Shown in pieces: positions 1 through 64,000 of a stretch of 64,000 nucleotides of DNA. The notes under the pieces are model-generated. The model had not been told where the DNA came from. It did not search any database and saw only the letters and a program-made list of their open reading frames with translations. Location: assembly GCF_001704295.1 (NCBI RefSeq), contig NZ_CP012334.1, positions 1,376,084-1,440,083 on the forward strand, written 5' to 3'. The first letter of the stretch is position 1; each line of letters starts with the position of its first letter. Made by a program: the position numbers and the translations under genes. The stretch comes from Bordetella sp. H567 (GTDB lineage Bacteria; Pseudomonadota; Gammaproteobacteria; Burkholderiales; Burkholderiaceae_B).

Positions 1-181
1 TCTGCTCCGATGGCGGCGCCTCCAGGAAGCTCAAATGCCGGCGTTCACGCGCAACGGAGTCCAATGCGCGCCGATAGCCGTCGATATGAGCGGGCGCGAT
101 CGGCAGGATCTGGTAGTCCGGGGACGGCCCCGCGGCCGCCGCGTCGGATAGGGCGCCGCGTGTGCGCTGCAATGGTTTCAT
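1..181 (-). CDS. GNAT family N-acetyltransferase, partial (N-terminal 60 codons)
   Basis: An ATG read on the minus strand from 181 opens a frame that stays open to the left edge, so only the first 60 codons are present. The segments DYQILPIAPAHIDGYRRAL and RERRHLSFLEAPP resemble the N-terminal strand, helix and substrate loop of GNAT acetyltransferases. The acetyl-CoA loop would lie outside the window. No strong ribosome binding site is visible. It is divergent from the large operon starting at 356. The family call rests on the N-terminus only, and the substrate is unknown. Confidence 0.65.
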   Translation of the reverse strand, partial: MKPLQRTRGALSDAAAAGPSPDYQILPIAPAHIDGYRRALDSVARERRHLSFLEAPPSEQ

Positions 182-355
182 GGTTGCCAGGATGGTGATA
201 CGGGCGTTTGCCGCATAGTACGCCGCGCAGGGGGCCGATGCGATCACCGGCGACCGCCTTATGGATGCCACTTTTGGATTTATGCCGTCGGCGTGGAATG
301 ACGCGATTGCATGTACGCACCGGGCGGCACGCCGTGCCCACGGCGTGTGCGGAGT

Positions 356-385
356 TTGACAATCGCGGGGCTGCAAAATTATAGT
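356..385 (+). promoter_or_regulatory. Sigma-70 promoter of the 603-9490 operon
   Basis: TTGACA at 356-361 and TATAGT at 380-385 are separated by 18 bp, nearly a consensus housekeeping promoter. The expected start is near 391-393, leaving an untranslated leader of about 210 nt before the ATG at 603. Between the GNAT start at 181 and 356 I see nothing recognisable. Confidence 0.7.
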
Positions 386-417
386 CCGTTCAACGATATG
401 ATGGTTCGATAAACGGA
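385..417. promoter_or_regulatory. 33-bp interrupted palindrome overlapping the -10 box and start site
   Basis: The arms TCCGTTCAACGA (385-396) and TCGATAAACGGA (406-417) are inverted copies with 10 of 12 positions matching, centred on 401. The site begins at the last base of the -10 hexamer and covers the predicted +1, a repressor position. Its size and symmetry would suit an IclR- or GntR-type dimer. No such regulator is encoded next to it in the window, so the regulator is unknown. Confidence 0.55.
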
Positions 418-602
418 ACAATCAGCAGAACAGTCTGACGAGCACAGTCAGGGGGATGCAGGGCGTGGCGGGCCGGGACGATGGCCCGCGTGACACCCGG
501 CGTCGATCCGGCCGGCAGGGGTATTGAACAAGCGCGGCTCGACACGCGCGGATGACGGCATCGGCCTGGCGCGGACCGGTGCATCGCACAGGAGACCAGC
601 GC

Positions 603-2003
603 ATGCATGCAACGCTTCCGGCGCAAGCCGTTTCGCCGCAAGACGCGGCACCTCCGCGGACGGCAGCCGCCGGGATGCCCACCGTCGCCGAGCAATGGGC
701 GGCATTCCTGCACGACACCCGCTTCGAGGACTTGCCCGCGGACATCGTTGCCCGCGCCAAGTCGCGGCTGCTGGATGCCCTGGCCACCGCGGTCGCCGCG
801 CGCGACCTGCCGGTGCCTGCCGTGGCGCGCCGTTTCGTGCAGGCCAACCGCGGTCCCGCCACGGTGATCGGCCATGCGGACACGCTGCCCACCGTCGATG
901 CCGCCTTCGTCAACGCAACCCTGGTGAACGGCTGCACCCATGACGATTTCCTGGCGAAGTCCCATCCGGGGGCGGTTGCTATCCCCGCCGCGATGGCACT
1001 GGGCGAAGCGCATGGCGTGGGCGGCGCCGAACTGCTGACCGCCATCGTGCTGGGCTATGACATCGTGGCGCGCGCCTATTTGGGATCGCCCGGCATGCTG
1101 CCCGCATTTCGCGGCACGGGCGTGGCCGGCGCGATCGGCGCGGCCGCCGCGGCAGGCAGGATGCTCGCGCTGGATCGGGCGCGGATGGTCAACGCCCTGG
1201 GCTGCGCGGCGATGTTCGCCTCCGGCTTCGGCGAAGGTTTCCGTTCCGGGACCATGGACGTCAAGCTGAACGTGGGCTGGGCCGCCCGTACCGGCGTATC
1301 GGCGGCCGAACTGGCCGCGGCGGGCGCCACGGCATCGCCGCTGGCCTTCGAAGGCGAGTCCGGCTACTTCCGCGCCTTCGGCCGAACGGCCGAGCACGCC
1401 GCCGAGGCCACGCGCGATCTGGGCAAGCGCTTTCTCATCGAGGACGTCGTTTACAAGGAACGGCCGGTATGCATCTTCGTGCAGACGCCGGTGCACCTGG
1501 CGCTGACGCTGAAGGCGCGGCACGGCTTCGACGCGGCCCGCATCGAGCGTGTGACCATACGCGCGCCATGGCTGACCCTGACCAATCCGGGCTACACCAA
1601 TGTGGCGCCGTACCAGACGCCGTTGAAAGCGCGCATCAGCGTGCGCTTTACCGTCGCGGCCGCGCTGCTGGGCCGTCCGGTGGACGAATACGCCTACTAC
1701 GACAACACCGCCGATGCCGACGTCCTGGCGCTGTCCGACCGGATCGAGCTGCTCGATCCGGCGCCGGGGCAGGACGGCCGCGTCGATCTCGAGGTGGTGT
1801 GCGCGGGCGCCTCGCACGCGATTTCCGGCCTGGAGATGGACAGCCTGACGCCGACCACCGACAAGATCATCGCCAAGTTCCGCCGCCTGACCGCGCCCAC
1901 CATGCCGGCAGGGCGAAGCGAGGCGTTGCTGGACATGGTGCTCGCGCTGCAGGACGTGCCGGACATCGGCGCGCTGACGGCCTTGCTGCGACCCGCCCAA
2001 TGA
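603..2003 (+). CDS. MmgE/PrpD family protein (2-methylcitrate-dehydratase-like)
   Basis: This 466-residue protein has the MmgE/PrpD fold, which includes 2-methylcitrate dehydratase, cis-aconitate decarboxylase and many uncharacterised cytoplasmic enzymes acting on carboxylic acids. The motif HDDFLAKSHPGAV at about residues 112-125 is characteristic of the active site, and the length matches the family. The start at 603 is chosen because AGGAG (590-594) sits 8 bases upstream; an in-frame ATG at 552 has no such site. It is the first gene of the operon. In catabolic operons with Bug proteins such enzymes are usually orphan PrpD homologues, so I do not assign prpD. The substrate is inferred to be a hydroxy- or unsaturated di- or tricarboxylic acid. 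Confidence 0.85.
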   Translation: MHATLPAQAVSPQDAAPPRTAAAGMPTVAEQWAAFLHDTRFEDLPADIVARAKSRLLDALATAVAARDLPVPAVARRFVQANRGPATVIGHADTLPTVDAAFVNATLVNGCTHDDFLAKSHPGAVAIPAAMALGEAHGVGGAELLTAIVLGYDIVARAYLGSPGMLPAFRGTGVAGAIGAAAAAGRMLALDRARMVNALGCAAMFASGFGEGFRSGTMDVKLNVGWAARTGVSAAELAAAGATASPLAFEGESGYFRAFGRTAEHAAEATRDLGKRFLIEDVVYKERPVCIFVQTPVHLALTLKARHGFDAARIERVTIRAPWLTLTNPGYTNVAPYQTPLKARISVRFTVAAALLGRPVDEYAYYDNTADADVLALSDRIELLDPAPGQDGRVDLEVVCAGASHAISGLEMDSLTPTTDKIIAKFRRLTAPTMPAGRSEALLDMVLALQDVPDIGALTALLRPAQ

Positions 2004-2008
2004 CCCAC

Positions 2009-2029
2009 GGGCCCCGGAGGCCGGGGCCC
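2009..2029 (+). promoter_or_regulatory. Perfect 9-bp intercistronic hairpin before the first Bug gene
   Basis: GGGCCCCGG (2009-2017) and CCGGGGCCC (2021-2029) form a perfect stem with a 3-nt loop, six bases after the PrpD stop and 26 bases before the Bug start. No T-run follows, so it is not a classical terminator. It may act as an mRNA stabiliser or processing site raising expression of the binding-protein gene. Confidence 0.5.
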
Positions 2030-2055
2030 ACCCACAACAATCAGGAGACACCCCC

Positions 2056-3018
2056 ATGAAACTGGCCAGCCTCGTGGCCGCGGGCGCTGCTGCGCTCGCC
2101 GTCGGCGCCGCCGCGCATGCCGCCTATCCGGACCATCCCATCCACGTCATCGTGCCGTTCCCGCCGGGCGGGTCCACCGACGTGGTCACGCGCATCGTCG
2201 TGGCCAAGGCCCAGGAGCTGCTGGGCCAGAACATCATCGTGGAAAACCGCGGCGGCGCGGGCAGCATCATCGGTTCGGACTATGTGGCCAAGGCCGTGCC
2301 GGACGGCTATACGCTGCTGGTCGGCCAGACCGCCTTCGCGGTGAACGCCTCGCTGCGCGAGAAACTGCCCTACGACACCGTCAAGGATTTCACGCCGATC
2401 GCGTTGATGGCCGATCATCCGGGTGTCTTCCTGGCCCAGTACACCAAGCCCTACAACACGTTCAAGGAATTCATCGCCTACACCAAGGCCAATCCCGGCA
2501 AGGTCGTGTATTCGTCCGCCGGCACCGGCAGCTGGCCGCATCTTGCCATGGCGATGCTGGCCAAGGACGCCGGGCTGCAGATGGTGCACGTGCCCTATCA
2601 GGGCACGGGTCCGGCCAAGGCCGACCTGATCGCCGGCCGCGTGGACGTGAAGATCGAGGCCTATGCCACGTCGATGGGCATGGTCAAGGACGGCAAGCTG
2701 AAGGTGTTGGCGGTGACCAGCGCGCAGCGCGATCCCATCCTGCCCGACGTGCCTACCATCGCGGAGCTGGGCTATCCCGGCTATGAGACGTCGTACTGGA
2801 TCGGCCTGCTCGGGCCCGCGAAGATGCCGCCGGACGTCACCGCCAAGCTGGAGAAAGTCTTCCTGCAGGCCGTGAACGATCCGGAGGTCAAGCAGAAGCT
2901 GGATGCGCAGACCATCCACCCGCATCCCCTGCCGGCCAAGGACCTGGAGGCGCTGATCCACAAGGAAATCGACAAGTGGGCGGCGGTCATCAAGGACAGC
3001 AACATCGATAAGCAATAA
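2056..3018 (+). CDS. Bug/TctC family periplasmic solute-binding protein
   Basis: This 320-residue protein starts with a Sec signal peptide (lysine then an Ala/Leu/Val core ending AAAHA at about residue 23). The Bug signature IVPFPPGGSTDVVTRIV follows, then PDGYTLL near residue 83. Bug proteins are Venus-flytrap receptors that bind carboxylates in the periplasm, either for TctAB-type transporters or as orphan sensors. CAGGAGA lies just upstream of the ATG. No tctA or tctB gene is in the window, so the membrane partner is encoded elsewhere or absent. The ligand is probably the acid handled by the flanking enzymes. Confidence 0.93.
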   Translation: MKLASLVAAGAAALAVGAAAHAAYPDHPIHVIVPFPPGGSTDVVTRIVVAKAQELLGQNIIVENRGGAGSIIGSDYVAKAVPDGYTLLVGQTAFAVNASLREKLPYDTVKDFTPIALMADHPGVFLAQYTKPYNTFKEFIAYTKANPGKVVYSSAGTGSWPHLAMAMLAKDAGLQMVHVPYQGTGPAKADLIAGRVDVKIEAYATSMGMVKDGKLKVLAVTSAQRDPILPDVPTIAELGYPGYETSYWIGLLGPAKMPPDVTAKLEKVFLQAVNDPEVKQKLDAQTIHPHPLPAKDLEALIHKEIDKWAAVIKDSNIDKQ

Positions 3019-3037
3019 GGCCGGAAAGGAGACCCGC

Positions 3038-3943
3038 ATGCAGCAGCGCAATGACACTCCGGCGTCCCCCGCCGCCGGCGGCAGGTTCGCGGACTACGCC
3101 GCGGCGCGCCGCGGCGCCGCACGGATGGCGGTGGCCCCCGGCGTGGATATCGCCTATGTGGTGGATGACTACACCGATGGGTGGAAGAACGCCCCTGTCG
3201 TGATGCTGCTGCACGGCGTCGCCGAGTCGGCGGAGGCCTTCATCGGCTGGGTCCCGCAGCTGGCGCGGCACTGCCGCGTCATCCGCGTGGACCTGCGCGG
3301 CCACGGCCTGTCGTCGCCGGTGGGCGAACACGACGCGCTGTCGATCGCGGACATGGCCGACGACATCGACACGCTGGCGCGGCGGATCGGCGCGCCCGTG
3401 CACGTGGTGGGCGCCAAGCTGGGCGCGCAGATCGGGCTGGAGCTGGCACAGCGGGCGGTGCCCTGGATGGCGTCGCTGACCTTGGCCGGCGTGCTGATTT
3501 CGCCCGGCGGCGCGCTGGGCAAATGGGTGCCCGAATGGATCGGCCTGATCGAGCAATCCGGCGTGGAGGGCTGGGCGCGCGCCACGATGCCGGGCCGCAT
3601 GGGCACGGCGCTGACGCCGGAGGGCATGGCCTGGTGGACGCGCTACATGGCCATGGCGCCGGCGGCCACGGTGAAGGCATGCATCCGCATGTTCCCGCGC
3701 CTGGCGGAGCCCGCGCGGCTGGAATCCATCGTCTGCCCTACGCAGGTCATCGTGGCGGTGCAGCCTGAGCAACCCGGTGCCTATGACCAGCGCCAACCCG
3801 TCGCCGAAGTGCGCCGCTGGCAAACCCGCATACCCGGATCGGCACTGGTCGAGCTGCAGGCCGATTCGTACCACATCGCCGCCACGCATCCCGACGCGTG
3901 CGCGGCCATCGCTCTACGTTTCATAGAAAGGATTTCATCATGA
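3038..3943 (+). CDS. Alpha/beta-hydrolase-fold protein lacking the nucleophile serine
   Basis: The 301-residue sequence shows the alpha/beta-hydrolase layout: oxyanion loop LLHGVAES (57-64), VDLRGHGLSS (84-93), nucleophile-elbow region VHVVGAKLGAQ (121-131), and a C-terminal DSYHIAATHP that would carry the catalytic histidine. In active hydrolases the elbow is G-x-S-x-G. Here it reads G125-A-K127-L-G129, with lysine in place of serine. The protein is therefore either non-hydrolytic (binding or lyase-like) or uses other chemistry. The stop overlaps the next gene as ATGA, indicating coupled translation. A ribosome site (GGAAAGGAG) precedes the ATG at 3038. Confidence 0.8.
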   Translation: MQQRNDTPASPAAGGRFADYAAARRGAARMAVAPGVDIAYVVDDYTDGWKNAPVVMLLHGVAESAEAFIGWVPQLARHCRVIRVDLRGHGLSSPVGEHDALSIADMADDIDTLARRIGAPVHVVGAKLGAQIGLELAQRAVPWMASLTLAGVLISPGGALGKWVPEWIGLIEQSGVEGWARATMPGRMGTALTPEGMAWWTRYMAMAPAATVKACIRMFPRLAEPARLESIVCPTQVIVAVQPEQPGAYDQRQPVAEVRRWQTRIPGSALVELQADSYHIAATHPDACAAIALRFIERISS

Positions 3944-4689
3944 TGGGATGGCGCGGCCGCATCGGCTTTCTGGTTCCTCCGGGCAACCCCACCGTCGAGC
4001 CCGAGATGCAGCAGTTGGTTCCCCGCGGAGTCTCCCTGCACTACACGCGCATGGTGGCCCATGGGCTGACCGGCGCGCATGCCGGCCAGGAAGACCGCAA
4101 TCGCACGCAGATCGAACACATACCGGAAAACGTCGAACTGCTGGCCATGGTCAAGCCGGGGGTGATCGTCATGGCGCATACCGCCACCAGCTACACCCTG
4201 GGCAAGCAGGGAGAAGCCGAACTGGTGGCGCGCATGGAAAAGCAGTACGGGATTCCCTTCATCACGGCCTTCGGCAGCGTGCTGGCGGCATTCCGGCACC
4301 TGGGGATAGAGCGCGTGGCCTATGCCACGCCCTATAACGAGCAGACCACGCTGCAGGGCAAGGCGCATCTGGAGTCCTACGGCATGAACGTGGTGGCCCA
4401 CGGCATCCTGCCCAATGTCGTGAACATCTATGAGGAGACGCCGGAACGCGCCTATGCGCTGGGCCGCCAGGTCGATCATCCGGACGCCCAGGCGCTGTTC
4501 CTGAGCGGCGTCGGCATGCCCACCGTGGATGCGATCAACCTGCTGGAACGCGACCTGGGCAAGCCGGTGATATCCAGCGCGACCGCGATGATGTGGAATG
4601 CCTTGCGCGTCATCGGCGTACGCGATGCGGCCGCCGAGGGCGGCCTGCTGCTCTCGGGTACCGCCGGCCCCATGGCCGCACGGGTTTAA
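3940..4689 (+). CDS. Asp/Glu racemase superfamily protein (maleate isomerase/arylmalonate decarboxylase-like) without cysteines
   Basis: This 249-residue protein begins with GRIGFLVPPGNPTVEPEM, typical of the maleate isomerase and arylmalonate decarboxylase branch of the Asp/Glu racemase superfamily. Those enzymes depend on one or two active-site cysteines. This protein contains no cysteine at all: the regions where they would fall read VMAHTATSY and LFLSGVGMPT. The start at 3940 overlaps the preceding stop (ATGA) and is preceded by AGAAAGGA. The fold is clear but the reaction is not; a binding role or cysteine-free chemistry is possible. It probably works with the neighbouring PrpD and alpha/beta-fold proteins. 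Confidence 0.8.
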   Translation: MMGWRGRIGFLVPPGNPTVEPEMQQLVPRGVSLHYTRMVAHGLTGAHAGQEDRNRTQIEHIPENVELLAMVKPGVIVMAHTATSYTLGKQGEAELVARMEKQYGIPFITAFGSVLAAFRHLGIERVAYATPYNEQTTLQGKAHLESYGMNVVAHGILPNVVNIYEETPERAYALGRQVDHPDAQALFLSGVGMPTVDAINLLERDLGKPVISSATAMMWNALRVIGVRDAAAEGGLLLSGTAGPMAARV

Positions 4690-4731
4690 TATTTTTCCTT
4701 CGGCGCGAGCCGCATCACACAGGATACCGGC

Positions 4732-5703
4732 ATGGTTCTCTACCTGAATGAATCGGACGTGCGTCAGCTGTTGACCATGTCCCAGGCGGTCGAAGAAGTG
4801 GAACGCGCGTTTTCCGCGCATGGCCGCGGCAAGGCAGTGGATGTTCCGCGCCGCCGCACACGGCAGCCCAGCGGGCATCTGCACATCCTGCAGGCCGCCG
4901 CGCCGGAGATCGGCTACATCGGCTACAAGGCCTATTACAACCGGCCCGGCAAGCCGCTGAATACCCTGCTGCACATGATGAACCACGAGCAGGGGAACAC
5001 CGAAGCCATCATCGAATCGGACTGGCTGGGGCGTATCCGCACCGGCGCCGCCACGGGTGTCGCGGCGCGCTACCTCGCCCGCAAGGATGCGCGCATCCTG
5101 GGCTTGTTCGGCTACGGCCGCCACGCGCGCACCCAGCTCGAGGCCGTCTGCACCGTGCGCGACATCGCCGAAGTCAAGGTATTCGGCCGCAACCAGGACG
5201 GCGTGCGCGCCTTCTGCGACGAGATGTCCCAACGCGTCTCGGCCCGTGTGCGGCCGGCGCAGTCGCGCGAGGAAGCCGTGCGCGGCTCCGACATCATCGT
5301 CACCATGACGCGCGCCGCCGAGCCGCTGTTCGACGGCCGTTGGCTGGAGCCGGGGCAGTTCGTCGCCGCCACCGGATCCAATGCGCTGGACCGGCGCGAG
5401 ATCGACACCGAAACCGTGCGGCGCGCGGACGTCATCGTGGTCGATTCCCGCGAGGTCGCGCAAGGCGAGTGCGGCGACCTGCTGCCCGCCTACGAGAACG
5501 GCTTGATCTACTGGGAGAACCTGGCCGACATGGGTGGCGTCGTCGCGGGCCGCTGGCCCGGGCGCACCTCGGACGCGCAGATCACGCTGTTCGAGTCGCA
5601 CGGAATGGCGGTGCAGGACCTGTACGCGGGCGCCGCCATACTGGCTGCCGCCCGCGAGCGCGGCATGGGCGTCGCCCTGCCGATGGGGCCGGCGGGGGGC
5701 TGA
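4732..5703 (+). CDS. Ornithine cyclodeaminase/mu-crystallin family protein
   Basis: This 323-residue protein belongs to the ornithine cyclodeaminase/mu-crystallin family, NAD(P)-dependent enzymes that act on amino acids or cyclic imines (cyclodeaminases, alanine dehydrogenase, ketimine reductases). A Rossmann motif ILGLFGYGRHART lies near residue 122, with VKVFGRN following as the second strand. TGAATGVAARYLARKD just before it is a family-typical region. It is the fifth gene of the operon, 42 bp after the previous stop, with CACAGGAT upstream of the ATG. Substrate specificity cannot be read from sequence; an imino- or keto-acid reductase role would fit the Ldh2-like neighbour. Confidence 0.88.
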   Translation: MVLYLNESDVRQLLTMSQAVEEVERAFSAHGRGKAVDVPRRRTRQPSGHLHILQAAAPEIGYIGYKAYYNRPGKPLNTLLHMMNHEQGNTEAIIESDWLGRIRTGAATGVAARYLARKDARILGLFGYGRHARTQLEAVCTVRDIAEVKVFGRNQDGVRAFCDEMSQRVSARVRPAQSREEAVRGSDIIVTMTRAAEPLFDGRWLEPGQFVAATGSNALDRREIDTETVRRADVIVVDSREVAQGECGDLLPAYENGLIYWENLADMGGVVAGRWPGRTSDAQITLFESHGMAVQDLYAGAAILAAARERGMGVALPMGPAGG

Positions 5704-5795
5704 TGCGTCACACGCATCAATCAACCGAATATTTGCGCTTTACCGGATAAGCGCGCTTGCGCATCATGCTCGCCGTGCCGCCTGAACCAGGCGGC
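5701..5795 (+). promoter_or_regulatory. Two dyads in the gap before the Ldh2-like gene
   Basis: TGATGCGT (5701-5708) and ACGCATCA (5712-5719) form a perfect 8-bp inverted repeat that includes the TGA stop of the preceding gene. A second perfect stem, GCCGCCTG (5777-5784) with CAGGCGGC (5788-5795), lies 30 bases before the next ATG. The first could be an operator for an internal promoter or an mRNA hairpin; the second looks like an attenuator-type hairpin without a good T-run. I do not see a convincing internal promoter. Confidence 0.4.
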
Positions 5796-5825
5796 GCTTC
5801 TGCTTTCAATCGGATGAGACGAGCC

Positions 5826-6878
5826 ATGACCGCGCCAGCACAAGAGAAAACCCTTTTCACCGAGGCGGAATTGACCGCCCTGGGAACCCGCGCCTTCGTC
5901 GGCCTGGGGCTGCCCGAGGCGGATGCCGCCGACGTGGCGCGCGTCCTGGTGCTGGCGGACCTGTTCGGCCTCTCCACGCACGGCCTGAGCCGCATCGAGT
6001 CGTACGGCGACCGCCTGCAGGTGCAAGGCATCAATGCCCGCGCCCGCGTGGCCACGCAAACCGTCGCGCCGGCCCTGCGCCTGGTGGATGGGGACAACGG
6101 CGTGGGCCCGCTGGTGGGCATGCACGCGCTGCGCGCCGCGATGGAGGCTGCCGAATCCTGCGGCGTGGGCGTGGCCTTCGCGCGAGGCAGCAATCACTTC
6201 GGCCCGATTTCGCCGTACGGCCTGATCGCCGCGCAGGCGGGCTTCGCCAGCATCATCGGCAGCAACGCCACCACGACCATCGCGCCCTGGGGCGGCAGCG
6301 ACGCCCGGCTGGGCAACAGCCCCCTGGGCTTCGGCGTGCCCAATCCCGGGGGCGATCCCTTCCTGCTGGACATGGCGATGAGCGTCGTGGCGCGCGCCAA
6401 GATCCGCAACGCGTTCAAGCGCGGCGAGGCCATACCGGATACCTGGGCCACCGATGCCGGCGGCCGTCCCACCACCGATCCCAAGGCCGCGCTGGATGGC
6501 TTCCTGCTGCCCATCGGCGGCCACAAGGGCTACGGGCTGGCGCTGCTGGTGGACATGTTCGCCGGCGTGCTTTCCAACGCCGCCTACCTGACGCATGTGA
6601 AGTCGTGGGTCGACGCGCCGGACGAGCCGCAGAACCTGGGGCACTTTTTCATCCTGATCGATACGCGCCGCCTGGGATCGACCCAGTGGCTGGCCGACCG
6701 GATGAACGATTTCGCGGCAATCCTGCACGACAGCCCGCCCACCGACCCCAAGCAGCCGGTCATCGTGCCCGGCGAGATCGAATTGCGCAAGATGGCGCGC
6801 CAGCGCCAGGAAGGCATCGCGCTGGACGCGGCCACCGTGGCGCTGCTGCGCCAGCACGCCGCGAAGGCGCCGGCCTGA
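5826..6878 (+). CDS. Malate/L-lactate dehydrogenase (Ldh2) family oxidoreductase
   Basis: This 350-residue protein belongs to the Ldh2/malate-L-sulfolactate dehydrogenase family, NAD(P)-dependent enzymes unrelated to Rossmann-fold LDH that interconvert 2-hydroxy and 2-keto acids or reduce cyclic imines (delta-1-piperideine-2-carboxylate). STHGLSRIESY near residue 50, SNHFGPISPYGL near 122 and PIGGHKGYGLAL near 233 are conserved family segments. The start at 5826 is taken because similarity begins there. Pairing with an ornithine cyclodeaminase-like protein suggests related imine or hydroxy-acid substrates. Confidence 0.87.
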   Translation: MTAPAQEKTLFTEAELTALGTRAFVGLGLPEADAADVARVLVLADLFGLSTHGLSRIESYGDRLQVQGINARARVATQTVAPALRLVDGDNGVGPLVGMHALRAAMEAAESCGVGVAFARGSNHFGPISPYGLIAAQAGFASIIGSNATTTIAPWGGSDARLGNSPLGFGVPNPGGDPFLLDMAMSVVARAKIRNAFKRGEAIPDTWATDAGGRPTTDPKAALDGFLLPIGGHKGYGLALLVDMFAGVLSNAAYLTHVKSWVDAPDEPQNLGHFFILIDTRRLGSTQWLADRMNDFAAILHDSPPTDPKQPVIVPGEIELRKMARQRQEGIALDAATVALLRQHAAKAPA

Positions 6879-6885
6879 GGCCGGC
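6869..6885 (+). promoter_or_regulatory. Hairpin with the stop codon in its loop
   Basis: GCCGGCC (6869-6875) and GGCCGGC (6879-6885) pair perfectly, and the 3-nt loop is the TGA stop codon of the dehydrogenase gene. As before the first Bug gene, a GC-rich hairpin without a T-run lies between an enzyme gene and a Bug gene. A role in differential mRNA stability is inferred. Confidence 0.45.
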
Positions 6886-6948
6886 CGATGGGCAGGCGGC
6901 GGGGGGTTCCTCCGCCGGCACGAACGTAAAAGAATGGGAGACACCCAA

Positions 6949-7923
6949 ATGCACAAGATCCTCGGCCGTCTGGCCCTGTTCGCGCTGGCGCTGACCGGCG
7001 TCGGCGCGCGGGCCGATACCTATCCCAGCAAGCCGATACGCGTCATCGTGCCCTACGTGGCCGGCGGCGCGGCCGATATCACGGCGCGCGTCATGGCGCA
7101 GAAAATGTCGATGAGCATGGGCGTGGCGCTGGTCGTCGAGAACAAGCCCGGGGCCAACGGCATGATAGGCACCGACTTCGTCGCCAAGGCGGCGCCGGAC
7201 GGCTATACCCTGCTGCTGGACGCCAGCGGCCCGCTGGTGGTCAATCCTTCGCTGTATGCGCGCAAGACGCCCTACGATCCGGTAAAGGATTTCGCGCCGA
7301 TATCGCAGATCGCCAGCTACCAGTACGTGGTGGTCGTTCCGCAGAAGTCGCCGATCCGCAGCCTGGACGACCTGATCGCGCAGGCCCGCGCGCATCCGGG
7401 CCAGCTCAGCTATGGATCGGCCGGCGTGGGCGCCGGTGGCCATCTGGCCGGCGAACTGCTGGCCCTGATGACCAATACGCAACTGGTGCATGTGCCGTAC
7501 AAGGGCAACGCCCAGGCCTTGACGGACGTGCTGAGCGGCCAGCTGTCCTTCACCTTCGATACGGTGGTTACCTCGGCGCCGCAGATACAGGCCGGCCGCT
7601 TGCGCCCCTTCGCGGTGTCGGGCCCGCATCGCGCCGCCGTATTGCCCAATATCCCCACCATGGAAGAGTTGGGCTATAAAGGCTTCTCGATCACCCAGTT
7701 CCAGGGCCTGTTGGCGCCGGCGGGTACCGATCCGAAGATCATCGCCCGGCTGCACGATGAAGTCGTCAAGGCATCGCGCGATCCGGACGTGGTGCGCAAG
7801 CTGGTCACCGAAGGCGGCAACGACATCGTGGCCGGCACGCCGGATGAGTTCGCCGCGCAGATCAGCTCGGACCTGGTGCTGTACCGCAAGCTGATCGAGG
7901 ATGCCAGGATACCCAAGCAATAA
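6949..7923 (+). CDS. Second Bug/TctC family solute-binding protein of the operon
   Basis: This 324-residue protein starts at the ATG at 6949, after GGGAG (6936-6940). The signal peptide spans about 22 residues and ends GARA. RVIVPYVAGGAADITARVM is the ligand-loop signature and PDGYTLLLD follows near residue 83. It is only distantly similar to the Bug at 2056, so the operon may recognise two ligands or hold diverged duplicates. The stop is 16 bp before the next gene. Confidence 0.93.
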   Translation: MHKILGRLALFALALTGVGARADTYPSKPIRVIVPYVAGGAADITARVMAQKMSMSMGVALVVENKPGANGMIGTDFVAKAAPDGYTLLLDASGPLVVNPSLYARKTPYDPVKDFAPISQIASYQYVVVVPQKSPIRSLDDLIAQARAHPGQLSYGSAGVGAGGHLAGELLALMTNTQLVHVPYKGNAQALTDVLSGQLSFTFDTVVTSAPQIQAGRLRPFAVSGPHRAAVLPNIPTMEELGYKGFSITQFQGLLAPAGTDPKIIARLHDEVVKASRDPDVVRKLVTEGGNDIVAGTPDEFAAQISSDLVLYRKLIEDARIPKQ

Positions 7924-7939
7924 AACCCAGGGCGAACCC

Positions 7940-8710
7940 ATGTACCAACTCGATGTTCTGATCAACGGCTATCCCGGCCGCAGCCTGTTCCATGGCAGCC
8001 TGGGCTGGAGCACCACGACACTGCTGCGCGGCGACGGCCGCAATATCCTGGTGGACGTCGGCGCCTTCGGCGCGCGCCATCTGCTGAAGAAGCAGCTGAC
8101 CGAATTGCGCATGGATGCCGCCGACATCACCGATGTCGTGCTCACGCATGCGCACTACGACCACTCGGTGAATTTCACCTTGTTCCCCAACGCCACGGTG
8201 TGGATCGGCGACCGCGAACTGGAATGGGCCGCGGCCCAGCCGCCCGGCTTCGATCCGCTGCCCGAGCTGTATGTCCGCGAGCTGACGGTCTCGCCGCGCG
8301 TGCGCCGCATCGCCGACGGCGAAAGTTTCCTGCCGGGCTTCACGGCGATCGTCGCGCCTGGCCACACGCCGGGGCATCTGCTTTTCACCGTATCGGGCGC
8401 GGCGCAACCGCTGCTGTTCACCGGCGACGCCGCGAAAAACCGCGCCGAACTGCTCAGCATGACGGTCAACGACACCTACGATATGCAGGTCAGCCGTGCG
8501 ACGCTGGAACTGATCTGGGCGACATGGCGCCGTCATCCCGATACCCTGCTGATCCCCGGACATGACCTGTGCATGCGCCTGGACGACAAAGGCGAACCCG
8601 TCTATGTCGGCGAACGGCGCGCCGCCATGAATGCCTGGTTCGGCGAAAACCTGGAACCTACCGTCATCGACCTGTGCTGCGGCGGCGAAACGGCCCGCTA
8701 CAGCGCCTGA
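7940..8710 (+). CDS. Metallo-beta-lactamase-fold hydrolase
   Basis: This 256-residue protein carries the metal-binding motif THAHYDHS near residue 68, a second histidine in VAPGHTPGH near 140, and FTGDAA near 164 for the bridging aspartate. These support a dinuclear zinc hydrolase of the lactonase/glyoxalase II type. There is no signal peptide, so it is cytoplasmic. The start at 7940 follows AGGGCGAA. Related proteins include lactonases and N-acyl-homoserine-lactone hydrolases. In this context a lactone- or thioester-opening step is more likely than antibiotic resistance. Confidence 0.85.
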   Translation: MYQLDVLINGYPGRSLFHGSLGWSTTTLLRGDGRNILVDVGAFGARHLLKKQLTELRMDAADITDVVLTHAHYDHSVNFTLFPNATVWIGDRELEWAAAQPPGFDPLPELYVRELTVSPRVRRIADGESFLPGFTAIVAPGHTPGHLLFTVSGAAQPLLFTGDAAKNRAELLSMTVNDTYDMQVSRATLELIWATWRRHPDTLLIPGHDLCMRLDDKGEPVYVGERRAAMNAWFGENLEPTVIDLCCGGETARYSA

Positions 8711-8752
8711 TCCATTTGTCCACCGCCACGGTGCATCCACGAGAGATTCGAC

Positions 8753-9490
8753 ATGCCGCTTGATCCGCAAATCCTAGCCAAGTTCATTCCGACCGGCCGC
8801 CTGCGTGCGTCCATCAATGTCGGCAATCCCATCCTGGCGCGCCGCGACGACGGCCCCGGCGGCGCGGCGGGCGTGTCCGTCGACCTGGCCCGCGCGTTCG
8901 CCAAGCGGCTGGGCGTGGAGTTGGAATTGGTGGTGTTCGACAGCGCAGGCAAATCGGTGGACGCGGTGACGGCCGAGCAGGCGGACATCGGCTTTTTCGC
9001 CATCGATCCCGTGCGCGGCGCCGGAATCAATTTCACCGACGCGTATGTGCTGATCGAAGGCGCCTACCTGGTGCGCGAGGATTCGCCGTTGCGCGATCGC
9101 GCCGAAGTCGATCGTTCCGGCACCCGCGTCACCGTGGGCAAGGGTAGCGCGTATGACCTGTACCTGACGCGCGAGCTGAAGCAGGCCGAGATCGTGCGCG
9201 CCCCGACTTCGCCGGCCGTCGTGGACTTCTTCCTTGCGGAAAAGACCGAGGTCGCCGCCGGGGTCAAACAGCAGCTGGAAGCCGATATGCAACGCGTGCC
9301 GGGCCTGCGCCTGCTGCCGGGCAGCTTCATGGTGATCCGCCAGGCGATGGGCATGCCCAAGGGCCGAGGCGACGCGGCGGCCAATGAACTGCGCGCCTTC
9401 GTCGAAGAAATGAAGGCCAATGGTTTCGTGGCCGAGGCCCTGAAGCGCCACAAGATCGAAGGCGCCGCCGTCGCTCCCGCATCGGCTTGA
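8753..9490 (+). CDS. Family-3-type solute-binding domain protein without a signal peptide
   Basis: This 245-residue protein matches the amino-acid-type (SBP_bac_3) binding fold: LRASINVGNPIL at the start, GVSVDLARAFAKRLGVELELV near residue 40, then IGFFAIDPVRGAGINFTDAY. Such receptors are normally exported or lipid-anchored, but this one begins MPLDPQILAKFIPTGR with no hydrophobic signal. It therefore looks cytoplasmic unless the start is wrong, and I see no upstream in-frame candidate encoding a signal. It may be an intracellular ligand-binding protein or an enzyme of the cyclohexadienyl-dehydratase type. It is the last gene of the operon. Confidence 0.75.
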   Translation: MPLDPQILAKFIPTGRLRASINVGNPILARRDDGPGGAAGVSVDLARAFAKRLGVELELVVFDSAGKSVDAVTAEQADIGFFAIDPVRGAGINFTDAYVLIEGAYLVREDSPLRDRAEVDRSGTRVTVGKGSAYDLYLTRELKQAEIVRAPTSPAVVDFFLAEKTEVAAGVKQQLEADMQRVPGLRLLPGSFMVIRQAMGMPKGRGDAAANELRAFVEEMKANGFVAEALKRHKIEGAAVAPASA

Positions 9491-9508
9491 CCGTTACGGC
9501 GCATGAAG

Positions 9509-9541
9509 GCCGGCAGGGCGTGTGCCCCGCCGGCTTTTTTT
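9509..9541 (+). terminator. Rho-independent terminator of the first operon
   Basis: GCCGGCAGGGC (9509-9519) pairs with GCCCCGCCGGC (9524-9534), with one A/C mismatch and a GTGT loop, followed by seven T (9535-9541). It lies 19 bases after the last stop and closes the 603-9490 operon. Confidence 0.9.
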
Positions 9542-9717
9542 ATTTCGGGACGACTCGCCCGGTGCGAGGCGCCCTCCAGCGCGAACGAGCCCTGGCTTCC
9601 GCGGACGACGCCCGCCTCGATGGTGCATTGATCTTGCTCATTCTTGGTGCATGAACTTGGACCTCAGGCGATGCAGAATAGTCATGCCATTTCAATTTCA
9701 GGTAGGAGTACCCAGGC

Positions 9718-10134
9718 ATGAACGTTCGCCACATCGCCGCCGCCCTCTGCTCGACCGCATTGCTCGCCTGGGCTGGCCCCTCGCTAGCGCATGGGGAGGG
9801 TGACAAGGTCACGCCCAATTTCCAACAAGCCATCCCCAATATCCCTGGAAAGTCCCTGATTGCGGTAGAGGTGGACTATCCGCCCGGCGGCGCTTCCGTA
9901 CCGCACGTGCATGCCAAGTCGGCGTTCATCTATGCCTATGTCGTATCCGGCGCGGTTGAATCCAAGGTCAACAATGGCGAGACCCGTGTCTACAAGGCGG
10001 GCCAGAGCTGGTCGGAGCCGCCGGGCGCAAGCCATCCGGTCAGCCGCAACGCGAGCAAAACCGAGCCTGCAAAGTTGCTGGCGGTCTTTGTCGTCGATAC
10101 CAGCGATAAGGAACTGACAACGCCGACCAAGTAA
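9718..10134 (+). CDS. Exported cupin-domain protein
   Basis: This small protein (138 residues) has a signal peptide ending about residue 24 (GPSLA/HGEG). A single cupin barrel follows: PHVHAKSAFIYAYVVSG supplies the metal-binding histidines of motif 1 and EPPGASHPVSRN lies in motif 2. It is expected in the periplasm. A GGTAGGAG ribosome site precedes the ATG. The next gene begins 35 bp downstream, so the two are probably co-transcribed. The substrate is unknown; similar cupins are often annotated as possible quercetin-dioxygenase-like or sugar-binding proteins without proof. Confidence 0.85.
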   Translation: MNVRHIAAALCSTALLAWAGPSLAHGEGDKVTPNFQQAIPNIPGKSLIAVEVDYPPGGASVPHVHAKSAFIYAYVVSGAVESKVNNGETRVYKAGQSWSEPPGASHPVSRNASKTEPAKLLAVFVVDTSDKELTTPTK

Positions 10135-10169
10135 TCTAAGAGGGGGGAGCCCACAGGAAAGGAGTAAAC

Positions 10170-11084
10170 ATGAAAATCTTTATCGCAGGCGCCACTGGCG
10201 TCATCGGTCTTCCCCTGGTGCGTTCCCTGGTGACGCTCGGGCACGAGGTCGTGGGCATGACCCGCGGGGGCCATGGCCTGTCGGCGCTCAAGGAAGTGGG
10301 CGCGTCGGCAACGGCCGTCGATGCGCTCGACGCGGCAGCGGTTCGCGAAGCCGTGGGCCATGCCCGGCCGGACGTTGTGATCGACCAGTTGACCTGGTTG
10401 CCACGCACACCCGCCGAGGTCTTCGCGTCCTTGCCCCAGGACACCCGTCTGCACGAGGTGGGCGGCGCCAATCTGCTCGCGGCGGCACAGGCGGCCGGGG
10501 CCAAACGGTACATCATGCAGTCCCGTGGCTTTTTCCTGGAGGGTGCGGGCGGCCAATTGGCGGACGAGTCGGCAAGGATGCGGAGCGACGCGCCCGGCGT
10601 GGTGGGCGATTCCACGCGTGTGTTCGACGCCTATGAGGCCAATGTCCTGGACGCCGCGCTGGAGGGCGTCGTGCTGCGCTACGGCTTTTTCTATGGGCCC
10701 GGCACCTGGTACCGCCCCGACGGTGCGGTCGCGGACCAGCTGCGTGCCGGTACGGCAGGCATACTGGGCGAGGGCAACGCGCCCTGGTCTTTCGTCCATA
10801 TCGACGATGCGGTGGCGGCCACGGTCGCCGCGCTGGATGGACCGGCCGGCGTCTACAACATCGTCGACGATAGCCCGCTGCCGGCGGGCGAGCACCTTCG
10901 TGCGCTGGCGCGCTGGGTTGGCGCGGACGAACCGAAACAGATCCTCGATCCCGCGGAGCTTCAGGCGATCGGGCCGGAAGCCCTGTATTACCACACGCGG
11001 CTTTCCGGCGCGTCCAATCTTCGCGCGAAGTCGCTGCTTGGATTCAGGCCCCGCCGCCTCTTGTGGCTGCAGCCGGGCACGTAA
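10170..11084 (+). CDS. NAD(P)-dependent epimerase/dehydratase family protein
   Basis: This 304-residue extended-SDR protein starts with the dinucleotide motif IFIAGATGVIGLPLVRSL. DQLTWLPRTP and YIMQSRGFF follow in the regions expected for the cofactor and substrate strands. The classical YxxxK catalytic pair is not obvious, so it may be an atypical NAD(P)-binding or reductase-like member. AAAGGAG lies upstream of the ATG. It is convergent with the LysR gene that ends at 11123. The function is unassigned. Confidence 0.82.
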   Translation: MKIFIAGATGVIGLPLVRSLVTLGHEVVGMTRGGHGLSALKEVGASATAVDALDAAAVREAVGHARPDVVIDQLTWLPRTPAEVFASLPQDTRLHEVGGANLLAAAQAAGAKRYIMQSRGFFLEGAGGQLADESARMRSDAPGVVGDSTRVFDAYEANVLDAALEGVVLRYGFFYGPGTWYRPDGAVADQLRAGTAGILGEGNAPWSFVHIDDAVAATVAALDGPAGVYNIVDDSPLPAGEHLRALARWVGADEPKQILDPAELQAIGPEALYYHTRLSGASNLRAKSLLGFRPRRLLWLQPGT

Positions 11085-11122
11085 AGCGCCCGGCGTACGA
11101 AGGGGCTGGCGTCCGGCGCGGC

Positions 11123-12019
11123 CTACATTCTTCGGGCGGGCGTGGGCGCCTCCACCACCCGCGCGATGAAGGCGTCCAGCGCCGGGTTGTCGTAGCGCTC
11201 GTGCCAGGCCAGGTAGATGTCCGCATACAGCTTGGTGCGCGCCAGCGGCAGGAAGGACACGCCGTCCAGTCGTAGTTCGCGGGCGGACCCCGGCACCAGG
11301 CCGACACCCAGGCCGGCGCGTACCAGCCCCAGCAGCGTATGCGTCTGGCCGGCATGTTGGACGTAATCCGGCTCGACGCCGGCCGCGCCCAGGGCGGCGG
11401 CGATCCGGTCGTAGAAGTACTTGCCTTCGCTGGGCGCGTAGGCGACGAACGGCTGGCGGTGCAGGGCGCTCAGCGGCACGGCCTGGTAGGCCAGCAGCGG
11501 CGATTTGCGCGGGACCGCCAGCACCAGGGGCTCGCGTTCGATCAGTCGGTGCGCCAGCCCGTCCTGCCGCGGCAGATGGCGGGCCAGCATGGCGTCCAGT
11601 TCGCCGGCCACCAGCAGCCGGCCCAGGTCGGTGGAGACACGCTCGCGCAGTTCGATGTCCACGTCGGGCAACAGCTTGCGCGCCTTCATGACCCAGTCCG
11701 GCACCAGGCGATAGGCCGCCACGGCGGTGAACCCCAGCGTGATGTGCCCGGCTTCCCCGCCGGAAGCGCGCCGCGCGCTGGAGACGGCGCGCGCGGAATA
11801 CGCCAGCAGATGGCGTGCGTCGCGCAGAAAGCGGCGGCCGGCCGATGTCAGGGTGACGACACGGCTGCTGCGTTCCAGCAGGGTCACGCCCAGGCCTTGC
11901 TCCAGCAATTGGATCTGCCGGCTGAGCGGCGGCTGGGTCATGCACAGGCGGGCCGCCGCGTGGCCGAAGTGCAGCTCTTCCGCGACGGCCACGAAGCATT
12001 CGAGTTGGCGCAGGTCCAT
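11123..12019 (-). CDS. LysR-type transcriptional regulator
   Basis: This 298-residue regulator has the N-terminal winged helix-turn-helix MDLRQLECFVAVAEELHFGH, with RLCMTQPPLSRQIQLLEQ as the recognition region, then a periplasmic-binding-protein-like effector domain. The start at 12019 is chosen because LysR proteins begin at this residue; longer in-frame starts add non-homologous sequence. It is divergent from the Bug gene at 12328, the usual layout for LysR control of a transport/catabolic unit. Confidence 0.92.
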   Translation of the reverse strand: MDLRQLECFVAVAEELHFGHAAARLCMTQPPLSRQIQLLEQGLGVTLLERSSRVVTLTSAGRRFLRDARHLLAYSARAVSSARRASGGEAGHITLGFTAVAAYRLVPDWVMKARKLLPDVDIELRERVSTDLGRLLVAGELDAMLARHLPRQDGLAHRLIEREPLVLAVPRKSPLLAYQAVPLSALHRQPFVAYAPSEGKYFYDRIAAALGAAGVEPDYVQHAGQTHTLLGLVRAGLGVGLVPGSARELRLDGVSFLPLARTKLYADIYLAWHERYDNPALDAFIARVVEAPTPARRM

Positions 12020-12021
12020 CG

Positions 12022-12111
12022 ATACAAATCCTGTATGGGTTGGATAGGTCCGCCCACGCCCCATGCGCGCGTACGCTGTGGGGCCGCGGCCTATCGATAT
12101 AAGCCTTGTAT
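12022..12111. promoter_or_regulatory. Two LysR-type T-N11-A sites 75 bp apart
   Basis: ATACAAATCCTGTAT at 12022-12036 is a perfect dyad (ATACA/TGTAT). ATATAAGCCTTGTAT at 12097-12111 is a near copy in the same orientation. Both fit the T-N11-A rule, and both are preceded by TCG. One abuts the LysR start codon (autoregulation). The other is centred near -69 relative to the predicted start of the divergent transcript, the normal activation position. Confidence 0.65.
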
Positions 12112-12136
12112 TGATCGTTGCCATTTATAGCTTGAT

Positions 12137-12166
12137 CGGACAGGCCAGGGAAATCGTTCCTATACT
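12137..12166 (+). promoter_or_regulatory. Candidate promoter for the Bug/2-hydroxyacid dehydrogenase unit
   Basis: TATACT at 12161-12166 is a good -10 box. The -35 region CGGACA at 12137-12142 (18-bp spacer) is weak, as expected for an activator-dependent promoter. The transcript would start near 12173, leaving a leader of about 155 nt before 12328, in which I see no other element. Confidence 0.45.
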
Positions 12167-12327
12167 CCTGCCTCGACACGTATCGGCCCGCGGCCTTCAT
12201 CCGGAAGGCAGGTCCGGTTGGGGGCAGGCCGGCGCAGACCGGCCCCACTGCCGGCACGGCGCGGCCGAGGCCCATGGCCCTGGCGCGCATCCCGCGTCGC
12301 CGTGTCGCCATCGAAGAGGAGACGACA

Positions 12328-13320
12328 ATGAGGACGAAGCAAGTTGCGCGCTTGCGCGTACGGATGATGGCGGCCGCCTTCGCGCTGGCCGCAACGCTGC
12401 CGGGCGCGGGCCGCGCCGCCGACGATTTTCCCACTCGGCCCATCAGCCTCATCGTGCCGTTTTCGCCGGGCGGGGGCACCGATATCTCCGCGCGCCTGCT
12501 GGCCGCGGCGCTGGGCCAGCAGATGAATGCCTCCGTGGTGGTCGACAACCGCCCGGGCGCGGGCGGGCAGATCGCCGCCGACCTGGTGGCGCGCGCCACG
12601 CCCGACGGCTACACGCTGCTGTTCGCCAATTCCGGCATGCTGGCCATCAATCCGTGGCTGTACAAGCTGCACAGCGATCCGGCCAAGGCCTACGTGCCGG
12701 TTTCGCTGTTCTCCGACCTGCCCTTCGTCCTGGTCGTTCCCACCACCCTGCAGGCCCAGTCCGTCGCCGAGCTCGTCGCGATGGCCAGGTCGCAGCCGGG
12801 CGCGCATACCTTCGCCAGCTCGGGCACGGGCGGCGCGCCGCACCTGGCGGGCGAGATCTTCCAGCAAGCCACGGGCGTGCAGCTGACCCACGTCCCCTAC
12901 AAGGGCGGCGGGCCGGCGATGACCGACCTGATGGCCGGGCGCGTCGATATGCTGTTCGCGTCCGTGCTGGAGACGGTCACGTACGTGAATGCCGGCAAGC
13001 TGCGCGCGCTGGCGGTGACCGGGCCGGCGCGTTCGCCCGTGATGCCGGACGTGCCCACGTTGGACGAGGCCGGCGTGTCGAACGCGCAGACGGGCTCGTG
13101 GACGGCGGTCCTGGCGCCCGCCGGCACGCCGCAGGCCATCGTCGATAAACTGTCGCTCGCGATCCGCCAGGTCGCTGCGCTGCCGGACGTCAAGGAAAAG
13201 CTGGTCTCGCAAGGCGCGGTGCCGCACGGCTCCACGCCGCAGGAACTGGCCGAGCTTGCCGCGCGCGAACGCGCGCGCTACGGCGATATCATCAAACAGC
13301 GCAAGCTGCACGTCGACTAG
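12328..13320 (+). CDS. Bug/TctC family solute-binding protein
   Basis: This 330-residue protein has a long twin-basic N-terminus (RTKQVARLRVR) before a hydrophobic core ending GRAA, then ISLIVPFSPGGGTDISARLL. The start at 12328 follows GAGGAGA; an upstream in-frame ATG at 12274 has no comparable site. It is divergent from its likely regulator at 11123 and followed at 43 bp by a 2-hydroxyacid dehydrogenase, suggesting a hydroxy acid or related carboxylate as ligand. Confidence 0.92.
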   Translation: MRTKQVARLRVRMMAAAFALAATLPGAGRAADDFPTRPISLIVPFSPGGGTDISARLLAAALGQQMNASVVVDNRPGAGGQIAADLVARATPDGYTLLFANSGMLAINPWLYKLHSDPAKAYVPVSLFSDLPFVLVVPTTLQAQSVAELVAMARSQPGAHTFASSGTGGAPHLAGEIFQQATGVQLTHVPYKGGGPAMTDLMAGRVDMLFASVLETVTYVNAGKLRALAVTGPARSPVMPDVPTLDEAGVSNAQTGSWTAVLAPAGTPQAIVDKLSLAIRQVAALPDVKEKLVSQGAVPHGSTPQELAELAARERARYGDIIKQRKLHVD

Positions 13321-13363
13321 CCTGGCCGATATGCGGATGGCGCCCACGCTACGATCCCGACCC

Positions 13364-14398
13364 ATGCAGAAATTTTCCGACCCAAGCAAGACAACCGCGC
13401 CGTCCGGCGCGGCAGACGGCGCGGCTTCATCCGCCGCCAGGACGGCCGGCGCCGCGCGCGCCGAACTGCTGATGGCCGGCCCTCTGTTGCCGGACCTGAT
13501 GGCGCGCATCGAGGCGAAGTACCGCGTCCATCGATGGTGGGAGATCGACGATCGCGCCGGCTTCCTCGCGCGGCATGGGCCGGCCATACGCGGCATCGCC
13601 ACCAGCGGGCGCCACGGCGCCACGCGCGACATGATTTCGTCCCTGCCGGCGCTGGAGGTGATCGTCAGCTTCGGCGTGGGCGTCGACCCCATCGATATGG
13701 CCGGGGCGCGCCAGCACGGCGTCGTCGTGGCCAATACGCCCGGCGTGCTGGACGATTGCGTCGCCGACACGGCGCTGGCGCTGATGCTGTCCGTATCGCG
13801 GCGCATCTGCGAACTGGACCGCTTCGTGCGCGCGGGACGCTGGCGCAAGGAATCGCCGCCGATGGGACGCAAGCTCGGCGGGCGGCGCTGCGGCATCCTG
13901 GGCCTGGGCAACATCGGCAGGCAGATCGCGCGCCGCGCCGAGGCCTTCGGCATGGAGATCGCCTACCACAATCGATCGCCGCGCGCGGATGCACCGGCGC
14001 ACTACCTGTATTGCGCCGACGTCCATGCGCTGGCGCGGGAAAGCGACATCCTGGTGTTGTCCTTGCCGGGCGGCGGCGATACGCGCAAGCTGGTCGACCA
14101 GCGCGTGATCGATGCCCTGGGGCCGCAGGGCATCCTGGTCAACGTATCGCGCGGCAGCGTGGTCGATCAGGACGCGCTGGTCCTGGCGCTGCGCGAAGGG
14201 CGGTTGGCCGGCGCGGGGCTGGATGTCTTCGAGAACGAACCGGACGTGCCCGCGGCGCTATGCGCGATGGAGCAGGTGGTGCTGTCGCCGCACATTGGCA
14301 GCAGCACGGTCGAAACGCGCCAGGCCATGGCGGAGCTGGTCCTGGCGAATCTGGATGGGTGGTTCGAACATCGCCGGGTGCTGACGCCAGTGGCTTGA
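13364..14398 (+). CDS. D-isomer-specific 2-hydroxyacid dehydrogenase (hydroxyphenylpyruvate/glyoxylate reductase type)
   Basis: This protein of about 344 residues contains the Rossmann motif GILGLGNIGRQIARR near residue 181, the catalytic arginine in NVSRGSVVD near 262, the glutamate region NEPDVP near 291 and the catalytic histidine in LSPHIGSST near 308. It reduces 2-keto acids with NAD(P)H or runs in reverse. The start is uncertain: ATG 13364 is preferred, while 13331 is also in frame and gives 11 more residues. The first 30 residues are Ala/Ser-rich and poorly conserved. It probably forms an operon with the Bug at 12328. Confidence 0.87.
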   Translation: MQKFSDPSKTTAPSGAADGAASSAARTAGAARAELLMAGPLLPDLMARIEAKYRVHRWWEIDDRAGFLARHGPAIRGIATSGRHGATRDMISSLPALEVIVSFGVGVDPIDMAGARQHGVVVANTPGVLDDCVADTALALMLSVSRRICELDRFVRAGRWRKESPPMGRKLGGRRCGILGLGNIGRQIARRAEAFGMEIAYHNRSPRADAPAHYLYCADVHALARESDILVLSLPGGGDTRKLVDQRVIDALGPQGILVNVSRGSVVDQDALVLALREGRLAGAGLDVFENEPDVPAALCAMEQVVLSPHIGSSTVETRQAMAELVLANLDGWFEHRRVLTPVA

Positions 14399-14463
14399 TC
14401 CGCGCCGCGGGCGCGACCCAGCGGCAGGAAGGGCGCAGGGAACCCGTGCCGGACTGGGGGCCT

Positions 14464-15720
14464 TCACGCGGCCGCGCTGCTGCGCGTTTCTCCGAGCATC
14501 GCATCGGCGATGCGCACCGCGGTATTCACGGAATCCGTCAGCCCAAGATGGCCATGCCCCGCGGCCAGCCACAAGCCCGGCTGGCCCGGCACTTCGCCGA
14601 TCACCGGCACGGAATCCGGCATGCAGGGCCGATGTCCCATCCATTGGGTACTGGGCGCCTGCCCGATGCCCGCGAAGGTCTCGCGCGCGATCCGTTCCAG
14701 TACCTGGCCGCGCCGTGGATCCGGCGCGCGCGACAGCCCGGCGATTTCCACCGTGCCGCCCACGCGCAGTCCTTCTTCCATCGGCGTGACGAAGATCTTG
14801 CGGTCCGCCAGCACGACCGTGCGCGAGATCGTCGGCGACGCGCCCTGGAACTGCACGTGATAGCCGCGCTGGCTTTCCAGCTGCAGCCGCACGCCCAACG
14901 GGCGCAGCAGAGGCGGCGTCCACGCGCCGGCGGCGACCACGACGTGCTGGAAATCATGCCGCGCGCCGTCGACGGTGAGCGACCAGCCGCCGTCTGCGCG
15001 TTGCGGTGTGCCGGCGTGGCCGCGCAGCAGGGCGCCGCCGCGCGCGCGATAGGCGCGCACCACCGCCTGCACGTAGCGCAGGGGATTCAGGACCGTGGCG
15101 TGGTCGGCCAGGAACAGGCCGATCCGGTAGCGCGGGCCGACGCCCGGCTCCAGCGCCAGGATGCCTTCGCGGTCCAGTTTTTCGAATCGGTAGCCGTACT
15201 GCTCGCGTAGCCGCCAGCCGCCGGCATCCTTGGCCAGCGCCGCTTCGTCGGGATAGAGATGCAGGTGGCCCCGTTGCAGGACGAGCTCCGGCACGCCGAT
15301 TTCGCGCGCCAGCGCCAGGTGGCGCTCCACCGCGCCCGCATGCAGCGCCGCCAGGCGGCGCGCCGCGTCGGCGACGGCGCTGGCGCGCGACGCCGCGACG
15401 AAGCGCGCCAGCCAGGGCAGGGCGCGGGGAAGATAGGACAGCGGCAGGCGCAGGGGGCTTTCCGGATCCAGCAGCATGCCGGGCACGGACTTCAGGATGC
15501 CCGGCATGGCCAGCGGTGCCACGGATCCGGGGCTGATCGCGCCCGAATTGCCGTAGCTGCAGCCGCTGCCCGGTTCGTCGCGATCGATCAGCGTGACCTG
15601 CGCGCCGCGCCGGCACAGCGTATAGGCGGTGACGGCGCCGACGATGCCGGCGCCGATGACGGCGACGCGCATGCCGGAGTGGCCGCCGCCGGCGCTGTAG
15701 GTTCCCGTCGTGTCGCGCAT
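14464..15720 (-). CDS. DadA-like FAD-dependent D-amino-acid dehydrogenase/oxidase
   Basis: This 418-residue flavoprotein has the FAD-binding motif VAVIGAGIVGAVTAY near residue 19 and a C-terminal GHGHLGLTDSVNTA segment typical of DadA/glycine oxidase (DAO) proteins. It would oxidise an amino acid to the imino/keto acid. The start at 15720 is supported by a reconstruction: before the element at 15727-15992 inserted, GAGGA of the upstream GNAT gene lay about 10 bases before this ATG. A second candidate start is Met17 (15672), directly at the FAD motif. The gene now has the element's terminal repeat immediately upstream, so expression may have changed. Confidence 0.87.
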   Translation of the reverse strand: MRDTTGTYSAGGGHSGMRVAVIGAGIVGAVTAYTLCRRGAQVTLIDRDEPGSGCSYGNSGAISPGSVAPLAMPGILKSVPGMLLDPESPLRLPLSYLPRALPWLARFVAASRASAVADAARRLAALHAGAVERHLALAREIGVPELVLQRGHLHLYPDEAALAKDAGGWRLREQYGYRFEKLDREGILALEPGVGPRYRIGLFLADHATVLNPLRYVQAVVRAYRARGGALLRGHAGTPQRADGGWSLTVDGARHDFQHVVVAAGAWTPPLLRPLGVRLQLESQRGYHVQFQGASPTISRTVVLADRKIFVTPMEEGLRVGGTVEIAGLSRAPDPRRGQVLERIARETFAGIGQAPSTQWMGHRPCMPDSVPVIGEVPGQPGLWLAAGHGHLGLTDSVNTAVRIADAMLGETRSSAAA

Positions 15721-15726
15721 CGCTTA

Positions 15727-15992
15727 GGGCCTGTTAACGCTGGAAGGAGCCTCGCACTGGCCGAGTCCGGGGCGGCAGACTAGGCGCGGGCGATGCGGCG
15801 TGGTTAATCCACGTAAGGAGCCCGTAACGACGTATGCCGCCCCGGACTCGGCCAGCCCGAAGGGTGAGTACGCAATCAGGCGCCTGCCTGCGTTGCGAAT
15901 GCTCGCCGTGGCACCACCAAGGCTGCGCTTCGCGCCTTGCCATCCACCTGATTGCGTACTCATGCGAGGCTCCTTCCAGCGTTAACAGGCCC
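15727..15992. mobile_element. 266-bp MITE-like element with 30-bp perfect terminal inverted repeats and TA duplication
   Basis: The ends 15727-15756 and 15963-15992 are perfect 30-bp inverted repeats beginning GGGCCTGTTAACGCTGG. They are flanked by TA on both sides (15725-15726, 15993-15994). Inside are two further perfect hairpins: 15757-15777 with 15835-15855 (21 bp) and 15865-15880 with 15947-15962 (16 bp). Each touches a terminal repeat, giving a Y-shaped fold. No plausible gene fits inside. The TA duplication and GGGCC ends recall IS5-family or Tc1/mariner-like chemistry, an inference. It separates the GNAT and DadA-like genes. Confidence 0.85.
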
Positions 15993-16453
15993 TAAATATC
16001 CTCGTTGCCGATCACGTATCGCACGAAGCCGCTATGGGACGTGTACTTGTCGTAAAGGCTGCGCGCCCGGTAGTTGTTTTCCTTGGTCTGCCAGTACAGG
16101 CGCGACCACTTGCGGGCCTTCATCTCGTCGACGAGCCAATCGATCATCCGCTTGCCCGCGCCTTGCGCGCGTACCGCCGGGTCGACGAACAGATCCTGCA
16201 GGTAGCACACCTGTGTCATCGTCGAGGTGTTCTCGTGCAGCAGGTAGTTGGCGATGCCGATCACCATGCCGGCCTCGTCTTCGGCAACGATCGCATGGAC
16301 AGGCGTGTGCGGATCCAGGATGCGGGCCCAGGTATGGCGGGTCTGGGCTTCCTGGGGTTCGCGTTCGTAGAAGCGCGTGTAGGCGTCCCACAGGACGCGC
16401 CAGCGTGCTTCGTCGCGGGCTTCGATGGGACGGATGAGGGGCGTTGTTGACAT
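15992..16453 (-). CDS. GNAT family N-acetyltransferase
   Basis: This 153-residue protein shows the GNAT core: IRPIEARDEARWRVLWDAY at the start, CYLQDLFVDPAVRAQGAGKRMI with the acetyl-CoA loop R/Q-x-x-G-x-G/A near residues 88-108, and a C-terminal NYRARSLYDK. It transfers acetyl groups to an unknown amine. Its TAG stop is made by the insertion junction: TA from the target duplication plus the first G of the element. With the element removed the stop would be TAA and the protein unchanged, with the DadA-like gene starting three bases later. Confidence 0.9.
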   Translation of the reverse strand: MSTTPLIRPIEARDEARWRVLWDAYTRFYEREPQEAQTRHTWARILDPHTPVHAIVAEDEAGMVIGIANYLLHENTSTMTQVCYLQDLFVDPAVRAQGAGKRMIDWLVDEMKARKWSRLYWQTKENNYRARSLYDKYTSHSGFVRYVIGNEDI

Positions 16454-16498
16454 GGACCGGGCCGGTTGAGCGCCACGCGGACGGCCGGCGCGGCCGTC

Positions 16499-17380
16499 CT
16501 AGCGCGGGAACAGCTGATCGTACACGTCGCTGGCCAGGGCCTGCAATTCCGAGCCCGGCAGGTCGCCGTTCAATGCGTAGCCGTAGCCATTTTCGACCCA
16601 GTAGAAGGAGGTGCCGTTGGCCGACTGGACCGAGCGGAAAGCCGTTTCCCCCGGCGCCACGCCGGTCGGGAAGACGGCGACATACAGCGTGACGCGGCGC
16701 CCGCGTCCATCCTCGTACATGAACTGGGCGCGTGCCAGCGTATTGGCCGAGGCGCCGCCGGCAGGCTTGGCGGCGGTCCCGGCGGCGGAAGGCGGGGCCG
16801 CGGTCGGGGCACCGGCTTGCGCGGCCGGCTCGCCGGGCAGCAGCCGGCCGCCCAGCAAGTGAAAGCCACGGTCCTGCAGCGCCGGCGCCGCCAGGGGCCG
16901 CCCCAGGCGGCGGCTCAGCCATTGCACGAGGTGCGCTTCATCCTGCGCGCTGACTTCGACCGGATGGCGTACCTCCGGCGAATACACGACATAGGCGGCG
17001 GTGGCGTCGCGCACGAACTGCGGCGGCGCCGAAGCGACGGCCGTCGCCACCGTGCCCAGCCCTTGCTGCCATGCATGCATGCCCGTGGCGCCCGCGGCGA
17101 TCAGCACGACGGCGGCGGCGGCCTGGGTCCAGGGATTCCAGCGGCGCCGCCGGTGGCGCAGCACCGTATCGGCCAGCGCGGCGGGGGTGGCGCCGGGATC
17201 GATATCGCGGTGCAGGCGCCGCAGCGCGAAACGCTGGGCATGCCAATGCGCGACGCGCACCGCGGCGTCCGGGTGGCGTTGCAGATGCCGCAGCACCGCG
17301 GACACGCGCGTCGCGTCCAGCTGGCCGTCGACGAAGGCGTGCAGGTCGTCATCCGAGACATGGGCGTCGGTTTCGGTCAT
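16499..17380 (-). CDS. Anti-sigma factor, single transmembrane segment
   Basis: This 293-residue protein begins with an acidic segment (SDDDLHAFVDGQLD) and a helical cytoplasmic domain of the anti-sigma type. One transmembrane helix follows at about residues 96-113 (AAAAVVLIAAGATG), then a long Pro/Ala-rich periplasmic domain. The last 90 residues contain YVAVFPTGVAPGETAF and FYWVENGYGYALNGDLP. The gene overlaps the ECF sigma gene by 4 bp (ATGA), the classic sigma/anti-sigma arrangement. It would hold the sigma factor at the inner membrane until a periplasmic signal arrives. Confidence 0.85.
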   Translation of the reverse strand: MTETDAHVSDDDLHAFVDGQLDATRVSAVLRHLQRHPDAAVRVAHWHAQRFALRRLHRDIDPGATPAALADTVLRHRRRRWNPWTQAAAAVVLIAAGATGMHAWQQGLGTVATAVASAPPQFVRDATAAYVVYSPEVRHPVEVSAQDEAHLVQWLSRRLGRPLAAPALQDRGFHLLGGRLLPGEPAAQAGAPTAAPPSAAGTAAKPAGGASANTLARAQFMYEDGRGRRVTLYVAVFPTGVAPGETAFRSVQSANGTSFYWVENGYGYALNGDLPGSELQALASDVYDQLFPR

Positions 17381-17898
17381 CGCTTCACCAGATGCAGGGG
17401 AGTGCGCGCGGCCGCATCGTCCGGCGCCATGGCGGCACGAACGGCTTCGCGCGCGCGGTGCAGCCGCGACATGACGGTGCCCACGGGGATCTGCAGGATT
17501 TCCGCGGCCTCGGCATACGTGTACTCCTCCACGCTGACCAGCAGGAGCACGGTGCGCAGCGTGGGTGTCAGGCGCGCCAGGGCGCGCTCCAGGTCCAGCA
17601 TATCGGGCGCGTGGGCCATGGGCTCGTGCGCCAGATCGGTGTGTTCGTCCCAGATGGCGTGATTGTCGTCATGGCGCCAGTCGCGCACCCGGTTCAGGTA
17701 CAGGTTGTGCATCAGCGTCATCAGCCACGCGCGCAGAGCGGTGCCGGGCTTCCATAGCGACCACTTGGTGCAGGCGCGTTCCAGCGTGTCCTGCACCAGG
17801 TCGTCCGCGCCGGCCGCGTCGCCCGCCAGCAGGCGGGCATAGCGGCGCAGCGACGGAATATGGGCGAGGATCTGCTCCACGCCCGGGGCCGATGCCAT
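17377..17898 (-). CDS. ECF RNA polymerase sigma factor
   Basis: This 173-residue sigma-70 family protein contains region 2 (YARLLAGDAAGADDLVQDTLERA, LRAWLMTLMHNLYLNRVRD) and region 4 (LRTVLLLVSVEEYTYAEAAE, IPVGTVMSRLHRAREAVRAAM). Lacking regions 1 and 3, it is an extracytoplasmic-function factor. It lies 6 bp after the lipoprotein gene and overlaps the anti-sigma gene, so all three form an operon. A candidate ECF promoter upstream of the lipoprotein gene (18313-18341) suggests autoregulation. Confidence 0.92.
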   Translation of the reverse strand: MASAPGVEQILAHIPSLRRYARLLAGDAAGADDLVQDTLERACTKWSLWKPGTALRAWLMTLMHNLYLNRVRDWRHDDNHAIWDEHTDLAHEPMAHAPDMLDLERALARLTPTLRTVLLLVSVEEYTYAEAAEILQIPVGTVMSRLHRAREAVRAAMAPDDAAARTPLHLVKR

Positions 17899-17904
17899 GG
17901 CCGG

Positions 17905-18282
17905 TTAGGGCTTGGCCACGTGCCAGACGCCGCCGACGCCGTCGCCGGTCTTCTCGCCGGCGGCCTTGTCCTTCGTCCAGTAGTACACCGGCTGGCCCTT
18001 GTAGGCCCACTGCTTGTTGCCGTCGTCACGGGTGACGATGGTCCACGATCCGTCCGCCTTGGCGCCGGCCGTGGCCATCAGGGGAGGCCAGTTGGTGGCG
18101 CATTTGTCGTTGCAGACGCTTTTGCCGGAATTGGCGGCGTCCTTGTCGAACGTGTACAGCGTCATGCCCTTGTCGCCGACCAGCACGCCATTGCTGGCCT
18201 TGCCGGGGGCGGCGGCGACCGCGCAGCCGGCGATCAACAGGGTGGCGGCGCCGAGGGCGGAAAGCGAGAATTTGCGAACCAT
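17905..18282 (-). CDS. Lipoprotein with Yx(F/W/Y)xxD repeats (COG4315 type)
   Basis: This 125-residue protein has a lipobox LIAGC near residue 20, so it should be lipid-anchored after signal peptidase II cleavage. Two copies of the short motif typical of the family are visible: TLYTFDKD and PVYYWTKD. CNDKCATNWPPL lies between them and may form a disulfide. The biochemical role is unknown. As the first gene of the ECF operon it is likely both a target and possibly part of the stress-sensing pathway. Confidence 0.88.
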   Translation of the reverse strand: MVRKFSLSALGAATLLIAGCAVAAAPGKASNGVLVGDKGMTLYTFDKDAANSGKSVCNDKCATNWPPLMATAGAKADGSWTIVTRDDGNKQWAYKGQPVYYWTKDKAAGEKTGDGVGGVWHVAKP

Positions 18283-18312
18283 AAGACCTCCGTGTGGTGG
18301 GTTTGCATGGGA

Positions 18313-18341
18313 GTGAACACCGTTGGCGGCCGATTTATTCC
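18313..18341 (-). promoter_or_regulatory. Candidate ECF-sigma promoter of the lipoprotein/sigma/anti-sigma operon
   Basis: Read on the minus strand, GGAATAAA (18341-18334) is followed after 15 bases by GTTCAC (18318-18313), resembling the GGAA-type -35 and GTT/GTC-type -10 used by ECF factors. A start near 18306 would leave a short leader before 18282. The -35 element overlaps the stop codon of the GntR gene, so the promoter is embedded in the end of the neighbouring gene. Confidence 0.5.
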
Positions 18342-19021
18342 ATCGGCGCCTGCGTCAGTCCCGCCACCACGTCCACCACCTGTTCCAGCGCCACCTGGAT
18401 ATGCGCGCGCAGCGCCTTGACGGCGCCGGCGGCGTCGCCCTTTTCCGCGTATTCGATCAGCGCCAGATGCTCGGCATGGGCCTGCTGGCGCAGCGGCACG
18501 TTGACAACCTGGAAGCGCAGGTAGCGGTCGCCACGGTCGTGCAGCTGCCGCAGGACGGTCATGGCCAGCTCGCGCCGCGCCGGCAGGTACAGCGCTTCGT
18601 GCAGGCGCCAGTTGACCCGCCCCCACTCGGCGGCGTCCGCGTGCCGCGAGGCGTCCAGCGCCGCCCGCGCCGCTTCCAGCCGCCGGCCGCCGCCGGCATG
18701 GATGGCTTCGCCGAACAGCCAGGGTTCGATCTGCAGCCGCAATTCGAAGGTTTCGACGACATCGGCCGCGGAGACCCCGCAAACATAGGCGCCGCGATGC
18801 GCATGCACGGAGACCAGGCCTTCGGCCTCCAGCCGGCGGATGGCCTCGCGCACGGGGATGCGGCTGACACCCAGTTCTTCCGCCAATGCTTCCTGGCGCA
18901 GCGGCGCGCCGGGCCGCAGCTGGCCGGACAGGATCCGCTGGCGCAGGGCTTCCAGCACCAGGTCTACCGTGGTGCGCCGCACGAGTTTGCTGTCCCCTTC
19001 AGGCAAGGCAGGATCGTTCAT
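18335..19021 (-). CDS. GntR family regulator, FadR/FCD subfamily
   Basis: This 228-residue regulator has a winged helix (LVLEALRQRILSGQLRPGAPL, then ELGVSRIPVREAIRRLEAEGLV) and an all-helical FCD ligand-binding domain. Metal-ligand-like residues lie in NWRLHEALY and in the C-terminal AEHLALIEYAEKGD region. FCD regulators bind small carboxylates or amino acids and usually repress. It is divergent from the ABC transporter operon at 19129, where a palindrome lies over the promoter region, so it is the probable local repressor. Confidence 0.92.
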   Translation of the reverse strand: MNDPALPEGDSKLVRRTTVDLVLEALRQRILSGQLRPGAPLRQEALAEELGVSRIPVREAIRRLEAEGLVSVHAHRGAYVCGVSAADVVETFELRLQIEPWLFGEAIHAGGGRRLEAARAALDASRHADAAEWGRVNWRLHEALYLPARRELAMTVLRQLHDRGDRYLRFQVVNVPLRQQAHAEHLALIEYAEKGDAAGAVKALRAHIQVALEQVVDVVAGLTQAPME

Positions 19022-19054
19022 GAAGTCTCTCGTAAACCCCTAGTCCCCATCTTG

Positions 19055-19113
19055 TTGACCCGAGGGTGAGGGAAGTTTAGCATGAGGTCCGTATCCAGGA
19101 TATTGGATCCAAT
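19055..19113 (+). promoter_or_regulatory. Promoter and GntR-type operator of the ABC transporter operon
   Basis: TTGACC (19055-19060) and TAGCAT (19078-19083) form a moderate sigma-70 promoter with a 17-bp spacer. Just downstream, ATTGGATCCAAT at 19102-19113 is a perfect 12-bp palindrome, within the size range bound by FadR/FCD repressors. Repression by the divergent GntR protein is inferred. Confidence 0.55.
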
Positions 19114-19128
19114 TTCTGTGAGAGCGCC

Positions 19129-20340
19129 ATGAATCGCCGTCTTTGCCTTGCCGCCACCCTGGTCGCTGCCGTGGCCAGCAGCTTCAGCCTGCCCACACAG
19201 GCGCAGACGCCGGACTTCGTCGTCGGCGCGCTAAGTCCCCTTACCGGTTCCGGCGCGCCCTACGGGCCCGGCATGGTCAAGGCCATCCAGCTCGCGGCCA
19301 AGGAAATCAACGCGGCCGGCGGCGCGCAGGGCGCCCAGTTCCGGGTCGTGGTGGAAGACACTCAGACCGCGCCGCAGGCGGCGGTCACCGGCGCCAAGAA
19401 GATGATCGAGGTGGACAAGGTCCGCGCCATCCTGGGCTGCTGGAGTTCCGGCGAATCGCTGGCCGTCATTCCGTTGACGAACGAGGCCGACATTCCCCTC
19501 ATGCATGGATCGGGCGCGCCCGCACTGAGCGCGGACGCCAACCCCAAGCGCCTGGGCTTCCGCTTCCAGGCCACCAACGGCCGCTTCGGCCAGGCCTTCG
19601 CCAAGATCGCCCAACGCCAGGGCTACAAGCAGCCCGCCACCATGGCGTTCAACAATGCCTCCGGCATCGGCAATACCGAAGGCTTCACGCAAGCCTGGAA
19701 AGCCGCGGGCGGCAAGGTGGTGGCCAGCGTGGTGTACGAGCCCAATCGGCCTTCCTACCGTTCGGAACTGCAGTCGGTGCTGCGCGCCAAGCCGGACGTC
19801 ATCGTCACGGGCTCCTACCTGGCCGACACCACCATCCTGCTGCGCGAGTGGTACCAGACCGGTATCGACACCCACTGGATCATTCCCGGCTGGGCCGCCA
19901 ATCCGGACCTTATCAAGGCGCTCGGCCCGAAAGTCACCGAAGGCGTGATCTCGGTGGAATCCGTCAGCAACGAGAACGCGCCCAACTATGCCCATGTGCG
20001 CGATGCGCTGGGCAAGGAGGGCGTGGACGTCACGGCCAACGTCTATGCGCCCATGGCCTATGACCAGGCCATCATCCTGGCCCTGGCGGTGCAGGCGCTG
20101 GGCCCCAAGGCAACGGGGCCCGAACTGGCCCGCAAGATGCATGAAATGGGCACGCCCGGCGGCGAGGCGGTCTATGGCTACGCCGAGGGCAAGAAACTGC
20201 TGGAAGCCGGCAAGCGCATCACCTACGTCGGCGCCTCCAGCGCGCTGAACTTCGACCAGTACAACGACGTCACGCCGGATTTCGCGGCGTCGTTCGTGGA
20301 AAACGGCAAACTCGTGCGCAAGTACGTGGTCAAGCTGTAA
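19129..20340 (+). CDS. Branched-chain-amino-acid-type ABC transporter substrate-binding protein (LivJ-like)
   Basis: This 403-residue receptor has a signal peptide ending PTQAQ near residue 26, then VVGALSPLTGSGAPYGPGM and AIQLAAKEINAAGG, the standard start of the family-5 amide/branched-chain binding fold. Phe/Tyr-rich ligand-loop sequences such as FRFQATNGRFGQ follow. It is the first gene of an eight-gene run ending at 27058. The ligand is probably an amino-acid- or amide-like compound, given the DadA-like oxidase, amidohydrolase and aldolase-type lyase downstream. Confidence 0.93.
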   Translation: MNRRLCLAATLVAAVASSFSLPTQAQTPDFVVGALSPLTGSGAPYGPGMVKAIQLAAKEINAAGGAQGAQFRVVVEDTQTAPQAAVTGAKKMIEVDKVRAILGCWSSGESLAVIPLTNEADIPLMHGSGAPALSADANPKRLGFRFQATNGRFGQAFAKIAQRQGYKQPATMAFNNASGIGNTEGFTQAWKAAGGKVVASVVYEPNRPSYRSELQSVLRAKPDVIVTGSYLADTTILLREWYQTGIDTHWIIPGWAANPDLIKALGPKVTEGVISVESVSNENAPNYAHVRDALGKEGVDVTANVYAPMAYDQAIILALAVQALGPKATGPELARKMHEMGTPGGEAVYGYAEGKKLLEAGKRITYVGASSALNFDQYNDVTPDFAASFVENGKLVRKYVVKL

Positions 20341-20349
20341 GGCCGCCGC

Positions 20350-21222
20350 GTGTCGTACGCCGATTACGTCAATCTGGTCATCAACGGGCTGGTGGAAGGG
20401 CTGATCATCGCCCTGCCGGCCCTGGCGCTGACGCTGGTCTATGGGCTGGCGCGCTTTCCTAACGCGGCCACCGGCGACATCGTCGCCGTGGGCGGCTATG
20501 CGAGCCTGGCCGCCCACCACTTGACCGGCTCGCTGGTCGTGGCCGGGCTGGCGGGCGCGGCGGGCGGCGCCGCCGCATCGGTGCTGGCCTTCCTGCTGGC
20601 GTTCCGGCCCGTCATCCGCCGTTCCGTGATCACGCTGCTGTTGACCTCCATCGGCGTGGGCTTCGTCATACGCGCCGCGCTGGGGGTGGCTTTCGGCCAC
20701 GATCCGCGCGCCTTCGATATGCCGCTCGAACGCGCCTGGCGCTTCGGCGATGTGGCCCTCGCGCCGGCCGACCTCAGCTTGGCCGCCCTGACGCTGCTGA
20801 CGCTGGCGCTGGTGTTCATCATGCTCTATGCCACGCCGCTGGGGCGCTCGCTGCGGGCGATCGCGGACGACCCGGACCTGGCGCGGGTCAGCGGCATACG
20901 GCGCGAACGCTGCATGCTGGCCATGTGGGCGATCGCCGGGCTGGTGTGCGGCATCGCCGGCACGGTGACCGGGATGCGCACGGTGGTCTATCCCGACGTG
21001 GGCTGGAACCTGCTGCTGCCGGCCTTCGCCGCGGCGGTGGTGGGCGGGCTGGGCAACCCCGCGGGCGCCGTCATGGGCGCGCTGCTGCTCGGGGTGCTGC
21101 AGGAGCTGTCCACGCCTTTCGTCGGCTTCGTCTACAAGATCGCGCTGGGCTACGTCTTCATGATGATCGTGCTGCTGCTGCGCCCGCAGGGCCTGTTCAA
21201 CCGTCCGGTGGGGGTGCGCTGA
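20350..21222 (+). CDS. ABC transporter permease (LivH-like)
   Basis: This 290-residue, multi-spanning inner-membrane protein begins at a GTG codon 9 bp after the receptor stop, with TAAGG overlapping that stop. About eight hydrophobic segments are visible. GIRRERCMLAMWAIAGLVCGIAG is the cytoplasmic coupling region typical of LivH, and AAVVGGLGNPAGAVMGALLLG is the conserved C-terminal part. Its TGA stop shares a base with the next ATG. Confidence 0.92.
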   Translation: MSYADYVNLVINGLVEGLIIALPALALTLVYGLARFPNAATGDIVAVGGYASLAAHHLTGSLVVAGLAGAAGGAAASVLAFLLAFRPVIRRSVITLLLTSIGVGFVIRAALGVAFGHDPRAFDMPLERAWRFGDVALAPADLSLAALTLLTLALVFIMLYATPLGRSLRAIADDPDLARVSGIRRERCMLAMWAIAGLVCGIAGTVTGMRTVVYPDVGWNLLLPAFAAAVVGGLGNPAGAVMGALLLGVLQELSTPFVGFVYKIALGYVFMMIVLLLRPQGLFNRPVGVR

Positions 21223-22112
21223 TGCTGAGCTATCTGCTCTCCATCCTGGTGATCATGGGCATCTACATGCTGCTGGCGCTCGCGCTGGACCTGCAATACG
21301 GTTTTACCGGCCTGATCAATTTCGGCCTGGCAGGCTTCTTCGGCGTCGGCGCCTATGCGTCGGCGTTGTTGACGATGAAGGCGGGATGGACCCCCCTGCT
21401 GTCGTTCCCGGCGGCGATGCTGGCCGCGGCGCTATTGGCCTGGCCGCTGGGGCGCGTGGCCTTGCGGCTGCGCGACGACTACCTGGCCATCGTCACGCTG
21501 GGATTCTCGGAGATCGTGCGCCTGGTGCTGGTGCAGGAACAATGGCTGACCAACGGCGTGCAGGGCATCCCGGGCGTGCCGCGGCTGGGCGCCGGCTGGG
21601 GCAACGCGCGCTTCAGCGACAGCCTGCTGCTGGGGCTGCTCGCGCTGTCCATCGCCGCCGCCGTCGTGCTGTTGCGGCGGGTGACGTACAGTCCCTATGG
21701 CCGCACCATCCAGGCAGTGCGCGACGACGAGACCGCGGTGCGCGTGCTGGGCAAGGAGCCGGCCCGCTTCAAGACCCAGGTGCTGATGCTGGGCGCCGCG
21801 CTGTCGGGCCTGGCGGGCGCCTACTTCGCCCACTACATGACCTACATCGTGCCCGACCAGTTCGTGCCGCTGATCACCTTCTACGTCTGGATGGCCATCA
21901 TCATGGGCGGCGTGGCGCGGCTGTCGGGCAGCGTGGCGGGGGCGGTGCTGCTGGTGCTGTTCCTGGAAGGCGTGCGCTTCACGCGCGGCATCATTCCGGG
22001 CGTCTCGGACGCCGACATGGGCAGCGTGCAGCTGGGCGTGGTGGGACTGGTCCTGATCCTGTTCATGCGCTGGCGGCCGCGCGGCCTGTTCGGCGCGAGG
22101 GGAGCACGATGA
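21222..22112 (+). CDS. ABC transporter permease (LivM-like)
   Basis: This 296-residue second permease has LDLQYGFTGLINFGLAGFFGVGAYASA near the N-terminus and GKEPARFKTQVLMLGAALSGLAGAYFAHY, the conserved LivM coupling loop. The start at 21222 overlaps the previous stop (TGATG). It also overlaps the following ATPase gene by 4 bp, so the five transporter genes are translationally coupled. Confidence 0.92.
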   Translation: MLSYLLSILVIMGIYMLLALALDLQYGFTGLINFGLAGFFGVGAYASALLTMKAGWTPLLSFPAAMLAAALLAWPLGRVALRLRDDYLAIVTLGFSEIVRLVLVQEQWLTNGVQGIPGVPRLGAGWGNARFSDSLLLGLLALSIAAAVVLLRRVTYSPYGRTIQAVRDDETAVRVLGKEPARFKTQVLMLGAALSGLAGAYFAHYMTYIVPDQFVPLITFYVWMAIIMGGVARLSGSVAGAVLLVLFLEGVRFTRGIIPGVSDADMGSVQLGVVGLVLILFMRWRPRGLFGARGAR

Positions 22113-22873
22113 CCTCCCTGTCGACCAGCGATATTTCACTGTCCTATGGCGATTTCCAGGTGCTGGACGGCGTGACGCTGTCCATGAGCCTGGGCGGCCT
22201 GCACGGCATGATCGGCCCCAACGGCGCCGGCAAGAGCACTTTTTTCGCGGTGCTGAGCGGCTTTCTGCAGCCGTCGGCCGGGCAGGTCGGTTTCGGCGGC
22301 ACCGTGCTGCGCGGGGCCAATCCCGCCGCGCGCGCCCGCATGGGGCTGGGGCGCACTTTCCAGATTCCGCGCGAATTCACCCACCTGACGGTGCGGCAGA
22401 ACCTGATGGTCGGGCCGCGCGACCAGCCTGGCGAATCCTTGCTGCCGCTGTTCTTCGCGCCGGGCCGCGTGCGCCGGGCCGAAGCGGAAATCGCCGAGCG
22501 TGCCCAGGCCATCCTGGACTTCCTGAAGCTGAACGCGGTGGCCGACAAGCCGGCGGGCGGCCTGTCCGGCGGGCAGAAGAAACTGCTGGAGCTGGGGCGC
22601 GCGCTGATGTCGGAGCCGAAATTCATCCTGCTCGACGAACCGTATGCGGGCGTCAACCCGGTGCTGATCGAGGAGATCTCGCAGCGCATCCGCGAGATCA
22701 ATACCGAGCGCGGCATCGGCTTTCTTATCATCGAGCACAATCTCATGGCCCTGAACCGCCTGGTGCAGGATCTGTACGTCCTGGACGCGGGCCGGCTACT
22801 GGCGCATGGCGAACCCGACGGCGTGCTGGCGGATCCGCGCGTGCGCGCCGCCTATATGGGAGCGGCGGCATGA
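22109..22873 (+). CDS. ABC transporter ATPase (LivG-like)
   Basis: This 254-residue ATPase has Walker A GPNGAGKSTFF near residue 35, signature LSGGQKKLLELGRAL near 152, Walker B KFILLDEPYAGVNP near 172, and the switch histidine in FLIIEHN. The start at 22109 overlaps the permease stop as ATGA and follows GGGGAGCACG. Confidence 0.92.
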   Translation: MTSLSTSDISLSYGDFQVLDGVTLSMSLGGLHGMIGPNGAGKSTFFAVLSGFLQPSAGQVGFGGTVLRGANPAARARMGLGRTFQIPREFTHLTVRQNLMVGPRDQPGESLLPLFFAPGRVRRAEAEIAERAQAILDFLKLNAVADKPAGGLSGGQKKLLELGRALMSEPKFILLDEPYAGVNPVLIEEISQRIREINTERGIGFLIIEHNLMALNRLVQDLYVLDAGRLLAHGEPDGVLADPRVRAAYMGAAA

Positions 22874-23580
22874 GCGCGGTCCTGCGCCTGTCGGACCTGC
22901 GCGGCGGCTACGGCGACGCTGACATCCTCAAGGGGCTGTCGCTGCACGTGCTGCCCGGCGAAATCGTGACGATCGCCGGGACCAACGGGGCCGGCAAGTC
23001 CACCATCATCAAGGCCGTGATGGGCCTGCTGCCGCGCACGGCCGGCCAGGTCGTGCTGCGCGGGCGCGACCTGGCGGGCCTGAGCGTCGAATCGCGCCTG
23101 GAATGCGGCATCGGCTACGTGCCGCAGGTCGCCAATGTGTTCGCGTCGCTCACCGTCCACGAAAACCTGCTGGTGGTGCAGGGCGTGAAGCGCCCGCGCG
23201 CGCGGGCCGACGCCATGTACCAGATGTTTCCCGCCCTGGTGCGCCATCGCCGCCGCGCGGCCGGCACGCTGTCCGGTGGCGAGCGCCAGCAGCTGGCATT
23301 CGCGCGGGCCTTGATGCGCGAGCCGGATATGCTGCTGCTGGACGAGCCGACGGCGGCGCTGTCGCCGGCGCGCGTGGACGAGATCTTCGCGTATGTGCGC
23401 GGCCTGCCCGCGGCGGGCACCACGGTGCTGATGGTGGAACAGCGCGCGCGCCAGTCGCTTGCCGTCAGCCAGCGCGGGTACATCATCGATCAGGGCGTGG
23501 TCGCCATGGAAGGCGCCGCGCACGACCTGCTGCATGACAGCCGCGCGGCCGATCTTTTCCTGGGCAAACATGATGCGTAA
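22870..23580 (+). CDS. ABC transporter ATPase (LivF-like)
   Basis: This 236-residue partner ATPase has Walker A AGTNGAGKSTIIKAV near residue 36, signature LSGGERQQLAFARALM, and Walker B DMLLLDEPTAALSP. It begins with an ATGA overlap with livG. In Liv systems the two ATPases form a heterodimer under the two permeases. Confidence 0.92.
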   Translation: MSAVLRLSDLRGGYGDADILKGLSLHVLPGEIVTIAGTNGAGKSTIIKAVMGLLPRTAGQVVLRGRDLAGLSVESRLECGIGYVPQVANVFASLTVHENLLVVQGVKRPRARADAMYQMFPALVRHRRRAAGTLSGGERQQLAFARALMREPDMLLLDEPTAALSPARVDEIFAYVRGLPAAGTTVLMVEQRARQSLAVSQRGYIIDQGVVAMEGAAHDLLHDSRAADLFLGKHDA

Positions 23581-23592
23581 TACGGATAGAGC

Positions 23593-24852
23593 ATGACAGA
23601 ACTCGTCGTCGTGGGCGCGGGCGTGATCGGCCTGGCCTGTGCCCGCCGCGCACAGCAGCTGGGCTGGCGCGTCACCCTGCTGGACAGGGACTTCGAAGGC
23701 GACCGCGCCTCGCATGGCAATGCCGGCGGCATCGCCGTCAGCGAATCGACACCCATCGCCGTGTCGGGCTTCAGCCTGAAGGCCGCTCGCTGGCTGCTGG
23801 ACCCGCTGGGGCCGCTGGCCATCCGCCTGCGCCATGCGCCGCGGCTGCTGCCCTGGCTGCGCGTATTCAATCAGGTCGGGCGCCCCGAGCATTTTCGTCG
23901 CATCTCGCGCGCGCTGGCGGCGCTGAACGACCGGGTGCTGGACGATCTGCTGCCCATGCTCGAAGACCTGGGCCTGTCTGGCCAGTTGCATCGGCGCGGC
24001 GCGCTGACCGTCTACGAAACCGACGCAGCCTTCGCCGCCGATGCGCAGGAATGGGCCTGGAAGCGCGAGCTGGGCGTGCGCTGGTCGCCGGTATCCATGG
24101 ATGCCCTGCGCGAACTGGAGCCCGCGCTGGCGCCCGTTTTCCGCCATGCCGTCATGCTGGAGGACTGGGCCCACGTGGACGATCCGCTGAATATCGTGCG
24201 CGCCCTGCGCGAGCGCATCCGCGAGGATGGCGGACGGCTGGTCGCCACCGATGTCGCCGCGCTGGCGCTGGACGATACGGCGCGGCCGGCGGCGCTGGAT
24301 CGCGCCGGCCGCCGCCACGAGGGCGATCGCCTGCTGGTCGCGGCCGGTGCCTGGTCGGGCGCGCTGGCGCGTTCGGCGGGCGACCGCGTGCTGCTGGAAA
24401 GCGAGCGTGGCTACAACACCACGCTGCCCGCGGCGATCGGAATGCTGGACCGCGAGGTCATCTTCGCCGAACGCAAATTCGTGGCGACGCCGCTGGCGGT
24501 CGGCCTGCGCATCGGCGGCGCCGCGGAATTCGCCGGGCTGGAGGCGCCCCCCAACTACCGCCGCAGCGACGCGCTGCTGGCCTTGGCGCGACGCTACCTG
24601 CCCGGCATGGACGAGCGCGATGCGCGGCGCTGGATGGGCCATCGCCCCGCCACGCCGGATTCGCTGCCCGTGATCGGGCCGTCGCCGGCATCGGAACGCC
24701 TGCTGTACGCCTTCGGCCACGGCCACCTTGGCCTGACCCAGGCGGCCACCACCGCGGCCATCGTCGGCAGCCTGCTGGCCGGCGGCGAGGCCGGCATCGA
24801 CCTGCGCCCGTATTCGATTTCCCGTTTCAACAAGGCGAGCCCGCTATGCTGA
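23593..24852 (+). CDS. DadA-like FAD-dependent amino-acid dehydrogenase/oxidase
   Basis: This 419-residue flavoprotein begins with the FAD motif LVVVGAGVIGLACARRAQ and contains DFEGDRASHGNAGGIAV near residue 35, typical of the DadA/DAO family. FGHGHLGLTQAATTAAI occurs near the C-terminus. It would deaminate or oxidise an imported amino-acid-like compound at the membrane. It is co-transcribed with the Liv-type transporter and overlaps the amidohydrolase gene by 7 bp. Confidence 0.9.
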   Translation: MTELVVVGAGVIGLACARRAQQLGWRVTLLDRDFEGDRASHGNAGGIAVSESTPIAVSGFSLKAARWLLDPLGPLAIRLRHAPRLLPWLRVFNQVGRPEHFRRISRALAALNDRVLDDLLPMLEDLGLSGQLHRRGALTVYETDAAFAADAQEWAWKRELGVRWSPVSMDALRELEPALAPVFRHAVMLEDWAHVDDPLNIVRALRERIREDGGRLVATDVAALALDDTARPAALDRAGRRHEGDRLLVAAGAWSGALARSAGDRVLLESERGYNTTLPAAIGMLDREVIFAERKFVATPLAVGLRIGGAAEFAGLEAPPNYRRSDALLALARRYLPGMDERDARRWMGHRPATPDSLPVIGPSPASERLLYAFGHGHLGLTQAATTAAIVGSLLAGGEAGIDLRPYSISRFNKASPLC

Positions 24853-26078
24853 TTCTGAAGAACGCTCGCGTCCTGGACGCGCATCACAAGGACGACGACA
24901 GTGCCTACGATGTCGTCGTCGAAGGCGACCGCATCCGCGAGGTGTCGCCGCGGCCCGTGCAAGCGGGCCGGGCGGACCAGGTCATCGACGTCGCTGGCCG
25001 CACGCTGATGCCGGGCATGATCGATTGCCACGTCCACGTGGTGGCGTCGATGGCCAACCTGGGGACCAATGCACGCATGCCGGCGGCCTTCGCCACGCTG
25101 CGCGCCGTACCCATCCTGGCGGCCATGCTGCGGCGCGGTTTCACGACCGTGCGCGATGCCGGCGGCGCGGATTACGCGCTGCGCCGCGCGGTGGAGGACG
25201 GGCTGATCGACGGCCCACGCCTGTTCATCGCCGGCAAGGCGTTGTCGCAAACGGGCGGCCATGGCGATTTTCGCGAACGCTTCGATTTCAGCGATCCGGA
25301 TCCTTGTCCCTGCCACCGCAACCTGGGCGCCATCGCCCGCGTCGTCGACGGCGTGGACGCGGTGCGCAAGGCCGTGCGCGAGGAGATGCGCGCCGGCGCC
25401 ACTCACATCAAGATCATGGCATCCGGCGGCGTGGCTTCGCCCAACGATCCTATCGGCAATCTGCAGTATTCGCGCGACGAGATCGCCGCCATCGTCGAGG
25501 AAGCCGCTTCGCACCACACCTACGTGATGGCGCATGCCTACACCGGCCAGGCCATCGCCCGGGCCGTGGAACTGGGCGTACGCACCATCGAGCACGGCAA
25601 CCTCGTCGATGACGCCGCCGCCGCGGCAATGGCCGAACACCAGGCGTACGCGGTACCCACGCTGGTGACCTACGACGCCTTGCACAAGGTGGGCGCGCAA
25701 TACGGCGTGCCGCCGGAAGCCGTGGCCAAGATCGACGACGTGCGCCTGCAAGGCCTGCAATCGCTGGAGATATTCAAGCGCCATGGCGTGCGCATGGGCC
25801 TGGGTTCCGACCTGCTGGGCGAGATGCATGCCTTCCAGGGCGACGAGCTGCGCATCCGTGCGCAGGTATTGAGCAATTTCGAAGTGATCTGCCAGGCGAC
25901 CCAGGTCGGGGCCGAGATCGTCGGGCAGAAAGACAAGCTGGGCGTCGTCGCGCCGGACGCGTTGGCCGACCTGTTGATCGTCGACGGCGATCCCGTTGCC
26001 GATATCTCCTTGTTGTGCGGCCAGGGGGAACACCTGGCCATGGTGATGAAGGCCGGTAAACCCGTATACCTGCGCTGA
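24846..26078 (+). CDS. Metal-dependent amidohydrolase family protein
   Basis: This 410-residue TIM-barrel amidohydrolase has the H-x-H metal motif DCHVHVV near residue 60, a probable carboxylated lysine region HIKIMASGGVASP near 190, histidines in VMAHAYTG and TIEHGNLV, and the catalytic aspartate in GLGSDLLG near 322. Its overall pattern recalls prolidase/Xaa-Pro-dipeptidase-type or imidazolonepropionase-like members that cleave amide bonds. The start at 24846 overlaps the upstream stop. It likely hydrolyses an amide or acylated amino acid brought in by the transporter. Confidence 0.88.
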   Translation: MLILKNARVLDAHHKDDDSAYDVVVEGDRIREVSPRPVQAGRADQVIDVAGRTLMPGMIDCHVHVVASMANLGTNARMPAAFATLRAVPILAAMLRRGFTTVRDAGGADYALRRAVEDGLIDGPRLFIAGKALSQTGGHGDFRERFDFSDPDPCPCHRNLGAIARVVDGVDAVRKAVREEMRAGATHIKIMASGGVASPNDPIGNLQYSRDEIAAIVEEAASHHTYVMAHAYTGQAIARAVELGVRTIEHGNLVDDAAAAAMAEHQAYAVPTLVTYDALHKVGAQYGVPPEAVAKIDDVRLQGLQSLEIFKRHGVRMGLGSDLLGEMHAFQGDELRIRAQVLSNFEVICQATQVGAEIVGQKDKLGVVAPDALADLLIVDGDPVADISLLCGQGEHLAMVMKAGKPVYLR

Positions 26079-26087
26079 GGCTTTGTT

Positions 26088-26136
26088 CCCGGCGGCCCGC
26101 GCGGGGCTAGCTGGCGCTACGCGCCGCCGGGGTTTT
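26088..26136 (+). terminator. Hairpin with T-run between the amidohydrolase and DapA-like genes
   Basis: CCCGGCGGC (26088-26096) pairs perfectly with GCCGCCGGG (26123-26131) around a 26-nt, partly self-complementary loop, followed by TTTT (26133-26136). It lies 25 bp before the next start codon and could partially terminate the operon or act as an attenuator. Confidence 0.55.
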
Positions 26137-26161
26137 CCATCTTTTCTATTGGACTGAAACC

Positions 26162-27058
26162 ATGAAAGTAAATTGGGCTGGTGTCTTTCCCGCCGCGACC
26201 ACGAAGATGAAGGCGGATCAATCCCTGGATCACGACGCAATCGCCGCAGGCCTGGAACGGCTGATCGCCAATGGCGTGGGCGGCGTGGTGATGATGGGCA
26301 TGGTGGGCGAAAACGCGTCGCTGGCGCCGGAGGAAAAGCTGACGGTGCTGCGCATCGCCAAGGAAACCATTAAGGGCCGCGTGCCTATCCTGTCGGGACT
26401 GGCGGAAACCACCACCGCCGCGGCCGCGCGCTATGCCAAGGAGGCCGAACGCATCGGCGTGGACGGCTTGATGGTCTTCCCGGCCTTGACCTACAAATCG
26501 GATGCGGCCGAAACCATGGCCTTCTACCGCGGCGTCGCGCGCGCCAGCGGCCTGCCCATCATGATCTACAACAATCCGCGCGGCTATGGCGTCGATATGA
26601 CGCCCCAGGTGCTGGAACAGCTGGCCGACGAGCCCACGCTGGCCTGCGTCAAGGAAGAGACCTACGACACCACGCGCGTGACGGATATCTACGCGCGGCT
26701 GGGTGACCGCTATACCGTCTTCTGCGGCGTGGATGACCTGGTGCTGGAAAGCGTAGCGCTGGGCGTGAAGGGCTGGGTCTCGGGCATGGCCAACGCGCTG
26801 CCCAGGGAATCGGTGCAGTTGCTGGATCTGGCGGTGAAGGGCGACTACGACAATGCCCGCATCCTGTACCGCAAGCTGATCAAGCTTTTCCACCTGGATA
26901 CGCACGTCAAGCTGGTGCAGTACATCAAGCTGGCGGAGAACATTACCGCGGGTTATGCCGAAACCGTACGCGAACCGCGCCTGCCGCTGACGGGGGCGGA
27001 ACGCGAGGCCACGCTGGCGATCATCCATGAAACGCTGGCGGCCCTGAAGGCGGCGTGA
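26162..27058 (+). CDS. DapA family lyase/synthase (dihydrodipicolinate synthase-like)
   Basis: This 298-residue class I aldolase-fold protein has the Schiff-base lysine in CVKEETYD near residue 163 and the catalytic tyrosine in MIYNNPRG near 134. The substrate loop reads GMVGENASLAPEEK instead of the GTTGE-type sequence of true dihydrodipicolinate synthase. It is therefore a catabolic paralogue, such as a keto-deoxy acid aldolase or dehydratase, rather than dapA. It is the last gene of the transporter/oxidase/amidohydrolase run, possibly under the attenuator just upstream. Confidence 0.88.
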   Translation: MKVNWAGVFPAATTKMKADQSLDHDAIAAGLERLIANGVGGVVMMGMVGENASLAPEEKLTVLRIAKETIKGRVPILSGLAETTTAAAARYAKEAERIGVDGLMVFPALTYKSDAAETMAFYRGVARASGLPIMIYNNPRGYGVDMTPQVLEQLADEPTLACVKEETYDTTRVTDIYARLGDRYTVFCGVDDLVLESVALGVKGWVSGMANALPRESVQLLDLAVKGDYDNARILYRKLIKLFHLDTHVKLVQYIKLAENITAGYAETVREPRLPLTGAEREATLAIIHETLAALKAA

Positions 27059-27095
27059 AAGCGCCCCCGGACGGTTGCGCCGGGACGATGCCGGG

Positions 27096-27474
27096 TTATG
27101 CCAGCGGGTACTGCAAGCCCAGGTCGCTCATGGCCGCTTCGCGGTAGTCGGGGGGGCGCGGTCCGCCGTGGCGACCATTTGTTCGAATTTGCCTTTGAAC
27201 GGTCTGTTATAGAAGTACTGGCGTTCTTCGTCGCCCAGCGCGGCCGTGCGCAGGTTCACCATAAAGCTGTTCAGGTTTCGTAGGGCGGGGTGCTGTTGTC
27301 CTGGCGATGCTGCGCCAGCAGCGCCGTGGTCTTGTCGTACAGCGCCAGCAACTGATGCAGGATGCGTAGCTCCGCTGTTGTGCCGCGCACGCGGGGTAGG
27401 CGACCGCGATACTGCGTTCCCTGGGCCAGCTGCAACTCTTCTGCGGGCGTCGTCCGGGCATGGGGCAGAGCAAT
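27096..27474 (-). pseudogene. Frameshifted remnant of an unrecognised gene
   Basis: Read leftwards, three frames carry successive protein-like pieces: TTAELRILHQLLALYDKTTA, then FMVNLRTAALGDEERQYFY and KGKFEQMVATADRAPP, then DYREAAMSDLGLQYPLA before TAA at 27096-27098. The first switch is near 27285. The second is in a run of seven G (27150-27156), a slippage-prone tract. No start codon remains in the first frame, so the 5' end also looks lost. I do not recognise the family. A sequencing error in the G-run could explain only one of the two shifts. Confidence 0.55.
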
Positions 27475-27500
27475 ATATTAATATATATAACTTATATAAG
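27472..27500. promoter_or_regulatory. Extremely AT-rich dyads upstream of the MFS exporter gene
   Basis: ATATATTAATATAT (27473-27486) and CTTATATAAG (27491-27500) are perfect palindromes in an almost G/C-free stretch, strikingly different from the surrounding high-GC DNA. Such AT-rich dyads upstream of efflux genes are typical MarR- or TetR-type operators and also provide -10-like sequence. No local repressor gene is present. Confidence 0.45.
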
Positions 27501-27566
27501 ACTTCAATGCCGTCCCCTATTTTCTGCGGGCGCGCTTTCCTTCCGTCGCCCCTCCGTCGCAGCATC

Positions 27567-29132
27567 ATGTCCACGCCTACCGGCACCCTCGCTTCAACGC
27601 CAGCCTCCGCTTCTTCCCCCGCCGCCAGCTTGACCCATCGCGAGATCATGCGCGTGATCGGCGGTATCGTGCTCTGCATCCTGCTGGCCGCGCTGGACCA
27701 GACGGTGGTCATTCCCGCCGTGCCCGCCATCGCGGCGGACCTGAACGGATTCGGGCACCTGTCGTGGATCGTGGCGGCCTATCTCATCGCGGCCACCGTC
27801 ACCACGCCCATCTACGGCAAGCTCTCCGATATCTACGGGCGCCGGCAACTGCTGACGGTTTCCATCGGCTTGTTCGTGGTCACCTCGGTAATGTGCGCGC
27901 TGGCCCAGACGCTGAACCAGCTGATCCTGTTCCGCGCGCTGCAAGGACTGGGCGGCGGCGGCCTGATGTCGCTGGCGCAGGCGGCCATCGCCGACGTCGT
28001 GGCCCCGCGCCAGCGCGGCCGGTACCAGGGCTACATGGCGGCGGTGTGGGGCGTGGCGTCCATCGCCGGGCCGCTGGTGGGCGGCTATGTGTCCGAGCAT
28101 TTGTCGTGGCGCTGGCTGTTCTGGCTGAACCTGCCGCTGGGCCTGTTCGCCATGTATTCCTGCAATCGCGGCCTGCGCATGCTCAAGCCGCGTGGCGGCA
28201 AGATGCGCCTGGACATCATGGGCTCGCTGCTGCTTGCATCGACCATCGTGTCCTGCCTGCTGGCGCTCAGCTGGGGCGGCAGCAGCTATGCCTGGCTTTC
28301 GCCGGAAATCCTGGGCCTGCTGACGCTGAGCGCGGCCGCGCTCGCCGCGCTGGTGTGGCAGGAGCGCCGCGCGGCCGATCCGCTGCTGCCGCCGCGCATG
28401 TTCCGCAATCCCACCTTCGTCTGCGGCATCGCGGCCTCGTCGCTGGGCGCGCTGGCGATCTTCCTGTGCATCTTCGCGCTGCCGCTGTATTTCCAACTGG
28501 TGCGGGGGACCAGCGCATCGGAATCCGGCCTGTTCGTTACGCCGTTCCTGCTGTCGAACGTGCTGGGCAACATCATCAGCAGCAATCTGGCGCGGCGCAC
28601 CGGCCGCATGCGGGGCATATTGTCGGCCGGCTTCATCGGCGGCTGCATAGGCCTGTGCCTGCTGGCCTTCATGGGCCCGGGCGTCCCGCTCGCCTTCGTC
28701 CTGGCCGCCACGCTGCTGACCGGCGTGGGGCTGGGCTCCTGCATGGTGGGTACGATCATGGTGGTGCAGAACGCACTGGAGCCGCGCGATATCGGCGCGG
28801 GCACCGGTTCGGTGCTGGTGCTGCGGTCGATGGGCAGTGCCTTCGGCAGCGCGTTGGCGGGCACCCTGCTGGGCCTGGGTTTCGCCGCGTCGCTCACGGC
28901 GGCGGGCATCACGCAGCAGATCGACCTGGGCGCCCTGCGCCATGGCAGCGATGTGCTCTCGCAGCTGCCCGACGCGACGCGGCGCGTGCTGATGGACGGC
29001 GTGGCGTCCACCTTCCGCGACATCTATGCCTTCGGCGCGGCGGTCGCGCTGGTGTCGCTGCTGGTCGTGCGCCGCATGCCGGACCTGGAGCTGCGCGGCG
29101 GCCTGGCCGCGCATACGCCCATCGGCGAGTAA
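27567..29132 (+). CDS. MFS transporter, DHA2 (EmrB/QacA) family, 14 transmembrane segments
   Basis: This 521-residue inner-membrane exporter has ALDQTVVIPAVPAIAADL in TM1, YGKLSDIYGRRQLL as the MFS motif A near residue 88, then GGGGLMSLAQAAIADVVAPRQRGR. It has about 14 hydrophobic segments, as in proton-driven multidrug exporters. The start is uncertain: 27567 gives the usual N-terminal length, and 27507 adds 20 residues directly after the AT-rich dyads. Neither has a strong ribosome site. The substrate is unknown. Confidence 0.88.
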   Translation: MSTPTGTLASTPASASSPAASLTHREIMRVIGGIVLCILLAALDQTVVIPAVPAIAADLNGFGHLSWIVAAYLIAATVTTPIYGKLSDIYGRRQLLTVSIGLFVVTSVMCALAQTLNQLILFRALQGLGGGGLMSLAQAAIADVVAPRQRGRYQGYMAAVWGVASIAGPLVGGYVSEHLSWRWLFWLNLPLGLFAMYSCNRGLRMLKPRGGKMRLDIMGSLLLASTIVSCLLALSWGGSSYAWLSPEILGLLTLSAAALAALVWQERRAADPLLPPRMFRNPTFVCGIAASSLGALAIFLCIFALPLYFQLVRGTSASESGLFVTPFLLSNVLGNIISSNLARRTGRMRGILSAGFIGGCIGLCLLAFMGPGVPLAFVLAATLLTGVGLGSCMVGTIMVVQNALEPRDIGAGTGSVLVLRSMGSAFGSALAGTLLGLGFAASLTAAGITQQIDLGALRHGSDVLSQLPDATRRVLMDGVASTFRDIYAFGAAVALVSLLVVRRMPDLELRGGLAAHTPIGE

Positions 29133-29201
29133 ACCGGACCACCGGCGTGGCATCGGCGTATGCCGTCCCGTCGGCAAACCGGCGCCTCCCCGCAACGGCC
29201 G

Positions 29202-30497
29202 TCAGGGCACGAGCGAAAGACCGATGCCAATCTGTGAGGTCTGGCGCTGGTTGTAGGCCAGCAAGGTGTCGCCGTAGCCATTGAAGTACTGCAGGTGCAG
29301 ATAGCCGTTCATGTTCAGGAAGGTGCGCTTCAGCGGCCACGCCAGATCCAGCTGCGCGGTACGCCGCGAGCTGGCGCCCTGGCGATACATCACCGAGGCC
29401 ACGAGCCCATTGTCCTGCGCCCAGCGCAGGTGATAGTCCACCCATCCCGTGTAGTCGGTGTAGTCGCGGTTCTGGTCCTCCAGCGCGAAATAGCCCTTGA
29501 TGCGCGGCGCGAAGGTCAGCGTGCTGCCGCCGTCGAAGCGATAGTTCAGGGCCGGCTGCACGAAGGCATCGTTCACGGAACGCGAATCGTCGCCCGCCTT
29601 GCCGTTGGACGCGTGCTCCACGCCACTGGTCAGCCCCAGGCTCCAGTCGTTGTTCTTCGATTGCCAGATCTTGTCCGACTGCCAGAACAGGCTGGGGTTG
29701 AAGGTCGTATCGATGAACGGCCACGAATCGCCCTGCAGATCCCACACGGACGTCTGCGTGTAGGCCAGGTACAGATGGTCCAGGAAACCGGGGTGCTCGT
29801 CCCGATTGGGCGTGAACAGCCGGTATTTGAAGCTGAACTGGAATTTCGCCGTGGTGCTGTCGCGCGTGCGCAGGTCGAAGTACGTCGGCTCGTATTCCGA
29901 CAGGCCCGCGCGCAGGCGGTCGAAGGCGGGATTGCCGGTCGGCTGCGGCGCTGCCGTGTTCGCGGCCTGGGTGGGCGCCGGCCCGCCGTCTGGCGAAACC
30001 CCAGTCGCCTGGACTTCCGCCGGCGGCAGGGGCTTGCCGGTACGGGCATCGACCACCGGCACATCGGCCGGTTTGCTGGCGATCGCGCCGATGCCGCTGG
30101 CGTCCAGGGCCATCATCGCCGGCTCGCCTTCGATCGACACGGCCTGCAACCCCGTGGCGCTGGCCGGCACCACCGCGGTCCACGACATGCGGGCAAAGTT
30201 GTTGACCGGCACATTGATGTCCAGCTCGTCGCTATCGGCGTGCGCCAGGCTGCGGACCACGGCGCCGGAGGGCGAGCGCCATTGCAATACCAGGTCGCGT
30301 GGCGGCTGCCACCGGCCGCCGGTTTCGCTGTCGTTGAAATAGACGGCTTGTACGTGGACGTTGGTGCCGGGCGGTGCGCTGGCGCGGTCCAGCTTGTAGC
30401 TGATGTCGGCGTGGGCGTTGAAGGCGGCGGCTGCGGATAGCAGGGCAGCAATACCCCCCAAGTGCCGCGCGCGGCGCGGATGAACAATGCGAGGCAT
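29202..30497 (-). CDS. pldA: Outer-membrane phospholipase A1
   Basis: This 431-residue protein has a signal peptide ending FNAHA near residue 30, an Ig-like/low-complexity segment of about 140 residues, then the OMPLA barrel. The catalytic block EHASNGKAGDDSRSVND near residues 293-309 matches the His-Ser-Asn arrangement of PldA. EHPGFLDHLYLAYTQTSVWD and FIDTTFNPSLFWQ are conserved strand segments. It ends with IGIGLSLVP, an aromatic-poor barrel end. The enzyme cleaves phospholipids in the outer membrane when lipid asymmetry is lost. The extended N-terminal domain is longer than in E. coli. The start at 30497 is chosen for the signal peptide. Confidence 0.9.
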   Translation of the reverse strand: MPRIVHPRRARHLGGIAALLSAAAAFNAHADISYKLDRASAPPGTNVHVQAVYFNDSETGGRWQPPRDLVLQWRSPSGAVVRSLAHADSDELDINVPVNNFARMSWTAVVPASATGLQAVSIEGEPAMMALDASGIGAIASKPADVPVVDARTGKPLPPAEVQATGVSPDGGPAPTQAANTAAPQPTGNPAFDRLRAGLSEYEPTYFDLRTRDSTTAKFQFSFKYRLFTPNRDEHPGFLDHLYLAYTQTSVWDLQGDSWPFIDTTFNPSLFWQSDKIWQSKNNDWSLGLTSGVEHASNGKAGDDSRSVNDAFVQPALNYRFDGGSTLTFAPRIKGYFALEDQNRDYTDYTGWVDYHLRWAQDNGLVASVMYRQGASSRRTAQLDLAWPLKRTFLNMNGYLHLQYFNGYGDTLLAYNQRQTSQIGIGLSLVP

Positions 30498-30819
30498 GGT
30501 ATGACAGGCCAAATCGAGGACGTTGCACTCTAGCATTCGGCCTACAATGCGTTGAAACAGCTTGTAATGTGATGGCGGAGCTGGGGGTAGGCACCGGCCC
30601 GGCGCCCGCACCGACCGTCAGCATGGACTGCTCACGGTTCACGTGCATTGGGTTGCGTACGACTTCGTTACGCGCGGCTGATAATGGATTACACCTGTTC
30701 CGTGGCCGCGACAGCGCTTGCACGGAATAGGGCCCTGACGGGGCGATTCGTGTGTACGAACAAGGTAAAATTCGCCGCGCCCTGATCGCGGCGGCACCGT
30801 CCGGCGCAGGTCAGTCCAC
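30498..30819. other. Intergenic region between pldA and tRNA-Arg
   Basis: About 320 bases without a convincing gene. A -10-like TAAAAT lies at 30766-30771, suitably placed upstream of the tRNA at 30820, but no good -35 box accompanies it. Nothing else is recognisable. Confidence 0.4.
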
Positions 30820-30896
30820 CCGCCCTTAGCTCAGTTGGATAGAGCACTCGCCTTCTAAGCGAGCGGTCACACGTTCGAATCGTGTAGGGCGGGCCA
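30820..30896 (+). tRNA. tRNA-Arg (anticodon TCT), CCA encoded
   Basis: A full cloverleaf is visible: acceptor CCGCCCT pairs with AGGGCGG, the D arm is GCTC/GAGC, the anticodon stem CTCGC/GCGAG carries loop CTTCTAA (anticodon TCT, reading AGA), and the T arm is ACACG/CGTGT with TTCGAAT. The discriminator G and CCA are encoded (30893-30896). Its 3' 39 bases are repeated at 34474-34512, marking it as an integration site. Confidence 0.97.
30858..30896 (+). repeat. attL-type direct repeat (within tRNA-Arg)
   Basis: These 39 bases begin AGCGAGCGGTCACACG and end GGGCGGGCCA, and are identical to 34474-34512. They cover the anticodon 3' stem through CCA, so the functional tRNA is kept at this end. 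Confidence 0.85.
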
Positions 30897-31003
30897 AGTT
30901 TCCTGGTAATTGCAGCCACTGACGCCATTGCGCCCGCGCCGGACCCCCGTTGTGAGCCTGCTACCACTACAGCCGGAGCGCCGCAGCTAGACCCGAGCTA
31001 CAC

Positions 31004-31423
31004 CTATTTTGCCGGCCGCTTCAGTTCCTCAAGGGCTGAGAGGTAGCGCAGGGCAGCGTCCTTGTTGTCACTCCACGCGTCGTACATCAGGGTGCCCTCG
31101 GGCGTCCGTGAGCGCACGTACCACCAGCGCCCCTTGGAGAACAGATAGTTCTTGCCGATAGACGAGTAGTACACCCGGACCACCTTCTGCTTGGCCGCGT
31201 CCCGGCCGAACCAGGCGCCGTGCTTGGTCCAGGTCGCGTCCGCCACCTCGAAGTACTCATTCGTCACGCGCACGGACTCAGGCCGCTGCCTTTCTGGCTG
31301 CTCGTTCAGGTACCGCTCGACCACAGCGAGTGGGTCAGCGGGCGGGGGCGGGGCAGTGTAGGGCTCCATGCTGGAGCAGCCCGCCAGGAACAGGACCAAC
31401 AGCGCGGTCAGGAATTTATGCAT
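31004..31423 (-). CDS. Small predicted lipoprotein of unknown function
   Basis: This 139-residue protein begins MHKFLTALLVLFLAGCSSM, a short signal with lipobox LAGC, so it should be a lipoprotein. The start at 31423 follows a strong AAAGGAGAG. A Pro-rich linker leads to a compact domain with VRVTNEYFEVADATWTKHGAW and SKGRWWYVRSRTPEGTLMY, rich in aromatic residues. I do not recognise the family. It is the first gene inside the tRNA-Arg island and has no operon partner. Confidence 0.75.
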   Translation of the reverse strand: MHKFLTALLVLFLAGCSSMEPYTAPPPPADPLAVVERYLNEQPERQRPESVRVTNEYFEVADATWTKHGAWFGRDAAKQKVVRVYYSSIGKNYLFSKGRWWYVRSRTPEGTLMYDAWSDNKDAALRYLSALEELKRPAK

Positions 31424-31965
31424 CTCTCCTTTTTTGTGAGCAGACATGATAGCCAACTGGACCGGGCTGAAATTGTTGCGATTTTCTGTGGGGGTAGGGC
31501 TGATCTCGAAGTTCATCCAACTTGGAATTTCATTATCCAGTTTGGAATTCGGGAATTTCCGATATACGAGCATTGACGCCGCTCGTGTCCTATTTCGCTC
31601 CTGATGTCGAATTCCTTTCTCTTGGAATTTGTATCGCTCAACTTGAGATTGGAGCCAATCGATCGTTAGCGTGGCTCTGGACTACCGGTCGGAGGCGACC
31701 CAATCCGGCGCGGTCATAGCTGGTGCGCCGGCACCTGTCCGCTTGCGGTCTTTCTCGGGGGGGGGCACAGCCCAGCCTAAATGTGGCGAGCGGGTTGTCC
31801 CGCTGTGAACCTGGTTAGCCGGAGCCGGCAACAGCGTGTGCTGAGGGCGCGACAACGTTGCGCCATGTCTGCGGCCAGGCATAGCGGAGTAGCCTACGAT
31901 GCCAACGGCTGATTTCGACCTTGAAGAGACATTGAGCCACGAAGTCTGGATGACTACTCTCGGCA
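31424..31965. other. Island intergenic region with TTGGAATT repeats and no recognisable gene
   Basis: About 540 bases. The first part carries three TTGGAATT repeats (31522-31629). The rest has short open frames without homology that I can see and a G-run near 31749-31757. Nothing here supports a gene; decayed insertion-element sequence is possible but not shown. Confidence 0.4.
31522..31629 (+). repeat. Left cluster of TTGGAATT repeats
   Basis: TTGGAATT occurs at 31522-31529, 31542-31549 and 31622-31629, all in the same orientation. The same 8-mer appears inverted at 34341-34348 and 34364-34371 on the far side of the LysR/dehydrogenase pair. Such clustered subterminal repeats can be transposase or recombinase binding sites; that role is inferred. 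Confidence 0.45.
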
Positions 31966-32859
31966 TCAGCGGGGCGTTGCCTGTTCCCGGATCATGTCGT
32001 AAAGCGCCTGAGCCGCCGGGGATAGGTGAGCAGTCTTGCGCGTTACGAGAACCAAAGTTCGGGAAACAATCGGATCGGCAAGTTCGACCGTTCGCACGGT
32101 AGGATAAGCACCTTTCTGTATCGCCAGCCTCGGCACGACGGCGACGCCCACGCCTTGAGCAACCAGTCCTACAGCAGTCGAACTACGCTGCACTTCATAG
32201 AACGAGCGCAATGCGAGGCTATTGGCCTCCAGGGCAGGATCAAGCAAGGCTCGATTGGCGCTCACCTCGCCTGCAAAAATCAGCGGATAGGGCTGCAACT
32301 GCACCCACGCGATGCGCCGACGTTTGGCCAGAGGATGATCTTCATGGCAAATCAGCACGTACCGGTCCTCGGTCAACGGCAGGCTGACGAGTTCGGGGTG
32401 ATGTTCCCCGGCAATGTTGATACCGAATTCCGCCTCACGACGCAGCACCGCCTCCACGACAGCAGATGAAGCATGATCGAGAATCTTGATGCGGTTGTGC
32501 GGGTAACGCGCAGAATATGCCTGCATGATACGCGGCAGGTACTGCACTCCCACGGTCGGTACGCATGCAATCGAGACGTCGCCACGCCGAGCGATTCCGG
32601 TCTCACGAATTTCGACCAGAGCATCGGCCAGTTCACCGAGCAGGCGTCGCGCCTGAGGGAGGAAGTCCCGGCCGATTTCCGTGAGAGCAATCGAACGTGT
32701 GGTGCGTTCGATCAGCGTTACGCCGAGAAAATCTTCGAGCTTGCGCAAACGCAGCGTTATCGCCGTTTGAGTCACGTGCAAGGCATCGGCGGCGCCCTGA
32801 AAACTACCCCTATCAGCAATACCGACAAACGCCTGCACACCAAGGATGTCGATTTTCAT
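31966..32859 (-). CDS. LysR-type transcriptional regulator (island-borne)
   Basis: This 297-residue LysR protein has MKIDILGVQAFVGIADRGSF and ALHVTQTAITLRLRKLEDFLG as its DNA-binding domain, and an effector domain with FGINIAGEHHPELVSLPLTED. It is divergent from the 2-hydroxyacid dehydrogenase at 32951 with a 91-bp AT-rich gap, so it is the likely regulator of that gene. Base composition is lower in G+C than neighbouring chromosomal genes, consistent with transfer. Confidence 0.92.
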   Translation of the reverse strand: MKIDILGVQAFVGIADRGSFQGAADALHVTQTAITLRLRKLEDFLGVTLIERTTRSIALTEIGRDFLPQARRLLGELADALVEIRETGIARRGDVSIACVPTVGVQYLPRIMQAYSARYPHNRIKILDHASSAVVEAVLRREAEFGINIAGEHHPELVSLPLTEDRYVLICHEDHPLAKRRRIAWVQLQPYPLIFAGEVSANRALLDPALEANSLALRSFYEVQRSSTAVGLVAQGVGVAVVPRLAIQKGAYPTVRTVELADPIVSRTLVLVTRKTAHLSPAAQALYDMIREQATPR

Positions 32860-32950
32860 AAGAAAAATTTGTTAATCTAAGAAATAATTTCGTTTTACCC
32901 TCTGTCCTGAAGAGCTCAAGATATGAGTCCAGGTAAGAGAAAGGCTGATT

Positions 32951-34204
32951 ATGAATATCACCATTCTGGACGATTATTTCGACACGCTGCGCGGCCTGCC
33001 ATGTTTCCGCAAACTGGACGGACATACCGTGACCATATGGAACGATCACGTGCAGGAGACGGATGCGCTGGCCGAACGCCTACGCGATACCGAAATGCTT
33101 GTTCTAATCCGCGAGCGTACGCAGATCCGGGCACCGCTCATCGCCCGGCTGCCGAAATTGCAGTTGATCAGCCAGCGTAGCGTCTTTCCACATATCGATA
33201 TCGATGCCTGTACCACGCATGGTGTGATCGTTTCCTCGAACCCGCATGCCGATACCCCGTCTTATGCCGCAGCCGAGTTGACTTGGGGATTGATCCTCGC
33301 CGCCATGCGCCAGATTCCGCAACAAATGCGGGCACTGCAGGACGGCCGCTGGCAGATCGGTGTGGGCAAGACCTTGCGAGGGCGAACGCTAGGCATTTAC
33401 GGATATGGCCGCATCGGCGCCGAGGTGGCACGCTACGGTGCGGCTTTCGGGATGAAGGTATTGATCTGGGCCAGCGAGACGTCGCTGCAGCGTGCCCGCG
33501 AAGATGGCTGGGACATCGCGCCCGACAAGCAGACTTTTTTCGAAACTTGCGACGTGCTTTCACTGCACATGCGCTTAGTGCCGGCAACCCGTGGCATCGT
33601 GACGGCGGAAGACTTGGGTGGGATGAAGCCCACAGCCCTGCTTGTGAACACCAGTCGTGCTGGATTGATTGCGCCGGGCGCGCTGGAGCGGGCATTGCAC
33701 GCCGGACGGCCCGGCATGGCGGCCGTGGATGTCTACGATATAGAGCCGCTGCGGGATCCGCGGCATCCACTGCTGCGCATGCCCAGCGTGGTGTGTACTC
33801 CCCATATCGGCTACGTGACAGAAGACGAGTTCGAGCTCCAGTTCTCCGACATTTTCGAGCAGATTGTGTCCTTTGCTGCCGGACGCCCGATCCACGTTGT
33901 CAATCCAGAGGTGCTTGCTCAGGCTCGGTTCGGTCACGCCGAACCGGACTCATACGATGTCGTCGAGCCTCTGATCCTTGATCTTCTGGAATGGATCGGA
34001 CCTTATGCACGACCTTACAGCGAGGTCATCGAAGCCTGGCGCACCTCGTGCCCTCGCCTGCCGGTTTGGGAAGAAGCCAACTCGCGAGGTTATCTGACCC
34101 GCATCCATTCACCAGGTGGCGTTGCCGAGGTGAAGGTCAGCGAGGCCGGCGCCGCCCATTTGCGCGTTAGTCGTGGCAGGCCGATGGGGAGTTCGCAGCC
34201 TTAG
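32951..34204 (+). CDS. D-isomer 2-hydroxyacid dehydrogenase with an extra C-terminal domain
   Basis: Of 417 residues, the first 320 or so form a D-2-hydroxyacid dehydrogenase: NAD motif [17 protein letters not shown] near 142, catalytic arginine in NTSRAGLI near 235, glutamate in VYDIEPLRD near 264 and histidine in TPHIGYV near 284. About 75 further residues follow. [19 protein letters not shown] and [19 protein letters not shown] resemble small stand-alone winged-helix-like proteins that I recall from Proteobacteria, so this looks like a fusion. RBS GGTAAGAGAAAGG precedes the ATG. It is paired with the divergent LysR. Confidence 0.85.
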
Positions 34205-34300
34205 CTTGAATTTCAGGGCAACGCTTTCGCCGCCGGGAAGGGATATACAGGATGGGATATCGAATGACTGCTTCTGGCCGATAGCAGGCGTTGAAGTGTG

Positions 34301-34371
34301 CGCTCGCAAAGTTCCAGAGTGCGTGAAATTTCGCTCGCAAAATTCCAACTTCATTGACGCGCCAATTCCAA
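34301..34371 (-). repeat. Right cluster of subterminal repeats
   Basis: Two 16-bp direct repeats, CGCTCGCAAAGTTCCA (34301-34316) and CGCTCGCAAAATTCCA (34332-34347), differ at one base. AATTCCAA, the inverse of the left-cluster TTGGAATT, occurs at 34341-34348 and 34364-34371. The rest of the 34205-34473 gap shows nothing else. Confidence 0.45.
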
Positions 34372-34473
34372 ATTGGGTGACGCGCTTTCTCCAAGTCGTT
34401 GATCTGTACGGACGTGGAAATCTAAATTAGGTGAACTTCGACAGCTGACGGGCCGGTGACTGCCCGCTATCCG

Positions 34474-34512
34474 AGCGAGCGGTCACACGTTCGAATCGTG
34501 TAGGGCGGGCCA
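34474..34512 (+). repeat. attR-type direct repeat of the tRNA-Arg 3' end
   Basis: This is an exact copy of the last 39 bases of tRNA-Arg including CCA. The preceding bases do not continue the tRNA, so this is a fragment marking the distal island junction. Confidence 0.85.
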
Positions 34513-34540
34513 TACGATACGGTGGCCTGCCGTGTCTTCC

Positions 34541-35455
34541 CTACCACCGGCCATCCGCGCCGCGCCGATGCGGCTCGAAGGCATCCATCAGAAACTCCAC
34601 CAGCGCGCGCGTCTTGGCCGACAAGTGGCTGCGCGTGGGGAATACCGCGTAAATATCCGCGGGCGGCAAGTCCCACTTGGACAGCACGCGTTGCAGCCGG
34701 CCGGATCGCAGCAAGGGGGCGATCTCCCATAGCGAGCGCATCAGGATCCCATGCCCGTCCAGCGCCCAGCTGACGACACATTCGCCATCGTTGCAGGCTA
34801 GCGGGCCGCGCACCTTCACCGTCTCGGCATGGGTGCCTGACCTCAGGTGCCAGGTGCCGAACGTCTCGTCGCTTTCCTGGATGAACAGGCAGGCGTGCTG
34901 CGCCAGTTCGCGCGGCGTGGCGGGCTGTCCATGCTTGTCCAGATAGGACCTGGCCGCACCCAGGACCCGCCGGTTATGAGCCAGGAGCCGCGCAGTCAGG
35001 GTGGAGTCGCGCAGCTCGCCGACGCGAACCTGCAGATCGAAGCCTTGTTCGATCGGATTGACTGGCCGGTCCGTCAGCGTCAGCTGGACTTCGACTTCCG
35101 GATAGCGCCGCGCGAAGTCCGAGAGGACGGACGAGATGTGCCTGCGCCCGAACCCCAAGGTACTGACCACGCGCAGGATGCCGCGCGGGGTGGCGTGCGA
35201 GCCCGCTACCTTGCGCTCCAGCGCCTCGAGTTCCTCCAGCACCCTCGCGCCTTCCACCAGATAGGTTTCCCCTTCCGGCGTCAGGCTGGCGCGCCGCGTC
35301 GTACGCTGCAGAAGGCGTACGCCCAGCCTGCGCTCCACGGCGGCCAGCCGCTTGCTGACCGCAGGGGGCGTGATGCCCAATTGCTGCGCGACTTCCCGCA
35401 GGTTGCTGTGCTTGGCGACGATCGAAAAGAACTCCAGGTCCGAAAGCGAACTCAT
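34541..35455 (-). CDS. LysR-type transcriptional regulator
   Basis: This 304-residue regulator begins MSSLSDLEFFSIVAKHSNLR, with QLGITPPAVSKRLAAVERRLG as recognition helix. The start at 35455 fits the family; an in-frame ATG at 35479 adds eight residues. The ligand domain contains TDRPVNPIEQGFDLQVRVGE, typical of the CrgA-like branch. It is divergent from the Bug gene at 35555. The AT-rich gap holds TTAATATTAA (35516-35525) and two direct copies of ATTAACC (35456-35462, 35521-35527) that may be its binding sites. Confidence 0.92.
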   Translation of the reverse strand: MSSLSDLEFFSIVAKHSNLREVAQQLGITPPAVSKRLAAVERRLGVRLLQRTTRRASLTPEGETYLVEGARVLEELEALERKVAGSHATPRGILRVVSTLGFGRRHISSVLSDFARRYPEVEVQLTLTDRPVNPIEQGFDLQVRVGELRDSTLTARLLAHNRRVLGAARSYLDKHGQPATPRELAQHACLFIQESDETFGTWHLRSGTHAETVKVRGPLACNDGECVVSWALDGHGILMRSLWEIAPLLRSGRLQRVLSKWDLPPADIYAVFPTRSHLSAKTRALVEFLMDAFEPHRRGADGRW

Positions 35456-35554
35456 TATTAACCTGTAAGAATCAAACAACTACTCTGGACGGAACTATAT
35501 TGCTGTAATTCACTATTAATATTAACCACACAAGAAACCATAAAGGGAGACACC

Positions 35555-36511
35555 ATGTTCCGCCGTTTGCTTCCCCTTGTTGCCACGCTGGCGATTTGCG
35601 CTTCGGCCGCCGCGCAATATCCCGATCGTCCCGTCAAACTCATCGTGCCCTACGCGCCGGGCGGCAGTGCCGACATCGTCGCCCGCATGATCAGCGACGA
35701 ATGGGGCAAGACGCTGGGCCGGCCAGTCGTCATCGAAAACAGGGGAGGCGCGGGCGGCAATGTGGGCGTGGACGCCGTGGCCAAGGCCGCCCCCGACGGC
35801 TACACCATCGGCCTGCAGACCGTCTCGCTGGCGATCAATCCGGCGCTGTTCTCCCACATGCCTTACGACACCTTGAAGGATCTGGCCCCCATCAGCATGG
35901 TGGCATCGTCGCAGCATGTGCTGGTGGTCAACAACGAGGTACCCGCCAAGAGCGTCAAGGAATTGGTCGACCTGGCGAAACGCGAGCCGGGAAAATTGAG
36001 CTACGCATCCGCCGGCCCCGGCAGCACCTTCCATATGGCCGCCGAGCTGTTCAAGTCGGTCGCCGGGGTGGACATCGCCCACATTCCCTATCGCGGCGGT
36101 GGCCCGGCCCTGATCGACACGATCGGCGGCCAAGTGCAGCTGTGCTTCCCGGTCCTTTCCGCCGCGCGTGGCCAGGTGGAGGCCGGCAAGGTCCGTGCCC
36201 TGGGCGTCACGGGGCGCAAGCGATCGCCCCTGATGCCGGACGTGCCCACCATCGCCGAGGCGGGACTGCCCGACTATGCATTCGAGACGTGGTTCATGGT
36301 GTTCGCGCCAGCCGGCACACCGGCGCCCGTCATCGACAAGCTAAATAGCACGCTCGGGAAAGTCCTTGCCGCGCCGACGATGATGGATCGCATGACGCGC
36401 GAAGGCTTCGACGCCATCCCCTCGTCGCCGTCCGAAGCCCGCGCGCGCCTGCAAACCGAAATGCCCCAATGGGCACAACTGATCAAAAAAAGCGGCATCA
36501 CGATGCAGTGA
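35555..36511 (+). CDS. Bug/TctC family solute-binding protein
   Basis: This 318-residue protein has a signal peptide ending AAAQ near residue 21, then VKLIVPYAPGGSADIVARMI and PDGYTIGLQ. AAAGGGAGA lies before the ATG. It is followed at 40 bp by aconitase-family dehydratase subunits, so the likely ligand is a 2-hydroxy di- or tricarboxylic acid such as a substituted malate. Control by the divergent LysR is inferred. Confidence 0.93.
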   Translation: MFRRLLPLVATLAICASAAAQYPDRPVKLIVPYAPGGSADIVARMISDEWGKTLGRPVVIENRGGAGGNVGVDAVAKAAPDGYTIGLQTVSLAINPALFSHMPYDTLKDLAPISMVASSQHVLVVNNEVPAKSVKELVDLAKREPGKLSYASAGPGSTFHMAAELFKSVAGVDIAHIPYRGGGPALIDTIGGQVQLCFPVLSAARGQVEAGKVRALGVTGRKRSPLMPDVPTIAEAGLPDYAFETWFMVFAPAGTPAPVIDKLNSTLGKVLAAPTMMDRMTREGFDAIPSSPSEARARLQTEMPQWAQLIKKSGITMQ

Positions 36512-36551
36512 TGCCGGTCCGAGGTCTTTCCCTGCCTTCACCCTACGCCAA

Positions 36552-37970
36552 ATGTCTCCACGAACCCTCTACCAAAAGCTCATCGACGCGCACACGGTGG
36601 CAAAGCTGGACGAGCAGAACATCCTGCTTTTCTGCGACTTGCACCTGATGAACGAGTACACCAGCCCGGAGGCTTTCGCGGGACTGCGCGAGCAAGGCCG
36701 GGGCGTGGCCATGCCCGGGCAGAACGTGGCCATGGTCAGCCACATCATTCCGACCCATCCGGCAAGGCCGCGCGTCATCGCCGATCCCGCGTCGGCGCTA
36801 CAGGCCCTTACCTTGAAGCGGAACTGCGACACGTTCGATATCCCGCTCTTCGACACGAACGACGCCTTGCAGGGAATCGAACATGTGGTCGCACCCGAGC
36901 ACGGCATGATCAGGCCGGGCATGGTCGTGATCTGCGGCGACAGCCACACGACGACCTACGGCGCCTTGGGGGCACTGGGCTTCGGCATCGGCACGACCGA
37001 GGTCGAGCATGTGCTTGCCACGCAGACCTTGGTCTATCGTGTGGCGCAGACCATGCACATCCGCGTCGACGGCGAATTGGGATTCGGCGTTACGGGCAAG
37101 GACCTGGTGCTGGCCATCATCGGCCGGATCGGCGCCCAAGGCGCCCGCGGCTACGTCGTCGAATACAGCGGCAGCGCGGTCGCGGCGCTTTCCATCGAGG
37201 CGCGCTTCACGCTGTGCAACATGATCGTGGAGGCCGGCGCGCGTGGCGCGCTGATCGCGCCCGACCAGAAAGCCATCGACTACGTGATGGCGCGTGCGCC
37301 GGATCTGGGCGGGGCCTGCCGGCACGCGGCGCTGGAGGCCTGGGCGGATCTGCGTTCGGACGAAGGGGCAGACTTTGATGCCTGCTACACGATCGATGCA
37401 GGGACGATCGCGCCGCAGGTCACATGGGGCACGAGTCCCGACCAGGTCGTCGCCATCGATGGGCATGTGCCTTGCCCGAACCAGATGGACGACGCGGTGG
37501 CGCGCGACAGCGCCGCGCGGGCCATGGAATACACCCGCATGGGTGCCGGCGCCGCCATCGAGGGAACCCCCGTACAGCACGTCTTCATCGGGTCATGCAC
37601 CAATGGCCGCATCGAGGACCTGCGTGCCGCCGCGGCAGTCGTGCGGGGCCGTCACGTTGCCGAGGGTGTGCGGGCCATGGTGGTGCCCGGCTCGGGGGCC
37701 GTGAGAGTCGCCGCGGAGTCGGAAGGGCTGGACAAGGTCTTCATCGACGCGGGCTTCGAATGGCGCAATGCGGGCTGCTCCATGTGCCTGGCGATGAATG
37801 ACGACGTGCTCGGCGATGGCGTGCGCTGCGCGTCGACCACGAACCGCAACTTCGAGGGACGGCAGGGCCGGGGCGCCATCACGCATCTCATGAGCCCGGC
37901 CATGGCCGCGGCGGCGGCAACCACCGGCCGCATCACCGATGTGCGCCAATTGAAGGAGTCGCGCCCATGA
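36552..37970 (+). CDS. LeuC-like large subunit of an aconitase-family hydro-lyase
   Basis: This 472-residue protein is a member of the 3-isopropylmalate dehydratase/homoaconitase large-subunit family. The three [4Fe-4S] cysteines are visible in GSCTNGR near residue 346 and AGCSMC near 406-409, and GDSHTTTYGALGALGFG near 129 is conserved. It isomerises or dehydrates 2-hydroxy dicarboxylates with its small subunit, whose gene overlaps by 4 bp. The context (Bug and LysR, no leuB) points to a catabolic paralogue such as dimethylmalate or citramalate dehydratase rather than leucine synthesis. Confidence 0.88.
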   Translation: MSPRTLYQKLIDAHTVAKLDEQNILLFCDLHLMNEYTSPEAFAGLREQGRGVAMPGQNVAMVSHIIPTHPARPRVIADPASALQALTLKRNCDTFDIPLFDTNDALQGIEHVVAPEHGMIRPGMVVICGDSHTTTYGALGALGFGIGTTEVEHVLATQTLVYRVAQTMHIRVDGELGFGVTGKDLVLAIIGRIGAQGARGYVVEYSGSAVAALSIEARFTLCNMIVEAGARGALIAPDQKAIDYVMARAPDLGGACRHAALEAWADLRSDEGADFDACYTIDAGTIAPQVTWGTSPDQVVAIDGHVPCPNQMDDAVARDSAARAMEYTRMGAGAAIEGTPVQHVFIGSCTNGRIEDLRAAAAVVRGRHVAEGVRAMVVPGSGAVRVAAESEGLDKVFIDAGFEWRNAGCSMCLAMNDDVLGDGVRCASTTNRNFEGRQGRGAITHLMSPAMAAAAATTGRITDVRQLKESRP

Positions 37971-38644
37971 CCCAGTCCACTGTCATCGAAGGGCGCGCCG
38001 CTGCCCTGCGTATCGAGAACCTGGACACCGACCAGATCATGCCGAAGCAATTCCTGCGCGGCATCGACAAGTCCGGTCTGAAGGAGGGGCTGCTGTACGA
38101 CCTGCGCTTTGACGCGCAGGGACGGCCTTGTCCGGATTTCGTGTTGAATCGAGATGCCTATGCCGGTGTCTCCATCTTGGTCGGCGGCTCCAATTTCGGT
38201 TGTGGCTCCAGCCGCGAACACGCCGTGTGGGGACTTCAGCAATTTGGCATCAAGGCGGTCGTGGCCTGCAGTTTCGCGGAGATCTTTTTCTCCAACGCGA
38301 TGAACAACCGCCTGCTGCTGGTTACCCTCCCGGCAGATGACATCGCGCGGCTGATGGCCGACGCGGATGAGCCTTTGCATAACACCGTCAGGATCGACGT
38401 CGCCGCGCAGACACTGCAAAGCCGCGGCGTGCGCGCGGAGTTCGACCTGGTGTCGCAGCACAGGCGCATGTTCCTGGAGGGTCTGGACAACATCGGCCTG
38501 TCCTTGACCTACGAGGAACAGATCAAGGGCTTTGCCGCCGGCCATTGGCAACGGCAACCGTGGCTGAAGGACGTTGCCGCCATGACGCGGGAACGGCTTT
38601 CCCATGACGGTCCGGCATCACCGCCGCCATTTGCTCAGCCATGA
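37967..38644 (+). CDS. LeuD-like small subunit of the hydro-lyase
   Basis: This 225-residue protein has the swivel-domain motifs of 3-isopropylmalate dehydratase small subunits: NLDTDQIMPKQFLRGIDKSG near residue 17, NFGCGSSREHAVWGLQQFG near 77, then SFAEIFFSNAMNNRLL. The loop after DTDQI supplies substrate specificity. It begins with an ATGA overlap, indicating stoichiometric production with the large subunit. Confidence 0.9.
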   Translation: MTQSTVIEGRAAALRIENLDTDQIMPKQFLRGIDKSGLKEGLLYDLRFDAQGRPCPDFVLNRDAYAGVSILVGGSNFGCGSSREHAVWGLQQFGIKAVVACSFAEIFFSNAMNNRLLLVTLPADDIARLMADADEPLHNTVRIDVAAQTLQSRGVRAEFDLVSQHRRMFLEGLDNIGLSLTYEEQIKGFAAGHWQRQPWLKDVAAMTRERLSHDGPASPPPFAQP

Positions 38645-38766
38645 AGCAGCCATGGCGTCGCCCGCGCGTCCATGCGGCGCGCATCCTCATGGGAACTGCC
38701 GGGCATGCCCCTTGCTGAACCTTGGTTCATGCGCCAATTCCGGCGTTTCTTGAAAGGAGTGCAGCG

Positions 38767-38946
38767 ATGAACAAGGACCAGGTAAAAGGCGTGGGCGAGC
38801 AGGTCAAGGGCAAGGTTAACGAGACCGTGGGCAAGGCCACCGGAAACAAGAGCCAGGAGCTGAAGGGCGACGTCCAGCAAGGTGTCGGCAAGGCGCAGAA
38901 GGCGGCCGGCGACGTGCGCGAAGACGTCAAGAAGAACCAGCCCTAA
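38767..38946 (+). CDS. CsbD family stress-response protein
   Basis: This 59-residue, highly charged, helical protein has repeated KGVGEQVKGKVNETVGKATG and GDVQQGVGKAQKAAGD units, the CsbD pattern. The start at 38767 follows GAAAGGAG. CsbD-like proteins are abundant under general stress in many bacteria, but their molecular role is unknown. It is monocistronic and followed by a strong hairpin at 39006. Confidence 0.9.
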   Translation: MNKDQVKGVGEQVKGKVNETVGKATGNKSQELKGDVQQGVGKAQKAAGDVREDVKKNQP

Positions 38947-39005
38947 GTCGTAGTCCAGCCAATAGACGCTCGCCGTACGCGCCGCGCGTACGGCGAACCC
39001 GTTGA

Positions 39006-39031
39006 ACAAGGGCGGCCCCGGCCGCCCTTGT
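39006..39031. terminator. Bidirectional hairpin between convergent csbD-like and glgX genes
   Basis: ACAAGGGCGGCC (39006-39017) and GGCCGCCCTTGT (39020-39031) form a perfect 12-bp stem. T-runs are poor on both sides, so termination may be inefficient or rely on other factors. Its position between two convergent genes fits a shared terminator. Confidence 0.5.
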
Positions 39032-39043
39032 CCTTGCCCGGCT

Positions 39044-41233
39044 TCAGGCGCCGGGCGCTTCTTCGTCCACCATCGCCTCCTGCAGGTTTTCCAGTACCTC
39101 GCCCGTCTGCCCCTTGGTCTGCAGCGTGAACAGCAGCAGCGAGCGACCCGTGACCTGGTAGACATCGCCGGATCCGAAGCTGGGAAGCTCGGTACGGATC
39201 GGGGCATTGGTGTCGATCATGCATGTCCATTGATCGCTGCCCGGAATTTCCGGCACCGTGAACTCGACCACGTCGTGATAGGCATTGAAGACCAGCATCA
39301 GCGTCGCGTCGGACGCTGGACGGCGGATGCCCGTCGCGCGCGCGCGCCCATCGATGATCAGGCCGAAGCAGCGCATGGCCGGATCGCACCACTGCTCATC
39401 CGAGATATCCACGCCGGCCGGGCTGATCCAGCGCACGTCCGCGACATCCATAAATTCGTCGAACTCCCCCGTCAGGAAGCGTCCCCGGCGCAACACCGGC
39501 AAGGTGTGCCGCAGCGTCGTCAGCTTGCGCGTGAACTCGATCAGCGCGTGCCCCTCTTCGCCGATGTCCCAGTCCACCCAGCTGATGTCGTTGTCCTGGC
39601 AGTAGGCGTTATTGTTGCCCTGCTGGGTGCGGCCGAATTCATCGCCGGCCAGCAGCATGGGCGTGCCCTGGGAAAACAGCAGCGTGGCCAGCAGGTTGCG
39701 CTTCTGCCGCTCACGCAGCGCCCGGATTTCCGCCTCGTCCGTCGGGCCCTCCGCGCCGCAGTTCCAGGAGCGGTTGTCGGAATGCCCGTCGCGGTTCTCC
39801 TCGCCATTGGCCTCGTTGTGCTTGTCGTTGTAGGAAACCAGGTCGTGCAGCGTGAAGCCGTCGTGGGCGGTGATGAAGTTGACGCTGGCCCAGGGGCTGC
39901 GCCCGTTGTGGTTGAACTTGTCGCCCGATGCGGTGATGCGCGCGGCCAGTTCGGCGGCGACACCCTCGTCGCCCTTCCAGTAGGCGCGTACGCAGTCGCG
40001 GAATCGGTCGTTCCATTCCGCCCATCCCGGCGGAAAGCCGCCCACCTGGTAGCCGCCCGGGCCGCAATCCCAGGGCTCGGCGATCAGTTTTACGCTCGAC
40101 AGGATGGGATCCTGGCGGCAGGCCTTCAGGAAGCCGCTCTCGTAGTCGAAGCCGCCCGGCTCGCGGGCCAGGATGGTCGCGAGGTCGAAGCGGAAACCGT
40201 CCACGTTCATCTCGGTGACCCAGTAGCGCAGGCTGTCCATGACCATCTGCAGCACCCGCGGATGGGACAGGTTCAGCGTATTGCCGGTGCCCGTATCGTT
40301 GATGTAATAGCGCTTCTGGTCCGGCAGCAGGCGGTAGTAGGACGCGTTGTCGATGCCGCGGAAGGACAGCGTCGGGCCCAGTTCGCTCCCCTCGGCCGTA
40401 TGGTTGTAGACCACGTCCAGGATGACTTCCAGGTTCGCTTCATGGAAGCGGTCGATCATCTGCTTCAGTTCGGTGATCACGCCGGGCCCCCGCGCGAAAT
40501 AGCGCGGGTCGGCCGCGAAAAAGCCGATGGTGTTGTAGCCCCAATAGTTGGTCAGTCCCTTGTCCAGCAGATGGCTGTCATTGACGAAAGCGTGGATGGG
40601 CAACAGTTCCACGGAGGTGACGCCCAGGGCCTTGATGTGGTCGATGACCGCCTTCTGGCCCAGGCCTTCGAAGGTGCCGCGCATGGATTCCGGCACGGCG
40701 GGGTGGCGCTTGGTATAGCCGCGTACGTGGGTTTCGTAGAAGATGGTCTGCTCCCACGGCACGCGCACGCGCGTCGGGTGTTCCCAGCTGAAGCGCTGGT
40801 CGACGACCTGGCATTTCGGCATGAACGGCGCACTGTCCCGTCCGTCCAAACCGAGATCGCCGTCCTCGCCGCCGATGGTGTAGCCGAACACGGCCGGGTC
40901 CCATTTCAGTTCGCCGACATAGGCCTTGGCATAGGGGTCCAGAAGGAGCTTGTGGGGGTTGAAGCGATGGCCGTTTTCCGGCTCGTAGGGTCCGTGCACG
41001 CGGTAGGCGTAGACCGTGCCCGGCTCCAGGTCGCGCACGTGAACGTGCCAGACCTCATCCGTGAATTCGGGCAACTCGATGCACTCGATCTGTTTTTGGC
41101 CGGTACGGTCGAACAGGCAGACCTCCACTCGCGTGGCGTGCGCGGAAAACAAGGCGAAGTTCACGCCTTCGCCATCCCAGGTGGCGCCCAGGGGGAATGG
41201 CGAGCCTTCGGTAATACGTGGCTGGTCGGTCAT
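39044..41233 (-). CDS. glgX: Glycogen debranching enzyme (isoamylase-type alpha-1,6-glucosidase)
   Basis: This 729-residue GH13 enzyme has an N-terminal carbohydrate-binding-like domain (GSPFPLGATWDGEGVNFALF). The catalytic barrel carries VILDVVYNHTAEGS, the nucleophile region VDGFRFDLATIL, LIAEPWDCGPGG and NFITAHDGFTLHDLVSYND. It removes short branches from glycogen trimmed by phosphorylase. The start at 41233 follows CCGGAG. No other glycogen gene is adjacent. Confidence 0.93.
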   Translation of the reverse strand: MTDQPRITEGSPFPLGATWDGEGVNFALFSAHATRVEVCLFDRTGQKQIECIELPEFTDEVWHVHVRDLEPGTVYAYRVHGPYEPENGHRFNPHKLLLDPYAKAYVGELKWDPAVFGYTIGGEDGDLGLDGRDSAPFMPKCQVVDQRFSWEHPTRVRVPWEQTIFYETHVRGYTKRHPAVPESMRGTFEGLGQKAVIDHIKALGVTSVELLPIHAFVNDSHLLDKGLTNYWGYNTIGFFAADPRYFARGPGVITELKQMIDRFHEANLEVILDVVYNHTAEGSELGPTLSFRGIDNASYYRLLPDQKRYYINDTGTGNTLNLSHPRVLQMVMDSLRYWVTEMNVDGFRFDLATILAREPGGFDYESGFLKACRQDPILSSVKLIAEPWDCGPGGYQVGGFPPGWAEWNDRFRDCVRAYWKGDEGVAAELAARITASGDKFNHNGRSPWASVNFITAHDGFTLHDLVSYNDKHNEANGEENRDGHSDNRSWNCGAEGPTDEAEIRALRERQKRNLLATLLFSQGTPMLLAGDEFGRTQQGNNNAYCQDNDISWVDWDIGEEGHALIEFTRKLTTLRHTLPVLRRGRFLTGEFDEFMDVADVRWISPAGVDISDEQWCDPAMRCFGLIIDGRARATGIRRPASDATLMLVFNAYHDVVEFTVPEIPGSDQWTCMIDTNAPIRTELPSFGSGDVYQVTGRSLLLFTLQTKGQTGEVLENLQEAMVDEEAPGA

Positions 41234-41357
41234 GGTAAAGCTCCGGGGGATTTTTGCCGCGCGAACGGATGAGCAGGCGGCGGGGCTTAGGGAGCAATCA
41301 GCATGCCCACTGCGGGAATGGGGATTGCGGCCCGCCGCAGGCAACCGGAGATAGGCA

Positions 41358-41798
41358 ATGAACACCATGAAAGACACCATGCGCGGCCTGGCGATGGAGT
41401 TGGGCGTCGAGTCCCCCATGGACGCGAAGCAGCTGCAGGACGGCACGCCCGCGGCGCATCAATTTGCCTTGTCCGCGGCGGCCGGCCGTTTGTATATCCA
41501 GAATGCCGCCGGAAAAGTCATCGAGGTCGGCGATTTGTTCGAGGAACAAGGCCGCTACGGCTATCGCCTGGATCAGGGGGCCATCCAGGGGCAGGACTTG
41601 CCGGACCTGGGCAGTGCGCTGCGGCACCTGGCCAGCCAGCTGACTTTCCTTTATGTGGACGGCCTGTTCCAGCAATTGCCTGACAGCGCGGCGGAGGCAT
41701 CCGTGCATTCGATGTCGGCGCCCCCGCTGTTCATCACCCTGGCCGACGGCACGGATGAATTGCGCGGTCCGGAAGGCACCGAGACGCTGGATCGTTGA
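41358..41798 (+). CDS. Hypothetical protein
   Basis: This 146-residue acidic, soluble-looking protein has no signal peptide or transmembrane segment. It includes AAAGRLYIQNAAGKVIEVGD and GRYGYRLDQGAIQGQDLPDL, with a helical stretch LGSALRHLASQLTFLYVDGL. Codon use is like that of its neighbours, so it is probably real. I do not recognise it. It lies between the divergent glgX and the convergent TetR gene. Confidence 0.65.
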   Translation: MNTMKDTMRGLAMELGVESPMDAKQLQDGTPAAHQFALSAAAGRLYIQNAAGKVIEVGDLFEEQGRYGYRLDQGAIQGQDLPDLGSALRHLASQLTFLYVDGLFQQLPDSAAEASVHSMSAPPLFITLADGTDELRGPEGTETLDR

Positions 41799-41810
41799 GG
41801 GCCTGGGCCG

Positions 41811-42662
41811 TCAGACGGCGGCCGCCCGCCGCGTCTTGCCGGACTTGGCCTCCGCGCGCGGCTTGCGCGCTTCACGGACCAGGCGCGGATAGACCGTCCT
41901 GGCGCCCGCCAGGAAATTTTCCACGGCCCAGCGCACCTTGTCGTCGAAGGACACTTCCATCGGCGATTGATAGATGGTCTCGCGGATCGCGGTGTAGAAC
42001 AGCCCGTCGTGCAGCGTCCAATAGAACTCGATTTCCTGTTCGGAGACGGGCGTATCGTCCGGGACGCCGCAATAGTCGCGCAGTTCCTGGCAGCAGGGCG
42101 CGAGCAGGTCTTTCTTGATCACCTGCAGGTAGCGCCTGTTCAGCCCGCTGCTTTCCAGGCCCGCGAACATGTAGATGCGTATCCACTCGGGCTGGTAGGT
42201 GGCCCGCGCATAGTCGCGGTAGAAGCGGACCAGCCTTTCCTGCAGCGGCACGGCGCGATCGCGCAGCAGGGTCACCCACTGCGGCTGCCACCGGCCCATG
42301 AAGACGTGCAGGTAGACCTTGTCGATCAAATCCTGCTTGGACTTGAAATACCGGTAAAGCAAGGGCTGCGTGATCCCCAGGCGTTGCGAGAGTTCGCGCG
42401 TGTGGCCGGCGAAGCCCTTTTCGGAGAAATAACGGATGGCGCCGTGCAGGATCTGCTGCTCGCGTTCCGCGGCGCGCAGGCGCTGTTTCTTTTCAGGCGT
42501 GGCGGGGGCCTTCGCCGCCCGCGCGGCGGCCTCCGGCGCCGGCGACCTGGGCGCGGTCTTCGTGGTAGCTCGCGCCCGGGTGGTTTTTCCGGCTGGGGCG
42601 GATGTGGCCTTCGCAGGCGAGGCGGATCGCGCCGCGCGTGCGGGTTTGATCGTCGACACCAT
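41811..42662 (-). CDS. TetR family regulator with an H1-like basic N-terminal tail
   Basis: This 283-residue protein has about 65 residues rich in Ala, Lys, Arg, Thr and Pro (for example KTTRARATTKTAPRSPAPEA), then a TetR helix-turn-helix: REQQILHGAIRYFSEKGFAGH, LSQRLGITQPLLYRYFKSKQ. The tail is unusual for TetR proteins and resembles histone-H1-like tails; it may bind DNA non-specifically. The start at 42662 is taken because it follows the previous stop closely. It is the last gene of a minus-strand unit with HbpS-like and Bug genes, and is the likely regulator of the 42668-51014 cluster. Confidence 0.87.
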   Translation of the reverse strand: MVSTIKPARAARSASPAKATSAPAGKTTRARATTKTAPRSPAPEAAARAAKAPATPEKKQRLRAAEREQQILHGAIRYFSEKGFAGHTRELSQRLGITQPLLYRYFKSKQDLIDKVYLHVFMGRWQPQWVTLLRDRAVPLQERLVRFYRDYARATYQPEWIRIYMFAGLESSGLNRRYLQVIKKDLLAPCCQELRDYCGVPDDTPVSEQEIEFYWTLHDGLFYTAIRETIYQSPMEVSFDDKVRWAVENFLAGARTVYPRLVREARKPRAEAKSGKTRRAAAV

Positions 42663-42667
42663 GATGA

Positions 42668-43108
42668 CTACAGCGGGTCCCCCGTATCGGGCGTCAAGCC
42701 CGCGGCGCGCACCGCCGGGATCAGGCACAGTTCGTCATTGTCCGAGGTATCCCCGGAAATGCCGATGGAGCCGATCACCTGGCCCGCGGCATCGCGAATC
42801 AGCGCGCCGCCCGCGACGGGGGCCAGCCGGCCATCCGAGATCGTGTTCAGCGCCGCGAAGAACGCCGGCGCGCCCTGGGCGCGGCGCGCCAGTTCGCGGC
42901 CGCCCAGCCCCATGCCCAGGACGCCCCACGCCTTGGCCATGGCCAGCTGGGGCCGCATGATGCCGGAGTTGTCCGCGCGCTTGAGCACCACCAGATGCCC
43001 GCCGGCGTCCATGACGGCGACCGTCAGCGGCGCGAAGCCGCGCTCGCGTCCCTGCTTCAGGGCCTCGTCCGCGATGCGGTCGGCCTGTTCCAGAAGCACA
43101 TTGCTCAT
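42668..43108 (-). CDS. Heme-binding/GlcG family protein (HbpS-like)
   Basis: This 146-residue protein is of the GlcG/HbpS family: TVAVMDAGGHLVVLKRADNSG near residue 28, GGRELARRAQGAPAFF near 68, and GALIRDAAGQVIGSIGISGDT near 100. Members bind heme or cobalamin or accompany glycolate and aromatic catabolism, often with no proven enzymatic role. The start at 43108 is the family-typical N-terminus. It sits between the Bug and TetR genes on the same strand. Confidence 0.88.
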   Translation of the reverse strand: MSNVLLEQADRIADEALKQGRERGFAPLTVAVMDAGGHLVVLKRADNSGIMRPQLAMAKAWGVLGMGLGGRELARRAQGAPAFFAALNTISDGRLAPVAGGALIRDAAGQVIGSIGISGDTSDNDELCLIPAVRAAGLTPDTGDPL

Positions 43109-43139
43109 CCTGCATTTCTCCCGAGTGGCGGCATCGCGT

Positions 43140-44108
43140 TCAATCCACGCGTATGCCCTTGTCCTTGATGATTTTCGCGTACTTGACGGTTTCGGAGCGA
43201 TTGAAGCGTACCAGTTCTTCGGTGCTGGTATGCATGGCGTCCACGCCCAGGTCATAGTAAAGCTTGACCAGGGCGGGATCGGACATGGCCCGGTCGAGCG
43301 CTTGCCGATAGCTGGCCACCACGTCGGCGGGCGTGTTGGCCGGCAGATAAACGCCCCAGGAATTCAAGGCCACCATGCCGGGCAAACCGCTTTCGGCCAC
43401 GGTGGGTACGTCGGGCAGCTGGGGAAAGCGTTGCGCGCTGGTGATCGCCAGCGGGCGCAGCTTGCCCGCCTTGATGTACTGCATCACGGCCTGGGTGTCG
43501 GCGAAAATCATATCGATCTGGCCGCCCAGGACATCGTTGACCGCGGCGACTCCGCCCTTGTAGGGCACATGCTGCATCTTGATGCCGGCCGCTTCGTCCA
43601 GCATTTCGCCGCTCAGATGGGCCAGGGTGCCGGCCCCGCCGGAGCCAAAGTTCAGCGCGCCCGGTTTCGCCTTCGCGGCCTGGATCACATCGTGCAGCGT
43701 GCGGAACGGGGATTTGGGGTTCACCACCAGCACCACGGGGCCCGTGGCGACCAGGGACACGGGGATGAAGTCGCGCTCCATGTTGTACGGCACCTTGCTC
43801 AATAGGGGATTGACCAGGGTCGGGCCCATATTCCCCATCATGAAGGTGTAGCCGTCGGCGGGCTGGCGAGCCGCGTATTCCGTGCCCAGGGAGCCCGCCG
43901 CGCCCGGCTTGTTGTCGACGATCACCGGCTGTTTCCAGACGTCGCCCAGGCGCTGGCCGAGGATACGCGCCATCAGGTCGGAGGCGCCGCCGGGCGGGAA
44001 GGTGACGACGAGGTGTACGGGGCGATCGGGGAAGGCAGCCGCGGCGAGGTTCGCCCAAAGGGCGAACAGCAAGGCCGCGACCGTGCGGGTCGGGATTCGG
44101 CGGTACAT
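43140..44108 (-). CDS. Bug/TctC family solute-binding protein
   Basis: This 322-residue protein has a signal peptide ending NLAAA near residue 24, VHLVVTFPPGGASDLMARIL, and PADGYTFMMGNMGPT. CAGGAGA precedes the ATG at 44108. It is divergent from the LVIVD-repeat gene at 44222 across a gap that holds a candidate TetR site. It probably delivers or senses the substrate of the 44222-51014 enzymes. Confidence 0.93.
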   Translation of the reverse strand: MYRRIPTRTVAALLFALWANLAAAAFPDRPVHLVVTFPPGGASDLMARILGQRLGDVWKQPVIVDNKPGAAGSLGTEYAARQPADGYTFMMGNMGPTLVNPLLSKVPYNMERDFIPVSLVATGPVVLVVNPKSPFRTLHDVIQAAKAKPGALNFGSGGAGTLAHLSGEMLDEAAGIKMQHVPYKGGVAAVNDVLGGQIDMIFADTQAVMQYIKAGKLRPLAITSAQRFPQLPDVPTVAESGLPGMVALNSWGVYLPANTPADVVASYRQALDRAMSDPALVKLYYDLGVDAMHTSTEELVRFNRSETVKYAKIIKDKGIRVD

Positions 44109-44164
44109 TCGTTGTCTCCTGGTGGTATATGGGCGACACCGTTCTGTGCGGCGCCTTTGCGGGA

Positions 44165-44182
44165 TATACTATCGATCGATAA
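44165..44182 (+). promoter_or_regulatory. -10 box plus palindromic candidate operator
   Basis: TATACT (44165-44170) is directly followed by ATCGATCGATAA (44171-44182), whose first 10 bases are a perfect palindrome. A near copy (ATCTTTCGATAA) sits beside another TATACT at 47583-47607. The shared pair suggests one regulator, perhaps the TetR protein at 41811. The -35 region is poor. Confidence 0.4.
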
Positions 44183-44221
44183 ATTAGAAAGCAATCGCGA
44201 AATACTCCATTGGGAAAACTC

Positions 44222-45475
44222 ATGGCAACCTTCAGCAGTCCCAGCCAGGCCGGCCGCGCCGACCAGACCCTGGCGCACAATATGAAACTGTTGGCTCAAC
44301 ACGAGCTGGAAGGCTTTGGCGGACTGGGCGAAGGCATCGCCATGCAGCAGACCGGCGACGGGCGCCGCATCCTGTGGATGGCGCACGAATCGGCCCCCAA
44401 GAATTTCACCGCCGTCGACGTCACCGATCCGCGCCAGCCAAAAATGGTGGTGCAGACCGAATTGCCGCATATGAAGGTGCGATCCAATTCGCTGGACGTG
44501 TGCGGCAACCTGATGGCCGTGGCCTACCAGGTGCAGTCCCCGGGCATGAAACCCGCGGGTTTCGACCTTTTCGATATTTCCGTGCCAGAGCAGCCCCGGC
44601 TGATTTCGCACTTCGACTGTTCCGGCCCGTATTCGCGCGGCGTGCACGCGCTGTGGTTCGTCGACGGCAAGACCGTGCACATGGCCTCCGGCGCGCCGGA
44701 CTTCCAGCCGCACAATCCCAAGGACGACCAGTTCTACCGCATCGTCGACGTCAGCTATCCCGCCAAGCCGGTGGAGGCCGGACGCTGGTGGTATCCCGGC
44801 ACCCGGGTAGGCGACAAGGAGCCGCAGCCGCAGCGCCTGCCGGAAAAGTTCGACACGGGCTTTCGCGCGCACAATACCAACGTATTCCCGCAGCGTCCGG
44901 ACCGCGCCTATGTCGGCTATATCGACGGGGGCGCCTTCGTGCTGGACATCTCGGACAAGTCGAACATCAAGGTGGTTTCCAGCTGGAACCATTCGCCGCC
45001 GAACAACGGCTTCACGCACACCGTGCTGCCCTTGTTCGAGCGCGACCTGTGGATCGTCAGCGACGAATGCGTGCAGGACGATGGCGCGGACTGGCCCAAG
45101 CTGGTCTGGGTGGTGAACGCCAAGTCCGAGGCGCATCCGCTGCCCATCGGCACGTTCCCGATGCCGCCGGTGGAGGCCTTCGCCAAGCGCGGCGGCCGCT
45201 TCGGCGCGCATAACCTGCACGAGAACCTGCCGCTGCCGGTCTCTTTCCAATCCGATACGCTCATCGTCGGTACCTTCTTCAACGGCGGTGTGCGTGTCTA
45301 TGACACCAGCGACCCTTATCATGTGGAAGAGGTCGCCTACTATGTGCCTGGCGCGCCCAAGCTGTCGCCGGCCGGCGCCATTCAATTGAACGACGTGTAC
45401 GTGGACGACCGCCGCATCGTCTACACCATAGACCGCTTCGCCGGCGGCCTGTACATCCTGGAGCTGACCATCTGA
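44222..45475 (+). CDS. LVIVD-repeat beta-propeller protein
   Basis: This 417-residue protein has repeating beta-propeller blades of the LVIVD type: FTAVDVTDPRQPKMV, AGFDLFDISVPEQPRLIS, AFVLDISDKSNIKVVSSW, VRVYDTSDPYHVEEVAYYV. Histidine-containing segments FRAHNTNVFPQRPDR, GFTHTVLPLF and GAHNLHENLPLP are conserved-looking and could bind metal, as in selenium-binding/methanethiol-oxidase-like propellers. There is no signal peptide. The start at 44222 is preferred over a TTG at 44210. It lies 23 bp upstream of a COG0523 metallochaperone, suggesting a metalloenzyme; the reaction is unknown. Confidence 0.8.
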   Translation: MATFSSPSQAGRADQTLAHNMKLLAQHELEGFGGLGEGIAMQQTGDGRRILWMAHESAPKNFTAVDVTDPRQPKMVVQTELPHMKVRSNSLDVCGNLMAVAYQVQSPGMKPAGFDLFDISVPEQPRLISHFDCSGPYSRGVHALWFVDGKTVHMASGAPDFQPHNPKDDQFYRIVDVSYPAKPVEAGRWWYPGTRVGDKEPQPQRLPEKFDTGFRAHNTNVFPQRPDRAYVGYIDGGAFVLDISDKSNIKVVSSWNHSPPNNGFTHTVLPLFERDLWIVSDECVQDDGADWPKLVWVVNAKSEAHPLPIGTFPMPPVEAFAKRGGRFGAHNLHENLPLPVSFQSDTLIVGTFFNGGVRVYDTSDPYHVEEVAYYVPGAPKLSPAGAIQLNDVYVDDRRIVYTIDRFAGGLYILELTI

Positions 45476-45498
45476 CCGGCGGCGCCGGAGCTTTCCGC

Positions 45499-46545
45499 AT
45501 GGCATATCAGCGCGATCCCCTGGCGGGCAAGTTGCCCGTCACCCTTATCACCGGCTTCCTGGGCAGCGGCAAGACCACGCTGATCCGGCGCCTGCTGACG
45601 CATCCCGACATGAATCGCGTGGCGGTGGTGATCAACGAGGTCGGCGAGATCGGGATCGACAACGATCTCGTTGTGACGTCGTCGGAGAACGTCAGCCTGC
45701 TCGCCAACGGCTGCCTGTGCTGCACGGTGCGCACCGATCTGCAGGAGACGCTGCGCGAGCTCTTCGGCCAGCGCCGCGCCGGCCAGATCGCGGATTTCGA
45801 TCGCGTCGTCATCGAAACCACCGGGCTGGCCGACCCGGCGCCGGTCATCCAGACCCTGGCCAGCGATACGATGCTGGGTGCGCAGTATCGGCTGGACGGC
45901 GTGGTGACGCTGGTCGATGCGGTGAACGGGCCGGAGCAGCTTGCCACGCAGCCCGAGGCCGTCAAGCAGGCGGCGGTGGCCGATCTGCTGGTGATCACCA
46001 AGGAAGACCTGGCCCAGCCCGCCAGCGTGCAGGCACTGATGGCGTCGCTGCGCGCGATCAACGGCAACGCGGCGGTGCGCCACACCAGCATGGGACAGAT
46101 CGAGCCCGCGGAACTGACGGGGCTCGGTTTGACCAGCGCGCGCTCGCGCGAAGGCGCATTGCGCTTCCTGGGGACGGCGTTCGACGAGGCGCCGGCGGAG
46201 GCCGCACAGGGCGGCTACCTGGGCGACCGGGTACCGTCGCGCCATGCCGGCATCGATACGCTGGCCTTGCGCTTCGATGCGCCCTTCACCTGGGACGTGT
46301 TCGCGGCGGCCATGGATATGCTGATCGGCATGCGCGGCGTGGACCTGCTGCGCGTCAAGGGCATCGTCAACGTGGAGGGCAAGCCGGTGGTGGTGCAGGC
46401 GGTGCAGCACATCATGCATCCGCCTGTCACGCTGGAGGATTGGCCCACCCAGGACCATGGGTCCCGCCTGGTCTTCATTACCCGCAATATCAAGGCCGCG
46501 GCGATACGGGGCCTGTTCGATGCGGTCGGGGCCATACGGTCGTAG
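45499..46545 (+). CDS. CobW/COG0523 family GTPase (metal chaperone)
   Basis: This 348-residue GTPase has P-loop GFLGSGKTTL (19-28), the hallmark CxCC metal-binding motif GCLCC (71-75), ETTGLADPAPV near 110, and LLVITKEDLAQP as the guanine-specificity region. A CobW C-terminal domain follows. Such proteins insert metals such as zinc or iron into client enzymes. The immediately preceding LVIVD-propeller protein is the obvious candidate client. Confidence 0.9.
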   Translation: MAYQRDPLAGKLPVTLITGFLGSGKTTLIRRLLTHPDMNRVAVVINEVGEIGIDNDLVVTSSENVSLLANGCLCCTVRTDLQETLRELFGQRRAGQIADFDRVVIETTGLADPAPVIQTLASDTMLGAQYRLDGVVTLVDAVNGPEQLATQPEAVKQAAVADLLVITKEDLAQPASVQALMASLRAINGNAAVRHTSMGQIEPAELTGLGLTSARSREGALRFLGTAFDEAPAEAAQGGYLGDRVPSRHAGIDTLALRFDAPFTWDVFAAAMDMLIGMRGVDLLRVKGIVNVEGKPVVVQAVQHIMHPPVTLEDWPTQDHGSRLVFITRNIKAAAIRGLFDAVGAIRS

Positions 46546-46600
46546 TCCAAGGGCGGCGTGGCGTATGGGTCCGTGATCGGGCAGATCCGCCCGGGGCGGC

Positions 46601-47518
46601 CTATCCGCGCAATGCCGACATCCTTTCCAATACGTCGTACACGGCCGCGGTATCCGAGTCCCCATGGCCCATGCCCATGGCCGCGTTGTAGACCGGGATG
46701 CAGGCGCTGAACAGCGGCGCCGGCACGTTGGCGTCGGCCAGTGCCGCCGCGATCAGCTTCATGTCCTTCTGCCAGGTAGAGACCTTCATGGTGGCCTCGT
46801 CCCATGCGCCCGCGCTCATGGCGGGCCCACGCACCTGCAGCATGCGCGAACCGCCGGCGCCGTCGGATAGCACCTGCACGGCCAGGTCCATATCGATGCC
46901 CATGCGCTGGCCCATCAACAGGGCCTCCGCGGCGGAGATGTTATGGATGGCGACCAGCAAGTTGGCCATCAGCTTCATGCGCATGCCGTTGCCAAAGGCG
47001 CCGATGTTGTAGGTGACGCGGGCGAAGCCGTCGAAGACGTCCTTCATTGCCTCGATCGCCGCGGCGTGGCCGCTGGCATAGACGGCCAGGTCGCGGGTGA
47101 CCGCTTGCGCGCCGGTACCCGACAGGGGACAGTCCAGCAGGGTGATGCCTCGCGCCGACAGCAGCTCGGCGGCCTGCTGCTTGGTTGGGATGGCCAGCGT
47201 GCTGGTCTCGGCCACGCACAGTCCTTCCGCGCCGGCCGCGGCGATTTGCCGCGATACGTCGCAGAGCGCCGCGTCGTTGGGCAGGCAGAGGATCAGGAAC
47301 TGCGCCGGCCAGATGGCGTCTTCGGGCACGGTCACGACTTTCCCGCCGGTGGCTTCCAGCGTGGCCCGCGCGGCCGGCAGCGGGTCGTAGCCCACGACCG
47401 GGAATCCGGCCTTGACGAGATTCGCGGAAATCGCCGATCCCATGATGCCGATGCCCAAGACGCCCACCGTGGGGCGGGACGTCGTGGATGCGGAGGATGA
47501 TGCGGAAGATGCGGTCAC
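46601..47518 (-). CDS. NAD(P)-dependent beta-hydroxyacid dehydrogenase (3-hydroxyisobutyrate dehydrogenase-like)
   Basis: This 305-residue protein has a Ser/Thr-rich leader of about 16 residues, then VGVLGIGIMGSAISANLVKAGF, the family Rossmann motif. DCPLSGTGAQAVTRDLAVYASG near residue 130 is the substrate loop, with FGNGMRMKLMANLLVAIHN carrying the catalytic lysine near 182. It oxidises 3-hydroxy acids or reduces semialdehydes (tartronate type). The start codon is GTG, with GAGGA upstream. The family's usual active-site glycines are present. Confidence 0.88.
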   Translation of the reverse strand: MTASSASSSASTTSRPTVGVLGIGIMGSAISANLVKAGFPVVGYDPLPAARATLEATGGKVVTVPEDAIWPAQFLILCLPNDAALCDVSRQIAAAGAEGLCVAETSTLAIPTKQQAAELLSARGITLLDCPLSGTGAQAVTRDLAVYASGHAAAIEAMKDVFDGFARVTYNIGAFGNGMRMKLMANLLVAIHNISAAEALLMGQRMGIDMDLAVQVLSDGAGGSRMLQVRGPAMSAGAWDEATMKVSTWQKDMKLIAAALADANVPAPLFSACIPVYNAAMGMGHGDSDTAAVYDVLERMSALRG

Positions 47519-47582
47519 GGCCAGTCCTCGTGCTATGCGCGGTCGCGCAGCGGGACGGCCCCTCCGGCGAACGTGCTAGTTG

Positions 47583-47607
47583 ATCTTTCGATAACTTAGC
47601 TAGTATA
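47583..47607 (-). promoter_or_regulatory. Promoter region with a second copy of the TTATCGA-type motif
   Basis: On the minus strand, TATACT (47607-47602) is followed eight bases later by TTATCGAAAGAT (47594-47583), matching the inverse of 44171-44182 at 10 of 12 positions. It lies 65 bp upstream of the start at 47518. A common regulator of both promoters is inferred. Confidence 0.4.
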
Positions 47608-47639
47608 GCGCCGGCCGGGCGGGGCCACGGGGCCGTGGC

Positions 47640-48578
47640 TTAACCGCCCGCCACGCCCTGGGTATTGACGTACAGGGAGTAAATGGACGTGCAGGAGGCC
47701 ATGAACAGCCGGTTCCGGTGCTTGCCGCCGAAGCACAGGTTGGCGCAGCGCTCCGGCAGGCCGATGTGGCCGATTGGCTCGCCCTCCGGGGAAAACACGC
47801 GGACGCCGTCCCGCTCCGGCGTGCCCATGCCCCAGCCGCACCACAGGTTTCCGTGGATGTCGACGCGAAAGCCGTCCGGCGTGCCCGGTCCTGCGTCAAC
47901 CAGGACGCGGCTATTCGCCAACCGGCTACCTTGCGCGGTGACATCGAATGCCCGGATGGTACGCGGCCGCGCGCGCGACTCGATCACGTATAGCTTGGAT
48001 TCGTCGGGGGAAAACGCCAGGCCGTTCGGGCCGTTGACGTCATCGGCCACGACGTCAAGGCGGCCGCTGTCCGGATCCAGGCGATAGACGTTGGCGGGCA
48101 GTTCCTGCTCTGCCTTCTCACCCTGGTAGTAGCCCACGATGCCGAAGGGCGGGTCGGTGAACCAGATCGATCCGTCGGACTTCACCACCACGTCGTTCGG
48201 TGAATTCAGGCGCTTGCCTTCGTAGGTATCGGCCAGCACGGTGATGCGGCCGTCGTATTCGGTGCGCGTGACGCGCCGGCCGCCGTGCTCGCAGGTGATC
48301 AGCCTGCCTTGGCGATCGCGTGTATTGCCATTGGCATTATTCGACGGCCCGCGAAAAACCCCGACCTGTCCGGTGGCTTCGTCCCAGCGCATGATGCGGT
48401 CGTTGGGGATATCGCTCCAGAGCAGGTAGCGGCCGTCGCCGAACCAGACCGGGCCTTCGGCCCAACGGCTGCCGGTGGCAATGCGTTCCACCGCCGCGAG
48501 CGGCAGATGCAAGGCGTTGAAGGCCGGCGTCAAGCTGCGCACGGCCGGATCGGGATAGCGTTGCGTGGGTTCCCACAT
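47640..48578 (-). CDS. SMP-30/gluconolactonase family protein
   Basis: This 312-residue six-bladed propeller hydrolase has SRWAEGPVWFGDGRYLLWSD with the metal-binding glutamate near residue 41, LNSPNDVVVKSDGSIWFTDP near 124, NGPNGLAFSPDESKLYV near 185, and DGFRVDIHGNLWCG near 236. These carry the Asn/Asp calcium or zinc ligands of gluconolactonase-type lactonases. It probably hydrolyses a lactone intermediate. GGAG precedes the ATG. It is part of the minus-strand run ending upstream at 51014. Confidence 0.9.
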   Translation of the reverse strand: MWEPTQRYPDPAVRSLTPAFNALHLPLAAVERIATGSRWAEGPVWFGDGRYLLWSDIPNDRIMRWDEATGQVGVFRGPSNNANGNTRDRQGRLITCEHGGRRVTRTEYDGRITVLADTYEGKRLNSPNDVVVKSDGSIWFTDPPFGIVGYYQGEKAEQELPANVYRLDPDSGRLDVVADDVNGPNGLAFSPDESKLYVIESRARPRTIRAFDVTAQGSRLANSRVLVDAGPGTPDGFRVDIHGNLWCGWGMGTPERDGVRVFSPEGEPIGHIGLPERCANLCFGGKHRNRLFMASCTSIYSLYVNTQGVAGG

Positions 48579-48684
48579 GATGAAGGCTCCGGATGACGGA
48601 TGGATGAAGCGCGTGATGGCGCGCCAGGCCCTGCCTGAATCGTCCCGCTCCGCGCCGGTGTGCCGTGACGCGGCGTACGGCGCG

Positions 48685-49596
48685 TCAGGCGTACAGCCGC
48701 GCCGGATTGGTGGTCAGCAGCGCCCGTAGTGTGGCGGCATCGCCACAGGCTTGCCGCGCCAAGTCCAGCAGCCCGCCGTCGTCCGGCGTCGCGTATTGGA
48801 TGTTCACATGAGGCCAATCGCTGCCCCACAGCACGCGGTCTGGCGCGGCGGCGATCAAGGCCCGCATCAGCGCGATGGCGCGATCCGGTTGCCCGGCGGT
48901 CACGCGGTCCGCGCCGGAGACCTTGATCCAGACGTCCGGCGACGCCAGCCAGCGCAGCAGCGCCTGTCCCGCTGCGGTTTGCAGCCCGCCGTCCGCCGGC
49001 AGGCGCGCCATGTGATCCACCACCACGGGCACGCCGCAGCCATCCAGCGCTTCCAGGACGGCGATGGTGTCGTCCGGCCCGGCATGGATGACGGCATGCC
49101 AGCCATAAGGAACCACACGGGCAATGGCGGCGCGCATGCGCCCCGCATCGATGCGCGGGGCGCCGCCGCTCAAATGCGCCAGCACGTTGAACCGGATGCC
49201 GCGCACGCCCGCATCGTGCATGGTGCGCAGCGTGGCCTCTGGAATATCGGGATCGATGATCGCGATCCCGCGGTAGGCGCCGCGGCTGGCGATCAATGCG
49301 CCGAGCATCGCCGAATGATCGTCGCCATAGTTCGCGCCATGGACGATCACGCCGCGGGTCACGCCCATGCGGGTGTGCAGGGCGCGCAGCGTGTCGAAAG
49401 GCGCCTCGGCGGGGCGGTAGGAGGGGTTGGGCGGCAGGGGATACCTGTCCCACGGGCCGAAGACATGGAAATGGCTGTCCCAGATGTCTTCGGCTTGCGC
49501 GCCCTGTTGTGCGCTTGATTGTGCGCCTTGTTGCTCGCCTTTCGCGCCTGGTCGCGCGCCGTTCGGCGAATCCTGTTTAGCGGCTTGTTGTGCCAT
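48685..49596 (-). CDS. Amidohydrolase family protein (2-pyrone-4,6-dicarboxylate hydrolase-like)
   Basis: This 303-residue TIM-barrel hydrolase has the metal motif IWDSHFHVFG near residue 39 and VLWGSDWPHVN near 256, as in LigI-type lactonases of the COG3618 group. GIRFNVLAHLSGG and VVVDHMARLP lie between. The first 35 residues are a Gln/Ala/Gly/Ser-rich low-complexity stretch (PGAKGEQQGAQSSAQQGA) absent from usual homologues. Together with the SMP-30 and CMD-like genes it suggests ring-cleavage lactone or pyrone catabolism. Confidence 0.87.
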   Translation of the reverse strand: MAQQAAKQDSPNGARPGAKGEQQGAQSSAQQGAQAEDIWDSHFHVFGPWDRYPLPPNPSYRPAEAPFDTLRALHTRMGVTRGVIVHGANYGDDHSAMLGALIASRGAYRGIAIIDPDIPEATLRTMHDAGVRGIRFNVLAHLSGGAPRIDAGRMRAAIARVVPYGWHAVIHAGPDDTIAVLEALDGCGVPVVVDHMARLPADGGLQTAAGQALLRWLASPDVWIKVSGADRVTAGQPDRAIALMRALIAAAPDRVLWGSDWPHVNIQYATPDDGGLLDLARQACGDAATLRALLTTNPARLYA

Positions 49597-49618
49597 GGCG
49601 TCTCTGTTCGAATCGGAC

Positions 49619-50419
49619 CTAGTCGCAGCGCACGCTCATGCCGCCGTCGACCACGATTTCCGCGCCGGTGATGAAGCGCGCCTCTTCCGAGGCGAGGAAC
49701 AGCGCCGCATTGGCGGTATCCCGGCCGTCGCCCATGAAGTTCAGCGGAATGCGCGACTGGCGCTGCTGCAGCAGGGTGCCCACATCGCCGCCCGCGCGCT
49801 GCTTGGCCAGGCGAACCTCGACCATCGGCGTATGCATCTGGCCCGGGATGACGGTGTTGACGCGGATGTTCTTCTTGGCGTACTCCACCGCCACGACGCG
49901 CGAAAACTGGATCACGCCGGCCTTGGCCGAGGCGTAGCCGACCTGTGCGGATCCGGTCCAGCGGATGCCGGAGGTCGACGCCGTATTGACGATGGCCCCC
50001 CCGCCCTGCGCTTCCATCAGCGGCAGCACGTGCTTGCAGGTCAGGAACACGCTCTTCAGGTTGAAGGCGATCTGCGCGTCCCAGACTTCCTCGGACAACG
50101 TCACCGGTCCGCCCTTGGCGGAACCGCCCACGTTGTTGACCAGGATGTCCACCCGGCCGTACTGCTTGCGGCAGGCTTCGACCATGGCGGCCACTTCGTC
50201 GTCGCGGGTGACGTCGCAGGTCCACGGGGTGACGTCGCCGCCATCGGCGCGTATGCGCTCCAGCGTTTCCGTCATTGCGTCGGCGTTCTTGTCCACCGCG
50301 AAAATACGCGCGCCTTCCTGCGCGAAACGCACCGCGACGGCGCGCCCGTTGCCCCAGCCCGGGCCGACACATCCCGCGCCGACCACGATGGCCACTTTGT
50401 CTTGCAGTCTTCCGCTCAT
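49619..50419 (-). CDS. Short-chain dehydrogenase/reductase (SDR)
   Basis: This 266-residue classical SDR has the cofactor loop VVGAGCVGPGWGNGRAVAVRF, longer than the usual TGxxxGxG, then DILVNNVGGSAKGG. The catalytic serine is in NTASTSGIRWTG and YASAK supplies Tyr and Lys near residue 161. FITGAEIVVDGGMSV closes the fold. GGGAGA precedes the ATG. It oxidises a secondary alcohol or reduces a ketone in the cluster's pathway. Confidence 0.92.
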   Translation of the reverse strand: MSGRLQDKVAIVVGAGCVGPGWGNGRAVAVRFAQEGARIFAVDKNADAMTETLERIRADGGDVTPWTCDVTRDDEVAAMVEACRKQYGRVDILVNNVGGSAKGGPVTLSEEVWDAQIAFNLKSVFLTCKHVLPLMEAQGGGAIVNTASTSGIRWTGSAQVGYASAKAGVIQFSRVVAVEYAKKNIRVNTVIPGQMHTPMVEVRLAKQRAGGDVGTLLQQRQSRIPLNFMGDGRDTANAALFLASEEARFITGAEIVVDGGMSVRCD

Positions 50420-50447
50420 GCCGTGTCTCCCAGGCCGTCAGCTGTCG

Positions 50448-51014
50448 TTACTTGGATTGCGTATGCGGGCCCATTTCGATCGGCTCGCCCTCGGGCGGCA
50501 TGACCTCGAACACATTCAGGGTCATCGACACCAGCGAGTAATAGCCGGCGATGCCGACCAGATCGATGATGCCCGTCTCGCCCAGGACCACGGTGGCCCG
50601 CTCGTAGAGCGCATCGGGAATATGGCGCTGGGCATGCAGCGTCGTCAGGAATTCGTGGACCAGGATTTCGTCGTCGTTGACGTAGGGGATGGGCTTATCG
50701 TCGCGCAGCGCATCGATCATGGATTCGGCCAGCCCCGCCTTCAACGCCAGCTGCTTGTGTGCCCACCATTCGAATTCGGAGCGCCAGTGCCGGGCCAGGA
50801 TCAGGATCGCCCATTCGGACAGCCGGGCCGGCAGGCTGGTTTCGTAGCGGCAGTAGCGGCCCAGCGCTTGCGCCGGCTCGGCCAGCGCGGGCCGGTGCAG
50901 CCAAACGGCCAGGGGGCCGCGGACGCGGCCACGCGGGCCGCTTGCGATGAGGTCGTGAATGCGCTTCTGCTCGGCGTTCATCTGGCCGGGCTGCAGCGGT
51001 TGTATGCGTGCCAT
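50448..51014 (-). CDS. Carboxymuconolactone decarboxylase-like (AhpD-fold) protein
   Basis: This 188-residue helical protein is similar to CMD/AhpD-like proteins: LSEWAILILARHWRSEFEWWAHKQLALKAG near residue 75 is the family core, with FEWWAH in place of the Cys-containing motif of AhpD. GLAESMIDALRD follows. Without the CxxC pair a peroxidase role is unlikely; a decarboxylase or isomerase role on a lactone is the alternative. The start at 51014 is preferred over an in-frame ATG at 51194, because the extra 60 residues are not CMD-like and would overlap the promoter region of the divergent LysR. Confidence 0.85.
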   Translation of the reverse strand: MARIQPLQPGQMNAEQKRIHDLIASGPRGRVRGPLAVWLHRPALAEPAQALGRYCRYETSLPARLSEWAILILARHWRSEFEWWAHKQLALKAGLAESMIDALRDDKPIPYVNDDEILVHEFLTTLHAQRHIPDALYERATVVLGETGIIDLVGIAGYYSLVSMTLNVFEVMPPEGEPIEMGPHTQSK

Positions 51015-51142
51015 GTGGGTCTCCGTTCGTTTGTCTCGCCGCGGCGCGCCGTCGCGGGCGCCTGCGGGGCGTCGCCATTGTTGATCGTCGTCACGACTTT
51101 GCCAGGAATTCTGGGCGGCGTCTTGGTTTCCGTCCAATATAA

Positions 51143-51168
51143 TTTTTGGAAAGGTTTGATTCCGAAAA
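51143..51168. promoter_or_regulatory. Inverted repeat upstream of a LysR gene
   Basis: TTTTTGGAA (51143-51151) and TTCCGAAAA (51160-51168) are inverted copies with one mismatch, in the gap between the CMD-like gene (minus) and the LysR gene (plus). Its size and position suit a LysR operator controlling both. Confidence 0.5.
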
Positions 51169-51209
51169 GGAATTAGTCGTACGCGTGTCCCCACGCAAAG
51201 GCATGATCG

Positions 51210-52103
51210 ATGGATTCCAAGTCCCTACGCTATTTTCTCGCGGTCGCGGAAGAACTGCACTACGGCAGGGCGGCGCAACGCCTGCATATATCCCAACCGC
51301 CGCTGACCAAGCATATCCAGCAGCTGGAGGCGCGCCTGGGCGTGGCGCTGTTCGATCGCAACAAGCGCAGCGTGCGTCTGACGCCCGCCGGCCTCACGCT
51401 GGTGGAAGAGGCCCGGCGGCTGCTGGCGCAAAGCGAGCTTTCCATGCGCGCGGTGCAGCGCAGTGCCCTGGGGGACACCGGCCGCGTCCGCATCGGTTTC
51501 GTCGCGGCGGTGCTGTTCATGGGCGTGGAGGCCGCCTTCCGGCGCATCGATCGAGAGGCCTCCGGCATCGACAGCATATGGGAAGAAATGGGATCCTCCG
51601 AACAGCTGCAAGCCTTGCAGCAGGATCGCATCGACCTGGGCTTCGGACAGATTTCGCATGGCGCGGCCGGGATGGGTTTCCATCGGGTGGCCAGCGACCC
51701 CCTGGTGGTTGCCATGCCGCAGTCTCATCCCCTGGCGTCGCGGCGCCGGGTGCCGCTGGCCCGCCTCACCGGAGACCCCTTCATCCTGATACCGCGCCAG
51801 AGCGCGCCCACTTTCCATGACCTGACCATCGCGGCCTGCATGCAGGCCGGCTTCAGTCCCAACATCCGCCACTACGCCATGCATCTGGTCTCGGTGGTCA
51901 GCCTGGTCGCAATGGGCCGCGGCGTTTCACTCGTCCCCCGCGCCTTCGCCCGCGCCGGCCTGCCGGGTGTCGTGTTCCGCCCCATCGACGGCGTCAAGGC
52001 CCATGCCGAATATTCGGTGGTCTGGAACCCACGGAACAATTTGCCGATATTGCCGCGCGTGCTGGCGTTGCTTGGGGTGCCCGACACCTCCATTCGCGTT
52101 TAG
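51210..52103 (+). CDS. LysR-type transcriptional regulator
   Basis: This 297-residue LysR protein has MDSKSLRYFLAVAEELHYGR and RLHISQPPLTKHIQQLEARLG as the DNA-binding domain. GRVRIGFVAAVLFMGVE begins the effector domain, and FILIPRQSAPTFHD is typical of aromatic/chloroaromatic-type regulators (CatR/BenM branch). It is divergent from the CMD-like gene at 51014 and is the second candidate regulator of that cluster besides the TetR protein. It ends 4 bp into the convergent LysR gene. Confidence 0.92.
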   Translation: MDSKSLRYFLAVAEELHYGRAAQRLHISQPPLTKHIQQLEARLGVALFDRNKRSVRLTPAGLTLVEEARRLLAQSELSMRAVQRSALGDTGRVRIGFVAAVLFMGVEAAFRRIDREASGIDSIWEEMGSSEQLQALQQDRIDLGFGQISHGAAGMGFHRVASDPLVVAMPQSHPLASRRRVPLARLTGDPFILIPRQSAPTFHDLTIAACMQAGFSPNIRHYAMHLVSVVSLVAMGRGVSLVPRAFARAGLPGVVFRPIDGVKAHAEYSVVWNPRNNLPILPRVLALLGVPDTSIRV

Positions 52104-53017
52104 CGCGGGGATATTGGCGCGAAGCTAGGGTGTTTTGTCAGGACGTCGGCGGCGATACGGGCGACGCTGTCCAGGTCGTTTCCGGCCGCCATGCGCGGGA
52201 AAGCTGCACATATCCTCAAAGGTTCGAAGCCGCGGCGCTGTGGGTAGCATATGACAGAGCCCTGTTCGATCTCATTGGACAGCACGCATATGGGCAGCAG
52301 GCTGATCGCTATTCCAGCGCGGACTAGGCCGGCGATAATCGAGAGGCTGCTACATGTGTTCAATGCGGGTGGAGGCGCGTTCTCCTTCAGGCACCATTCC
52401 ACCAGCATTTCGTGCAGAGGTGAGGGCGGCGGCACGCTCAAGATGCTTTGACCTGCCAAGCGGGAAGGCGAGAAAGTCGTGCCTGCCCGCAAGCGTCGTT
52501 CGGACCCCAACCATCCTACCTGTGCCAGCGCAATGGGCTCCAGACGTACCACTCGGCTCGCCCCTGGGTGTGTGAGCAGGCATATATCGAGCTTGCCGGT
52601 CGCCAGTAGATCATGAAGCGTGAAGCTATTGGCGACCGTGATATCGATCTGCAAGCCGGGATAGCGGCCTTCGAGTTGCCGCACTATCTCGGGCAAGCTG
52701 GTCATGGCGATCGTTTCCGACGATCCGAGGCGAAGCGTTCCGTTTAACGGTGTTCCGTTTCCCAGCCTGGCTTCCAACTCCTCCAGCAGACCAAGCGAAC
52801 GTTCGGCGTAGCGTACCGCCAGCATGCCGGATGGCGTTAGCGTTACCCCACGTCCTGCGCGGGCGAAGAGCCGCGTTCCCAGGGCGGTTTCCAGTTCCCG
52901 GACCCGCATCGAGATGGTCGGCTGCGTCACATGCATGCGACGGGCAGCGGCGTGAAACGAGCCATATTTCGCGATGGCCAACAACGCTTCCATTTGAGGG
53001 AGGGACAGTTTTCTCAT
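52100..53017 (-). CDS. LysR-type transcriptional regulator
   Basis: This 305-residue LysR protein has LSLPQMEALLAIAKYGSFHA and RMHVTQPTISMRVRELETALG. Its G+C content appears lower than that of most neighbours. It is divergent from a degraded PEP-mutase-like/Bug cassette at 53119-54976, which it probably once controlled. Its own reading frame is intact. Confidence 0.9.
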   Translation of the reverse strand: MRKLSLPQMEALLAIAKYGSFHAAARRMHVTQPTISMRVRELETALGTRLFARAGRGVTLTPSGMLAVRYAERSLGLLEELEARLGNGTPLNGTLRLGSSETIAMTSLPEIVRQLEGRYPGLQIDITVANSFTLHDLLATGKLDICLLTHPGASRVVRLEPIALAQVGWLGSERRLRAGTTFSPSRLAGQSILSVPPPSPLHEMLVEWCLKENAPPPALNTCSSLSIIAGLVRAGIAISLLPICVLSNEIEQGSVICYPQRRGFEPLRICAAFPRMAAGNDLDSVARIAADVLTKHPSFAPISPR

Positions 53018-53118
53018 AAGCGATGTTTATCGGTCCATGCGTGAACAATTGATTGGATGAGATCTACCCCTGTTGCTAGCATCGGCATCGCTGTGGTTGA
53101 AGAGAGATCGGAGGCGAT

Positions 53119-53952
53119 ATGAAGAACACCAGATGCTTGCGGAGATTGATAAACGACGCGCGAATCTGCATCCTGCTTCCCGCAAAAGGGGGATACCGGG
53201 CGCTCCCAAGATCGCCCGGGATATCAGCTGGGCGCGTGAACTTCGCCGAAGCGTTGGGACCGGTACTGGTTGGAGACATGTTGACGGGCGTGGACGTGGG
53301 GTTCACTGCGGATGGCGGTCACCGGGCTTGCGAGGAGGAATATCGGATCGCCAGGATGGACGTCTCGCATGGATCGGCGATGCGCTTGTATGACAGCGTG
53401 TGTGCCATGGAGCGCGCGGGAGTTTCGGGCGTCGTGCTGGAAAATTCACGGGATAGTGGCAGTCCGTTGGACAAGCAGGGCACGCAAGCTATGTGGAGGC
53501 TTGTCGAAACGCTTGTCGGTGTCAGGTGGGACCCTGATTTCGTTATCGCTGCGCGTATGAGTGCGTTCGGAAGCAGAAACGATTCGGCCTTGGCAGGTGG
53601 CTTGGCGGATTGTGCGCGTGCCGGGGCAGACCTGCTGTTTGTTGATGGTTCTATACCGAGCTGCGAAGTGAGAAAGCTCGTGGAAGAAGTGCCTAAAGGC
53701 CTTTGCATCGATTACTCCGGCGTTGGGCATAGGCCGCTTGAATGGCGAACTTCTGTGCTGAAGAGGCTACAGGGTATGGGGGTGACGGCAGCGGTTATGC
53801 CTGCAATACACCCGGCATATGCAAGGGAGGGTGGCCCTGGCAACGCTATGCGGGCTGCTTTGCGTTCCTGCTTGTGCGTTCGGAATCAGCGCTCGCGCCC
53901 TGTTACACAACCTGTCCGCCGTATACGGTCGACCGCGAAAGCCGAACGCTGA
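53119..53952 (+). CDS. Degenerate isocitrate lyase/PEP-mutase superfamily protein
   Basis: This 277-residue frame retains parts of the ICL/PEP-mutase pattern: LRRLINDARICILLPAKGG at the start, VDVGFTADGGH, RAGVSGVVLENSR, DFVIAARMSAFGSR and CARAGADLLFVDGSIP. However, the usual stretch between the N-terminal strand and the metal-binding region is about 60 residues too short. The catalytic K-K-C-G region is missing (ENSRDSGSPLDKQG), and the C-terminus trails into Arg-rich sequence. A GGAGG site precedes the ATG. It may be a pseudogene or a strongly diverged protein. The next gene is broken. Confidence 0.5.
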   Translation: MKNTRCLRRLINDARICILLPAKGGYRALPRSPGISAGRVNFAEALGPVLVGDMLTGVDVGFTADGGHRACEEEYRIARMDVSHGSAMRLYDSVCAMERAGVSGVVLENSRDSGSPLDKQGTQAMWRLVETLVGVRWDPDFVIAARMSAFGSRNDSALAGGLADCARAGADLLFVDGSIPSCEVRKLVEEVPKGLCIDYSGVGHRPLEWRTSVLKRLQGMGVTAAVMPAIHPAYAREGGPGNAMRAALRSCLCVRNQRSRPVTQPVRRIRSTAKAER

Positions 53953-54032
53953 CATGGCTCTATGTGTTCGTCATGGGAGAGGACCGGCGGCGTGCACGAT
54001 GAACGCAGCTACCTATAGGAGACGAAGGCGCC

Positions 54033-54976
54033 ATGAACTACATCCACGGAATCATTTTCACGGTCTTGGCGACGGTCATGACGTCGGCCGGCGCGGGCGA
54101 GGCTATACGGCTTATTGTTCCCACCACCGCCGGAGGCGGCACTGACGGATTCTTTCGTGTCCTGGCGAAAGAAGCCGAGCCCTACTTAGGAAGCCGCGTC
54201 GTAGTGATGAACATCTGTTCAGCCAGCGGCTGCGCGGGCGGGACCATAGGAGTGTCGAAATTGGTGCAGTCCGCACCGGACGGATATACCTTGGCGGGCG
54301 CTTGGATGGGGCCGCTCACGATGGCACCGCATAGCATCCCCGTCACCTATCAACCTACGGATTACGTGCCCATTATTCGCGTCACCAGCGCTCCCTATGC
54401 GGTTTGCACGAGGGCTGATTTTCCCGCGGCGTCGGCTGGCGAGTTGATAGATCTGCTACGTGCGAAACCGAACGCCTACACCTACGGAACCGATGGCGTG
54501 CGCAATGGCGCGCATCTTGCCATGTTGCGTATATTCGGGCGGCTGGGTATCGCCAGCGCGACGTTCCCTTCAAGGGCGCGGGAGAGACCCTGCCAGCGAT
54601 GCTGGGCGGGCACGTTGATATCTACGTGGGTTCCTTGCCGCCCATCATGGCGCACGTCCGTTCCGGTCGCGCCAAATGCCAGCTTCTGACGTCGGCTGAC
54701 AAAGTGGCGCAACTGCCGGAGGCCGCGAGTTTGGGCGAGCTGGGGCTGGAGCAAGAAGAAACCTTGCTATGGCGCGGAATCATCGCACCCAAAGGCACCC
54801 CTGCCGCCCGCATACGGGAATTGGAGGCTGCGTTCGAGGCGGCGGCGAGTTCGAGGGCGACGCAGGCCTATGTCGAGAACGCGGGCGAACAGATCGTGAT
54901 CTATAAGGGAGATGCTTTTCGCCAGCGTATCAATGCGGAGTACGAGCAACTTCGCAAACTGGTGGATGCGCTGTAG
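54033..54976 (+). pseudogene. Frameshifted Bug/TctC family solute-binding protein
   Basis: The first frame (54033 to about 54560) encodes a signal peptide, AIRLIVPTTAGGGTDGFFRV and SAPDGYTLAGAWMG, then runs into non-Bug sequence. From near 54560 a second frame continues the family, with KGAGETLPAMLGGHVDIYVG and WRGIIAPKGTPAARIRELEA, ending at 54976. One base loss (or two gained) near 54545-54565 explains the break. The intact family length would be about 314 residues. A sequencing error cannot be excluded, but the preceding gene is also degenerate, supporting decay. Confidence 0.75.
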
Positions 54977-55180
54977 TCCCGGACACCCGGTGACTGAACC
55001 GGTGGCGAGATGACGGTGGTGGAGGAATAGGAAAGTAGAACTTTGCGCTACGAAAGGCCTCGCTCCACCGTCTATGATGTGGCATCCAGCACCCGTGTGT
55101 GACTGCAGTTTCCGGTGGTACGTCGGTATGACAGTGGGGTCGCCCGGGCGGCCCAAGTGCCTCAATCTCGTCCGTCAGCC

Positions 55181-55594
55181 ATGCCAGCAAAACACACTGC
55201 CCCAGCCATCGAGATCCAGCGTGCCTACGACTCCAAGCCCGGCGGTACGGCTTACCGTGTACTGGTGGATCGTTTCTGGCCCCGTGGGTTGCGGAAGGCG
55301 GATCTGCAGCCGGATGCCTGGGCCAGGGATCTCGCGCCCACGTCGGCGCTGATCAAATGGTTTGGCCATCAGCCGGACCGCTGGGCAGAATTTCGCGAGC
55401 GGTATATGGATGAGCTTTCCGCGCCGGAATCGAAGGACGCCTTGGCGGGTTTGCTTGCCGCGGCGGAAGGCCGCGATGTGATCCTGCTCTACGGTGCGCG
55501 CGATGATGAACACAACCAGGCGGTGGTGTTGCGCGAGGTCCTGCAGGGCATAAAGGGGCAGGGCGCCGGCAAAGCCGCACGCGCCAAGAAATAG
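55181..55594 (+). CDS. DUF488 family protein
   Basis: This 137-residue protein has the DUF488 signature: YRVLVDRFWPRGLRKADLQP near residue 25, WARDLAPTSALIKWFGHQPDRW near 48, FRERYMDEL, and ILLYGARDDEHNQAVVL near 98. The family is small, cytoplasmic and of unknown function. The start at 55181 matches homologues. It appears monocistronic. Confidence 0.88.
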   Translation: MPAKHTAPAIEIQRAYDSKPGGTAYRVLVDRFWPRGLRKADLQPDAWARDLAPTSALIKWFGHQPDRWAEFRERYMDELSAPESKDALAGLLAAAEGRDVILLYGARDDEHNQAVVLREVLQGIKGQGAGKAARAKK

Positions 55595-55791
55595 GGCGGT
55601 AAACCGGGACGGCTTCTCGTGCGTCACGGGAAAAAAACCTGCCCATTGCGGCATGGGGGTGCGTACTGCCGGCCGCGGCCCGGCGGTACGGCCCTTCTCC
55701 CGATGGCATGACGCTTGCGGACCGGCTGTGTGCCCATCGTTACGGCGATGGGGTTGCAGCCATACACCACAGGCTATCCAGGGAGACTGTC

Positions 55792-56424
55792 ATGGCACTT
55801 ATCGTCGCCGCACGGTTCACCACCTTCGAGCAGGCCCAGGGCGCCGCAAGAGCGTTGTTCGCCCAGGGCTTCGCCGAAGAGGACGTGCATATTTTTTACG
55901 TCAACATGGCGGGTGCGCACGCGCAATATCCGATAGGCGGAGATCGCCAGGCCGACCCCGATGCGGGGCAGGCGCAATACGGGGCGCTGCTGGGCGGCGC
56001 CGGGCTGGCGCTGATTGGCGCGGTGGTGGGCGGATTGATCGGCGGGGCGTTGGGTCTGGCCCCTTTCGGCGTGCTGGCCGTGGCGGCCGTGGGCGCCTAT
56101 ATCGGCTCCTTGATAGGCGCGTTGTGGGTCACGGGGCGGCGCAAGCCTGGCGTGTCGCGCAATAGAGGCGCACCGGCCGACCACCCGGAAGCCCGGCATG
56201 CCGGGGTGCTGCTGGCCTTGCATACCGATCCTGGCCGCGAGGCCGACGCATGCAGGGTGTTGCGGGACGCGGGCGGCGTGGATGTGGAGCGCGCCCAGGG
56301 ACGCTGGCAAGAGGGCCATTGGGTGGATTTCGACCCCTTGCGGCCGCCGGAGCGCGAACCCGATTCCATGGGCCGCACCGCCTCGACGGACGTGCCCCGC
56401 GGCGGGCAGGTCAGTCCGCGCTAG
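55792..56424 (+). CDS. Glycine-zipper membrane protein of unknown function
   Basis: This 210-residue protein has an N-terminal soluble part (IVAARFTTFEQAQGAARAL), then two glycine-rich membrane segments at about residues 64-110 (LIGAVVGGLIGGALGLAP and VGAYIGSLIGALW). A soluble C-terminal part carries VLLALHTDPGREADACRVLRD. The layout resembles envelope stress proteins with glycine zippers. The start at 55792 follows AGGGAGA. In the 55595-55791 gap before it, only an imperfect GC hairpin (55663-55689) is visible. Confidence 0.75.
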   Translation: MALIVAARFTTFEQAQGAARALFAQGFAEEDVHIFYVNMAGAHAQYPIGGDRQADPDAGQAQYGALLGGAGLALIGAVVGGLIGGALGLAPFGVLAVAAVGAYIGSLIGALWVTGRRKPGVSRNRGAPADHPEARHAGVLLALHTDPGREADACRVLRDAGGVDVERAQGRWQEGHWVDFDPLRPPEREPDSMGRTASTDVPRGGQVSPR

Positions 56425-56484
56425 AACGCGACACTTCGCCGTTTGAAGCAGGGACCTTTGCCATCCGCAGAAGAGGAGTACGCC

Positions 56485-56826
56485 ATGGCGCATTACCGTG
56501 ATTTCGATATCGAGATGACCATCGTCCCCGACGCCGCGGGTCAATATGAGGCGGCCTTCCTTATCCACGAGGCGCGGGGCGCCCCGCAGGCCGACAAGCA
56601 GGAGGACAGCGGCGGCGATGGCCCGGGCGACGAACAGGATCAGCCGACGCGCAACCGGCCGTCAGGGCAGCAGGATGCCGGACGCAGCCGCGACGCGCAG
56701 AGCGGCGATGCGCGCGGCGGCCGCTATGCGTTTCCGCCCGTGGGAAGCTATCTGACACCCGACGATGCCCGCGAACAGACGGAAGCCTGGGCGCGCAAGT
56801 GGATAGACGCGAATTTCTCGAAATAG
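56485..56826 (+). CDS. Small hypothetical protein
   Basis: This 113-residue protein starts MAHYRDFDIEMTIVPDAAGQ, has a disordered Asp/Gly/Gln/Arg-rich middle (residues 35-75), and ends with YAFPPVGSYLTPDDAREQTE and a WARKWIDANF helix. GAGGAG precedes the ATG at 56485. It lies 60 bp after the glycine-zipper gene and may be co-transcribed. I do not recognise the family. Confidence 0.7.
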   Translation: MAHYRDFDIEMTIVPDAAGQYEAAFLIHEARGAPQADKQEDSGGDGPGDEQDQPTRNRPSGQQDAGRSRDAQSGDARGGRYAFPPVGSYLTPDDAREQTEAWARKWIDANFSK

Positions 56827-56921
56827 AGCGGTGCCAGGCTTGCCGGCAGGCGGTGTACGGTGACACCACCGGCAAGATGCGGCCCGCGCACGACGTGCGG
56901 GCCGCCTGTTTCGCGTTCGCC

Positions 56922-57461
56922 TTACGCGCCCGCCAGTTCGGGTTCGACCGGCTTCATGTAGCCCTGCTGATAATGATGGCTGAAGGTCTTCAGCGCATGC
57001 AGGGCCTTGACGGGATCATGGCCAGGCTTGACGGCGAAGCTATCGAAGCCGCACCGCGCCTGGTAGTGTATGGTGTCGATCAGGACATCGCCCACCGCGC
57101 GCAGTTCGCCCCGCCAGCCGTAATGCGTGCGCAGGATCTGGGCGATCGAGTAGCCGCGGCCGTCCGTGTACGTGGGGAAGTTCACCGCGATAAACGCGAT
57201 GCCGGTCGCATCGATGGTGCGCGAGCCGTTTTCCAGCAGGTCGGAAGGCTCGGCGTCCGGCTCCAGCAGGATGGCCACGGGATGCCGCCGCGTACGCAGC
57301 GTATCGCGCGCCTTCAGCCAGATGGACAAAGAGACGACCCAGTCCGGCTCGTCGGGCGGGCCGGAGGCCGGGTCGTCCGTTTCCGCGGGTTCGTAGCGGC
57401 GCGAGGCATCGGCCTGCAGGCGACCGTAGCGGATCAGGTTGTCGGGAGTCAGTTCAGGCAT
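56922..57461 (-). CDS. DUF934 family protein linked to sulfite reductase
   Basis: This 179-residue protein is of the DUF934 family, regularly encoded directly after sulfite reductase in Beta- and Alphaproteobacteria and thought to be an accessory factor. ITIDATGIAFIAVNFPTYTDGRGYSIAQILR-type family sequence occupies residues 85-120, for example FPTYTDGRGYSIAQILR and LRAVGDVLIDTIHYQARCGF. Its start at 57461 overlaps the reductase stop by 8 bp, so translation is coupled. Confidence 0.88.
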   Translation of the reverse strand: MPELTPDNLIRYGRLQADASRRYEPAETDDPASGPPDEPDWVVSLSIWLKARDTLRTRRHPVAILLEPDAEPSDLLENGSRTIDATGIAFIAVNFPTYTDGRGYSIAQILRTHYGWRGELRAVGDVLIDTIHYQARCGFDSFAVKPGHDPVKALHALKTFSHHYQQGYMKPVEPELAGA

Positions 57462-59187
57462 GAGCGGCCTCTCCGGTCTTCGGGCGGTCGGCGTCGCCAT
57501 AGACGTCGTTCTTGAAGGGTTCGATACCCACGCGGCCGACCACGTCGACGAAGCGTTCTTCTTCGTTGTCGCGCAGGCGCAGGTAGGTGCGGATCAGGGT
57601 TTCGACCACATCGGGCACTTCATCGCGGGCAAAGGAAGGCCCAATGATGCGGCCGATGGCGGCGCCGCCGGCACGTAGCGGATCGACATCGTTCAGGTTG
57701 TCGCCGGCGCCGTTCTGCCGGCCGCCTATCGTGACTTGGTACCACTCCTCGCCGGCCTTGTCGACACCCAGAATGCCGATATGCCCGACGTGGTGATGGC
57801 CGCAGGCGTTGATGCAGCCGGAGATGTTCAGGTCCAGTTCGCCGATCTCGAACAGGTAATCCAGGTTATCGAAGCGGCGCTGGATGGCGTCGGCCACCGG
57901 TATGGAAACGGCATTGGCCAGGGCGCAGAAATCGCCGCCGGGACAGGCGATGATGTTGGTCAGCAGCCCGATATTGGGCGTGGCCAGCTTCAGCGGCTTC
58001 AAGGCGTTCCACAGCTCGTAGAGGCGGCTGCGGCGCACGTCGGCCAGCGTCAGGTTCTGTTCATGCGAGACGCGCATTTCGCCAAACGAATACTCGTCGG
58101 CCAGGTCCGCGATGGCGTCCATCTGGTCGGCCGTCACATCGCCGGGCGGCGTGCCCGTCGGCTTGAGCGATAGCGTGACCGACGCATAGCCGGCGACGCG
58201 GTGCGCGCGCACGTTCTTGCGCAGCCAGCGGCCGAAGGCCGGATCGGCCGCCGCCAACGTATCGGTGGGATCGTGGTCCTGCGCGGCGGCCGCGTCGTAG
58301 GTGGGCCAGGTGAAGCGGCTGGCGATCTTGTCCAGGTCAGCCTGCGTCAGCTTGTTGGGGCCGTCCTTCAGGTACGCCCACTCCTGTTCGACCTGCTCCG
58401 TGAATACTTCCGGCGTCAGGTCTTTCACCAGGATCTTGATGCGGGCCTTGTACTTGTTGTCGCGCCGGCCGTGCAGGTTGTAGACGCGCAGGACGGCTTG
58501 CAGGTAAGTCAGCAGATCGTGCCAGGCGACGAAGGGGCGGATCAGCTTGCCGACGATGGGTGTGCGGCCCAGGCCGCCTCCGACCCAGACGCGGAAACCG
58601 ACCTGTCCATCCTGTTCCAAGGCTTGCAGGCCGATGTCGTGCACGCCGACCGCTGCGCGGTCTTCGTGGGCGCCGCTGACCGCGATCTTGAACTTGCGCG
58701 GCAGGAAGGCGAATTCCGGATGCAGCATGGACCACTGGCGAATGATCTCGCACCACACCAGGGGATTGGTGACCTCGTCGGGGGCCACGCCGGCGAAATG
58801 ATCCGTCGTGGTGTTGCGGATGCAGTTGCCGCTGGTCTGGATGGCATGCATCTGCACCGTCGCCAGGTCGGCCAGTATATCGGGCACGTCTTCCAGTTTC
58901 GGCCAGTTGAACTGCATGTTCTGGCGCGTGCTGAAATGCCCGTAGCCACGGTCGTACTTGCGCGCCACGTGGCCCAGCATGCGCAGTTGTCGCGACGTCA
59001 ACATGCCATACGGAATCGCCACGCGCAGCATGGGGGCGTGGCGCTGTATATAGAGGCCGTTCTGCAGACGAAGGGTGCGGAAATCGTCTTCGGACAGGTC
59101 GCCGGCCAGGAAGCGTTGCGTCTGGTCCCGGAACTGGGCCACGCGTTCTTCGACCAGCTGCTGGTCTATGGGGTCATACACGTACAT
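57454..59187 (-). CDS. cysI: Sulfite reductase hemoprotein (nitrite/sulfite reductase family)
   Basis: This 577-residue enzyme has two siroheme/ferredoxin-like repeats. FSTRQNMQFNWPKLEDVPDI and TSGNCIRNTTTDHFAG lie in the first half. The second half carries IACPGGDFCALAN and GCINACGHHHVGHIGILG, whose cysteines ligate the [4Fe-4S] cluster bridged to siroheme. It reduces sulfite to sulfide for cysteine synthesis. It depends on siroheme made via the methyltransferase at 60144, and it is coupled to DUF934. Confidence 0.88.
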   Translation of the reverse strand: MYVYDPIDQQLVEERVAQFRDQTQRFLAGDLSEDDFRTLRLQNGLYIQRHAPMLRVAIPYGMLTSRQLRMLGHVARKYDRGYGHFSTRQNMQFNWPKLEDVPDILADLATVQMHAIQTSGNCIRNTTTDHFAGVAPDEVTNPLVWCEIIRQWSMLHPEFAFLPRKFKIAVSGAHEDRAAVGVHDIGLQALEQDGQVGFRVWVGGGLGRTPIVGKLIRPFVAWHDLLTYLQAVLRVYNLHGRRDNKYKARIKILVKDLTPEVFTEQVEQEWAYLKDGPNKLTQADLDKIASRFTWPTYDAAAAQDHDPTDTLAAADPAFGRWLRKNVRAHRVAGYASVTLSLKPTGTPPGDVTADQMDAIADLADEYSFGEMRVSHEQNLTLADVRRSRLYELWNALKPLKLATPNIGLLTNIIACPGGDFCALANAVSIPVADAIQRRFDNLDYLFEIGELDLNISGCINACGHHHVGHIGILGVDKAGEEWYQVTIGGRQNGAGDNLNDVDPLRAGGAAIGRIIGPSFARDEVPDVVETLIRTYLRLRDNEEERFVDVVGRVGIEPFKNDVYGDADRPKTGEAAHA

Positions 59188-59361
59188 GTCTATGCGCCTC
59201 GATGCGCACGCCGGTAGCGCGTGCGGCGGCCCGGGAATGGACCGGAAAGTGCAATCGTAGCGTGGAAGTCGGGGGCCTGTCCCCGCTATTGACCTGAGGT
59301 TATTTGCTTAGATGGTCCGCTTATTTGGTGGGGCGGCGCGGCCGCCGTTGCCGCCAAAAGA

Positions 59362-59385
59362 AAAACCCGCCTTGCGACGGGTTTT
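59362..59385 (-). terminator. Rho-independent terminator downstream of the HU-like gene
   Basis: AAAACCCG (59362-59369) and CGGGTTTT (59378-59385) form a perfect 8-bp stem with an 8-nt loop. On the minus strand it is followed by a T-rich tail, as expected for the HU-like gene at 59474. It also lies upstream of the sulfite reductase promoter region. Confidence 0.8.
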
Positions 59386-59443
59386 CCAGTGTGACGCACG
59401 CTTCGAAAGCACGCCGCCTTTAATGCATGCTTTTAAAGCAGGC

Positions 59444-59463
59444 TTCTGAAGCTGCCTTCAGAA
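59444..59463 (-). repeat. 3' UTR hairpin after the HU-like gene
   Basis: TTCTGAAG (59444-59451) and CTTCAGAA (59456-59463) form a perfect stem with a CTGC loop, 10 bases after the HU stop. TGCTTTTAAAGCA and GCTTCGAAAGC dyads follow within 45 bases. The series may protect the mRNA 3' end; the true terminator is at 59362. Confidence 0.4.
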
Positions 59464-59473
59464 CTTGCGCGGA

Positions 59474-59923
59474 TTACTGCGCGGCGTCCTTCAGCTTCTT
59501 CAGCGGGCGGACCTTCACCTTGACCGAAGCGGGCTTGGCGGGGAACCAGCGCTCTTCGCCAGTGAACGGATCCTTGCCGAAGCGCTTGGGCTTGGCGGGG
59601 ACCTTTTGCACGGTGACCTTGAACAGGCCGGGCAGCGAGAATTCGCCGGAGCCCTTCTTGTTCACGGACGCCAGCACGGCACCTTCCAGGCTGGCCAGTA
59701 CGGCCTTGACCGACTTGGCTTCTACGCCGCTCTGTTCGACCACATGGGCGACCAGTTGGCTTTTGTTCAGGGCGCTCTTCAGCGCGGTTACGGGCGCGGC
59801 GGCTTTCTTGGCCGGCGCGGACTTGGTCACAGCGGCCTTCTTGGCCACGGCTTTTTTGGCCGGGGCTTTCTTGGCAGCAGTCGTGGAGGCTTTCTTTGCA
59901 GGAGCTTTAGCTTTAGTGGCCAT
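59474..59923 (-). CDS. HU/IHF-family DNA-binding protein with a histone-H1-like N-terminal tail
   Basis: Of 149 residues, the first 50 or so are Lys/Ala-rich repeats (APAKKAVAKKAAVTKSAPAK). An HU domain follows: LNKSQLVAHVVEQSGVEAKS, GEFSLPGLFKVTVQKVPAKP, then FGKDPFTGEERWFPAKPASV, which is the DNA-binding arm. Such tailed HU proteins occur in Bordetella and relatives, where they condense DNA. A promoter is suggested at 59992-60020. The tail adds non-specific, lysine-based DNA binding to the HU fold. Confidence 0.9.
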   Translation of the reverse strand: MATKAKAPAKKASTTAAKKAPAKKAVAKKAAVTKSAPAKKAAAPVTALKSALNKSQLVAHVVEQSGVEAKSVKAVLASLEGAVLASVNKKGSGEFSLPGLFKVTVQKVPAKPKRFGKDPFTGEERWFPAKPASVKVKVRPLKKLKDAAQ

Positions 59924-59991
59924 GGTCGAAAGAATGGTGAGGTTGAAATAGCAGAAGGCTCAAGCCGTACGCCTGGCGACGGCTGAACGCG

Positions 59992-60020
59992 ATAATACTT
60001 AAGCCGCGTGCTTATGTACA
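59992..60020 (-). promoter_or_regulatory. Candidate promoter of the HU-like gene
   Basis: On the minus strand TGTACA (60020-60015) and TATTAT (59997-59992) are spaced by 17 bp, with a predicted start near 59985 and a leader of about 60 nt. The TGTACA box is itself palindromic. Confidence 0.45.
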
Positions 60021-60143
60021 TTATTTGGCGTGGATTGCACGCGAAAAAGCCCTGTAGAGGCGCTACAACAACGGTTGCGCCGCTTCAGAGCCCTAAAAAA
60101 AGGGGTTTTTTGGGGAGTCGCGCGTGTTCGCGCCGTTGAAGTT

Positions 60144-61181
60144 TCAGGCCGCCATGGTCGTCGCGCAGGTATCGGCGGCCGCCTCCATCAGCGATACCGC
60201 GGGCCCGATAACGATGACGGCGGGGCTGGATAAGCCGGCATCGGCGATATCCGCGGCCATGCGGTCGAGCCGCGTCACGATGTGGCGCTGGTCCGGACAC
60301 GACACGCGATGCGCCACGGCGACCGGGACGTCCGCCGCGTAACCCGCTTCCCGCAGCTCGCGCTCGAGCGTGCCGGCATCGCGCATGCCCATGTAGCACA
60401 CCAGCGTCAGGCCGCTGGCGGCCAGCGTGCGCCAGTCCGGGCGACTGTCGTCCATGGTGTGCGCGGTGACCAGCGCCACGCCGCGGCTCAGGCCGCGATG
60501 CGTCAGCGGCAGTCCCAGCGCGGCGCCCACGGCCAGGCCCGCGGTGATGCCGCCCACGGCTTCCGCAGCGATGCCGCGGGCCGCGAGCCACTGCAGTTCT
60601 TCGCCGCCGCGCCCGAAAATGAAGGGATCTCCGCCCTTGACCCGGGCCACGATCCTTCCCTGGCGGGCGTAGCGCGCCATCAGGCGCAGGATGAAATCCT
60701 GCGGTGTGGATCGGCAGCCGCCGCGCTTGCCGACCTTGACGATGCGCGCGCCGGGGGCCGCCAGCCCGTGGATGTCCGCGCCTACAAGATCGTCCACCAG
60801 CCAGACTTGGGCTTGCCGCAGGATGCGCGCGGCCTTCACGGTAAGCAGGTCGGGATCGCCCGGCCCCGCGCCCACCAGCCACACCTTGCCGCGGGGCGTG
60901 GTGCCGCCTGCCCGGGAAACCGTCGTCCCCCGCGCCACTGGCGTCGCATGCGGCGAATATGGCTCGATCGAGGACGCCGAGGATCCGGCGTCGCCGGTCC
61001 TCGCGCGTCGCCCCCTTGAGGGCGAAGCGCGCAGCGCTTCGGGGGCGGGAAAATCCAGCACGCCGGTGGAGCGGAACAGGTGCCGCCCGACCGGGGACGC
61101 CGAGGATCCGGCTTTGCCGGTCCTCTGGCGTCGCCCCCTTGAGGGGGAAGCGCGCAGCGCTTCGGGGGTGGGCTTTTTCAT
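60144..61181 (-). CDS. cobA: Uroporphyrinogen-III C-methyltransferase with a repeat-derived N-terminal extension
   Basis: The catalytic part begins near residue 98 with KVWLVGAGPGDPDLLTVKAAR. It continues with VKGGDPFIFGRGGEELQWLA, GITAGLAVGAALGLPLTHR and YMGMRDAG, all SUMT motifs. It methylates uroporphyrinogen III to precorrin-2 for siroheme. The 345-residue frame is about 90 residues longer than usual. The extra part contains two 41-residue-spaced copies of PEALRASPSRGRR, encoded by the DNA repeats at 60972-61172. ATG 61181 overlaps the nasA stop (ATGA); a GTG at 60938 would give a normal-length enzyme. Which start is used is open. Confidence 0.85.
   Translation of the reverse strand: MKKPTPEALRASPSRGRRQRTGKAGSSASPVGRHLFRSTGVLDFPAPEALRASPSRGRRARTGDAGSSASSIEPYSPHATPVARGTTVSRAGGTTPRGKVWLVGAGPGDPDLLTVKAARILRQAQVWLVDDLVGADIHGLAAPGARIVKVGKRGGCRSTPQDFILRLMARYARQGRIVARVKGGDPFIFGRGGEELQWLAARGIAAEAVGGITAGLAVGAALGLPLTHRGLSRGVALVTAHTMDDSRPDWRTLAASGLTLVCYMGMRDAGTLERELREAGYAADVPVAVAHRVSCPDQRHIVTRLDRMAADIADAGLSSPAVIVIGPAVSLMEAAADTCATTMAA
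60972..61049 (-). repeat. REP-like repeat, copy 1 (inside cobA)
   Basis: This 78-bp unit matches 61095-61172 at 72 of 78 positions and is spaced by 123 bp, an exact multiple of three. It contains the perfect dyad GAAGCGC-GCA-GCGCTTC and a C-run/G-run pair that can fold into a hairpin, in the style of dispersed REP elements. Copies elsewhere in the genome are expected but not seen in this window. Confidence 0.75.
61095..61172 (-). repeat. REP-like repeat, copy 2 (inside the cobA 5' end)
   Basis: This second copy holds CCCCCTTGAGGGGG, a fully self-complementary run, and the same GAAGCGC/GCGCTTC dyad. It begins three codons into the cobA frame from ATG 61181. Confidence 0.75.
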
Positions 61182-63907
61182 TTTTGCGCGCGTGCCACCA
61201 TGCGCGCGACTTCCGGCCCGCAGGAGCCGCAGCCGGTCCCGCAGCGCAGGGTGCGGCGCAGCCCTTCCAGGTCCAGTCCGGCGGCGATTCCAGCGTGGAT
61301 GGCGCGGTCGGTCACGCCGTGGCAGATGCAGACCGTCCGGGCCCGCGCGATCGGGGCGGTGCGGCCCATCAGCAACTGCACCAGGCTGGTAGGCGCGGCG
61401 CCGCCATCGGCCCAGGCCGACAAGGTGTCCAGGATGCGCGTGTCGCCGGCCAGCAGGAAGGCCGTGGGCGCATTGTCCACCAGGGCGACGCGGCGCACGA
61501 TGCCGCGATGCGGGTCGTCATAGGCGGCGTGCGGCTGCGCCACATCCAGCGCGGCGCACAGGGCGTGCAGCGTGTCGATGTCCGGGGCCTGCGCTGCCGC
61601 CAGGGCGATGCGTGCGCCGCCGCCGCCCAGCGCGGTCGGCAGCACCGCCGCGTACGGGAATCGGCGCAGCCACGGTGCCAGGCGGCGCCGCAGCAGCGCC
61701 GCATCGCCGCGCATCCATCCCGCGGCCTGCCAGGGCAGCGCGGCGTGCTCCACCGCGATCGCGCTGTGCTTCAGTTCGGGCTGGCGCGATATCGGATCGC
61801 GGGCGGGGTTGGTCAGCGCGTTCACGCCGTCGCCCGCGATGAACGCGCTGCCCCAATGCATGGGCAGGAAGGCGTGGCCCGCGCGCAGGCTGTCGTCCGC
61901 GCGTACGGCGATGTACAGCTCGCCGCGCCGCGAGCGAACCTTGGCCAGCGCGCCTTCGGCCAGGCCGGCCGCGGCCATGTCGTCCGGGTGCAAGGATAGC
62001 CAGGGCTCCTCGACATGCCGCGTCAGCGCCGGTGAAAGCGCGGTGCGCGCCATCGTGTGCCAGTGGTCGCGCAGGCGGCCGGTGGTCAGGCGCAGGGGAT
62101 AGTTCTCGCAAACTTCTTCGGCGACGGGCACGTAGCCCACGTCGACGAAGCGGGCGCGGCCGTTGGCCGTGGCAAAGCGGCCGTCGGCGTACAGGCGCGG
62201 CGTGCCACCCTGCGTGTCGCGTCGATACGGCCACTGCGGCGGGCCTTCTCGCTCCAGGATGGCATAGCTCAGGCCGCTGTAGTCCAGGTCGCGGCCGGCC
62301 GTGGTCCGCGCGTGTTCGGCGAATACCTGGCTTTCATCGGCATACGCGAAATGCGCGGCCTTCGGCGGCGCGATGCGTTGCGCCAGCCGCGTGGCCACGC
62401 CGGCGGCCAGGCGCCAGTCGGGCCGCGCATCGCCCGGCGGCTCGATCGCGGCACGCACGCGGCTGATCCGCCGTTCGGAGTTGGTCGTCGTGCCGTCTTT
62501 CTCCGGCCAGGTCGCGGCCGGCAGCACCAGGTCGGCGTAGGCCATCGTTTCCGTGCCGGCATAGGCGTCCTGCACGATGACGAATTCGGCTTTCGCCAGC
62601 GCGGCGCGCACGCGCGACTGGTCCGGTAGCGACTGCGCCGGATTGGTCGCCACGATCCACAGCGCCTTGATGCGCCCCTCCAGTACCGCGTCGAACATCT
62701 CCAGCGCGGGCAGGCCGGGGGCGGCGGGAATGCTGTCCACCCCCCACAGCGCCGCGACTTCGGCACGGTCGGCCGCGCTGCCGGGGTCGCGGTGGCCGGG
62801 CAGCAGGGTCGCCATGCCGCCGGCTTCGCGACCGCCCATGGCGTTGGGCTGGCCCGTCAGCGAAAACGGCCCCGCGCCCGGCTTGCCGATCTGCCCCGTG
62901 GCCAGGTGCAGATGGATCAGCGCCGCGTTCTTCGCCGTTCCGCTGCTGGACTGGTTCAGGCCCATGGTGTACAGCGACAGGGCGGCCGGGGCGCGCGCGA
63001 ACCAGCGCGCCGCCTGCGCGATATCGGCGGCCGGCACGCCGCAGATCGCCGCCGCGGCGTCGGGCGTGTACGCGCGGATGCGGGCGTGCAGCGCGTCGAA
63101 ACCTTCGGTATGCCGTTCGATATAGGCGCGGTCGATCAGTGCTTCTGCGGCCATGACATGCAGCATGGCATGGAAGAGCGCGACGTCCGTGCCGGGCAGG
63201 ATGGGCAGGTGCAGGTCGGCGGCCGCCGCGGTATCGGTGCGCCGTGGGTCGGCCACGATAATGCGCATGTGCGGCCGGGCCTGGCGCGCCGCTTCCAGTC
63301 GGCGGAACAGCACGGGATGGGCGTACGCCACATTGGCGCCCGCGATGAAAACCGTGGCCGCCAGCTCCAGGTCTTCGTAGCAGGCGGGCGGCGCATCGGC
63401 GCCCAGCGTCTGCTTGTAGCCGGCCACGGCGCTCGACATGCACAGCCGCGAGTTGGTGTCAATATTGTTGGTGCCCACCAGCGCGCGCGCCAGCTTGTTG
63501 AAGACGCTGTAGTCCTCGGTCAGCAGCTGCCCCGACAGGTAGAAACCCACCGCATCGGGACCGTGGCGCGCGATGATGTCGGCCAGCCGGTCCGCCGCGA
63601 TATCCAGCGCCCGGTCCAGGCCGATGTCGGCGCGCGGTTCGCCGCGCCCCGCGCGCCATTGCGCCCTCAGCACGCGCGCCGCATCGCCGCGCACGGTATC
63701 GGCCAGCTGCATGCCCTTGCTGCACAGGCGTCCGCGGTTGGACGGATGGCTATCGTCCCCGCTGACGGCGATGACCCGGTTGTCCTGGGCCTGGACGCGT
63801 ACGCCGCAGCCGGTCCCGCAATAGCAGCAGACCGACGCGACGGTGCGCATGCCGGCGGACCGGCTGGGTGTCGCGGCGGCGCTTTCCTGGAGATACGGGG
63901 TATCCAT
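61178..63907 (-). CDS. nasA: Assimilatory nitrate reductase catalytic subunit
   Basis: This 909-residue molybdopterin oxidoreductase has an N-terminal [4Fe-4S] motif, CCYCGTGCGVRV followed by GRLCSKG near residue 57. Molybdenum-cofactor-binding segments MGLNQSSSGTAKNAA and TGQIGKPGAGPFSLTGQPNAM follow, then a C-terminal dinucleotide-binding domain. The last 60 residues, with VCICHGVTDRAI and RCGTGCGSCGPEVARM, form a BFD-like [2Fe-2S] domain that takes electrons from the reductase. It reduces nitrate to nitrite in the cytoplasm. ATGA overlap with cobA links it to siroheme supply for nitrite reductase. Confidence 0.93.
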   Translation of the reverse strand: MDTPYLQESAAATPSRSAGMRTVASVCCYCGTGCGVRVQAQDNRVIAVSGDDSHPSNRGRLCSKGMQLADTVRGDAARVLRAQWRAGRGEPRADIGLDRALDIAADRLADIIARHGPDAVGFYLSGQLLTEDYSVFNKLARALVGTNNIDTNSRLCMSSAVAGYKQTLGADAPPACYEDLELAATVFIAGANVAYAHPVLFRRLEAARQARPHMRIIVADPRRTDTAAAADLHLPILPGTDVALFHAMLHVMAAEALIDRAYIERHTEGFDALHARIRAYTPDAAAAICGVPAADIAQAARWFARAPAALSLYTMGLNQSSSGTAKNAALIHLHLATGQIGKPGAGPFSLTGQPNAMGGREAGGMATLLPGHRDPGSAADRAEVAALWGVDSIPAAPGLPALEMFDAVLEGRIKALWIVATNPAQSLPDQSRVRAALAKAEFVIVQDAYAGTETMAYADLVLPAATWPEKDGTTTNSERRISRVRAAIEPPGDARPDWRLAAGVATRLAQRIAPPKAAHFAYADESQVFAEHARTTAGRDLDYSGLSYAILEREGPPQWPYRRDTQGGTPRLYADGRFATANGRARFVDVGYVPVAEEVCENYPLRLTTGRLRDHWHTMARTALSPALTRHVEEPWLSLHPDDMAAAGLAEGALAKVRSRRGELYIAVRADDSLRAGHAFLPMHWGSAFIAGDGVNALTNPARDPISRQPELKHSAIAVEHAALPWQAAGWMRGDAALLRRRLAPWLRRFPYAAVLPTALGGGGARIALAAAQAPDIDTLHALCAALDVAQPHAAYDDPHRGIVRRVALVDNAPTAFLLAGDTRILDTLSAWADGGAAPTSLVQLLMGRTAPIARARTVCICHGVTDRAIHAGIAAGLDLEGLRRTLRCGTGCGSCGPEVARMVARAQK

Positions 63908-63909
63908 CG

Positions 63910-64000
63910 TCAGGGCTCCACGGCGAGGCTTGCATCGCGGTCCGCCGGGATGGCGGGGCGGCGGGTGGATGTTTTCAAGATTCCCCCATCGCTTCCGGTT
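63910..64000 (-). CDS. C-terminal end of an upstream gene, partial (possibly nirD)
   Basis: Reading from the right edge, one frame stays open to a TGA at 63910-63912, two bases before the nasA start. It encodes the tail SDGGILKTSTRRPAIPADRD and then ASLAVEP. Tight spacing indicates the same operon as nasA. In Bordetella-like genomes the nitrite reductase small subunit often lies here, but the tail is too short to identify. Confidence 0.4.
   Translation of the reverse strand, partial: TGSDGGILKTSTRRPAIPADRDASLAVEP

Follow-up and report, generated by a model that had tools for sequence, protein, structure and literature searches.

Two adjacent gene modules in Bordetella sp. H567 probably underlie an apparent nine-gene operon and include two enzyme-fold proteins with replaced active-site residues

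Gene content of the locus

The window, a stretch of 64,000 nt from Bordetella sp. H567 (NZ_CP012334.1, GCF_001704295.1, positions 1,376,084-1,440,083 of the forward strand), contains nine open reading frames on one strand between positions 603 and 9490 (Table 1). This layout agrees with the original prediction, which read the block as a single nine-gene operon for the uptake and breakdown of an acid, and the families named there are upheld by profile matches except for that of g4, whose start codon is an ATG at 3940 or 3943. Both g2 and g7 meet the model of Bug/TctC binding proteins. No signal peptide is visible in the sequence of g9, and none of the nine genes in the block was recognised as TctAB. 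The g2 protein is 95% identical to its counterpart in L003, a relative described below.

Table 1 Features of the nine-gene block and its flanks (window coordinates)
Feature	Position	Strand	Description	Support
Promoter of module 1	356..385	+	sigma-70-type, TTGACA-18-TATAGT	score 11/12
Inverted repeat	404..419	.	GTTCGATAAACGGAAC; possible operator for IclR-family regulator	
g1	603..2003	+	MmgE/PrpD family (dehydratase/isomerase/epimerase superfamily)	Pfam PF03972 2.3e-47
g2	2056..3018	+	Bug/TctC periplasmic solute-binding protein	PF03401 2.8e-75
g3	3038..3943	+	alpha/beta-hydrolase-fold protein, Lys127 at nucleophile elbow	PF00561 4.5e-16
g4	3943..4689	+	AMDase/maleate-isomerase/EutA-family protein, His79 and Gly189 replacing two Cys	PF17645 8e-29
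g5	4732..5703	+	OCD/mu-crystallin family, predicted NAD(P)-dependent imine reductase or amino-acid dehydrogenase	PF02423 7e-57
Module 1/module 2 junction	5704..5825	+	contains stem-loop 5775-5797	
g6	5826..6878	+	Ldh2 family dehydrogenase, module 2	PF02615 1e-111
g7	6949..7923	+	Bug/TctC solute-binding protein, module 2	PF03401 1e-69
g8	7940..8710	+	metallo-beta-lactamase (MBL)-fold hydrolase, module 2	PF00753 (Lactamase_B) 1.6e-20
g9	8753..9490	+	SBP_bac_3 family protein, module 2	PF00497 1.4e-13
Intrinsic terminator	about 9505..9538	+	stem-loop followed by T run	-26.1 kcal/mol, z -3.4

The g1 protein passes two MmgE/PrpD models (PF03972 with 161.7 bits and PF19305 with 59 bits, both above 32.1), while its score against the NCBIfam equivalog for 2-methylcitrate dehydratase is 50 bits at a cut-off of 950. 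Its nearest solved relatives are the IRG1-like protein of B. subtilis and iminodisuccinate epimerase. At several aligned positions g1 departs from the IRG1-type residues, which we take to be the catalytic ones, so dehydratase activity of g1 is not assured. The best solved relative of g5 is delta1-pyrroline-2-carboxylate reductase (6t3e, 4.6e-52), and the 13 OCD-type models that it matched all scored below cut-off. In an alignment to alanine dehydrogenase (AlaDH 1omo), rather than directly to ornithine cyclodeaminase, g5 carries Asn in the column of an Asp that presumably corresponds to the catalytic Asp of ornithine cyclodeaminase.

Promoter, inverted repeat and candidate regulator

The single promoter proposed upstream of g1 is well founded. 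None of 2000 first-order simulations of a 602-nt sequence reached its score; sites scoring at least 9/12 occur once in 10.5 kb, as in shuffled sequences (mean 1.4). A chance origin is rejected, since the same hexamers lie upstream of g1 in two other genomes of the family (L003, L004) and a near-identical TTGCCA-18-TATAAT in a third (L005). The search of the other two relatives, L035 and L036, gave no such promoter.

A similar inverted repeat lies upstream of g1 at all six loci, with a degenerate left half in L005 and perfect 8-bp arms in L036. Allowing at most one mismatch, the palindrome occurs once in the genome of the window, and a reversed control pattern gave two chance matches. An IclR-family gene is encoded divergently from g1 in all five relatives. 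Its counterpart in Bordetella sp. H567 (G000:C1:461999) is located away from the operon, and the best matches of this gene in the five relatives are exactly their five divergent IclR genes (55-59%, next at most 32%). Searched in the other direction, the L004 gene has G000:C1:461999 as its best match (58%, next 38%). By these sequence matches, G000:C1:461999 is likely the regulator of g1-g5. The terminator placed after g9 is confirmed by its folding energy; a scan for consensus terminators did not list the site.

Probable division of the block into two modules

The grouping of all nine genes as one system was not borne out, as synteny separates g1-g5 (module 1) from g6-g9 (module 2). Five further genomes of the family (L003, L004, L005, L035 and L036) conserve the synteny of module 1, which comprises the genes for the PrpD, Bug, alpha/beta-fold, AMDase-family and OCD-family proteins, and none of g6-g9 is present at these five loci. 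Similarity to the window stops at or before 5705 at the module-1 loci of the relatives and starts at 5851-5879 at eight module-2 loci; the module boundary in the window falls within 5705-5851. The original prediction had named scattering of the genes in relatives as evidence against one operon, and scattering is what was found for g6-g9.

Module 2 is kept elsewhere as a Bug-Ldh2-Bug-MBL-SBP unit in 10 of 16 regions examined (69-83% identity to g6-g9), which were drawn from 29 non-window g9 loci and partly picked for known module-2 neighbours. The window copy matches this unit but lacks its first gene: an extra Bug gene is found upstream of g6 in 10/10 full copies, and in the window module 1 occupies that place. 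Across all 29 non-window g9 loci (about 3.7 kb each), g8 and g7 adjoin g9 in 10, and g6 does so instead in 3. Matches to g9 itself are found in 140 of 200 family genomes (E 1e-20 or better).

At the junction, the gap between g5 and g6 is the widest in the block (122 nt with the g6 ATG at 5826), although the g6 frame is open upstream to a TTG at 5757, a start that would shrink the gap to 53 nt. The stem-loop within the gap has a 10-bp stem (-20.7 kcal/mol, z -3.2) and no clean T run; terminator-like sites as a class are not enriched (6 versus 5.3 in shuffled sequences).

Co-transcription of g1-g9 as a true pathway that jointly processes one substrate would fit the common strand of all genes, the single sigma-70 site detected across 1-10,500 and the lack of a clear terminator between the modules. 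Moreover, genes for Lys-elbow proteins, the group of g3 described below, have g8-like MBL genes (51-54%) close by in both L206 and L207 and, in L206, an Ldh2-like gene (39%) as well, a hint that the chemistries of the two modules can be linked. Against this stand the stable stem-loop at the junction, the missing upstream Bug gene and the location of the two modules on separate contigs in all three genomes in which both were found (G120, G170 and G123). A nine-gene pathway is thus improbable, and the sequence comparisons argue for two units that are probably just adjacent here.

An alpha/beta-hydrolase-fold protein with lysine at the nucleophile elbow

The g3 protein passes PF00561 (59.7 bits versus a gathering score of 25.8) and carries Lys127 at the elbow where the serine nucleophile is expected; the Ser is absent. 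By sequence it shares the fold family of 3-oxoadipate enol-lactonase, BchO and NicD and keeps the HG motif and the final His, but the g3 group differs by Lys at the nucleophile position. Thus, the group lacks the elbow Ser (or Asp/Cys) of catalytic serine hydrolases while retaining the triad His, and E63, R187 and H279 are invariant in a 19-row alignment of Lys-elbow proteins. One reading of the elbow covered 19 loci besides that of the window, out of a longer listing of places. In the tree, from which rows duplicating one gene in two loci were removed first, Lys is present at the elbow in all 33 rows examined (the window and 32 relatives), and a single branch separates them from an outgroup of 10 Ser rows, with a warning in the output that long branches meet. 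Judged from fold position, Lys127, Glu63 and His279 would lie close together; the predicted structure is poor (pLDDT 44) and was left out of the fold search.

A PDB profile search with the Lys-elbow proteins passed 275 sequences, and both alignments among the 60 matches listed show Ser. Literature searches found no Lys-elbow alpha/beta hydrolase, and a 2024 survey of these enzymes, in the portion available, lists Ser, Asp, Cys and serine-less variants but not Lys (PMC11878206). No match to g3 was found in plasmid records at E 1e-20.

The genomic context of the Lys-elbow genes was counted at 33 loci that were selected for the motif, 3 of 36 profile matches without it having been omitted; one homologue listing comprised 33 places, and 29 of its 32 non-window places were examined. 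A PrpD gene is found nearby at 14/33 loci and at 9/28 loci without module 1. The six host genomes examined hold 26-138 PrpD matches each, so this linkage is moderate evidence only. A Bug gene is nearby at 29/33 loci, in genomes where Bug genes are numerous and with several loci being orthologous copies.

An AMDase-family protein without the two cysteines

The assignment of g4 as Asp/Glu-racemase-like had to be corrected. Its best Pfam match is Amdase (PF17645, 101 bits), whereas the Asp/Glu/hydantoin racemase model PF01177 gives 18.6 bits, under the 31-bit cut-off, and both Cys are absent. In the g4 motifs AHTATSYT and LSGVGMPT, His79 and Gly189 occupy the two Cys columns; His and Gly stand in these columns in 17/17 members of the g4 clade, none of which has the two catalytic Cys of maleate isomerase. 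The clade was counted over 200 family and 399 order genomes (overlapping drawn samples) and three named loci, two of them also sampled; within each genome the homologue searches scored just the top few candidates, and each of 43 loci contributed its single best homolog to the alignment. The predicted model is moderate (pLDDT 63), with a Foldseek match of 2e-11 to AMDase 3dtv. Thr80 and Tyr131 of g4, invariant in a four-row alignment, align with AMDase Thr75 and Tyr126, which we take to be residues of the carboxylate (dioxyanion) site. Another residue of that site, AMDase Ser76, corresponds to Ala81 in g4, which counts against the role proposed for g4 below.

In the description of AMDase available to us, catalysis relies on Cys188 with Gly74, located in the motifs ILLSCGGL and LMGTSLSF (PMC4996985). 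This pattern is absent from g4, which scores 92.8 bits against the AMDase model NF052327 (cut-off 225). In sequence and predicted fold, g4 is alike to the AMDase/maleate isomerase/EutA family, but its clade fits neither the G74/C188 nor the two-Cys pattern. Rhodococcus opacus 4ix1 is likewise a member of PF17645 without both Cys, but its residues at these positions differ from those of g4.

According to the same source, in the part available, AMDase genes of betaproteobacteria adjoin an orphan TctC gene (PMC4996985), and an orphan TctC gene likewise lies near g4. Elsewhere, g4-clade genes adjoin AcnX (C3-hydroxyproline-dehydratase-like), PrpD, TPP enzyme or TctAB genes, with the neighbours at L039-L043 and at GC-rich loci taken from homology matches and individual reading frames. 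Plasmid matches to g4 occur in 27 records, all below 60% identity; the 15 listed are annotated as maleate isomerase, racemase, AMDase or hypothetical protein.

Conservation of the g3-g4 pair

As predicted, g3 and g4 overlap, the g3 stop and g4 start sharing ATGATG in the window and in 5/5 relatives, and the pair is kept intact. Values of dN/dS are 0.20-0.41 for g3 and 0.10-0.26 for g4 (0.07-0.41 overall, 25 comparisons), indicating purifying selection. The loss of textbook catalytic residues could in principle mark both as decaying genes. With such low dN/dS, reading frames open at all six loci and substitutions common to several genera, this is hardly credible, and pseudogene decay is rejected at the sequence level. 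The pair had been called active-site-depleted. This is accurate in that the standard residues are gone, the Ser in g3 and both Cys in g4; because both substitutions are fixed across clades and both genes are under purifying selection, replaced is the better reading.

Co-occurrence, proposed earlier as a check for a common system, gave a mixed result. A g4-clade gene lies beside 5/6 non-window g3 orthologs (at least 63% identity; G193 holds the exception), but g3 lies beside only 5/16 non-window g4-clade genes, one of the remaining 11 (L039) being at a contig end. The pair is therefore real within one module, yet the partnership is not obligate. This bears on a further explanation, namely that g3 and g4 are pseudoenzymes whose folds serve as a pair in ligand binding or as a scaffold, perhaps in a cytosolic sensor or in the activation of g1 or g5, and that are produced 1:1 via translational coupling. 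The missing nucleophile and cysteines and the start/stop overlap kept at 6/6 loci would suit such a role, but specific reactive residues are fixed across clades in place of the lost ones, and His, Glu and Arg are invariant in g3. Since each group is also found without the other and among varied enzyme neighbours, an obligate scaffold pair is unlikely, and we regard the pseudoenzyme explanation as somewhat improbable overall. Judged from sequence, the replacements instead suggest enzymes with an unstudied chemistry, not inactive ones.

Proposed function of module 1

The coherent uptake and breakdown route originally envisaged for all nine genes holds for g1-g5, given their conserved promoter, likely regulator and synteny, and does not extend to the full block. 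We tentatively propose, at somewhat less than even confidence, that g1-g5 form a catabolic operon under IclR-family control for a hydroxy or imino acid captured by Bug. The regulator would act via the palindrome, and g2 would capture a carboxylic acid, probably of the hydroxy or imino type. Once in the cytosol, this acid would be isomerised or activated by g4, with His instead of Cys as acid/base and a carboxylate-binding site that is partly kept; g1 would remove or move water, and g5 would reduce the imine so formed. In g3, Lys127 together with the conserved His279, Glu63 and Arg187 would take over from the serine nucleophile, most likely making it an amine-catalysed lyase or decarboxylase and not a hydrolase. 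The g6-g9 genes, conserved separately, would constitute another catabolic unit, placed directly downstream in this genome. Here we infer the regulator-operator contact, the substrate, the order of steps and all chemistry of module 1. The missing promoter in L035 and L036, the location of the candidate regulator gene away from the operon and the incomplete co-occurrence of g3 and g4 speak against this proposal.

More speculative, and rather unlikely in its full extent, is that the Lys-elbow proteins form a catalytic class within the alpha/beta-hydrolase fold without description in the papers searched. In this Burkholderiales clade, the Ser would have become a Schiff-base or general-base Lys, and a former hydrolase would now be a lyase or decarboxylase that is paired with Bug in acid-degradation operons and, in module 1, partnered by an AMDase-fold enzyme whose two Cys gave way to one His.

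In the nic gene pair, the deformylase NicD and the maleate isomerase NicE are adjacent. Adjacency and fold pairing are alike in g3/g4, and the PDB matches include deformylase 4l0c and maleate isomerase 4fq5, so that an N-formylmaleamate deformylase and maleate isomerase of pyridine-acid catabolism was considered; quinolinate can be bound by Bug proteins, according to the available part of one report (PMC11452294). This assignment is very improbable and was dropped, as g3 lacks the elbow Ser, g4 lacks both Cys and none of g1-g5 was recognised as a nic ring-cleavage gene.

The proposed catabolic operon may divide its tasks by analogy with EutABC in hydroxyectoine breakdown, a division of labour that is itself a proposal and is called biochemically unevaluated in the review that describes it (PMC5924519). 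Both systems combine an AMDase-family protein with a dehydratase-type enzyme, an OCD-family reductase and adjoining uptake genes. In EutABC, however, the dehydratase is of the threonine-dehydratase type rather than the PrpD type, no EutD or EutE was recognised in the block, and the scores against the EutA model TIGR02990 (g4, 68 bits versus 318) and a eut model (g5, 162 versus 472) are far below cut-off. The block also resembles the orphan Bug/TctC catabolic clusters of Burkholderiales, which combine Bug, PrpD and other carboxylate enzymes; module 1 is set apart by its five-gene combination with Lys-elbow and His/Gly proteins.

Implications

In two familiar folds, the residue that defines the chemistry has been swapped clade-wide, and the genes of the swapped enzymes overlap in one operon. 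The substrate of module 1 should be findable by way of the conserved five-gene set, its palindrome and the candidate regulator: the inducer of the regulator and the Bug ligand are expected to be identical or closely linked. If g3 is active, the alpha/beta-hydrolase fold would acquire lysine-based chemistry, and if g4 is active, the AMDase family would acquire cysteine-free chemistry, both of biocatalytic interest.

Genomic organization

The nine genes at 603-9490 all lie on one strand and encode, in order, MmgE/PrpD (g1), Bug (g2), alpha/beta-fold (g3), AMDase-family (g4), OCD-family (g5), Ldh2 (g6), Bug (g7), MBL (g8) and SBP-like (g9) proteins. Successive junctions within g1-g5 are gaps of 52 and 19 nt, an overlap and a gap of 42 nt, and those within g6-g9 are gaps of 70, 16 and 42 nt. 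The g5-g6 gap depends on the start codon taken for g6: 122 nt with ATG 5826, 53 nt with TTG 5757. A strong terminator is located 3' of g9.

The original prediction of a nine-gene operon was partly confirmed as an observation and partly supported in its interpretation: the same-strand block stands, but synteny, a break in similarity and separate contigs point to a five-gene module (g1-g5) abutting a second module (g6-g9). The order g1-g5 is identical in Achromobacter aloeverae (L003), Bordetella genomosp. 13 (L004), Candidimonas humi (L005) and two further loci of the same family (L035, L036), with protein identities of 63-95%, and g6-g9 are absent from these five loci. DNA similarity to the relatives' loci stops at or before 5705 for module 1; for module 2 (8 loci) it begins at 5851-5879 and ends by 9490. 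Three genomes (G120, G170, G123) carry both modules on separate contigs. Among 16 g9 regions, selected partly by their neighbours, 10 have the arrangement Bug-Ldh2-Bug-MBL-SBP, three have Ldh2 and SBP only and three SBP only; across all 29 non-window g9 loci, g8 and g7 adjoin g9 in 10 and g6 was seen in three.

MBL genes 51-54% identical to g8 occur near genes with a lysine at the nucleophile elbow in two genomes (L206:4756-5529, L207:11136-11912), so protein types of both modules meet in other arrangements too. Three relatives (L004:11741-13827, L035, L036) have, near module 1 or downstream of it, genes for an L-2-hydroxyglutarate-oxidase-like FAD enzyme and a 4-sulfomuconolactone-hydrolase-like amidohydrolase, both assigned under model cut-offs; neither adjoins module 1 in the window. 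Ahead of the window (L095), at some 8.8-7.4 kb and 5.3-4.3 kb from its start, are further genes that look PrpD-like and Bug-like, judged from the translated start only.

No signal peptide is visible in g9 (8753-9490), a protein of SBP_bac_3 fold for which 140 of 200 family genomes have matches at E ≤1e-20. The g9-type open frames of G116 and G096 (246 aa, match 1-243 of 245) leave no space for one, and g9 is therefore probably cytosolic; it may act as an enzyme or a sensor instead of serving transport.

Candidate regulation of module 1

Sequence features associated with module 1
Feature	Position	Location	Remark
Sigma-70-like site	356-385	Upstream of g1	Sole such site in 1-10,500; score 11 of 12
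Inverted repeat GTTCGATAAACGGAAC	404-419	Just 3' of the promoter	Similar repeats 5' of g1 in 6/6 loci
IclR-family gene	G000:C1:461999-462754 (L247:6994-7767)	Window's own genome	Counterpart of the relatives' g1-divergent gene

Shuffled sequences hold 1.4 promoter sites of this class against the one observed; the score itself was reached in 0 of 2000 simulations. L003 and L004 share this site ahead of g1 and L005 has a near-identical one, but no counterpart was found upstream of g1 in L035 and L036. The arms of the inverted repeat match perfectly over 8 bp in L036; in L005 its left half is degenerate. The window's repeat has a single genome-wide match at ≤1 mismatch, but its uniqueness alone is weak evidence because the reversed control pattern also hit twice.

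A divergent gene of one cluster adjoins g1 in all five relatives, and no divergent regulator was found next to g1 in the window. In L004 it matched IclR-family models (KdgR, BhcR and PcaR among them) below their cut-offs. In each of the five relatives, the tabulated IclR-family gene has the g1-adjacent gene as its best hit (55-59%; next ≤32%). Reciprocally, the L004 gene finds it as best hit in the window's genome (58%; next 38%), and the divergent genes of the other four relatives are closer to it than to the second own paralog, these two only being compared. In the window's genome, about 0.9 Mb separate the putative regulator from the palindrome. The simplest reading of these comparisons is that it was relocated while its candidate operator was kept in place, and the gene is a probable regulator of module 1. 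Taken together, g1-g5 probably form an IclR-regulated catabolic module.

Replaced active-site residues in g3 and g4

The two proteins had been proposed as a pair of depleted enzymes. The standard residues are indeed absent, but they are replaced across whole clades. The g3/g4 overlap (ATGATG) is identical in 6/6 loci, and dN/dS (NG86) is 0.07-0.41 across 25 comparisons (g1-g5 in five relatives).

In all five syntenic g3 orthologs VGAKLG takes the place of the alpha/beta-hydrolase GxSxG. The lysine is shared by 19/19 further homologs read at 37-42% identity (399 order genomes) and reaches family members down to 32%; all 10 homologs read at 26-31% have serine. One branch parts 33 Lys from 10 Ser rows (support 95/96, with a tool warning that long branches meet). 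Invariant positions in the 19-row alignment include D44, W49, H59, G60, E63, D85, R87, K127, W179, T183, R187, W199, W200 and H279. A phylum-wide sample (398 genomes) gave serine in 29/29 places read, of 32 non-window places listed, and within these samples the Lys form was therefore encountered in Burkholderiales alone. A search of open-licence PMC papers found no published lysine-elbow alpha/beta hydrolase; a 2024 survey of alpha/beta hydrolases names Ser, Asp and Cys as nucleophiles, along with some members that have no serine, and does not list Lys (PMC11878206).

A Bug gene lies ≤2 kb from the Lys-elbow gene in 29/33 loci (27 on the same strand), a raw count from genomes with numerous Bug genes, and PrpD lies ≤3 kb away in 14/33 (9/28 without module 1). 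Further neighbours are SDR with aldehyde dehydrogenase, FMN-dependent 2-hydroxyacid dehydrogenase, MR/MLE and MBL. A Bug protein with quinolinate as ligand has reportedly been described (PMC11452294). Six order-level genomes (G210, G203, G335, G484, G455, G397) have from 26 to at least 138 MmgE/PrpD matches each, which is a family expansion; they are also rich in Bug genes and carry Lys-elbow alpha/beta genes.

The g4 clade comprises the window's protein and 16 others (57-85% identical to it). All 17 have HTA[TS]SY and LSG[VL]GMPT at the two usual Cys sites; 27 other homologs have Cys at the first position in 23 and at the second in 26, and the split is supported at 100/100. The clade is marked by a fixed His/Gly pattern. 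Loss of Cys is not unique to the clade, since Rhodococcus 4ix1, a solved structure, also lacks both but has different replacing residues. Among the 27, only L085 (G455:C134) lacks both, with other residues instead. AMDase was the best match of an AlphaFold2 model of g4 (four sequences, pLDDT 63). Background on AMDase and on the Asp/Glu racemase family is given in PMC4996985 and PMC12661438.

Elsewhere, g4-clade genes neighbour AcnX of the cis-3-hydroxyproline-dehydratase type (below model cut-off), a TPP enzyme, TctB-TctA, or PrpD and Bug. Both AcnX subunits adjoin the g4-clade gene at L037:10337-12138, the large one resembling cis-3-hydroxy-L-proline dehydratase under the equivalog cut-off. 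This neighbourhood points to a hydroxy-imino or hydroxy-amino acid as candidate substrate class.

Proposed pathway

Module 1 recalls EutABC in combining an AMDase-family protein, a dehydratase-type enzyme and an OCD-family reductase, roles that would fall to g4, g1 and g5, respectively. For hydroxyectoine, EutABC is proposed to remove the hydroxyl via inversion, dehydration and imine reduction, a scheme that the review itself calls 'biochemically unevaluated' (PMC5924519). The nearest solved relative of g5 is delta1-pyrroline-2-carboxylate reductase. The substrate of module 1 would be of the same kind as the AcnX neighbour indicates. The odd step would be g3, which might perform amine catalysis on a keto acid, e.g. 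decarboxylation or retro-aldol cleavage, because a lysine with conserved His, Glu and Arg suits such chemistry; its predicted structure is a poor model and gives this proposal no support. Both g3 and g4 belong to clades with replaced active-site residues, and one demonstrated activity would sharply raise their interest.
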